From the IMG/VR virus record IMGVR_UViG_3300046171_000269, positions 1-27,030 of that record: DNA of 27,030 nucleotides. One strand, given 5' to 3'. The notes beneath the pieces are model-generated. The model saw only the letters and a list, made by a program, of their open reading frames with translations, ran no database searches and was not told where the DNA came from. Made by a program: the position numbers and the translations under genes. This document shows positions 1 through 27,030 of the stretch, piece after piece. Within the stretch, counting starts at the first letter, position 1. Every line of letters begins with the position of its first letter. Source of the DNA: a virus.

Positions 1-2
1 CA

Positions 3-1124
3 TTTGGGGCAAACATCTGGAATATGCCGGGGATTGGTGATGCAGTCAGTTTGGGTGCTGAAGCAAACTATGATTTAATGAAGTTGTTTCATCAGAACAA
101 ACCTACCAATTCAACAACAGGTCGTAAAAATCCAACTGTAATTAATGGAAGTTGGGGATATCAGGCAGCATTTTCTTCAGGTAATACTGTTTCATATAAG
201 TTTCAAGGTAGCACAGGAACATTTACAGGTAATGATTCTGTGAGTAATCAAGTGACTGCGATGAAAGATGGATTAAATAATCAAGTGACTGGTGCTTATC
301 GATCATGGTCTACATCATCAAGATCAAACTCGACTGACACTGCAGCAACTGAAATGATGGCAACAGGTGTGATATATGTTGCTGCTGCTGGAAATAATAA
401 TCAAAGACTTGGTGTTGGTGCAGATGATGTGGATCGTTTAAATTATTTGTCAGATAATTATTATAGTACAACAGATCCGAGATCAGAGTTTCCATCAGGA
501 ACCGTACCATGTAATCATCGTGACTGGATGAATCCACAGGGTAATGGTTTCGATAGTACAACTGATTTTCATCCAACCATATGTGTAGGTGCAATGGAAG
601 AGTATGTTGCAAACGGAACACTTCCATATTCAGGATCGACTGCACTTGCAGAAACAAAAGCATCCTATTCCAATAATGGGCCCGGTATCGATGTCTGGGC
701 ACCTGCTGATGAAACATTATCTGCTGGTACTAATGGGGTGTCAAGTTATGAAGACTTTGCCAGACCTGATGATGGAATAAACTATACAAGTAGCACGACT
801 GGCTCTGATTATTTTGATAGTAATTTTAATGGTACATCTGCAGCAGCACCAGTGGTCACGGGTTTGATTGCACTTTATTTGGAAACAAATCCATCCGCAA
901 CATCTAAACAGGTCAAAGATTTTCTCTTTGAACAGGGGTCAGTTGTGGTTGCTGATGCTCTATATGCTGATCAGTATTCTGATGATTCTCAAACAACTTA
1001 TTGGACAGGATCATTTAATATGAGAGGTGCTCAGAAAAGAATACTTCGTGATAAGACTGCAAGTCCAACTGAACCATCAATCAAAGGTGTCACCGTAACT
1101 GGTGTATCCATTAAACAATCATAA
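3..1124 (+). CDS. Subtilisin-like serine protease (peptidase S8), 5'-truncated
   Basis: The reading frame is open from the first bases of the window, so the gene begins upstream; the ATG at 24 is probably internal. Counting from that Met, the visible part has the S8 landmarks: N-G-S-W-G-Y near residues 41-46 (substrate-strand region), V-A-A-A-G-N at 119-124 with the oxyanion-hole Asn at 124, T-I-C-V-G-A near 185-190, and G-T-S-A-A-A-P-V-V with the nucleophile Ser at 272 (bases 837-839). The catalytic Asp and His lie upstream of the window. After the catalytic core only about 70 residues follow. It sits directly upstream of the fibre cassette and its stop codon is built into a late promoter, so it is probably itself a late, virion-associated or processing protein. 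That role is inferred; the fold call is strong. Confidence 0.85.
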   Translation, partial: FGANIWNMPGIGDAVSLGAEANYDLMKLFHQNKPTNSTTGRKNPTVINGSWGYQAAFSSGNTVSYKFQGSTGTFTGNDSVSNQVTAMKDGLNNQVTGAYRSWSTSSRSNSTDTAATEMMATGVIYVAAAGNNNQRLGVGADDVDRLNYLSDNYYSTTDPRSEFPSGTVPCNHRDWMNPQGNGFDSTTDFHPTICVGAMEEYVANGTLPYSGSTALAETKASYSNNGPGIDVWAPADETLSAGTNGVSSYEDFARPDDGINYTSSTTGSDYFDSNFNGTSAAAPVVTGLIALYLETNPSATSKQVKDFLFEQGSVVVADALYADQYSDDSQTTYWTGSFNMRGAQKRILRDKTASPTEPSIKGVTVTGVSIKQS

Positions 1125-1127
1125 ATA
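1120..1127 (+). promoter_or_regulatory. T4-type late promoter, CATAAATA
   Basis: CATAAATA differs from the T4 late consensus TATAAATA by one base. It contains the stop codon of the protease gene and is followed by the ACTAAAAAG leader seen at other fibre genes. It lies 17 bases before the ATG at 1144. Confidence 0.7.
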
Positions 1128-1143
1128 ACTAAAAAGTATATAA

Positions 1144-2701
1144 ATGGCAGATAAGAGTTTTGGTGTAAAGGAATTAAATTTACTGAATGCTTCAGGAACA
1201 CCAACAGTCACTAGTCCTAATAATCTTAATCTTAATGCAAACACAGTTGCAATAAGCACATCTGCTACTGTCGGAAATAATTTAACAGTTACAAGTACAA
1301 CTAACTCTGCAAACTTAAATGTAACTGGTATCGGAACTTTAACAAGAGCATTTGCAACAGACTTGTCTGTCTCTGGTGTCACTACAATCACAGTGCCAGC
1401 AAATGCAAATCCACATTCATCATGGGATGTTGTTAATAACAGTTCATCTGCATATCGATTTACTGGCCCCGGACAAGATGGAGCAGAGGATAATCCAAAC
1501 ATTTATTTGGTAAGAGGACAAAGATATGTCTTTAAAATGAATGCGAGTGGACATCCATTCCAAATTCGTGTCGCAAATGGTGGTGCAGCATATAGTGATG
1601 GAGTCACTAATAATGGTTCGCAAACAGGAAATGTAGTTTTCAATGTTCAACATGATGCACCTGCACAACTTTTCTATCAGTGTACATCACATGGATCAAT
1701 GGTTGGTAACATCTATATCGTAGGTGGCCCACAAGTTATATCTGGTGTGGTAACTGCAACTACATTTGTCGGAAACTTGACTGGTAATCCAACTGGTAGT
1801 GGTGCAAACTTAACTAACTTACCAGCAGCAAACTTAACAGGTACACTTCCAGCAATCAGTGGTGCAAACTTAACAAGCATCTCAGCAGATGTAGTTAATG
1901 ACACTTCACCGCAGCTGGGAGGTGACTTAGATACTAATACGAAAAATATAAAATTTGGAGATTCTGCAAGTCATGGTGCATCGGGTGATGACACATTAAT
2001 TTTTGGTGCGGATGATGATATGAGGATGTATCATGACGGAGCCAATGGTTTCATTTCTAACAACACAGGTGCATTTGTAATACAAGATTCCCACGCTGGA
2101 GCAAATGCTATTGTTATCCGAAAAGGTGCTGAAGTTGAAATATTACATAATAATGTATTAGCTTTTGAGACATCTACAAACGGATTGGCATTTCCAAATG
2201 GAAAAGGTATTGACTTCTCTGCTGCGAGTGGAAGTAACGCTGGAAGTTCCTCTGCAGTTTTGGATGATTATGAAGAAGGCTCTTTTAGTCCAGCATTTAA
2301 TACTACAGCTAATAATTTAACTTTTACGATTGAGAGTCAGAACTGGAACTAATGGAGCAACACTAGTATCCTCTAACGATTATCTTTCTATGACTAATAA
2401 TGGTGAGACTTTCGCTGCAAATAGTTTTTGGAGATTGAATTACAATAATATTGGTAATGAAGTCGCTGGTAGTTATATTAGAGAAACTTTTAATGCAATT
2501 TTTTACTTTTATGGTTTTGAGGCAAATAAAAGATGTAGATATCATGGCCAGTCTACATATCAAAATAGTAGTGGAACTTTAGTAGGTCAATTTGTAAATG
2601 GTGCAATCACTGATGCCACAGAAGTTACTGGTCTTGAATTTTTCTCGTCATCGGGAAATATTAATCTCGGAAAATTTTCTTTATTTGGAGTTAATGGGTA
2701 A
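1144..2701 (+). CDS. Tail fibre protein with cupredoxin-like domain (one-base frame break near 2344)
   Basis: The first frame gives 402 residues ending at 2352; a second frame, open from 2321 to the stop at 2701, carries the C-terminal domain. Dropping one base near 2344 joins them into about 518 residues. Residues 1-90 are low-complexity beta-repeat (N-L-T, T-A-T). Residues about 105-195 look like a cupredoxin: H137 in G-H-P-F-Q, then C180, H183 and M186 in C-T-S-H-G-S-M, just before a closing strand. Residues 200-245 are G-x-G-A-N-L-T shaft repeats, and D-D-Y-E-E-G-S near 374-380 marks the junction to the variable C-terminal domain. The start follows the late promoter at 1120. The stop overlaps the next gene (TAATG). 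Fibre identity rests on composition and context; the copper-site reading is motif-level. Confidence 0.75.
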
Positions 2702-2985
2702 TGGCACAAAAATATGTTAATGGTGAATTAGTTAATCTCACCACAGAGGAAGAAACTCAAATTGCTAATGACGCAGCAGCACAGGCAGCAGAAAAGGCTG
2801 CGACTGGTTACATAATGGATAGAAGACTTGGTGTTGGAACCACATCAGGTTACATTAGTTTGGAAAATCAATTAGACCAACTTTATCATGATATCAATGC
2901 TGGTAAGTTTGGAGCAGATGCAAAGACTGGAGAGTGGTTTGTTGGAATTACAAGTGTCAAGACTTCTTTTGCTAAACCATCATAA
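2701..2985 (+). CDS. Small fibre-associated (chaperone-like) protein
   Basis: This 94-residue protein overlaps the upstream fibre gene by one base (TAATG), so the two are translationally coupled. It has an Ala-rich helical segment (about residues 15-35) followed by a stretch with L-E-N-Q-L-D-Q-L-Y-H-D-I near 55-66, wording that recurs in small proteins encoded after phage fibre genes. Its position, size and helical character fit a fibre assembly chaperone or tip accessory, but no catalytic motif is visible and the role is inferred from neighbourhood. Confidence 0.6.
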   Translation: MAQKYVNGELVNLTTEEETQIANDAAAQAAEKAATGYIMDRRLGVGTTSGYISLENQLDQLYHDINAGKFGADAKTGEWFVGITSVKTSFAKPS

Positions 2986-2988
2986 ATA
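2981..2988 (+). promoter_or_regulatory. T4-type late promoter, CATAAATA
   Basis: The octamer includes the stop codon of the preceding gene and is followed by ACTAAAAATA. It lies 12 bases before the ATG at 3001. Confidence 0.65.
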
Positions 2989-3000
2989 ACTAAAAATATA

Positions 3001-4380
3001 ATGTCAAGTAATTTAAAAGTCAACACAATATTACCATCAACAGGAACTACCATAGGGATAGGAACTGTCGGTGGTTTAATTAATATTGTAGGAAATATCG
3101 ATGTAAATAGCACATCTGGTATTTCAACTTTTAATGGTCTTGAAATATCAGGTATTGTGACTGCGAAGGCTGGTGCTGCAGTAACTTATTATGGTGATGG
3201 ATCAAACTTAACTTCATTACCAGCACAAGCAACTATAGCAAACAATGCCGACAACCGAGTAATAACTGGTGGAAGTGGTGTTAACTTAAATGGCGAGGCA
3301 AATTTCGTTTTTGATGGTACTAATTTAGGTGTAGGTCAACCAAATCCAGAAAATAATAGTAATTTCACAACCCTTACTTTAAACCATGCTACTAATGGAG
3401 GTGTTCTTTCTTTTCAAAAAAATGGTAGTAGAAAAGCATTACTATACAATGATACAAGCACAGGTGATTTAGTTATTCAAAGCGAAGCTAGTAGAGATTT
3501 ACGATTCTATACAAATGGAGGCAATGAAAGAGTTCGCATCGACTCAACTGGTCGAACGCTAGTTTCTGGTACTTTAGGGTATGGTAATATGCCTTTTGGT
3601 GGAAATCCAGCAAACGCAGCAATACAAATAAGATGTAATAGCAAATATAACGGTATTGCTTTTGGAGAAAATGCTGTTAGTGGATGTATTGGTTTAGGAG
3701 GTGCTGACACTACCACAGCAATGGTCTTTACAGCAAATGCTCACCCTGCAAACTTGGGTGGTGGCACTAAAGACATATTTGAATGGTGGTCAGGAAATGC
3801 TGGAGGTGGTGGGCCTAGTAAGTATATGACTCTTGATACTGGTGGTCATCTTGCATTAACCAGTGGTAATTTAGAATTTGCGAATGGTGCTGGTATTGAC
3901 TTTAGTGCTGTTCCTGATGGTAGTAGATCAATAGGCACGGATGGTAACAAATTTGACGATTATGAAGAAGGCTCATGGACGCCAACTATACAAGTTCAAA
4001 GTGGTTCTTTTAGTACTTTTAGTTATCAAGAACAACAAGGTCATTATATTAAAGTTGGTAAACTAGTAACAATCTTCCTTAGATTGAGGTTAGGTACTGT
4101 ATCTGGTAGTGGTAGTGGTAATGTTTATATACATAGTCTTCCTTATGTAAACCATAATATTAATAATGGTTCTGAAGGAGCTACTTTTAGTATAAATTAT
4201 TATAGTCATATGGGTGGATTAGGTAATAGAGTTCCAGTTGGTTATGTGCAACAAAATTTATCACAAATTGTTATCGTATCTGGTGGTCAAGGTAATGGTA
4301 CTACTAGTTGGAACGCAAATAATTTAAATGGTACTAATGGTTGGCAAGTTTACGGTGCTGCATCATATCAAACAGCATAA
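3001..4380 (+). CDS. Tail fibre / receptor-binding protein
   Basis: The gene encodes 459 residues. The N-terminus M-S-S-N-L-K-V-N-T-I matches the start of four other proteins in this cassette and is probably the virion attachment element. Residues about 60-110 carry the N-L-T-S-L-P-A-Q block shared with the fibre at 11797. A G-N-E-R-V-R-I-D-S segment typical of beta-rich phage fibres follows near 173-181. Residues about 320-327 hold D-D-Y-E-E-G-S-W, followed by a C-terminal domain with G-H-Y-I-K-V-G-K-L-V, a motif class common at the tips of marine phage fibres. No frame break is seen. The C-terminal part differs from the other fibres here, consistent with receptor specificity lying there (inference). 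Confidence 0.75.
   Translation: MSSNLKVNTILPSTGTTIGIGTVGGLINIVGNIDVNSTSGISTFNGLEISGIVTAKAGAAVTYYGDGSNLTSLPAQATIANNADNRVITGGSGVNLNGEANFVFDGTNLGVGQPNPENNSNFTTLTLNHATNGGVLSFQKNGSRKALLYNDTSTGDLVIQSEASRDLRFYTNGGNERVRIDSTGRTLVSGTLGYGNMPFGGNPANAAIQIRCNSKYNGIAFGENAVSGCIGLGGADTTTAMVFTANAHPANLGGGTKDIFEWWSGNAGGGGPSKYMTLDTGGHLALTSGNLEFANGAGIDFSAVPDGSRSIGTDGNKFDDYEEGSWTPTIQVQSGSFSTFSYQEQQGHYIKVGKLVTIFLRLRLGTVSGSGSGNVYIHSLPYVNHNINNGSEGATFSINYYSHMGGLGNRVPVGYVQQNLSQIVIVSGGQGNGTTSWNANNLNGTNGWQVYGAASYQTA
3204..3327 (+). repeat. Shared fibre block, copy 1 (mate at 11961-12084)
   Basis: The segment aligns base for base, without gaps, to 11961-12084. It encodes N-L-T-S-L-P-A-Q-A-T-I-A-N-N-A-D through E-A-N-x-x-F-D-G-T. 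Differences are mostly third-position changes, implying either old exchange or purifying selection. Confidence 0.8.
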
Positions 4381-4383
4381 ATA
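4376..4383 (+). promoter_or_regulatory. T4-type late promoter, CATAAATA
   Basis: CATAAATA overlaps the stop codon of the fibre gene. The following leader differs from the others (AATATTGCC). A good ribosome-binding site, GGAGGA at 4408-4413, precedes the ATG at 4422. Confidence 0.6.
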
Positions 4384-4421
4384 ATATTGCCTAAACCAGT
4401 TTAGTTCGGAGGACAATCCTA

Positions 4422-4728
4422 ATGGCACTTGCAGAATCAATTGAATACGATAAAATAGAAGTCGTTGGTCAGTACAAGCATGTACAGGTCAGAAAAAGCT
4501 ACAGTCATCAAAAAAGACGGAACAGAAATTACAAGATCTTTTGAAAGATTTGTTCTTGATCCCGGAACATTAGATGCATCTGATAACCTTGTTGATAATC
4601 CATTAACAAAAGAACCAGATGGTACAACAGATATTGCAGACGAAGTTAAAGCAGTATGCACAGCAGTCTGGACAACAACAATTAAAGATGCATGGAAAGC
4701 AAAGTTGATTGCTGATAAACCAGCATAA
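4422..4728 (+). CDS. Conserved cyanophage small protein, broken by one extra A
   Basis: An ATG at 4422 with GGAGGA nine bases upstream opens a frame beginning M-A-L-A-E-S-I-E-Y-D-K. At the A5 run 4493-4497 the frame is lost. Removing one A gives V-R-K-A-T-V-I-K-K-D-G and a continuous 101-residue protein ending at 4728. An apparent alternative start near 4465 would drop the N-terminus and lacks a ribosome-binding site. I recognise the wording (E-Y-D-K-I-E-V-V-G, V-R-K-A-T-V-I-K-K-D-G, A-V-W-T near the end) as a family often seen among T4-like cyanophage fibre genes. Its function is unknown; position suggests a fibre accessory protein. Confidence 0.7.
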
Positions 4729-4731
4729 ATA
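4724..4731 (+). promoter_or_regulatory. T4-type late promoter, CATAAATA
   Basis: CATAAATA followed by ACTAAAAAG, with the preceding stop codon embedded. It lies 13 bases before the ATG at 4745. Confidence 0.65.
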
Positions 4732-4744
4732 ACTAAAAAGAAAT

Positions 4745-5695
4745 ATGCCCTATATTGGTCGCGATTTAAGTCAAGGAAACTACCTCAAACTGGATAACAT
4801 TGAGTCCCAGTTTAATGGGAGTAAGGTATCTTTTGATCTGACTGCTGGTGGATCGGCATTTTTTCCCGGATCATCAATGGCACTTCTTGTGTCAGTTGGT
4901 GGTGTAGTTCAAGAAGCAGAGACTGCATATACAATCGATCAATCAAGTATTGAGTTTGCATCAGCACCAAGTGCTGGTGATGATTGTTATATTATTGTAA
5001 TGGGTACATCAATTGGTGTATCCGTTCCTGCAGATGGATCTGTGACAATGGCAAAATTGGCACAGAGTGGAATTGATAGATTATCAAGTGTAGGAATACA
5101 ATCAGGTGGTACAACCATTGGAACTGGTGTCACCTTTATTAATTTTAGTCAATCAGGATTAACAGCAACAGTCTCTTCAGGTATTGCAACAGTTAATCTT
5201 GGTGGTAAGACAGACGAAGAGATACAAGACATTGTTGGTGCAATGTTCTCAAGTAATACTGAGACAAACATCACAGCAACTTATCAGGACTCAGACGGAA
5301 CGATTGATTTAGTTTCTGATAAATTAACAACAGAAGAAGTTCAGGACATTGTTGGTGCAATGTTCAGTGGAAATACAGAAACAAATATAACAGCAACCTA
5401 TGAAGACTCTGATGGAACAATTGATTTAGTTGTTGCAGGTGGAGGTAAGTTTGTATCATCTTCTTCAGGTATTCATACTGCATCGAATGTAGGTATTGGT
5501 ACAACACAGTTCACAACTGACATGGTTGGAGCAGGTAATTCTTTTCAGGGAATGTATATAAGTAACGGAATGACAATATATGATAATGAGTTAAATGGTA
5601 ATCATTATATCAGCACAAACTTCAATGGACTCATGGCAGGGCCAGTCACAGTTAATGGTGCATTAACGGTCGATGGCAACTATGTTGTGGTCTAA
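4745..5695 (+). CDS. Tail fibre protein with tandem 33-residue repeat
   Basis: A 316-residue protein. The N-terminal 100 residues (starting M-P-Y-I-G-R-D-L) resemble the attachment domain of short phage fibres, with V-S-V-G-G-V-V-Q-E near 49-57. Bases 5216-5314 and 5333-5431 encode two near-identical 33-residue units (E-E-I/V-Q-D-I-V-G-A-M-F ... D-G-T-I-D-L-V) separated by six residues, a shaft repeat familiar from phage fibres. The C-terminus ends G-P-V-T-V-N-G ... Y-V-V-V, matching the ends of the two mini-fibres at 9854 and 10087. It has no D-D-Y-E-E-G junction, so it belongs to a different sub-type from its neighbours. Confidence 0.7.
   Translation: MPYIGRDLSQGNYLKLDNIESQFNGSKVSFDLTAGGSAFFPGSSMALLVSVGGVVQEAETAYTIDQSSIEFASAPSAGDDCYIIVMGTSIGVSVPADGSVTMAKLAQSGIDRLSSVGIQSGGTTIGTGVTFINFSQSGLTATVSSGIATVNLGGKTDEEIQDIVGAMFSSNTETNITATYQDSDGTIDLVSDKLTTEEVQDIVGAMFSGNTETNITATYEDSDGTIDLVVAGGGKFVSSSSGIHTASNVGIGTTQFTTDMVGAGNSFQGMYISNGMTIYDNELNGNHYISTNFNGLMAGPVTVNGALTVDGNYVVV
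5216..5431 (+). repeat. Two tandem 99-bp coding repeats
   Basis: Copies at 5216-5314 and 5333-5431 encode 33-residue units differing at only three positions (I/V at 3, S/G at 13, Q/E at 24). They are separated by 18 bases. Confidence 0.85.
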
Positions 5696-5698
5696 ATA
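5691..5698 (+). promoter_or_regulatory. T4-type late promoter variant, TCTAAATA
   Basis: TCTAAATA contains the stop codon of the preceding gene and is followed by CTAAAAAAAG, a version of the cassette leader. It lies 20 bases before the ATG at 5719. Confidence 0.55.
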
Positions 5699-5718
5699 CT
5701 AAAAAAAGTCTTCGATAA

Positions 5719-8700
5719 ATGGGCATTCAGATAAACGGAAATACGAATAATATAAATGCCGGTATTGGTTCTTTAAGTATTGAAGATATAAATGAACTTG
5801 ATATTGTTGGTGTTGCCACTGCTGCTAATTTTAAAACAGGTATATCTAATTTACACTCTGTTGGTCTAACATTAACCGGTGGTCAAATAGATGTAGGAAG
5901 TAATATTAAAATAGGTAATGCAGGTGTTATAACTGCAACAAGTTTTGTTGGGTCTGGTTCTAACTTGACTGGTATTATATCAGATAAAATATTTGAAGGA
6001 AATACAAAAGCAGAAGTTGTAGATACTGGATCTGATGGGAAATTTATAGTTGAAACTGAAGGAACTCAACGATTAGAAATAAATTCAACAGGTAATATTA
6101 CATTAGGAACTGCATCTGCTACAGGTAATAAATTATATTTCCAATCAGCATCTGGTGCTGCACAATATATTGCATCTGGTGGAACTAATAATCGAGACTT
6201 ACTAATTGCATCTTCTTCTGGAACATGGTTAAGTATCACATCAACTGGTGAAGTAAATATCGGTGGCAATTTCACTGAAACATCTCATCCTTTTAACATA
6301 AGTCATTCAACTAAACCATCCCTTGCTCTTCACACGGGCACAACTCTTCGTGCTGATTTTTCTGCTACTAGTGGTATAACCAGTATTAGAAGTTATGCTA
6401 ACAGTCCATTCACCATAAACATTGGTGGTTCTGGAGAAACTGAAGCACTTCGCATCACAGGAGACGGTAAACTTGGTGTCGGTGAACTTTCCCCATCAAA
6501 TGCATTGCATATTTCTGGAACTACAGGTACTTCTGCTGGTGGTCTTTTAAGATTAGATGCAACGACTGGTGATAACTTTATTTTATATGATAATACTCAT
6601 GATAATTCTGAATGGGGCTGTCGGAAATGATTCTGCCACAAGAGGTAATTTTGATTTTTGGTATAATAGTGGAGGTGGTTATCCCTCAAATCCAATTGTT
6701 CGTTTTAATACAACAGGTGTCACAGTACAGGGTAACACAGTCGCTGATGATAATACTTTAACTGCAATATCAAAAACTGCAAGTTCAAGTACTTATGTAG
6801 ATGTATTTGTATATGATACAAGAAAGGATAGTGATGGTGGTGCATGGAGACATCGTACTACTAACACATCTTGGTATAATGAAACATTAAATACTTCAAT
6901 TCGTGGTGCGAGAAGAGAATTTCCACAGGTTGCTATTGTTGCAGTAGGTGTTTCATACATTCATATATTTGATGCAGATGATCCTGATATGCCAATGTGG
7001 ATGGAGTTTCCTGCTCCCTCTGGTGGTGCAAGAAATGTAATGTATGGGCCAGGCAATCCTCGTACAGTGTACATGTTAAATGGTATTCTTTGTACAGGGT
7101 CACAATCCACAAGTCATTGGCCAATTTTAATTGATTTTATTCGTGATGATATACTTGGATTAATGGAAGCAACTGGACATCAGCAATATAACGGAAGACA
7201 AGGAAATATTTCATTAAGAAACTCAGCAACATCCGATAGTGGTTTGTGGTGGCCTGGTACTATAACTGGTTCTGGAGGTGGTGCTGGTGCGACTCAAGGT
7301 GCTATGGTTACAAAGAGATGGTGGTTTGATGGTCTTCTCGTAAATAGATTTGTAACTAGCGTTGTGATGAGTGTAAGACCAGAGGCACCAATAGATAAGA
7401 CAACTGGTATGCAGATCCCAACAATTTACCTTGGTTCTAGAGGTGGAGTGAGTATCATTCATTCTAATGTTGGTGATACTGGAACATCTTATAATTCAGG
7501 TGTTTATGATATTACTTCAAATAATGCTGACTATAGTGCTATTGGTGATATTACAATCACAGAAGAGGGTTTCCTTTGGGGATTATGTGACAGTTATCAA
7601 AGTTTTGCAACCTATCGAGATTCCGTTGTAATAGATCTTAAACGCCTTGATAATCAATTGAATGATATAGTGACAAGACCAGACACTGATACTATAACAT
7701 CAGGTTTGAATAATCAAGGTGGTGGAAGTACAAACAAGGGTAGAGAATATTATTGGGTATCCACAGGTGGTGAGGGTGGGTCTCATAAGATTGGATATTC
7801 TAATACTTGGGGCTGCCACTATTGTAGAAAGAAATGGTTGGGGTTGTTCTGCAGGTTTTGCACTTCATACAAAACCAATTTATACTTATGATCATAAAGA
7901 AAGTAGTAGTTTTTTAGTGCGTTCTCATGAAAATCGTGGATTAGTTGCTATGATTACGAAGGATTATAATACAGGTTGGCATATGACAGGAAGCGTAATC
8001 TCATGTTGTTACATCGCTGATGGTTTAACTTCATCAATTAGTGGTGCTGATGCAATGATTGATCGTGGTCATCATGCAAGACAACTTGGTGTTACTGGAA
8101 CACTTACAAGAGCAGCATGTGCAACAGGTTCAGATTTGACTTGTGTATCAGGGTTTAATAGTAGTAACCATGCTAGAACAATTAATGCAAGTTTAAATGC
8201 TGGCAACCCAATCGATATAACATTGATGGGATGGATAAAAGTTACAGATATCAGTAGTTATTCTTATCTCTGTAGTATAACAACAGGATCTGCTAATATG
8301 GGAATTGCAGTTCATTCTAGTGATTCTACAAGTGGTGGAAAACCATATTTTTATGATAGTACTCACGGATCACTACAAGGAGATAAAGGAGTAAATGATG
8401 GAGAGTGGCATCATGTTTGTGGTGTGTTTTCTTGTAGTTCAAATCGTAAAATTTTATATGTTGATGGTGTGAGAAGTGGTGGAACAGTAGCACCATCGAA
8501 TGTAGATTACAGTGATTTAGATACAATTGCTGTTGGACATTGGTGTAACAATGATAATACAATAAATCATTCTTGTACAGGTTCTCTTGCACTTGTAAAA
8601 CTTGGTCAGACCGATTTAACTGACCAACAAATAAAAACAATTTACGAAGATGAGAAAAAATTATTCCAACCAAATGCGAAAGCATTCCTTTATGGAAGTA

Positions 8701-8864
8701 GTAATGGAATTAATGCAATTGGTTATGATGAAAAGAAAGAAATATATCATGTTGGAACATCATCTGGACGCAGTGACTTCAGTGGGCTAAGTAGAATAAA
8801 TAATACAACCACCGCAGTCACCACTGCTATCTCAGCATATGACGGTCTTATCGCAGAACAGTAA
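5719..8864 (+). CDS. Long tail fibre protein with LamG-like C-terminal domain (two one-base frame breaks)
   Basis: Three overlapping frames (5719-6630, about 6602-7891, about 7803-8864) join into about 1047 residues if one base is dropped at each of two TGGGGCTG sites (6613-6620 and 7808-7815). The N-terminal part has G-V-x-T-A-T-S-F-V-G-S-G-S-N-L-T shaft repeats and a G-L-T-L-T-G-G-Q-I-D-V-G-S-N block shared with the fibre at 10323. The middle is Gly/Trp-rich and unrecognised. The last 250 residues contain D-I-T-L-M-G-W-I-K-V and D-G-E-W-H-H-V-C-G-V-F ... Y-V-D-G-V, the signature wording of concanavalin/LamG-type sugar-binding jelly rolls. This domain is unusually Cys-rich. It probably binds host surface glycan (inference). 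The stop overlaps the next ATG. Confidence 0.75.
5827..5976 (+). repeat. Shared fibre block, copy 1 (mate at 10572-10721)
   Basis: A 150-base block encoding N-F-K-T-G-I-S-N-L-H through G-S-N-L-T-G-I. It aligns without gaps to 10572-10721 in the fibre gene at 10323. Confidence 0.75.
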
Positions 8865-9472
8865 TGGCAATTAGAGTTGAAAAACCAGCATTCAATGTAA
8901 GGGAAAAGTTAACAGAACTTGACTCTGCTTCAATCCCTTATGAGAGAATGCCAAAAGGATCTGTAATTCAGGTGCAACACAAGTATTTTACTTCTTATAC
9001 ATCAGTCGGTGCAACAACAACACCAACTAAATTTTTTGATGTAAACATATATCCAAAAAGAAAAAGAAGTAAGTTTCTCGTTAATGCGATTATTTACTAT
9101 TCACACGGTGGCATAGGATCTTCCAATGCTGATGGATATGATTACTACTTTTATCTTTATAATAATGAACAACCAATTCATCAAAATACAAACTTAACAA
9201 GAGATTGGAATAACAGTTATAGCAATGATAATGCTTGGTACAAAACTGATGTTCCAATAGCTTCAAGCACTGCAACTCATTCTTTTAATTATTTTGCAAT
9301 TCATGAAAATGTGCAGATGTTAGATGACCCACAAGATTATGAAGTTGGTGAACCAATAAATTATAGTTTAAGATTTATGTGTCAAAACACATTGATATTG
9401 AATAGGGCATTACAATCAAATGGGCAGAATGGTGGAACAAGTAGTATTACAGTAATGGAGGTTGCTTCGTAA
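8864..9472 (+). CDS. Fibre-associated virion protein, unrecognised
   Basis: A 202-residue protein coupled to the long fibre by TAATG. The N-terminus (M-A-I-R-V-E-K-P-A-F-N-V-R-E-K-L near residues 1-16) resembles openings seen on marine phage structural proteins. It is followed by M-P-K-G-S-V-I-Q-V and an aromatic, beta-rich domain (Y-D-Y-Y-F-Y-L-Y near 90-97), plausibly a small jelly-roll head. No enzymatic motif is visible. Co-translation with the fibre and the following chaperone-like gene suggests a tip or collar component of the same fibre. Confidence 0.6.
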   Translation: MAIRVEKPAFNVREKLTELDSASIPYERMPKGSVIQVQHKYFTSYTSVGATTTPTKFFDVNIYPKRKRSKFLVNAIIYYSHGGIGSSNADGYDYYFYLYNNEQPIHQNTNLTRDWNNSYSNDNAWYKTDVPIASSTATHSFNYFAIHENVQMLDDPQDYEVGEPINYSLRFMCQNTLILNRALQSNGQNGGTSSITVMEVAS

Positions 9473-9834
9473 TGAATATTGCAGATGTATTAGGTACAAA
9501 TTATGGTACAAAATGTTGGATGTTAACTTCACCAGATGATTATTCTGCATTGGAGTGGAAAGATGCCTCTGAAAAACCAACTGAAGAACAATTAAGAAAT
9601 GAATTATCTGCGTTAGAAAATGCAGAACCAATGCGTCGTTTGCGTATTCGTAGAGATGAATTGCTAAAAGAAACTGATTGGAGTCAGGGAAAAGATGTTC
9701 CTGTTGGGATACAATCTTCTTATGTTAATTATAGACAACAACTTCGTGATTTACCAAGCACTGCTACACCTGTATTAGATGAAAGCACTGCTGTGGGTAT
9801 TGCAAGTGTCACTTGGCCAACGAAACCATCCTAA
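9472..9834 (+). CDS. Phage tail assembly chaperone-like protein
   Basis: A 120-residue protein coupled to the gene before it by TAATG. Residues about 60-110 contain R-R-D-E-L-L-K-E-T-D-W-S ... Y-V-N-Y-R-Q-Q-L-R-D-L-P, the pattern of the phage tail-fibre assembly chaperone domain (R-x-x-L-L-x-x-T-D-W ... Y-R-Q-x-L-R-D). Such proteins usually follow the fibre gene they help fold, as here. Residues 1-45 are less conserved in character. The stop is immediately followed by a late promoter. Confidence 0.75.
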   Translation: MNIADVLGTNYGTKCWMLTSPDDYSALEWKDASEKPTEEQLRNELSALENAEPMRRLRIRRDELLKETDWSQGKDVPVGIQSSYVNYRQQLRDLPSTATPVLDESTAVGIASVTWPTKPS

Positions 9835-9840
9835 TAAATA
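9833..9840 (+). promoter_or_regulatory. T4-type late promoter, AATAAATA
   Basis: AATAAATA followed by ACTAAAAAGATATATG, the commonest form of the cassette leader. It lies 13 bases before the ATG at 9854. Confidence 0.6.
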
Positions 9841-9853
9841 ACTAAAAAGATAT

Positions 9854-10090
9854 ATGTCAACTTTAAGAGCAAATGTTATCGACTCAGCAGTTAGTACTGA
9901 GTTTAAAGATACGGTCACTGCAAATGGTGATAAGCAGTGGGTGGACTCTTATGGTGTCATAAAAACAAATCGTAATAACATTGGTGAAGATGTAACCATA
10001 CCATCAGGAACTAACGGACTATCAACAGGCCCAGTTTCAATCAATAGTGGTTTCACTGTAACTGTAAATGGAGAGTGGGTGATAGTATGA
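9854..10090 (+). CDS. Mini-fibre protein, copy 1 of a tandem pair
   Basis: A 78-residue protein. It starts M-S-T-L-R-A-N-V-I-D-S, contains E-F-K-D and K-Q-W-V-D-S-Y-G-V-I-K near 17-20 and 27-37, and ends G-P-V-S-I-N ... G-E-W-V-I-V. It is clearly paralogous to the next gene and its C-terminus matches the fibre at 4745. The N-terminal motif matches those of full-length fibres, so it looks like a fibre reduced to attachment motif plus C-terminal cap. The function is unknown; it may be a short attachment or plug protein at the same site. Confidence 0.65.
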   Translation: MSTLRANVIDSAVSTEFKDTVTANGDKQWVDSYGVIKTNRNNIGEDVTIPSGTNGLSTGPVSINSGFTVTVNGEWVIV

Positions 10091-10326
10091 GTAAACTAAT
10101 TGTCAACACGATTGATTCAAGATCAGCAAGCACAGAATTTAAAGATATAATCACTGCAAATCATAGTAAGCAGTGGGTAGATAAATATGGTGTAATCAAG
10201 GCATTTAAAAATACCATTGATGAAAATGTTACTATACCTTCAGGTACAAACGGTGTCAGTGCAGGGACAATCACAATCACTTCAGGATATGCAGTCACCG
10301 TTCAGGGTGAATGGAGGATCGTATGA
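10087..10326 (+). CDS. Mini-fibre protein, copy 2 of a tandem pair
   Basis: A 79-residue protein whose ATG overlaps the previous stop (ATGA). The in-frame GTG/ATG at 10075 would add four residues but lacks the conserved M-S-K-L-I-V-N-T-I-D-S start. It aligns nearly end to end with its neighbour: T-E-F-K-D-I-I-T-A-N, K-Q-W-V-D-K-Y-G-V-I-K, V-T-I-P-S-G-T-N-G, and a G-E-W-R-I-V end. It is followed by a full fibre with the same N-terminal motif, again by an ATGA overlap, so three related starts occur in succession. Confidence 0.65.
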   Translation: MSKLIVNTIDSRSASTEFKDIITANHSKQWVDKYGVIKAFKNTIDENVTIPSGTNGVSAGTITITSGYAVTVQGEWRIV

Positions 10327-11780
10327 CAAGTAAGTTAGTTGTAAATACAATTGAAGCAGATACTGGTATATCATCAGTATCATTTGCAAGTAGTATCAGC
10401 ATGGATTCTACTTCCAAGTTTCATTTCAGTGCAGCAGGAGTTGATATCGGTGCAGATACAAATATAAATCGACCAGCAGCAGGAGTCTTAGGTTTTAATA
10501 TTAGTGGTGCAGAGAAACTTCGTATTGATACAAACGGTCATTTGAATACAAGTGGTATCGTTACAGCAGCAAACTTTAAAAGTGGTGTTACCAATGTTCA
10601 TAACTTAGGAGTAACACTTACAGGTGGCCAGTTGGATGTAGGAAGTAATATTAAAATTGGAACTGCTGGAGTTGTAACAGCAACATCATTTGTTGGTAGT
10701 GGTGCAAACCTAACAGGAGTATCAGGAGTATCAGTCGCAAACCAAGCAGATAATAGATTAATAACTGCGACAGGAACAACAGATGCATTAAATGCTGAAG
10801 CAAACTTGACCCTTGGTAATAATCTTCAGTTCACTACCACTGCTAATGGTCACGCAGTAATATTAAAGTCAACAGGAAATTATTATAATAAACTTTCATT
10901 TGATAGTGGTAATACATCTGCTGGTGGTTCACTTGCATTTATTGATTTTAGTTGGGATGGCGATAAAGTAGCAGATATATTTGCAGTGGCTGGTTCTGAT
11001 ACAACCAATAAAGATGATGGTCATTTAGTTTTCAGAACTTCACCATCTCAAGGTAGTATAGCAGAAAGACTTCGCATAGCATCTGATGGAAAAATTACTG
11101 TTGCTGCTAATAGTGATATTAGATTTACAAACGGAACTTGGACTGGAGAGGTAGCTGGTAAGATACAACAAAATTCAAATAATTTATACATTCAAGGTGG
11201 AACTGGAGGAATTAGATTTAGACATGCTTCATCAGGAGTCAATCAATTCTCAATGACCAATGGTGGAGATTTTCAGATAACAAATGGGAATGTAGTAGTT
11301 GCGTCTGGTCATGGTATTGATTTCTCTGCTGCAAGTGGAAGTGGTAGTGGAAGTGATAGTTCGCTTTTGGACGACTATGAAGAAGGCTCTTGGAGTCCTC
11401 TTTGGTCTGATGCAACATCTGGAGGCACAACAACTTCCAATAATATGCATGGTAGATATACAAAAGTAGGTAAATTAGTAACAGCACATTTTTGGACTTG
11501 GGGATTACCAGTACAAGGAACAAATAACGCAATGTATTTACAAGGTTTACCTTTTGCTTCTGGTACAATTGGTGCAACTTTTCATCCTATTGGTTGTGCT
11601 TTTTTTAATATGGGTGCTGATAATTATCATAACTTAGGTCTTCGTCTTGCCAACAATGTCACTTATGCTCCTTTGCTATTCTGTCGTAAAGATCCGGGTG
11701 ATAAAACTCCTGCTTTATTTAGTGGTTTTATTAATTATTATACGAACTTTGAAGGAACAATTACATATTTAACAGCATAA
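10323..11780 (+). CDS. Tail fibre / receptor-binding protein
   Basis: About 485 residues from the ATG at 10323, chosen over 10311 because it overlaps the upstream stop (ATGA) and gives the cassette N-terminus M-T-S-K-L-V-V-N-T-I. Beta-repeat shaft segments include A-E-K-L-R-I-D-T-N-G and G-V-V-T-A-T-S-F-V-G-S-G-A-N-L-T. A block near residues 84-133 is shared with the long fibre at 5719. G-H-G-I-D-F-S-A-A-S-G-S-G-S-G-S leads to D-D-Y-E-E-G-S-W and a C-terminal domain with G-R-Y-T-K-V-G-K-L-V. The C-terminal 130 residues differ from the other fibres. Confidence 0.75.
   Translation: MTSKLVVNTIEADTGISSVSFASSISMDSTSKFHFSAAGVDIGADTNINRPAAGVLGFNISGAEKLRIDTNGHLNTSGIVTAANFKSGVTNVHNLGVTLTGGQLDVGSNIKIGTAGVVTATSFVGSGANLTGVSGVSVANQADNRLITATGTTDALNAEANLTLGNNLQFTTTANGHAVILKSTGNYYNKLSFDSGNTSAGGSLAFIDFSWDGDKVADIFAVAGSDTTNKDDGHLVFRTSPSQGSIAERLRIASDGKITVAANSDIRFTNGTWTGEVAGKIQQNSNNLYIQGGTGGIRFRHASSGVNQFSMTNGGDFQITNGNVVVASGHGIDFSAASGSGSGSDSSLLDDYEEGSWSPLWSDATSGGTTTSNNMHGRYTKVGKLVTAHFWTWGLPVQGTNNAMYLQGLPFASGTIGATFHPIGCAFFNMGADNYHNLGLRLANNVTYAPLLFCRKDPGDKTPALFSGFINYYTNFEGTITYLTA
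10572..10721 (+). repeat. Shared fibre block, copy 2 (mate at 5827-5976)
   Basis: Gap-free counterpart of 5827-5976. Confidence 0.75.
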
Positions 11781-11783
11781 ATA
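11776..11783 (+). promoter_or_regulatory. T4-type late promoter, CATAAATA
   Basis: CATAAATA with the upstream stop codon embedded, followed by GTCAAAAAGATATATG. It lies 13 bases before the ATG at 11797. Confidence 0.65.
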
Positions 11784-11796
11784 GTCAAAAAGATAT

Positions 11797-12885
11797 ATGT
11801 CAATTCTAAGTGTAGATACAATACAACCAATCGGAAGTGGTAGCACAGTAACTCTGAATTCTGCAAAGATTGTTGTTGGAACTGGTATTACATTTGAATC
11901 AAACGGACAAGCAATATATGCAGGTATTATCACTGCAACATCATTTAGTGGGAGTGGTGCAAACTTAACTTCATTGCCAGCACAAGCAACTATCGCAAAC
12001 AATGCAGATAATAGAGTTATAACTGGTGGTAGTGGTGTTAACTTAAATGGTGAAGCAAACTTAACTTTTGATGGAACAGAATTAAAGATAGGTGGAGACT
12101 CTAGTGTCGCTGGTACTTTTGGATTAGAGGTTTATAATACTGCTAGTAATGAAGGAACTGCACTAATTGCTGGTACACAAGGTGCAAGACTTGATATTAT
12201 GGACACAGGTTCATCAGAAAGACTTAGAATCTCTGCTTCTGGTGCAATATATTTTATATCATATAAGAGTGGTGACGATATTATATTTCAAAACACAACT
12301 GGATCAGGAACAGCAGAAGTACTTCGTGTCAAATCTGATGGTAATGTTTCAATAGCTGATGGAAATTTAATTGTGGCGAATGGTCATGGTATTGACTTCT
12401 CTGCTACTAGTGACAGTGGTAATGGAACGATGGGAAATGAACTTTTCGATGATTATGAAGAAGGCTCGTGGACTCCATCATTTAGTACAGCAAATTCTTC
12501 TGGAACACTTGGAAGTTTGGCATATACTTATCAAGAGGGAAGATATGTAAAAATTGGGTCTACAGTTTATATAGAGGGTGCATTGAGAACATCAAGTGTT
12601 GCTAATAATGGAAATGGTACATATGATATTGCTGGTCTACCCTTTACTAATACTTCTGGTGGAACTAATGGAACTGCTGGTATCATTCTTTGTGGTTCAC
12701 AATTTAGTTGGACTAATGCTCCACATCAATTTAGTCCGCTTGCTAGTGCTACATATATGCGAGCAAGAGGGGGAATATCTGTTGGAGATGCGACTTATAC
12801 AAATGGTTACACTGCAGATTTTAACACCAGTTCTGGTTCACATAACAGAGTTTATTTTAGTGGAACATATAGTGTTGATTTCTAG
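11797..12885 (+). CDS. Tail fibre / receptor-binding protein
   Basis: A 362-residue protein starting M-S-I-L-S-V-D-T-I-Q, a variant of the cassette attachment motif. It has V-G-T-G-I-T-F and I-T-A-T-S-F-S-G-S-G-A-N-L-T shaft repeats, then a 124-base block (11961-12084) matching 3204-3327 without indels. S-S-E-R-L-R-I-S and A-E-V-L-R-V-K-S-D-G-N are fibre-type repeats. D-D-Y-E-E-G-S-W-T-P introduces the C-terminal domain with G-R-Y-V-K-I-G-S-T-V. It is the last gene of the fibre cassette. Confidence 0.75.
   Translation: MSILSVDTIQPIGSGSTVTLNSAKIVVGTGITFESNGQAIYAGIITATSFSGSGANLTSLPAQATIANNADNRVITGGSGVNLNGEANLTFDGTELKIGGDSSVAGTFGLEVYNTASNEGTALIAGTQGARLDIMDTGSSERLRISASGAIYFISYKSGDDIIFQNTTGSGTAEVLRVKSDGNVSIADGNLIVANGHGIDFSATSDSGNGTMGNELFDDYEEGSWTPSFSTANSSGTLGSLAYTYQEGRYVKIGSTVYIEGALRTSSVANNGNGTYDIAGLPFTNTSGGTNGTAGIILCGSQFSWTNAPHQFSPLASATYMRARGGISVGDATYTNGYTADFNTSSGSHNRVYFSGTYSVDF
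11961..12084 (+). repeat. Shared fibre block, copy 2 (mate at 3204-3327)
   Basis: Gap-free counterpart of 3204-3327 in the last fibre gene. Confidence 0.8.
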
Positions 12886-12886
12886 G

Positions 12887-12917
12887 ATGAACAAGAGTTC
12901 ATATAGTGTGCTATACT
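12887..12917 (+). promoter_or_regulatory. Small hairpin and possible early promoter before glutaredoxin
   Basis: ATGAAC-AAGA-GTTCAT (12887-12902) is a perfect 6-bp hairpin right after the last fibre stop. It is followed by TATACT at 12912-12917, a good sigma-70 -10 hexamer, about 40 bases before the glutaredoxin ATG. No convincing -35 was found, so the promoter call is tentative. Confidence 0.35.
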
Positions 12918-12958
12918 AAGAAAACATTAAATTTATAAATTATTACTTTAAGGGTCAT

Positions 12959-13198
12959 ATGAACTTTACGGTTTACTCAAAGGAAGGATGCGATTATTGT
13001 GAGAGAATTAAAACAGTGTTGAGGTTGACAGGTTGTACATATGTGGTCTATAATTTAGAGGAAGACTTTACAAGAGAAGAATTTATTGCAGAATTTGGCG
13101 AGGGATCAACATTCCCTCAAGTGTCTTGTGATGGAAAAAAGATAGGAGGATCAATTGAAACAGTTAAATTCCTCAGAGAACAACAAAAGGTTTCCTGA
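12959..13198 (+). CDS. grx: Glutaredoxin
   Basis: A 79-residue thioredoxin-fold protein with the dithiol active site C11-D-Y-C14 and the cis-Pro motif T-F-P-Q-V at 51-55 followed by G-G-S, as in glutaredoxins. It lacks the T4 thioredoxin nrdC length and motif and matches the short glutaredoxins common in T4-like cyanophages. The expected role is reduction of disulphides, for example as electron donor to ribonucleotide reductase. The start is preceded by TAAGGGTCAT with an AAGG ribosome-binding core. The 3' end overlaps the next gene by about 44 bases. Confidence 0.9.
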   Translation: MNFTVYSKEGCDYCERIKTVLRLTGCTYVVYNLEEDFTREEFIAEFGEGSTFPQVSCDGKKIGGSIETVKFLREQQKVS

Positions 13199-13397
13199 TC
13201 CACTAAATAATTCCAACATCCATTTCGATCGCGGGGTGGAACTCATCTTAAGGGGAGGTAAAAAGAAACCTAAAACCTTTCAAATTCAATTTGATCGGTT
13301 CTTAAATTTCTTTAAACGAGAAATCGAAATTAACTTTGCATTCTCAGTGAATGTAAAAAAACTATCCTCCGGAGAAAAAGATGACTTTAGAAGTTAG
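13155..13397 (+). CDS. Conserved basic cyanophage protein, function unknown
   Basis: An 80-residue basic protein. The core N-N-S-N-I-H-F-D-R-G-V-E-L-I-L-R-G, then K-P-K-T-F-Q-I-Q-F-D-R-F-L-N-F-F, is recognisable as a small conserved protein of T4-like cyanophages. The ATG at 13155 lies inside the glutaredoxin gene; no better ATG is available downstream, and the conserved core begins near residue 15, so the true start could be a little later. A late-promoter-like ACTAAATA at 13202-13209 lies within this N-terminal stretch. The gene ends 17 bases inside the next one. Confidence 0.6.
   Translation: MKQLNSSENNKRFPDPLNNSNIHFDRGVELILRGGKKKPKTFQIQFDRFLNFFKREIEINFAFSVNVKKLSSGEKDDFRS
13202..13209 (+). 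promoter_or_regulatory. Possible late promoter, ACTAAATA
   Basis: ACTAAATA just after the glutaredoxin stop matches the variant late octamers elsewhere in the window. It would serve the genes from 13381 onward. Confidence 0.4.
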
Positions 13398-13614
13398 TTT
13401 AGTTATAGGTTCTTTTGTTACATTACTATTCTTTATTACAGGAATACTAATTGGTTGGACAGCAAGAGAATATATGAAAAACTATCGGGAAGTGCCAAGG
13501 CCACACCCAGAAATGTTTGATACTCAAGGAAACTTGATACCTGACGATATTGTAGCATTCAGATTTGAAAATTATGACAGCGAAAACAGCGAAGAAGACG
13601 ACTACCAAACCTAA
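13381..13614 (+). CDS. Small single-span membrane protein
   Basis: A 77-residue protein. A GGAG ribosome-binding site lies seven bases before the ATG. Residues about 5-27 form one strongly hydrophobic segment (L-V-I-G-S-F-V-T-L-L-F-F-I-T-G), followed by a basic stretch and a soluble tail with P-H-P-E-M-F-D-T-Q-G-N-L-I-P and a highly acidic end. The H-P-E-M-F-D ... G-N-L-I-P wording is conserved in T4-like cyanophages. The topology is probably N-out, C-in, with the acidic tail cytoplasmic (inference). The function is unknown. Confidence 0.7.
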   Translation: MTLEVSLVIGSFVTLLFFITGILIGWTAREYMKNYREVPRPHPEMFDTQGNLIPDDIVAFRFENYDSENSEEDDYQT

Positions 13615-14167
13615 AACGGTTAGAGTTGCAAAACTTCCAGAATTACCACTAAAACCATTTGCTTTTGAAGTATTTGATTTAGCATCTAAACAAAGATCAA
13701 AGGCAAAAAAGGTTGAGGTATTACAGAAATATGGTGACTTATCACTCAAAGTGATATTGAAGTGGAACTTTGACACCAGTATTACATCTGTATTACCAGA
13801 GGGTGAAGTGCCATACACAGGATATGATCAGCAGACTACGAAAGGTGGAACTCTTACCACTAAAATTTCACAAGAAGTTCGTAGAATGCATGAGGCTGGA
13901 TCTTTTTCATTAGGATCAAGCGATCAAGAAGGACATACAACCATTCGTCGTGAGTCAAAACATTTTTATCGCTTTGTAAGAGGTGGTGATGATGCAATGA
14001 ATTCGATTCGTCGTGAGACTATGTTCATTAATATTCTTGAGGGATTACATCCATTAGAGGCAGATATTATTGTTCTTGTGAAGGATGGAAAACTTGAAGA
14101 CAGGTATAAGATAACTAAAGATGTAGTAGCAGAAGCATTTCCTGATATCGTATGGGGTGATGCATAA
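13574..14167 (+). CDS. Conserved cyanophage protein, DUF6433-like
   Basis: A 197-residue protein. The ATG at 13574 is preferred over an in-frame TTG at 13565. It overlaps the membrane-protein gene by 41 bases. The N-terminus is a run of Lys/Thr/Ala (M-T-A-K-T-A-K-K-T-T-T-K), possibly a flexible or nucleic-acid-contacting tail. The body contains F-A-F-E-V-F-D-L-A-S-K-Q-R-S-K-A-K-K-V-E-V-L-Q-, split by a Y-G-D-L-S-L-K-V-I-L-K-W-N-F-D segment, and ends D-I-V-W-G. I associate this with the cyanophage family DUF6433, from memory. The function is unknown. A repeated R-R-E-S/T motif (residues about 139 and 157) is visible. Confidence 0.65.
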   Translation: MTAKTAKKTTTKPKTVRVAKLPELPLKPFAFEVFDLASKQRSKAKKVEVLQKYGDLSLKVILKWNFDTSITSVLPEGEVPYTGYDQQTTKGGTLTTKISQEVRRMHEAGSFSLGSSDQEGHTTIRRESKHFYRFVRGGDDAMNSIRRETMFINILEGLHPLEADIIVLVKDGKLEDRYKITKDVVAEAFPDIVWGDA

Positions 14168-14499
14168 TGGCTAAAACAGCAGCAAAACCAAAGGAAATTG
14201 TGGAACCAAAACTAGATGGATCAAAATATTCGTGCCAAGTAATACTTGAGAAGTGCACACTTGAACAGGCTTATGATAGGTCATTGCCAACTGATGCAAG
14301 ACTCATTCGTTATAAGGTAGATGGTAAAGATTTTCTTGATGTCACGAGATCTGCAAAGGCAGCAAATATATTTGACTTATACTTTGATACTTATGGTAAG
14401 GGTTCTCTACAATCAATTGATTATGGGAAAGGAACCATCTCACCCGGTCAGTGGGGTTATGTATCTCCTTCTGATGCTAAAAAGAAAAAGCGAAGATAG
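14167..14499 (+). CDS. Conserved cyanophage protein, function unknown
   Basis: A 110-residue protein coupled to the previous gene by TAATG. It starts with an Ala/Lys/Pro tail like its upstream neighbour, then has L-P-T-D-A-R-L-I-R-Y-K-V-D-G and A-A-N-I-F-D-L-Y-F-D, and ends G-Q-W-G-Y-V-S-P followed by a basic cluster (K-K-K-K-R-R). Paired expression with the DUF6433-like gene suggests a joint role. A terminator follows 11 bases after the stop. Confidence 0.65.
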   Translation: MAKTAAKPKEIVEPKLDGSKYSCQVILEKCTLEQAYDRSLPTDARLIRYKVDGKDFLDVTRSAKAANIFDLYFDTYGKGSLQSIDYGKGTISPGQWGYVSPSDAKKKKRR

Positions 14500-14510
14500 T
14501 TTTCATATAT

Positions 14511-14537
14511 GCCGGAAAAAAACTCCGGCTATTTTTT
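14511..14537 (+). terminator. Rho-independent terminator
   Basis: GCCGGA (14511-14516) pairs with TCCGGC (14524-14529) around an A-rich loop and is followed by TATTTTTT. It closes the 12959-14499 gene block. Confidence 0.85.
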
Positions 14538-14641
14538 CGTGTGTAGGGTTTTTACGAAAAGAAAACCAATTATTTAGACTAAGAATTGGTTAAAAACAGG
14601 TTAAATGTAAAGATTTTCTTAAATTGTAACACAAGTTACAA
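14534..14641. repeat. Chain of three perfect inverted repeats
   Basis: TTTTCGT (14534-14540) with ACGAAAA (14554-14560), AACCAATT (14564-14571) with AATTGGTT (14584-14591), and TTGTAAC (14624-14630) with GTTACAA (14635-14641). The last ends six bases upstream of a -35 box and is operator-like. No open frame is convincing in this stretch. Confidence 0.6.
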
Positions 14642-14647
14642 AAATAC

Positions 14648-14676
14648 TTGACTATATAGAGTGAATGTGTTAATAT
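14648..14676 (+). promoter_or_regulatory. Sigma-70-type early promoter
   Basis: TTGACT (14648-14653), a 17-base spacer, then TAATAT (14671-14676). It lies about 20 bases before the ATG at 14696 and is of the type read by unmodified host RNA polymerase. Confidence 0.7.
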
Positions 14677-14695
14677 AGACACATCGTTCATCCAA

Positions 14696-14902
14696 ATGAT
14701 AGAAGTTGCATTGCTATCTTCACTCCTCACACAACATGTTCTTGGACATTGGACAATGACATGCCAACAGTGGAACCAAAATCGGGCAGAGATTCTCAGT
14801 GATGATAATCACATACCTGATGCTAAAGAGTATCTTATAGATTACTTCTATAGCAAAGTGGAAGATAAAAATTGTAAACCATATACATTAGGACGCAAGT
14901 AA
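14696..14902 (+). CDS. Small two-Cys protein with hydrophobic N-terminus
   Basis: A 68-residue protein. The N-terminal segment V-A-L-L-S-S-L-L (about 4-11) is hydrophobic, followed by one Cys near residue 23 and another near residue 60, close to the C-terminal G-R-K. There is no ribosome-binding site; the ATG instead follows the sequence CGTTCATCC at 14685-14693. The end of the gene lies inside the repeated GGACGCAA element. Size, layout and flanking elements match the gene at 14932, and I recognise the general type from cyanophage early regions. It may be exported and disulphide-linked (inference). The function is unknown. Confidence 0.55.
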   Translation: MIEVALLSSLLTQHVLGHWTMTCQQWNQNRAEILSDDNHIPDAKEYLIDYFYSKVEDKNCKPYTLGRK

Positions 14903-14929
14903 GCCGACTCGGAACGGGTTCGTTCATCC
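14891..14929 (+). promoter_or_regulatory. Repeated structured leader element, copy 1 (glutamine-II-riboswitch-like wording)
   Basis: GGACGCAAGTAAG at the start and CGTTCATCC at the end bracket CGACTCGGAACGG. A second, diverged copy lies at 15090-15129. The two end motifs resemble the conserved strings of the glnA/downstream-peptide RNA family known from marine cyanobacteria and a cyanophage; I infer relationship, not ligand binding. It ends two bases before the ATG at 14932. Confidence 0.45.
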
Positions 14930-14931
14930 CT

Positions 14932-15108
14932 ATGTACCACATTCTTCTTAGTCTAATAGCGATTGGAGCACCACTTGATTGTGAGACCTCTGCTGAACTA
15001 TTAGATTCTGCAAGTAATAATCCTGATAAATCTGAGAGATTGGAAATAGCAAGGGTTGTGGTCGCACATACTGATCCAGTATGTTTTGGGGACGCAAAAG
15101 ACGACTGA
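14932..15108 (+). CDS. Small two-Cys protein, likely exported
   Basis: A 58-residue protein. It starts M-Y-H-I-L-L-S-L-I-A-I-G-A-P-L-D-C, a short hydrophobic leader running up to Cys17, then a charged helical middle, with a second Cys near residue 52 (P-V-C-F-G-D). The two-Cys layout, tiny size and placement between copies of the GGACGCAA / CATCC element repeat those of the gene at 14696. The start is set by the element's CATCC, two bases upstream, rather than by a purine-rich ribosome-binding site. The function is unknown. Confidence 0.55.
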   Translation: MYHILLSLIAIGAPLDCETSAELLDSASNNPDKSERLEIARVVVAHTDPVCFGDAKDD

Positions 15109-15129
15109 AGGAACGGATTTAAAACATCC
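15090..15129 (+). promoter_or_regulatory. Repeated leader element, copy 2 (diverged)
   Basis: GGACGCAA, CGACT, GGAACGG and CATCC recur in the same order and spacing as at 14891-14929, with a more AT-rich end. It precedes the DUF4278-like gene at 15151. Confidence 0.4.
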
Positions 15130-15150
15130 AACTACTTTAGGAGAAACTCA

Positions 15151-15270
15151 ATGGCAAAAGTCACTTATCGTGGTGTTACTTATGACACCGAAACTCGCGT
15201 ACAAGAGCAGAAAACTCAAGAGCCTCAGAAACTTGTTTACAGAGGTATCGCTGTAAAAGGAGACAAGTAA
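15151..15270 (+). CDS. DUF4278-like small protein
   Basis: A 39-residue protein with a strong ribosome-binding site (AGGAG at 15139-15143). It has Y-R-G-V-T-Y-D near residues 6-12 and a second, matching Y-R-G-I near residues 31-34. Y-R-G-V/I repeats are the signature of DUF4278, a family of short proteins in cyanobacteria and their phages, supporting a cyanobacterial host. The function is unknown. It is followed after one base by another mini-gene. Confidence 0.65.
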   Translation: MAKVTYRGVTYDTETRVQEQKTQEPQKLVYRGIAVKGDK

Positions 15271-15271
15271 G

Positions 15272-15361
15272 ATGTTAGTTGTCTCAGAAATCATGCTCGC
15301 GAGCGTAGTTTTTTTGGCACTCATCTACGCTGAAGCACAATTACTATACAACTATAAGTAA
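15272..15361 (+). CDS. 29-residue membrane mini-protein
   Basis: Only one base separates the previous stop from this ATG, and AAAGGAG (15256-15262) provides a ribosome-binding site. Residues about 7-19 (I-M-L-A-S-V-V-F-L-A-L-I-Y) form one hydrophobic span, with a short polar C-terminus. Such mini-proteins occur in cyanophage early regions, but with this length the coding call rests on context and ribosome-binding site. Confidence 0.45.
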   Translation: MLVVSEIMLASVVFLALIYAEAQLLYNYK

Positions 15362-15380
15362 GTAATTGCATTTTAAAATG

Positions 15381-15405
15381 AAGGGGGTTGACACCTCCTT
15401 TTTTT
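15381..15405 (+). terminator. Rho-independent terminator whose loop is a -35 box
   Basis: AAGGGGG (15381-15387) pairs with CCTCCTT (15394-15400), with one G-T wobble, around the loop TTGACA, followed by TTTTT. It ends the 14696-15361 mini-gene unit. Confidence 0.7.
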
Positions 15406-15415
15406 ATGCTATAGT
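15388..15415 (+). promoter_or_regulatory. Sigma-70-type promoter with consensus -35
   Basis: TTGACA (15388-15393), a 16-base spacer, then TATAGT (15410-15415). Transcription would begin near 15421, at the first base of the structured segment. Confidence 0.7.
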
Positions 15416-15419
15416 ATAT

Positions 15420-15600
15420 TTGTTGGACGCAACAATGGGAGTGACTGAATAAACTTACTGGCAACCGCTGGTTAAGGTGATGAGACACAGGTGGTGCTGC
15501 TGCGAAAGCAGAATCGATTTACCAATCGGGTCTCAGGCAAGAATGTATTTACTCTGTAGTAATGCCCATTCTTTGTTGGTACACAGGAACCCAACCTCCC
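15420..15600 (+). ncRNA. Candidate structured non-coding RNA or leader
   Basis: No open frame of note runs through this stretch. Visible helices: TTGTTG/CAACAA (15420-15425, 15430-15435); closing GGGAG/CTCCC (15437-15441, 15596-15600); AACC/GGTT (15463-15466, 15470-15473); TGAGAC/GTCTCA (15481-15486, 15530-15535), enclosing CTGC-GAAA-GCAG (15500-15511) and CGATT-TACC-AATCG (15515-15528); AAGAATG/CATTCTT (15539-15545, 15567-15573), enclosing TTACT-CTGT-AGTAA (15549-15562); and GTTGG/CCAAC (15575-15579, 15591-15595). This is a multibranched fold behind its own promoter. No terminator is seen at the 3' end, so it may be the leader of the 15628-thyX unit or be processed. Not a tRNA by layout. Confidence 0.6.
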
Positions 15601-15601
15601 T

Positions 15602-15609
15602 CCTAAATA
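15602..15609 (+). promoter_or_regulatory. Possible late promoter, CCTAAATA
   Basis: CCTAAATA, 18 bases before the ATG at 15628, matches the late octamer at the last seven positions of the TCTAAATA variant. Confidence 0.4.
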
Positions 15610-15627
15610 ATAAAGTAGACAATAAAT

Positions 15628-15798
15628 ATGCAACGCAAACCAAGAGCTAAACGACTTGTTAAAGTCTTGGAAAAATTAATCGCTCAAGAACATCTTTACA
15701 CTGACGAGCAATTAAAAGAAATGAAACAAGCACTTCGTGTCGTAAAGAAAGAAATGAATATTCTAAATACTAAACTTAAAAGAGGTTTTGGTTCATGA
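15628..15798 (+). CDS. Small basic helical protein
   Basis: A 56-residue, Lys/Arg-rich protein starting M-Q-R-K-P-R-A-K-R-L-V-K. Heptad-like Leu spacing suggests a helical hairpin or short coiled coil. H-L-Y-T-D-E-Q-L-K-E-M-K near residues 22-33 is wording I recognise from small cyanophage proteins near ThyX. The stop overlaps the thyX start (ATGA), so the two are coupled. A nucleic-acid-binding role is possible from charge alone; otherwise unknown. Confidence 0.6.
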   Translation: MQRKPRAKRLVKVLEKLIAQEHLYTDEQLKEMKQALRVVKKEMNILNTKLKRGFGS

Positions 15799-16427
15799 CC
15801 ATAAAACTAATAAGTGTTTCTCCCGATGCGGAGAAAACAATGGCACATATTGCCAGAGTATCTAATCCGAATAATCAAGATAATCCAAATTACTCAGGAT
15901 TACTAAGATATTGTATTAAGCATAATCATTGGTCTGTTTTTGAACAGTCATCAATGACTCTGGAGATAGAAACTACAAGAGCAATCGCAGCACAAATATT
16001 AAGGCATCGTTCTTTTACATTTCAAGAGTTCTCACAGAGATATGCACAAAGTAATGAATTAGGTAATATTCAATTACCAGATTTGAGAAGACAAGATAAG
16101 AAGAATCGTCAAAATAGCATTGATGATTTAGATCCTTTTGTTCAGCAAAAATTAGAAGCACAAATGATAACTCTTTTCAGTTCTGCTCAGTCATTGTATA
16201 ATCAGATGATTGAAGAAGGAGTTGCGAAAGAGTGTGCTAGAATGGTATTACCACTGTGTACACCAACAAGAATCTATATGACAGGTTCTTGCAGATCATG
16301 GATACATTACATTGATCTGAGGACTGCACACGGTACTCAGAAGGAACATATGGACATTGCGGAAGCATGTCGATCTGTCTTTATTGAGCAGTTTCCTATA
16401 GTATCAGAAGCCCTTCAATGGGTCTAA
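15795..16427 (+). CDS. thyX: FAD-dependent thymidylate synthase ThyX
   Basis: A 210-residue protein, the usual ThyX length. The ThyX signature R-H-R-x7-S is present as R70-H71-R72 ... S80, followed by Q-R-Y-A-Q. The flavoenzyme makes dTMP from dUMP using methylenetetrahydrofolate and NAD(P)H, supplying phage DNA synthesis. The C-terminal half has C-T-P-T-R-I-Y-M-T-G-S-C-R-S-W-I-H-Y and D-L-R-T-A, the usual second half of the substrate site. The start overlaps the upstream gene; the stop is inside a TCTAAATA late-type promoter. Confidence 0.95.
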   Translation: MTIKLISVSPDAEKTMAHIARVSNPNNQDNPNYSGLLRYCIKHNHWSVFEQSSMTLEIETTRAIAAQILRHRSFTFQEFSQRYAQSNELGNIQLPDLRRQDKKNRQNSIDDLDPFVQQKLEAQMITLFSSAQSLYNQMIEEGVAKECARMVLPLCTPTRIYMTGSCRSWIHYIDLRTAHGTQKEHMDIAEACRSVFIEQFPIVSEALQWV

Positions 16428-16430
16428 ATA
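16423..16430 (+). promoter_or_regulatory. T4-type late promoter variant, TCTAAATA
   Basis: TCTAAATA followed by ACTACATCTAAAA, with the thyX stop codon embedded. It lies 20 bases before the ATG at 16451. Confidence 0.5.
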
Positions 16431-16450
16431 ACTACATCTAAAATCAAATT

Positions 16451-16714
16451 ATGGCGACCTATCCAGTTGTTCACACAGAAACAGGTGAGCAAAAAGAAGT
16501 ATCAATGAGTGTTCACGATTGGGATCAGTGGTGTGCTGATAATCCTAATTGGTCAAGAGATTATTCTGATCCATCTACAATGCCCGGAGTTGGTGAAGTT
16601 GGAGAGTGGAAAGATAAACTGAGAAAGAAAAATCCGGGTTGGAATGATGTATTAGCAAAAGCAGCGAAGAGTCATGGAAATAGAAAAGATCCTCGTTTAG
16701 TACAAAAACTATAA
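16451..16714 (+). CDS. Conserved cyanophage protein upstream of phoH
   Basis: An 87-residue protein. M-S-V-H-D-W-D-Q-W near residues 19-27, then D-N-P-N-W-S-R-D and V-G-E-W-K-D-K-L, and N-P-G-W-N-D-V-L-A-K-A-A-K-S near 60-73 form a Trp-rich pattern I recognise from many T4-like cyanophages, usually next to phoH. In some genomes relatives carry a zinc-ribbon annotation, but no Cys pairs are present here. The stop overlaps the phoH start (TAATG). The function is unknown. Confidence 0.65.
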   Translation: MATYPVVHTETGEQKEVSMSVHDWDQWCADNPNWSRDYSDPSTMPGVGEVGEWKDKLRKKNPGWNDVLAKAAKSHGNRKDPRLVQKL

Positions 16715-17466
16715 TGCCTAGAAAAAAGAGAACTTCCGATCAACCGATTGGTGTTGGTTTGACCGCGAAGCAGTTTAAACGAAAGAAACCAGTAAATGCA
16801 GATTATCTAATTGATGTAGAACCGTTAACAGATAATCAAAAGAAATTGTTTGAATCATATAAACATAAGCAGATTGTTGCCTATGGTGCTGCAGGAACTG
16901 GAAAGACCTTTATAACCCTCTACAATGCGTTAGTTGATGTTTTAGATGAAACTACACCATATGAGAGAATCTATCTTGTGAGGTCTCTTGTTGCATGTAG
17001 AGAGATTGGATTTCTTCCCGGAGATCATGAAGATAAAGCAGATATATATCAAATACCATACAAAAATATGGTAAAATATATGTTCCAGATGCCATCAGAT
17101 GCAGACTTTGAAATGCTCTATGGTAATCTCAAGGCTCAGGAAACAATTAAGTTCTGGAGTACCTCATTTTTGAGGGGAACAACACTTGATAATTGTATTG
17201 TTATAGTTGATGAATTTCAAAACTTGAATTTTCATGAATTAGATAGTATAATAACAAGAGTTGGTGAAAACAGTAAAATTTGCTTCTGTGGTGACGCATC
17301 TCAGACCGATTTACAAAAGACCAATGAAAAAAACGGAATCATGGATTTCCTAAAGATAGTTCGCACAATGCCATCATTCGATATTATTGAATTTGGTCTT
17401 GATGACATAGTTCGATCCGGACTTGTTAAGGAATATCTTGTCGCAAAAACGCAGTTAGGTATGTAA
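16714..17466 (+). CDS. phoH: PhoH-like ATPase
   Basis: A 250-residue P-loop protein. Walker A is G58-A-A-G-T-G-K64-T65 and Walker B is I-V-I-V-D166-E167-F-Q-N. Y-L-V-R-S near 87-91 and G-D-A-S-Q-T-D near 193-199 are the helicase-like sensor segments of the PhoH family. The gene is widespread in marine phages; proposed roles include RNA metabolism and stress response, and none is settled. It is coupled on both sides by TAATG overlaps. The basic N-terminus (P-R-K-K-R) extends the family core. Confidence 0.9.
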   Translation: MPRKKRTSDQPIGVGLTAKQFKRKKPVNADYLIDVEPLTDNQKKLFESYKHKQIVAYGAAGTGKTFITLYNALVDVLDETTPYERIYLVRSLVACREIGFLPGDHEDKADIYQIPYKNMVKYMFQMPSDADFEMLYGNLKAQETIKFWSTSFLRGTTLDNCIVIVDEFQNLNFHELDSIITRVGENSKICFCGDASQTDLQKTNEKNGIMDFLKIVRTMPSFDIIEFGLDDIVRSGLVKEYLVAKTQLGM

Positions 17467-18146
17467 TGTTTAATCATGTAGAACTTGATCTTCCAAAACT
17501 TTCGAGAGAAACAATTGATGGAGTTCGTTATTATTCTGTACCTGATGAGGAGGAACTACTTAAGTTAGTTTCAATCACATCAGTTACAAGTCATTTTAAC
17601 AAAGAGATCTTTGTTAATTGGCGAAAAAGAGTTGGTAACGAAAAAGCAGATCGCATTACAAAGGCTGCAACAACTCGCGGTACAGACTATCATACACTTA
17701 CAGAGTATTATCTGAAGAATGATAATTTACCAGAAGTGAAACCTATCTCTGAGTTCTTATTCAAGATCTCTAAATCCACACTTGGTAAGATAGATAATAT
17801 TCACTCATTAGAAGGTTCACTTTATAGCAAGCAATTAGGTATTGCTGGAACCGTTGACTGTATCGCAGAGTATAACGGAGAGTTGGCAATAATTGACTTT
17901 AAGACATCAGCAAAACCAAAACCAAGAGACTGGATCGAACATTATTTTGTTCAGGCAATGGCATATGGTTGTATGCTTTATGAACTGACGGGTATATCTA
18001 TTAAAAAATTAGTAATTATTATGTCATGTGAAAACGGAGAATGCATCGTCTATGAAGAATACGACAAAGCAAAGTACATCAAACTACTCGGAGAATATAT
18101 TAGTAAGTTTGTTCAAGATAAACTGGAGCTCTATGGAACCCAATAA
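17466..18146 (+). CDS. PD-(D/E)XK exonuclease (MGME1/RecB-like)
   Basis: A 226-residue nuclease. R-G-T-D-Y-H near 71-76 is the helix preceding the active site; G-T-V-D131 and I-I-D144-F-K146-T-S give the metal-binding D ... D-x-K set; Q163-A-M-A-Y167 is the Q-x-x-x-Y motif of the RecB/MGME1-type branch. It is probably involved in processing DNA ends during replication or recombination, or host DNA breakdown (inference). It is coupled to phoH by TAATG and overlaps gp33 by 14 bases. Confidence 0.8.
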   Translation: MFNHVELDLPKLSRETIDGVRYYSVPDEEELLKLVSITSVTSHFNKEIFVNWRKRVGNEKADRITKAATTRGTDYHTLTEYYLKNDNLPEVKPISEFLFKISKSTLGKIDNIHSLEGSLYSKQLGIAGTVDCIAEYNGELAIIDFKTSAKPKPRDWIEHYFVQAMAYGCMLYELTGISIKKLVIIMSCENGECIVYEEYDKAKYIKLLGEYISKFVQDKLELYGTQ

Positions 18147-18393
18147 AGAACTTGAGAAGGCCATTGAGAAGAAGTTTCTGACACCTCAGAAGTTTGCGAT
18201 CGAAATCGAAAAAATAGTTGCGGAAGAAAAAATCAATTACATTGATGCAATCTGCCACTATTGCGAAAGTAACAATCTTGAGATAGAATCAGTAACGAAA
18301 CTCATTTCCAAATCACTCAAGGAAAGACTAAAGTGGGACGCAACTCGTCTCAACTACATGAAAAAAACAACTCGTGCTAGACTACCTTTATAA
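18133..18393 (+). CDS. 33: gp33-like late-transcription coactivator
   Basis: 86 residues from the ATG at 18133. A longer frame from 18028 is mostly read inside the exonuclease gene and is not supported. The helical, charged sequence contains F-L-T-P-Q-K-F-A-I-E-I-E, I-D-A-I-C-H-Y-C-E-S-N-N near 41-52, and ends R-L-N-Y-M-K-K-T-T-R-A-R-L-P-L, which matches the C-terminal wording of cyanophage gp33. In T4, gp33 bridges RNA polymerase to the sliding clamp gp45 for late transcription with gp55. The late octamers in this window are the expected targets. It is shorter than T4 gp33 (112 residues), as is usual in cyanophages. Confidence 0.75.
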   Translation: MEPNKELEKAIEKKFLTPQKFAIEIEKIVAEEKINYIDAICHYCESNNLEIESVTKLISKSLKERLKWDATRLNYMKKTTRARLPL

Positions 18394-18602
18394 TGAAAGT
18401 ATCTCAATCTGAATTAATTCATCATCGATTACAAGCAATGCTCCGAGAGCATTCCTTTAGTGATCTCAAATATCTTGGTATAAGACCCGATAGTATCGGT
18501 GTTGACCAACATTGGTATATGATAGGTGATAATGAAGTCCCTGTCGATGCAATTGAAGAATTAGAAAGTGAAGAGACTGACGATGAAAGTGACACCATTT
18601 GA
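18393..18602 (+). CDS. Conserved small acidic cyanophage protein
   Basis: A 69-residue protein between gp33 and gp59, overlapping gp33 by one base (TAATG). I-H-H-R-L-Q-A-M-L-R-E-H near 9-20 is helical, then Y-L-G-I-R-P-D-S-I-G-V and W-Y-M-I-G-D-N-E-V-P, with an acidic tail (E-E-L-E-S-E-E-T-D-D-E-S-D). It has no catalytic motif. Its position among replication genes and acidic tail suggest a protein-binding role (inference). Confidence 0.6.
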   Translation: MKVSQSELIHHRLQAMLREHSFSDLKYLGIRPDSIGVDQHWYMIGDNEVPVDAIEELESEETDDESDTI

Positions 18603-19179
18603 AACCTACCAGACATATCTTTCAATTAAAAATCATTTTTCCAGTTCAAAGTATGATTACTTTAAGTATGGAGGAAGATCAAGAGCAAAGGTAACTGCCT
18701 TTAATAAAAGGAAAGATAAGTATTGGTTTGAAAAGACATCAAGAAAATATGCTGACAATAATATTGTTGACTTTCTTGTGTCTAACTTTGTGACCGCAAA
18801 TAATCCATCAAGTTTATGGATTGGTGAAATTATTAATTCTGGTGAGAGAACTTACTCAGAATGGTCACGCAAACAACAAAGTTTGAGTTACATATTCAAA
18901 GAACAGATCACGCAACTGTTTGAAGAATATACTCTTGATGAGTTATTTGATTGTACAAATGGTCATCCTCCAATACTCAAAGAGTACTTGGGTGATCATA
19001 TCGATCTCGAAACAGTTGTAATACTTGAAAAGGTATTTGAATTCTGTAGTCAATTTGACAGAAAACTTAATGACCCTGTGTGGGAAACCGTAAGTATGAA
19101 GATTAGAAAGTATTCCCCTTTCATAAATATAGATGTGTTACAATATAAAAAAGTCCTAAGAGAAGTAGTAAATGGGTAA
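18583..19179 (+). CDS. 59: gp59-like loader of replicative helicase gp41
   Basis: 198 residues from the ATG at 18583. An in-frame GTG at 18568 would add five residues but is less likely. T4 gp59 is 217 residues. The N-terminus M-K-V-T-P-F-E-T-Y-Q-T-Y, with F-x-Y-G-G-R-S-R-A-K and K-R-K-D-K-Y-W-F-E-K near 44-53, is characteristic of cyanophage gp59. In T4 it binds fork DNA and gp32 and loads gp41 helicase; gp32 is encoded two genes downstream. The C-terminal half is helical and ends L-R-E-V-V-N-G. It overlaps the next gene by eight bases. Confidence 0.85.
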   Translation: MKVTPFETYQTYLSIKNHFSSSKYDYFKYGGRSRAKVTAFNKRKDKYWFEKTSRKYADNNIVDFLVSNFVTANNPSSLWIGEIINSGERTYSEWSRKQQSLSYIFKEQITQLFEEYTLDELFDCTNGHPPILKEYLGDHIDLETVVILEKVFEFCSQFDRKLNDPVWETVSMKIRKYSPFINIDVLQYKKVLREVVNG

Positions 19180-19504
19180 GTTTTTTGAGTCTGAATTAGT
19201 TCGAGAAGAACTAGAAGAAATCGGTAAACTCCAACAGGAGATTTACGGAAATGTCATTAGCTTTCCTACTATGTCTCGTCAAGAACAATTGGAACATGTT
19301 GATAAATTGACTGAATTGCTTGACAAACAAAAAATAATGTATGCAAGATTATCACTATCAGATGATCCTGAGGCCATTGAACTATTGGGTTCAATGAAAT
19401 CATCATTTCATATGATGGGTTTTCCTGCAGATATGAATGTTAATCTTTTCTTCGATGAAGCGAAAAAAACAATAGAGACTCTAAGAGTGTCTATTGACAA
19501 ATAG
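19172..19504 (+). CDS. DUF1825 family protein
   Basis: A 110-residue, all-helical protein. It starts M-G-K-F-F-E-S-E-L-V-R-E-E-L-E-E-I, then has L-L-D-K-Q-K-I-M-Y-A-R-L-S-L-S-D-D-P near 48-65 and M-M-G-F-P near 81-85. This matches DUF1825, a family of cyanobacteria and cyanophages, and supports a cyanobacterial host. The function is unknown. The gene ends among the -35 and -10 boxes of the gp32 promoter. Confidence 0.8.
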   Translation: MGKFFESELVREELEEIGKLQQEIYGNVISFPTMSRQEQLEHVDKLTELLDKQKIMYARLSLSDDPEAIELLGSMKSSFHMMGFPADMNVNLFFDEAKKTIETLRVSIDK

Positions 19505-19521
19505 TATGAATCTGTTATACT
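19494..19521 (+). promoter_or_regulatory. Sigma-70-type promoter for gp32
   Basis: TTGACA (19494-19499), a 16-base spacer, TATACT (19516-19521); both boxes are close to consensus. It is about 45 bases before the gp32 ATG and gives a separate monocistronic transcript. Confidence 0.8.
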
Positions 19522-19566
19522 AGTAAAGTAAATCTACCAAAATCCAATTAAATCCGAGGTAATCCA

Positions 19567-20466
19567 ATGTCGTTTGCTAATCTAAAAAAGCAATCTAAAT
19601 TAGGTTCTTTAACTGCAAAGTTAGTTAAAGAAGTAGAGAAGATGAACAATAACGGTGCTTCTGGAGATGACCGTCTCTGGAAACTCGATGTAGACAAAAG
19701 TGGTAACGGTTATGCTGTTATTCGTTTTCTACCTGCACCTGAGAATGAAGATCTTCCGTTCGTTAAATTATATTCACATGCGTTTCAAGGCTCAGGTGGA
19801 TGGTATATTGAGAACAGTTTGACCACATTAGGTCAAAAAGACCCAGTGTCAGAATATAATTCCCAGTTGTGGAATAATGGAACTGATGCCGGTAAGGAAA
19901 TGGCAAGAAAGCAGAAACGCAAATTGACCTATATTTCCAACATCTATGTTGTGAAAGATCCTGCAAATCCAGAGAATGAGGGTAAGACTTTCTTATACAA
20001 ATATGGTAAGAAAATCTTTGATAAACTCACTGCAGCAATGCAACCTGAGTTTGAGGATGAAGAAGCAATCGATCCATTCGATTTCTGGCAGGGTGCTAAC
20101 TTCAAATTGAAAGCAAAGAATGTTGCTGGATATCGTAATTATGACTCTAGTGAGTTCGCTGCTGTATCACCATTATTAGATGATGATGATGCAATGGAAG
20201 CAATCTGGAAGAAAGAATTATCTCTTTCTGAGTTTGTTGAACCTGCACAGTTCAAGACATACGATGAACTTAAAGTTCGTCTAGAGTATGTTCTTGGTAA
20301 GAGAGGTGCTAGACCAGCCGCTCAAGATTCAGAAGTTCAAGAAGAAGAGTATGAGACAACTCCTGTCGCAGAGGCAAGAGAAACAGTTTCATCTGTTGCT
20401 TCAGGTTCAAGTGAAATTGAAGATGATGATACACTATCTTATTTTCAACGACTTGCTGAAAATTAA
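19567..20466 (+). CDS. 32: gp32-like single-stranded DNA-binding protein
   Basis: 299 residues (T4 gp32 has 301). The N-terminus carries the cooperative-binding basic region (F-A-N-L-K-K-Q-S-K-L-G). The OB-fold core includes G-Y-A-V-I-R-F-L-P-A-P near 48-58, H71, W-Y-I-E-N-S, A-R-K-Q-K-R-K-L-T-Y-I near 111-121, and F-D-F-W-Q-G-A-N-F-K-L-K. The acidic C-terminus (E-I-E-D-D-D-T-L) is the T4 protein-interaction tail. The Cys residues of the T4 zinc site are absent. A GAGGTAAT ribosome-binding site precedes the ATG, and the gene has its own promoter and terminator, expected for an abundant protein. Confidence 0.9.
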   Translation: MSFANLKKQSKLGSLTAKLVKEVEKMNNNGASGDDRLWKLDVDKSGNGYAVIRFLPAPENEDLPFVKLYSHAFQGSGGWYIENSLTTLGQKDPVSEYNSQLWNNGTDAGKEMARKQKRKLTYISNIYVVKDPANPENEGKTFLYKYGKKIFDKLTAAMQPEFEDEEAIDPFDFWQGANFKLKAKNVAGYRNYDSSEFAAVSPLLDDDDAMEAIWKKELSLSEFVEPAQFKTYDELKVRLEYVLGKRGARPAAQDSEVQEEEYETTPVAEARETVSSVASGSSEIEDDDTLSYFQRLAEN

Positions 20467-20538
20467 TGAGATATAATCAGACCTGTTTAACCTTGTTGGT
20501 TATTGCAGCATGGTTAAATCTTATTTTAAAATAACTAC

Positions 20539-20563
20539 AAGGGGTTTCACGACCCCTTTTTTT
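20539..20563 (+). terminator. Rho-independent terminator after gp32
   Basis: AAGGGGT (20539-20545) pairs with ACCCCTT (20552-20558) around a six-base loop, followed by TTTTT. The minus-strand gene gp53 ends against it, so it separates convergent transcripts. Confidence 0.85.
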
Positions 20564-21254
20564 ATGGCATTGATATATTTAAATTTTCTGTCTGTGCGGT
20601 ATTATCATCAATTCTTTGAGTTGATTCATCGTAAATCATAATCTCTCTAAAATCATCTAAGAACTGTTGTAAGTATCCTCTTTTTAGAACAAATATATTT
20701 CTCTTCTCTTCATTCCTTATAGTCTCGTATTCATAATTAGATATCGCATTTACTGGATTATCAATACTTGAAACATTAGTTCCGAGTTTTGTCAAATCAT
20801 TTGTATATGTGATACCACTATCATAGTATGCTATTTTAAAATTTTGATTAACTCTTTTTCCCTTCTCAAGTATTATCTTACCACTTGAATCTTTTACTTG
20901 TTTTGTTTCATAGAATTTAATATCAGTTAGACCACTCAATCCATATTTGGTTACTGAGTATTCATATAGATCTTGATTTGATAAAGGCCATTCATCACGA
21001 ATGTTAACAATACCTGCACATACAACTACAACATAGTCAAGACCATCACTACCATATAATTCTTCTGCAACATTATCTGGACGAAATCCTTCTGGTATCT
21101 CATACCTATCAAATAGTGTGATGATACTTTGTAAATCTTCTCTTAGTTTGACACGACGAAATAAATTCTTTGCATCAACATAATCAAGTGATGAGTTCTT
21201 ATCACTTAGAAACGAAGGGTAGCGTAATGTTGGTAACTCTCTGAAATATCCCAT
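20562..21254 (-). CDS. 53: gp53-like baseplate wedge protein
   Basis: A 230-residue protein (T4 gp53 has 196). The N-terminus M-G-Y-F-R-E-L-P-T-L-R-Y-P-S, followed by D-Y-V-D-A-K-N-L-F-R-R-V-K-L-R and the D-Y-V-V-V-V-C-A-G-I-V-N-I-R-D-E-W-P-L segment near 73-91, is typical of cyanophage gp53. In T4 it joins the wedge subunits around the hub to complete the baseplate. It starts one base after the gp48-like stop, with an AGGA ribosome-binding site inside that gene's end. The C-terminal 60 residues are longer than in T4. Confidence 0.85.
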   Translation of the reverse strand: MGYFRELPTLRYPSFLSDKNSSLDYVDAKNLFRRVKLREDLQSIITLFDRYEIPEGFRPDNVAEELYGSDGLDYVVVVCAGIVNIRDEWPLSNQDLYEYSVTKYGLSGLTDIKFYETKQVKDSSGKIILEKGKRVNQNFKIAYYDSGITYTNDLTKLGTNVSSIDNPVNAISNYEYETIRNEEKRNIFVLKRGYLQQFLDDFREIMIYDESTQRIDDNTAQTENLNISMP

Positions 21255-21255
21255 A

Positions 21256-22449
21256 TTAGAATCCTACTGAATTGTCACTATCTTTATAATCAACATCGTA
21301 AATTGGTTCAATCTCTTTAAATGTCATGTCCATTTGCATTGATATTGGTGTTGCATCATCATATGTAGTGTGAAGTCCTTCTGCTGTATAGTTAACAGAA
21401 AAGTCTGTCAAGAAACACTGTTTAAATTTATGTAGAAAAGGGTGATCACGATTTCCCTTACGATATCTTAATTCAAAGATGTTTGGTGATTTTAAAAATA
21501 TTGATGATCCTCCTAGTGATCCACTTCCTTCAGTATTTGCTTTAGGAGCCATGTTTTGTTTGAATGATCTAATTATTAATTTACATTGCCTTGCTTCTTC
21601 TTGACTGCGAGGTGTCATTTTAAATGAAAATCTAAAACTTCTTAGGGTTGGTTTATCAAATAATAATTCAAGGTTGGGGTTAAATACCTGACCAGTTGAT
21701 CTTGCAAGTAATTGTGATGTAGATACATTTGCACCGAATACTCCAAGTGCTGATGATGTAAGTTTTGCATTAAGACCTTGTTGTGCAGCATTCACTAATC
21801 CGGGTGTATTACCAATCATATTTTCTGCACCTGCTTTTCCTTTTGCAACTAAGTCTGATATTGCCTCACCTGCACCTTTCTTACCTTGTATTGAATCTGA
21901 TAGTGCTTGTCCTCCTTCTTTCATCACACCTGAAATAGCACCAGCAGCAGCACCAGCAATAGTATTCATTTCACTATCACCAAATTGAACACTGTTACTA
22001 TCTTGCACTTGTGATGGTACTTGTAATAATATAGATCCATCATTTATAACTGCTTTTCTTGCGAGTGATCCTGAAGTAGTACGACCTACTGCACGATTTA
22101 ATGTATTTGCTCCTGATCCAGTTGGTCTTATTATCTGGTTAGGTGGTCTTTTAAATTCTATAATATCAATCTGTAAGTAATCAGTTGTGCCTGTTAATGC
22201 TTCTAAAGGATATCTCAATACACCACCACGACGCTGAGACTTTGCAGATGCTTGACCTCTTGATGTTATATTTTTTTGACTATCTCTTCTACTATCAAAT
22301 TGCTTTGGATCAACTTTGTTTATTGTACTTGAACTTTTCTGAACTCCCCCATTAAATGCAGATCCTCTTACATTAGTATTTGTATTTGGGTTTACATAAG
22401 GAGTTCCACTTCTATTTTTAGCACCACTACCTCTAGTTCCTCTTGCCAT
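21256..22449 (-). CDS. 48: gp48-like baseplate tail-tube cap protein
   Basis: A 397-residue protein. Residues 1-80 are Gly/Ser/Asn/Arg-rich and probably flexible. L-R-Y-P-L-E-A-L-T-G-T-T-D-Y-L-Q-I-D-I near 78-96 starts the folded part. A central Ala/Gly-rich stretch precedes N-P-N-L-E-L-L-F-D-K-P-T-L-R-S-F near 256-271 and F-K-M-T-P-R-S-Q-E-E-A. The P-N-x-E-L-L-F-x-x-P-x-L-R-x-F motif is shared by gp48- and gp54-type tube-initiation proteins. I favour gp48 from its place beside gp53 and gp4; gp54 is the alternative. A ribosome-binding site AAGG and a minus-strand late octamer precede the start. Confidence 0.75.
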   Translation of the reverse strand: MARGTRGSGAKNRSGTPYVNPNTNTNVRGSAFNGGVQKSSSTINKVDPKQFDSRRDSQKNITSRGQASAKSQRRGGVLRYPLEALTGTTDYLQIDIIEFKRPPNQIIRPTGSGANTLNRAVGRTTSGSLARKAVINDGSILLQVPSQVQDSNSVQFGDSEMNTIAGAAAGAISGVMKEGGQALSDSIQGKKGAGEAISDLVAKGKAGAENMIGNTPGLVNAAQQGLNAKLTSSALGVFGANVSTSQLLARSTGQVFNPNLELLFDKPTLRSFRFSFKMTPRSQEEARQCKLIIRSFKQNMAPKANTEGSGSLGGSSIFLKSPNIFELRYRKGNRDHPFLHKFKQCFLTDFSVNYTAEGLHTTYDDATPISMQMDMTFKEIEPIYDVDYKDSDNSVGF

Positions 22450-22463
22450 ATCGACCTTATTTT

Positions 22464-22808
22464 TTAACTATTTAGACGCATTCTACCGAAGGGTAAAGCC
22501 TGAAGGTCTGTAATCTCTTCAGGATAGACACGATATGTGTTTCCAATTACATTTGAGAAGGAGTAAGATCGTGCTTCACCATGATGAAAATTAGTTCCAC
22601 GAAATCCCCATGAGTATACATCTGTGACTGCAACTAAAGGGTTTGCATCATATCTACCACTTGATGATGGTGAATATGAAAACATAAAAAATTGTCCTGC
22701 CTGTGGAGCAGATACACTGTCACTAATGACTTCTTCAATTTCGACCATTAATTCATCAGGATCTTCGATTCCGATTAAACGATCTAATACTGGACTAATA
22801 CGATTCAT
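22464..22808 (-). CDS. Conserved virion-associated protein
   Basis: A 114-residue protein. D-P-D-E-L-M-V-E-I-E-E-V-I-S-D-S-V near 16-32 is helical, then A-P-Q-A-G-Q-F-F-M-F-S-Y, and P-L-V-A-V-T-D-V-Y-S-W-G-F-R-G-T-N-F-H-H-G near 57-77. I recognise this wording from small proteins between gp48-like and gp4 in T4-like cyanophages; its precise function is not known to me. The start overlaps the gp4 stop (ATGA). Confidence 0.65.
   Translation of the reverse strand: MNRISPVLDRLIGIEDPDELMVEIEEVISDSVSAPQAGQFFMFSYSPSSSGRYDANPLVAVTDVYSWGFRGTNFHHGEARSYSFSNVIGNTYRVYPEEITDLQALPFGRMRLNS
22469..22476 (-). promoter_or_regulatory. T4-type late promoter variant, TCTAAATA (minus strand)
   Basis: Read on the minus strand, TCTAAATA lies at the end of the upstream virion gene, 20 bases before the gp48-like start at 22449. 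Confidence 0.5.
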
Positions 22809-23242
22809 TTGATTCCGAGTTCATCCTCTGTCATCACCTTAAATTCATACAAACGATCCTTACAATAATCAACTGCTGCATGCCATTTTGCTTGGTTGCG
22901 AGCATATTCATATGCTTCACGAAGATATCCTTTTGTTTGCCTCTTTGGTTTAACAGGAGGTTTAAGTTGTTTTTTGGGTTTGACTTCGATAATATATTTT
23001 TTTATTTTACCGGTAGTCTCCTTCAGTTTAACATAAAAATCTGGAAAATACCTATGGATACGATTATCAATTGGAGAACGATATGGTATTACGATCTCTT
23101 CACTTCCCCATTCAAGTATATTCTCGTTCAAATCACAGTAAACCATGAATTTTCGCTCCCAAAGTGAACGATAAATGATGTTTGATGGATTACCTTTGTA
23201 CTTTCGCGGGTGTGACGGTGAATATCTCCCTTTATATGACAT
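22805..23242 (-). CDS. 4: gp4-like head completion protein
   Basis: A 145-residue protein (T4 gp4 is about 150). It has the layout of the TnsA/PD-(D/E)XK-like fold: S-L-W-E29-R-K-F, then Y-F-P-D68-F-Y-V and I-I-E86-V-K88-P-K. In T4, gp4 (with gp50/gp65 nomenclature in some reports) completes filled heads before tail joining. The basic N-terminus (S-P-S-H-P-R-K-Y-K-G-N-P) is conserved in cyanophage copies. It is the first gene of a minus-strand late unit and its start codon overlaps the plus-strand late octamer at 23240. Confidence 0.85.
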   Translation of the reverse strand: MSYKGRYSPSHPRKYKGNPSNIIYRSLWERKFMVYCDLNENILEWGSEEIVIPYRSPIDNRIHRYFPDFYVKLKETTGKIKKYIIEVKPKKQLKPPVKPKRQTKGYLREAYEYARNQAKWHAAVDYCKDRLYEFKVMTEDELGIK

Positions 23243-23247
23243 AAATA
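23240..23247 (+). promoter_or_regulatory. T4-type late promoter, CATAAATA (plus strand)
   Basis: CATAAATA directs transcription toward the tail-tube-like gene. It overlaps the gp4 start codon on the opposite strand. Confidence 0.6.
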
Positions 23248-23270
23248 ATACTATAGTAAAATCATATAGG

Positions 23271-23278
23271 TATTTAGT
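23271..23278 (-). promoter_or_regulatory. Late promoter variant, ACTAAATA (minus strand)
   Basis: Read on the minus strand, ACTAAATA lies 28 bases before the gp4 ATG. With the plus-strand octamer at 23240 it makes a converging/overlapping divergent pair in 39 bases. Confidence 0.5.
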
Positions 23279-23302
23279 GTGAGTTTTGTACAGAAAATCA
23301 CA

Positions 23303-23899
23303 ATGAGTGATGCCAAAGTTAAATTTGGTAGTTTATCGTTAAATAATCAATATCAAGTTCACTTTGCCGGTATCAATGGTGTTGTGATTAATTATCTTAG
23401 GTTTGATAAGAGAATTGATAATGCTCAAGACTTTATCAGTCGTGAGGCTGGAATCCTTTGTAGTGATGCATCACTTCCAGCAAGTGCATTTGCAACCGCA
23501 GAAGTTAAAGATAATTTTATGGGAGTGCCACAAGAGTTTGCACATTCAAGAATCTATACAGATATTGACTTTACATTCTATGTGGATGAAGATTATACAT
23601 TATTGAATATATTTGAAGGTTGGATGGATTATATTTCAAGTGGTGCAGGTAGAGAAGTGGCAGAATTCCAAAAACCATTCTATCGTAGAATGAGGTATCC
23701 TGATTCTTATAAGTGTGATACTATGTTTATTACAAAATTTGAAAAGAATCAAAAAAGAAAACTTAGATATCAATTTATCAATGCGTTTCCAAAGTCTATA
23801 TCACCAATACCCGTTACTTACGGGGCTGCAGACTTATTAAAAGTATCTGTAAGTTTTAACTATGATCGCTATATAGTTGCGAATCAAATAGATTCGTGA
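23303..23899 (+). CDS. Tail-tube-fold structural protein (gp19/gp54-like)
   Basis: 198 residues from the ATG at 23303. An in-frame GTG at 23279 would add eight residues and, being right at the promoter, is less likely. The N-terminus is M-S-D-A-K-V-K-F-G-S-L-S-L. L-C-S-D-A-S-L-P-A-S-A-F-A-T-A and F-E-G-W-M-D-Y-I near 103-110, then R-R-M-R-Y-P-D-S-Y, follow the pattern of tail-tube proteins (P-G ... F-x-x-W near mid-protein, basic strand, final F-N-Y-D-R-Y). It is too divergent for me to fix it as gp19, gp54 or a cyanophage-specific tube relative. It lies next to hub genes gp26 and gp51-like. Confidence 0.65.
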   Translation: MSDAKVKFGSLSLNNQYQVHFAGINGVVINYLRFDKRIDNAQDFISREAGILCSDASLPASAFATAEVKDNFMGVPQEFAHSRIYTDIDFTFYVDEDYTLLNIFEGWMDYISSGAGREVAEFQKPFYRRMRYPDSYKCDTMFITKFEKNQKRKLRYQFINAFPKSISPIPVTYGAADLLKVSVSFNYDRYIVANQIDS

Positions 23900-23905
23900 T
23901 ATAAT

Positions 23906-23913
23906 ACTAAATA
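23906..23913 (+). promoter_or_regulatory. Late promoter variant, ACTAAATA
   Basis: ACTAAATA lies 20 bases before the gp26 ATG at 23934, in the short gap after the tube-like gene. Confidence 0.5.
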
Positions 23914-23933
23914 AAACACTGAATTGAATAATT

Positions 23934-24653
23934 ATGCCTTTACCTAAGATTAATACCCCAACTTATGAATTAATATTACCATCAAATAGTAAAAAAGTTA
24001 AGTATCGTCCATTTCTTGTTCGTGAGGAAAAAATACTGATATTAGCATTAGAATCGAATGATCCTAAGAATATCACAAATGCAATCATGGAAATCATGAC
24101 TGACTGTATTTTTACTAAAATTGATTTGACATCACTTCCAAGTTTTGACATTGAATATTTGTTTCTAAATATAAGATCCAAGTCAGTAGGTGAAACTGTT
24201 GATATAATTGTGACTTGCCCTGATGATGGTAAAACAACTGTTGAAACATCAGTGAATATTGATTCGATTAAGGTAAAGAAAACTCGTGGTCATAAGAATA
24301 TTGTTAAACTTGATGATCAATATTTCATGAAGTTGAAATATCCATCAATGAAGCAATTTATTGAGAGTAATTTTGATGTAGAAGAGGCATCATCAAATGT
24401 GAATGAGTCTCTTGCTATGCTTTCATCATGTATTGAGATGGTTTATAATGAAGAGGAAAGTTGGGAGACAGACGACTGTTCCCCAGATGAATTGAAAGAC
24501 TTTATTGAACAGTTAAACACAAAACAATTTAAGGATGTTGAGAACTTCTTTGATACTATGCCAAGATTAGAGCATAAAATCAAGGTTAAAAATCCAAATA
24601 CTGGTGTTGAATCTGATGTAGTACTGGAGGGATTGGCAAGTTTTTTCAGTTAG
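23934..24653 (+). CDS. 26: gp26-like baseplate hub protein
   Basis: A 239-residue protein (T4 gp26 has 208). The N-terminus M-P-L-P-K-I-N-T-P-T-Y-E-L, then K-Y-R-P-F-L-V-R-E-E-K-I-L near 23-35 and D-I-E-Y-L-F-L-N-I-R-S-K-S-V-G-E near 72-87, is the recognisable gp26 core of T4-like phages. It takes part in hub assembly. V-T-C-P-D-D-G-K near 93-100 is a degenerate version of a segment that often carries metal-binding cysteines in relatives; only one Cys remains. Followed after two bases by the gp51-like gene. Confidence 0.85.
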   Translation: MPLPKINTPTYELILPSNSKKVKYRPFLVREEKILILALESNDPKNITNAIMEIMTDCIFTKIDLTSLPSFDIEYLFLNIRSKSVGETVDIIVTCPDDGKTTVETSVNIDSIKVKKTRGHKNIVKLDDQYFMKLKYPSMKQFIESNFDVEEASSNVNESLAMLSSCIEMVYNEEESWETDDCSPDELKDFIEQLNTKQFKDVENFFDTMPRLEHKIKVKNPNTGVESDVVLEGLASFFS

Positions 24654-24655
24654 GT

Positions 24656-24832
24656 ATGGCCCACACGAATCTGGAGTCATACTATAAAGTTAATTTTGCC
24701 TTGGTTCAGCATCATAAATACTCTTTGACGGAGATTGAAAACATGATGCCTTGGGAGAGAGATGTTTATGTCACTCTATTGAAACAATATATTGATGAGG
24801 AAAATTTAAAACAACAACAAAGTAGATCATAG
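24656..24832 (+). CDS. 51: gp51-like baseplate hub assembly protein (short form)
   Basis: A 58-residue protein two bases after gp26. F-A-L-V-Q-H-H-K-Y-S-L-T-E-I-E-N-M-M-P-W-E-R is a motif found in small gp51-annotated proteins of cyanophages, and W-E-R-D-V-Y-V plus a helical tail (Y-I-D-E-E-N) complete it. It is far shorter than T4 gp51 and the name follows cyanophage usage. Its Trp-Glu-Arg core also resembles the accessory chaperones encoded before tape-measure genes in other tailed phages, which fits the next gene. The stop overlaps a GTG start by one base. Confidence 0.65.
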   Translation: MAHTNLESYYKVNFALVQHHKYSLTEIENMMPWERDVYVTLLKQYIDEENLKQQQSRS

Positions 24833-26257
24833 TGGCGGTTAAATCAAAACCAAAAATAAATGTTACTAAACTCATGGACTTGCAAGAGGATACCCGATTG
24901 CGAAGTCTAAAAGAGCAAGTAGATAGTGGTGGAGAAGTAAGAGCAGCGAAAAGAAGAAAATCAAAAAAATCTTTTAGTGAGATTAAGGCAGAAATAGATG
25001 CTAAGAAGATAAACAAAGATAAACTTTTAGGAACTAAAGGTGTACAAAAAACAAATGCACTTCTTATGGAATCAAATAAGATTCTTATAGACATTGCATC
25101 TGTTATATCAACTGACTTTACGACAAGGATTGAAGGTGAAAAGCAAGAACTAAGAGATTTGCAATCTAAAAGACAGAAGGGTGAGGTTGCAGAGAAAGAA
25201 GGTAAATTAGAAGGTAAAGGGCAATCAACAAATAAAATTAGTGCAGCAGCACAAAAAATGATGCAACCTATCATGGGTGCTTTTGATAAAATAAAAGAAT
25301 TAGTGTCAATTATTGGATTAGGAATACTTGGTAGTGGAGCACTTGAATTTTTAAAAGATCCAGCAAACCTTGAGAAGGTCAAGGGATTCTTTGATTTTAT
25401 TGCCAAACATTGGAAATGGGTTTTAGGTGGATTAGGTGTATTAGTCGCACTTAAGTTTGTAGGGCCCAATTATTACTCTTGTTAAAGTTGTAAGAAAGGC
25501 AGTTAAAATACTTCTAAAATTTGGTAAATTTGTTAAAAATTTGCCGAAAAGATTAAGAGTTACAAGAAAATTAATCCAAAGAGCATTTAAGAAAAAATTT
25601 GGAACAAAGGTAGGAACAAAAATAGGAACAAAAATAGGGCAAAAAGTTACTAAGAAGGTAGCAACTAAAACTGCCACAAAAGTTGCGGTTAAGTCAGCAG
25701 GTAAAGGACTTGGAAAGTCAGTATTGAAAAAAATTCCTCTTGTAGGACTAGGATTAGGTGCAGCATTTGCAATCGATAGGTTAAGAGGGGGTGATTGGAG
25801 TGGTGCATTAATGGAATTAGGATCTGGTGCTGCGTCCATGATTCCCGGTGTTGGAACTGCTGTATCTGTTGCTCTTGATGCTGGATTGATAGCAAAAGAT
25901 GTTGTGGATGCAAAAAATCAAGAGGCAACTGAAGGTGGTGAAGTCACTGCAAGGAAAACAGGTGGAAATATATCAAAAGGAAAACCATATCTTGTTGGTG
26001 AAGGTGGCCCAGAATTATTCAAACCAAATATAAGTGGATCATTATTGAGGGCGGGTGCTACAGCAGAAACATTAAAAACATTAGCAGAGGATGAATCACC
26101 AAACATAATTCAAATGGATTTACCTGCAATTAAATCAGCACCCCCAACTGTTCCAACAAAATCAGTTCCTGCAAATGAGGTTGAGTTGATAAGTCCTGTT
26201 AATACACTGAATGAATATATGTTGGTAGTACCTGATCTTCTAGGGATATCTGTATGA
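24832..26257 (+). CDS. Tape-measure-like hub protein (one-base frame break near 25462)
   Basis: Starts at a GTG overlapping the gp51-like stop. The first frame runs 217 residues to 25485 and the second continues from about 25463 to 26257; removing one base in GGGCCC (25462-25467) joins them as V-G-P-I-I-T-L-V in about 474 residues. Residues 1-135 are charged and helical (coiled-coil-like). Hydrophobic segments follow near 157-172 and 195-215 and again past residue 300 (V-G-L-G-L-G-A-A-F-A). A Thr/Lys/Gly stretch (G-T-K-V-G-T-K-I-G) lies between. G-K-P-Y-L-V-G-E-G-G-P-E-L-F near the C-terminus is a hallmark of tape-measure proteins. It is distinct from T4 gp29 by sequence; role inferred. Confidence 0.7.
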
Positions 26258-27030
26258 CAACTAACAACGCTGCAGCATCACAATTAAAATTAAATGTAAC
26301 TAACATTAAAAGTGTGTTGGTTAAAGGTAATAAGAGTATGACACGCTTGAAAGCGTTTAAGGCGAAAACAATATTTAATATGGAACAAGATGATTTAAGA
26401 AAGAAAGAAGAAGAGTCGTTAGAAGCAGTCAAACCAAAAAAGAAAAAGATTACAGCAGATAAATCACCAGTCAAATCTAAGGGTGGTATCTTAAATAAGT
26501 TGATGACATTTGCTGGTATTATATTAGGTGGTGTTTTAGTAAATGCATTACCAGCAATACTTAAAAAATTAAGAGATATATTTACATCGGTCTTTAATTT
26601 CTTAAAACCTGTTGGTAAAGCAATAATGGGAATTATAAACTTCATTAGTGGTGACACGATGGATATGAGTAAATATGATTCTCAGAAAGCAACTGTTGAT
26701 GATCAATTTAATCAGTTGAAAGAGGCATCAGATCAATTAAATGAAGACATTAAACCCATAACTGAGGTAGAATCATTACTAGGTGATTCCTCTGAATTGG
26801 ATGAAGAGGGAGAAATTAAAGGTAAAGAAGAAGTAATTCAAGATAACCAAGAAACTGAATCAACAATAACACCAACTGACAATTCAATTGATACTAGTGG
26901 AATGGTAGAATCAACTACACCAGAGGAGAGAGAAAAGGCTGCAGTTCAAACTATGAAGACTGATCAGAATGTTCAGAAAAAGAATGAAGGTGGTAAGATA
27001 AGTACATCTAAAGGTAATATCAAAGATAGT
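26254..27030 (+). CDS. Second membrane-spanning hub/tape-like protein, 3'-truncated by window
   Basis: The ATG overlaps the upstream stop (ATGA) and the frame stays open for 259 codons to the window end. Residues about 1-75 are basic and helical. One strong hydrophobic segment (F-A-G-I-I-L-G-G-V-L-V near 86-98) and a weaker one (V-F-N-F-L ... I-M-G-I-I-N-F-I near 113-129) follow, then an acidic, Gln/Glu/Ser-rich linker. The last visible stretch, N-E-G-G-K-I-S-T, begins like the G-G-x-I-S-x-G-K-P-Y segment of the previous protein. The pairing of two such proteins after gp51-like is a cyanophage arrangement; the role is inferred. Confidence 0.6.
   Translation, partial: MTTNNAAASQLKLNVTNIKSVLVKGNKSMTRLKAFKAKTIFNMEQDDLRKKEEESLEAVKPKKKKITADKSPVKSKGGILNKLMTFAGIILGGVLVNALPAILKKLRDIFTSVFNFLKPVGKAIMGIINFISGDTMDMSKYDSQKATVDDQFNQLKEASDQLNEDIKPITEVESLLGDSSELDEEGEIKGKEEVIQDNQETESTITPTDNSIDTSGMVESTTPEEREKAAVQTMKTDQNVQKKNEGGKISTSKGNIKDS

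Follow-up and report, generated by a model that had tools for sequence, protein, structure and literature searches.

S8 proteases in marine T4-like cyanophages

The presence of S8 (subtilase) protease genes in cyanophages is already known. A cluster of S8 peptidases in P-HM1 and P-HM2 is mentioned by Sullivan et al. 2010 (PMC3037559), where the virion proteome of S-SM1 is also reported. In GenBank, members of T4-GC 292 (PSSM2_297 of Prochlorococcus phage P-SSM2 and SSSM7_232 of Synechococcus phage S-SSM7) bear the note 'contains PF00082 domain', and newer cyanophage records use 'subtilisin-like serine protease'. The 'sheath subtilisin' of two papers, one of which gives PF04984, is a domain of the tail sheath and belongs to a different family. 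Searches of the open-licence literature (main texts) turned up no study of what a cyanophage S8 protein does, and no description of a cyanophage tail that cuts proteins.

Here, we analysed a 27,030-base contig (the window, meaning this whole stretch of DNA), at the start of which lies part of such a gene. PSSM2_297 and SSSM7_232 have the domain order and catalytic triad expected of its full-length form, as well as its place before a gp9/fibre gene, but are only about 29–30% identical to it over the part present in the window and are recorded as hypothetical. Closer in sequence are the S8 proteins of Sf-CH8, Sf-CH5 and S-T4 (57–64% identity, annotated hypothetical), which have similar neighbours, although these phages were isolated on Synechococcus and the phoH and gp32 genes of the window are closer to those of P-SSM2. 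S-SCSM1_228, annotated 'baseplate wedge subunit (virion protein)', combines the same N-terminal domain (N-domain) with S8, but is 1,411 aa long and has two Laminin_G_3 stretches. The reading that we prefer, with a probability of roughly 0.45, is that the S8 protein is a self-activating virion tail protease that cuts host-surface proteins and is made late with the fibre or baseplate gene upstream.

A truncated subtilase gene at the contig edge

The remainder of the window is T4-like, encoding thymidylate synthase, PhoH, helicase loader, gp32, baseplate wedge, tail-tube cap, head closure, tail tube and hub proteins, and its virus is one of marine cyanobacteria. The contig start falls inside the S8 gene, whose frame is open from there to a TAA stop (373 aa), while the N-domain and the codons for the catalytic Asp and His lie off the contig. 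The features retained are as follows:

3–1124, + strand: C-terminal 373 aa of a Peptidase_S8 (subtilase) gene; open frame with PF00082 and phrog_9158 matches
393–395, + strand: oxyanion-hole Asn codon (AAGN), invariant in 38/38 rows of alignment A1
837–839, + strand: catalytic Ser codon (GTSAAAP), invariant in 38/38 rows of alignment A1

Both motifs, which a sequence-only reading had called intact, were found in this frame, and the protein has the catalytic Ser and the oxyanion Asn. The S8 assignment of that reading was borne out by PF00082, which the fragment matched across profile positions 110–270 of 288 (E 3.9e-15) with 56.3 bits against a curated cut-off of 21.8, and phrog_9158 was matched with an E value of 5.8e-46. 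The full gene product is predicted to be about 655 aa; the complete relatives L010 and L011 are 653 and 655 aa long and are 88% and 85% identical to the window protein (best segment).

Active site and fold of relatives

Relatives were used to read the part of the gene that lies off the contig. A first scan of IMG/VR for S8 relatives gave 56 loci and a second kept 80 of 135; alignment A1 comprises 38 rows, namely the window and 37 of the 56 first-scan loci, with near-identical or cut loci omitted. Among the rows covering each position, the active-site residues were conserved throughout (Asp 36/36, His 37/37, Asn 38/38, Ser 38/38). Across 17 phage isolates and 3 contigs, His, Asn and Ser were each present in 20/20 and Asp in 19/20, with a Glu aligned at the catalytic Asp position in S-CAM1. 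The locus L009, 94% identical to the window, covers only the His of the Asp/His pair. With all four residues kept in every covered row of A1, the protease is probably active, as had been proposed. The same proposal would have been contradicted by an upstream sequence without Asp and His, which was seen in no relative examined (the window's own pair being off the contig). An apparent absence of the His and Ser motifs from many relatives proved to be an artefact of too strict a pattern, as all are present in A1. Likewise, we rejected an S8 protein without the N-domain in S-T4 (L003/L095), since its annotation begins at an internal start codon and translation from an in-frame ATG further upstream lengthens it from 588 to 638 aa.

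An AlphaFold2 model of full-length L010 (pLDDT 79, pTM 0.80; PF00082 score 67.4 bits) has the subtilisin/proteinase K fold, matching proteinase K-type subtilases with Z about 31 over ~275 residues (model range 88–638). One such match was keratinase 5wsl (Z 31.8, 2.4 Å over 278 residues), and the catalytic domain is modelled as proteinase K-like. The N-domain of L010 (first 88 residues) was folded alone (pLDDT 86). In its VIA-align search, rows 1 to 11 consisted of nothing but subtilisin propeptides, pro-proteases and the inhibitor POIA1 (Z 6.1–6.9), although the unrelated, non-propeptide family Mesd/Boca tied at Z 6.1 in row 12 and all of these values are <8, under the level where a match stands by itself. 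Foldseek returned no significant match for the N-domain (best E 0.04, not a propeptide), and Pfam gave no Inhibitor_I9 in L010 residues 1–88 at E up to 1. Given the propeptide-like fold match and its place directly before the enzyme, the 88-aa N-domain is likely a propeptide, and its resemblance to subtilisin propeptides makes self-activation of the protease likely.

By inspection, there is no room for a signal peptide in the S8 chain, which opens with the first strand of the N-domain. An enzyme fold without a signal-like N-terminal stretch would suit a soluble protease, intracellular or released at lysis, that degrades host proteins. This is improbable, however, given the conserved place of the gene among structural genes, the fusion to fibre modules and the virion tag on a relative, which are described below.

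Gene order and a late-promoter-like element

The sequence-only reading placed the S8 gene at the head of a fibre cassette. Gene order in relatives does not agree. Of 66 distinct relatives, 56 have an upstream ORF of at least 100 aa whose stop falls no more than 10 nt from the S8 ATG, the commonest positions being −1 and +1. This count started from 67 distinct relatives (identical proteins once), 66 of them with enough upstream sequence, and omits L015, L061, L108 and L111 (short or shifted starts) as well as loci cut by contig ends. The abutting upstream ORFs matched tail-fibre PHROGs in all three cases scanned, the gene upstream of S8 in S-CREM1 begins with a T4 gp9/10-like domain, and the S8 neighbours in cyanophage isolates are mostly baseplate or fibre genes. 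Two features mark the other end of the gene:

1121–1134, + strand: late-promoter-like ATAAATAACTAAAA over the S8 stop codon, with exact repeats at 2982, 4725 and 9834
1144–2352, + strand: gp9-type baseplate wedge/tail-fibre connector region (phrog_677 positions 235–409) with fibre repeats, by PHROG match

The sequence NATAAATA is a reported cyanophage late promoter (PMC2984593). Exact copies of ATAAATAACTAAAA lie where genes meet in the fibre region, compared with a chance expectation, allowing up to 2 mismatches, of 1.3. In relatives, [ACT]TAAATA occurs over the S8 stop in 44 of 54 (10 misses; fusions >1,300 aa and loci with <300 nt downstream left out), versus about 1% of random 24-nt windows. 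The 60 nt preceding the S8 start contain it in 11 of 67, nine of which are long fusions without an abutting upstream ORF. From the abutting ORF and the motif at the S8 end, we infer that S8 is the last gene of an upstream fibre/baseplate unit and not the first of the fibre cassette, with the promoter-like element of the next unit on its stop codon.

The earlier count of six fibre genes downstream is also uncertain, since several of these ORFs overlap in different frames. Overlaps of neighbouring fibre ORFs at 2330–2352, 6557–6630 and 7719–7891 give the impression that frameshifts have split one or two fibre genes, and the true number may be lower. Further along, positions 7719–8864 contain a Laminin_G_3 (ConA-like lectin) domain (E 1.6e-11), the type fused to S8 in L059 and S-SCSM1.

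The gp9/connector-like protein at 1144–2352 contains a cupredoxin-like stretch (GHPFQI ... FYQCTSHGSM), as do L053 and L069 (6213–6719). The H and the C-x2-H-x2-M of this stretch could form a type-1 copper ligand set, with amicyanin-like spacing. The equivalent small gene of S-SCSM2R is annotated PetE and has sub-threshold cupredoxin matches, and a stricter motif was found in 8 of 85 loci, within the downstream 2.5 kb.

The coupling of S8 to an upstream fibre gene, with a gp9/fibre gene following, and its late-type setting could also be expected of an assembly protease, one that trims neighbouring fibre or baseplate proteins in virion maturation much as the T4 prohead protease acts for the head. 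We consider this unlikely, as one lineage has S8 within a fibre-like polypeptide, a better fit to a mounted enzyme than to a free processing one. Moreover, many cyanophages seem to be without S8 (S8 in 57 cyanophage or marine records, phoH in about 468, duplicates included), which suggests that it is dispensable for the group. This dispensability weighs on the tail-enzyme reading as well.

Fusions and virion evidence

In the loci L112–L119, L122 and L123, S8 makes up the N-terminal region of 1,397–1,647-aa proteins, and both long fusions scanned (L115 and L122) have tail-fibre PHROGs further along the chain. Laminin_G_3 domains are joined to S8 in L059 and S-SCSM1. A 2,140-aa virion structural protein of S-TIM54 (L007, 3979–10401) combines esterase-like, S8 and immunoglobulin domains, and a phrog_677-type connector stretch is inserted between the N-domain and the enzyme in L053. 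Most complete S8 members (about 640 aa) have no recognised binding domain, which weighs against a tail-mounted enzyme.

The S-SCSM1 homologue (SSCSM1_228, 52% identical to that of P-SSM2) carries a 'virion protein' note in its record. Mass spectrometry identified 45 virion proteins in S-SCSM1 (PMC9602691), against 48 CDS tagged as virion protein in the record by hand count, and the tag is therefore close to, but not identical with, the mass-spectrometry list. It does not look like a simple guess from function, since it is attached to a translational repressor but missing from the short tail fibre. For S-CREM1, 14 virion proteins are reported, with the peptidase unnamed in the passages concerned (PMC9964418). 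Together with gene order, the fusions and the virion tag uphold the earlier link between S8 and tail fibres or the virion; the fusions to tail-fibre and lectin-like modules and the S-SCSM1 tag point to a tail-mounted enzyme.

The fusions are also relevant to a self-cleaving adhesin, in which catalysis would serve autoprocessing only and the domain would afterwards be used for binding, in the manner of PCSK9. The lectin-like and fibre fusions, the phrog_677-type insert and the esterase and immunoglobulin domains of S-TIM54 are in keeping with such a role, as is the prominence of PCSK9 entries in the structural search, where they rank behind the proteinase K types. Yet divergent members keep the full active site, oxyanion Asn included, which seems more than a single turnover would require. 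This is not decisive, but leaves the adhesin quite doubtful.

Three roles had been suggested earlier: processing of fibres, action of the virion on host surface layers, and release at lysis. The data lean towards the second. As a self-activating tail protease, the gene product would be a full-length, catalytically competent subtilase with a propeptide-like N-domain and no signal-like stretch before it, produced late together with the fibre or baseplate gene just upstream. The enzyme would cut its own propeptide and become active, and the mature form would be incorporated in the virion at the tail fibre/baseplate region, consistent with the tagged relative. On adsorption, it would cut surface proteins of the picocyanobacterial host, its presumed substrate.

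Possible exchange between phages, and distribution

The window PhoH is 81.7% identical to that of P-SSM2, 75.8% to Sf-CH8 and 75.0% to S-T4, and gp32 is about 81% identical to P-SSM2 and 69.6% to S-T4. The order is opposite for S8 (63.7% Sf-CH8, 56.9% S-T4, 29.4% P-SSM2). A third core gene, gp48, departs from this pattern, being nearest to AG-345-L05 (51.8%) and not to P-SSM2. With phoH and gp32 nearest P-SSM2 and S8 nearest Sf-CH8, there is limited evidence, from sequence comparison, that S8 was exchanged independently of these two genes as part of adhesion-region exchange, as would be expected of a host-facing module. In cellular genomes, only 1 of 23 pattern matches was a true S8 relative, on a contig of the Prochlorococcus single-cell assembly AG-337-J18 (L134 1–438; S8 C-terminus, 50% identical), which probably represents an infecting phage.

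More broadly, and more tentatively, S8 might be an exchangeable, self-activating tail protease module of marine T4-like cyanophages that cuts host surface proteins at entry and whose specificity helps set host range. Such a module would usually be encoded on its own, in translational coupling with a fibre gene, and would sometimes be fused, either into a fibre of roughly 1,640 residues or to lectin-like domains. Few receptors of Prochlorococcus and Synechococcus viruses are known. Were S8 part of the virion, it would suggest for these abundant ocean viruses a way of entry that can be tested, and homologues are already at hand in the isolates P-SSM2, S-T4, Sf-CH8 and S-SCSM1.

Comparison with known systems

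Sugar-cutting phage tails are familiar, and the proposed S8 tail enzyme could be regarded as a proteolytic counterpart of polysaccharide-cutting tailspikes. Fold and triad, and probably the order of propeptide then enzyme, are shared with proteinase K-like subtilases (aqualysin I, keratinase 5wsl and ProteinT 8c4z). These are cellular enzymes, however, and the Asp-to-His spacing here (101 residues) is longer than that of subtilisin (roughly 30 residues). The window gene joins an uncharacterised cyanophage family, the tail link of which is now firmer than most annotations state.

Follow-up and report, generated by a model that had tools for sequence, protein, structure and literature searches.

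The window analysed here is a 27,030-nucleotide stretch of viral DNA (positions 1 to 27,030 of IMG/VR record IMGVR_UViG_3300046171_000269). Its left end encodes the C-terminal part of an S8 (subtilase) peptidase (positions 3–1124, plus strand; Pfam PF00082, E 3.9e-15), followed on the same strand by an open reading frame (ORF) of the ORF list for a 402-residue tail fibre at 1144–2352. The fibre contains a predicted cupredoxin domain, supported by AlphaFold2, Foldseek comparisons against the PDB and BFVD, and dN/dS, at residues 97–195 (1432–1728, plus strand). It begins after some 96 N-terminal residues, and no fewer than 200 more residues (shaft) lie beyond it. Four putative copper ligands, all on the plus strand and assigned from sequence, conservation and alignment, lie in this domain: H137, the first His (codon CAT, 1552–1554), placed by alignment with rusticyanin; C180, the thiolate ligand (TGT, 1681–1683); H183, the second His (CAT, 1690–1692); and M186, the axial Met (ATG, 1699–1701). 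A sequence check puts the ORF and the four residues exactly where the original prediction had them, and the end of the domain also agrees with the residues, about 105–195, given there, while its start is better set at about residue 97.

Residues 1–194 of the fibre correspond to a protein of Prochlorococcus phage P-SSM2 annotated as 'putative T4-like proximal tail fiber' (tblastn, 42.9%, E 4e-27), and residues 1–240 correspond to the tail fibre of Sf-CH5 (tblastn, 43.4%), bearing out the earlier assignment of the domain to a fibre protein. The order of an S8 peptidase gene followed by a cupredoxin fibre gene is also found in P-SSM2, Sf-CH5 and S-SCSM2R, and the N-terminal homology together with this order marks the protein as a T4-like, P-SSM2-type tail fibre. 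In addition, gp32 of the window is 81% identical to gp32 of P-SSM2/P-SSM5. On the basis of the fibre homology and the gp32 identity, the window virus appears to be a P-SSM2-like T4-type phage, and its host is probably Prochlorococcus or Synechococcus.

A 93%-identical relative shares the N-terminal module but differs greatly in its distal part, whose last residues read by eye as an S74-type chaperone domain. In the window, the fibre ORF ends at 2352, a short way downstream of a 'DYEEGS' motif, and its end is overlapped by an ORF in another frame (2330–2701) that resembles the distal part of the fibre. A homology search found no relatives of this second ORF, and the overlap may represent a frameshift, a misassembly or the boundary of a module. 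Positions 3001–12885 hold a series of further fibre-like ORFs, several with a common 'DYEEGSW' motif, and the series resembles a cassette of fibre genes that have been duplicated or can be exchanged.

To obtain a structural model of the domain, we ran AlphaFold2 on residues 91–195 with a 45-row alignment as input (model numbering is residue number minus 90). The model has nine strands, a mean pLDDT of 95.6 and a pTM of 0.87. A Foldseek search of the PDB returned type 1 copper proteins with a probability of 1.00 and E-values of 5.5e-5 to about 6e-4, the top matches being rusticyanin, AcoP, plastocyanin, copper nitrite reductase, Nmar1307, pseudoazurin and amicyanin, and type 1 copper proteins and multicopper enzymes account for most of the best 50 PDB matches. 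The TM-scores against solved cupredoxins are moderate (0.5–0.69), with the best value, 0.63/0.69, obtained for Nmar1307, a purple cupredoxin (5fc9). The predicted structure is a Greek-key beta sandwich with no fewer than the seven to eight strands of a cupredoxin, its nearest solved structures are cupredoxins, and residues 97–195, approximately, almost certainly adopt this fold, so that the fold part of the check proposed with the original prediction comes out in its favour. In sequence comparison, the single domain sequence retrieved nothing significant from Pfam or the PDB, and a profile built from 45 relatives reached, without significance, a laccase in the PDB at E 0.05 and the C-terminal domain of copper nitrite reductase at E 0.12, the latter match spanning the C-x2-H-x2-M strand. 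Among viral proteins in BFVD, predicted small 'beta-sandwich proteins' of Pithovirus-/Marseillevirus-like giant viruses (A0A481Z6J5, A0A481Z7Q7 and A0A481YVH3) match the fold with E-values of 3e-8 to 4e-7.

In the AlphaFold2 model, H137 sits in a loop just ahead of strand 49–52, C180 terminates the penultimate strand 85–90, and H183 and M186 occupy loop 91–96, ahead of the closing strand 97–103 (model numbering). This is the textbook strand and loop placement of cupredoxin ligands. All four residues align on the ligands of rusticyanin in hhalign, with G-H-P-F-Q-I over G-H-S-F-D-I. Rusticyanin (1rcy) and AcoP, both from Acidithiobacillus ferrooxidans, are the top Foldseek matches, and rusticyanin shares similar G-H-(P/S)-F-(Q/D)-I and C...H...M-x-G-x-I motifs with the fibre domain; it differs in its longer ligand loop (C-x4-H-x4-M), and both proteins are stand-alone electron carriers, not virion proteins, with 15–19% identity to the domain. 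Amicyanin (1aac) is closer in spacing: its C-x2-H-x2-M-x-G segment aligns with that of the fibre without gaps, confirming the equal C-x2-H-x2-M spacing that had been pointed out for the two, and the M-x-G-x-(V/I) closing strand is also shared; the first His is displaced by two columns. Amicyanin differs in reading CTPH where the fibre domain reads CTSH, and in being a secreted electron carrier. Plastocyanin resembles the domain in fold and in kind of ligand, and its M-x-G motif, present in amicyanin as well, recurs around M186; its spacing, however, is C-x2-H-x4-M. For these comparisons the query sequences of amicyanin, plastocyanin and rusticyanin were checked against their PDB entries, and the single-sequence hhalign probabilities are low (19–42%) despite E-values of 3e-4 to 1e-3. 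Many cupredoxins carry a Pro just before the second His and an Asn just after the first; the fibre domain has neither.

The complete ligand set that had been claimed is thus borne out by the sequence, the model and the alignments, with His, Cys, His and Met in the canonical order and at the canonical strand positions of a type 1 copper site. Judged by homology, H137, C180, H183 and M186 very likely make up a copper-competent metal site. The 402-residue fibre has no cysteine other than C180, which rules out an intrachain disulfide, and 55 of 88 complete ligand-bearing frames likewise contain exactly one Cys, the ligand, so that an intrachain disulfide partner is absent there too.

To follow the ligands through the family, we aligned 194 distinct domain sequences from 341 loci, of which 118 were left after reduction at 85% identity. 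All four ligands are present in 80 of the 118 non-redundant homologues, whereas the first His, the Cys and the second His are all absent in 35, 30 of which keep the Met. Two homologues have the Cys without either His, and one has a gap at the first His that is by eye an alignment artefact (its residues are G-H-P-L). The ligand set is nearly all-or-none across these homologues: the first His occurs in 80/80 members of the lineage that bears the Cys and the second His, and in 0/37 elsewhere. This lineage was defined by the Cys and the second His; the first His and the Met, outside that definition, are invariant in it, and the ligands make up four of its six invariant columns (out of 100). Since one of the scan patterns used for collection contained the Cys, the proportions are not population frequencies. 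Pairwise dN/dS between the window domain and six relatives is 0.07–0.23.

Ligand-less lineages still conserve core columns (e.g. Y31, L83, P80, G69 and F33), and a ligand-less branch is itself predicted to be a cupredoxin (pLDDT 83, best matches AcoP). Because fold and core persist in these domains, the ligand residues are dispensable for the fold, and the gain or loss together of residues dispensable for the fold is the pattern expected of a metal site. Resolution of the tree is poor, with six to eight label changes, about three of them on supported branches. The independent events behind joint ligand loss are few, and a sign test for it was not significant (three supported independent pairs, at most seven). 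Other phages have relatives that lack the ligands, which shows that the module can work without metal. Ephrins are a metal-free cupredoxin fold serving in binding, and the predicted structure of the ligand-less phage branch is near ephrins too; the window domain, in contrast, retains all four ligands. The loci L063, L072 and their relatives form big branches that have lost His, Cys and His and kept the fold. One ligand-less domain (L072:3001-3282) matches Pfam PF25489, the 'At5g54830-like domain', just under the cut-off (E 2.3e-5), which hints at possible eukaryotic relatives of the domain.

A tblastn search with the domain matched 356 of 50,697 phage records (E < 1e-3), nearly all of them marine cyanophages, and in IMG/VR at least 590 stretches encode relatives. 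Many of the phage matches are the C-terminal domain of Kyanoviridae gp9, the 'baseplate wedge tail fiber connector', and the remainder include proximal tail-fibre, hypothetical and podovirus proteins. In line with this, PHROG 677, the 'baseplate wedge tail fiber protein connector', matches the window fibre with an E-value of 3.9e-33, in a match confined to the C-terminal 175 of the 412 profile positions, which we read as a domain in common and not as the whole gp9 protein. The gp9 domain is homologous and has the same ligand set; it lies at the end of its protein, unlike the window domain, which is in the N-terminal half of the fibre. The gp9 annotations are silent on copper and cupredoxin. 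Every domain copy resolved end to end in the divergent isolates P-SSM2, Syn19, syn9, P-SSM4, P-GSP1, P-HM1, Melnitz and Baldr has the full ligand set. Taken together, the searches point to a family-wide property of marine T4-like phages, not one peculiar to the fibre of the window. In a viral protein at L057:1470, with counterparts in L058 and L059, the domain occurs at least three times; one copy lacks the ligands (QSGM), and H, C, H and M are all present in two.

A pattern-limited scan of cellular genomes gave four relatives, all of which (4/4) keep H, C, H and M. Specifically, in Flavobacterium glaciei (L077:2777-4312) the domain is combined with CHRD domains, and in a Methylotenera MAG (L079:3800-4249) it carries all ligands; in both, the N-terminus resembles a lipoprotein signal by eye. 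Going by these signals, read by eye, the same domain seems to occur in exported bacterial proteins as well, where copper loading would be ordinary.

With fair confidence overall, we interpret the locus as encoding a cupredoxin domain with a complete ligand set, drawn from a large fibre/gp9-connector family, for which a copper-stabilised fibre base or joint is the most likely role. The long tail fibre of T4 is held at its proximal end by gp9, and the domain recurs on either side of what would be the baseplate–fibre joint. Lying near the base in the fibre and at the C-terminus in gp9, the domain is more likely to be a structural or joint module than a tip that contacts a host receptor. Of the three roles suggested originally (stabilising the fibre, binding host metal receptors, carrying redox activity), stabilisation accordingly fits best and receptor binding becomes less likely. 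In some fibre-like homologues, however, the domain lies about 10 residues or less from the C-terminus, so roles may differ. In the mechanism we propose, the fibre protein would be made and trimerised, metal-free, in the host cytoplasm; the pre-formed site would take up one copper per chain once available copper is encountered, either at lysis of the host or by the virion in sea water; and this metal would rigidify the domain and so stabilise the fibre base or the gp9–fibre joint. The cytoplasm contains minimal free copper, and cupredoxins are normally loaded outside it, whereas phage fibres fold inside. Loading after lysis is therefore assumed. Copper occupancy in virions is rather more probable than its absence, and the structural role, taken by itself, has somewhat less than an even chance of being right.

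The metal-loaded fibre could instead act in adsorption, mimicking a metal source or being grasped by a host metal-uptake receptor. This would carry over to copper the 'Ferrojan horse' hypothesis put forward for tail-fibre iron. Metal-bearing tail fibres have a precedent: the T4 gp37 tip holds seven irons on HxH motifs, and the same iron motif has been proposed for marine phage tail fibres (PMC11705849). The domain is indeed on virion appendages, and a tip position is possible for the homologues that carry it near the C-terminus. Nevertheless, the HxH sites bind octahedral iron without a cupredoxin fold and no HxH array is involved here, while the window domain lies N-terminal to the shaft and its gp9 counterpart ends the connector, whereas the distal tip is where a receptor-binding element should lie; we consider adsorption an unlikely role. 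A redox- or copper-responsive switch, in which copper reduction or loss near a photosynthetic host loosens the joint and aids fibre deployment or baseplate triggering, would suit the location at fibre bases and in gp9, the inherent redox activity of type 1 sites and the many hosts that are oxygenic phototrophs. It would have to be reconciled with ligand-less relatives that function in comparable proteins and with type 1 sites being built to change little on reduction, and we regard it as quite improbable. The ligand residues might also bind another metal (Zn(II), or Cu(I) only), or bind none and be conserved because they pack or hydrogen-bond; zinc can be bound by H2CM sites, and phages assemble in the cytoplasm. 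Joint loss of H, C and H with a conserved core is hard to explain by packing alone, though, and the spacing is that of amicyanin, which leaves this explanation with a rather small likelihood.

Two further readings were rejected. Fibres are rich in beta structure, and a chance motif in an unrelated beta domain can be imagined; yet the C..H..M motif arises in 0.024% of shuffled versions of the window fibre protein, and with the fold prediction, the PDB matches and the family-wide invariance this excludes chance with near certainty. The other reading, that the domain is a captured plastocyanin (PetE) of photosynthetic electron transport, draws on a record of the Synechococcus phage S-SCSM2R, in which an orthologous short ORF of 168 residues (XQU50115.1; L373:4001-4507) was deposited as 'PetE'. 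This ORF consists of a fibre-type N-terminus and the cupredoxin domain. Resemblance to the plastocyanin/azurin family Copper-bind (PF00127, curated cut-off 21.2 bits) is weak: a Pfam scan of the window proteins assigned no family to the domain and gave no PF00127 match, and relatives scanned singly all scored below the cut-off, at 13.6–15.9 bits, some of them across nearly the entire model; one P-SSM2 fibre copy matches at E 1.8e-4. S-SCSM2R, P-SSM2, syn9 and Sf-CH5 each possess a separate, genuine petE of 107–131 residues that scores above the Pfam cut-off, which refutes the PetE reading for these phages. PetE is a small, exported, stand-alone carrier, whereas the fibre copy has no signal peptide by eye and is fused to fibre sequence within a 402-residue protein, and an identity with PetE is ruled out as extremely implausible. 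Fibre domains of this kind should be kept out of counts of plastocyanin auxiliary metabolic genes; in one deposited record such a domain has already been taken for one.

Cupredoxins are familiar as small electron carriers, or else as domains of oxidases, outside the cytoplasm. Our literature search, with few subscription journals in its scope, found no report of a cupredoxin, blue copper or plastocyanin-like domain in a phage tail, fibre, baseplate or virion, and the one paper found that pairs cupredoxin with cyanophage appears to concern Borg elements. Type 1 copper sites that look intact, placed in a structural tail domain of hundreds of sequenced cyanophages, thus seem to be undescribed: the site as such is ordinary for a cupredoxin, its setting is unusual, and the virus group is very large. 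Copper may be bound to the particles of many marine viruses. A bolder version, in which the virions of many Kyanoviridae and related marine phages are copper metalloparticles, with gp9 trimers and fibre bases bearing type 1 copper centres that are loaded after lysis and lock or redox-switch the joint, has in our estimate a low probability; if true, an abundant class of marine viruses would be a copper pool and copper-dependent in adsorption. Cultured isolates open the question of copper in cyanophage virions, and of its effect on stability or adsorption, to direct study.

The S8 peptidase gene upstream of the fibre gene adjoins cupredoxin-bearing fibre genes in several cyanophages, and S8 genes were present in 6 of the 24 related contigs examined, many of which are fragments. 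In ACG-2014e, an S8 domain and a cupredoxin domain are encoded in one ORF, and the same is probably true of ACG-2014i; the loci noted for this S8 association, besides window positions 3–1124, are L347:1767-3827 and L353:1767-3839. The adjacency and fusion suggest a functional link between the S8 peptidase and the cupredoxin fibre.
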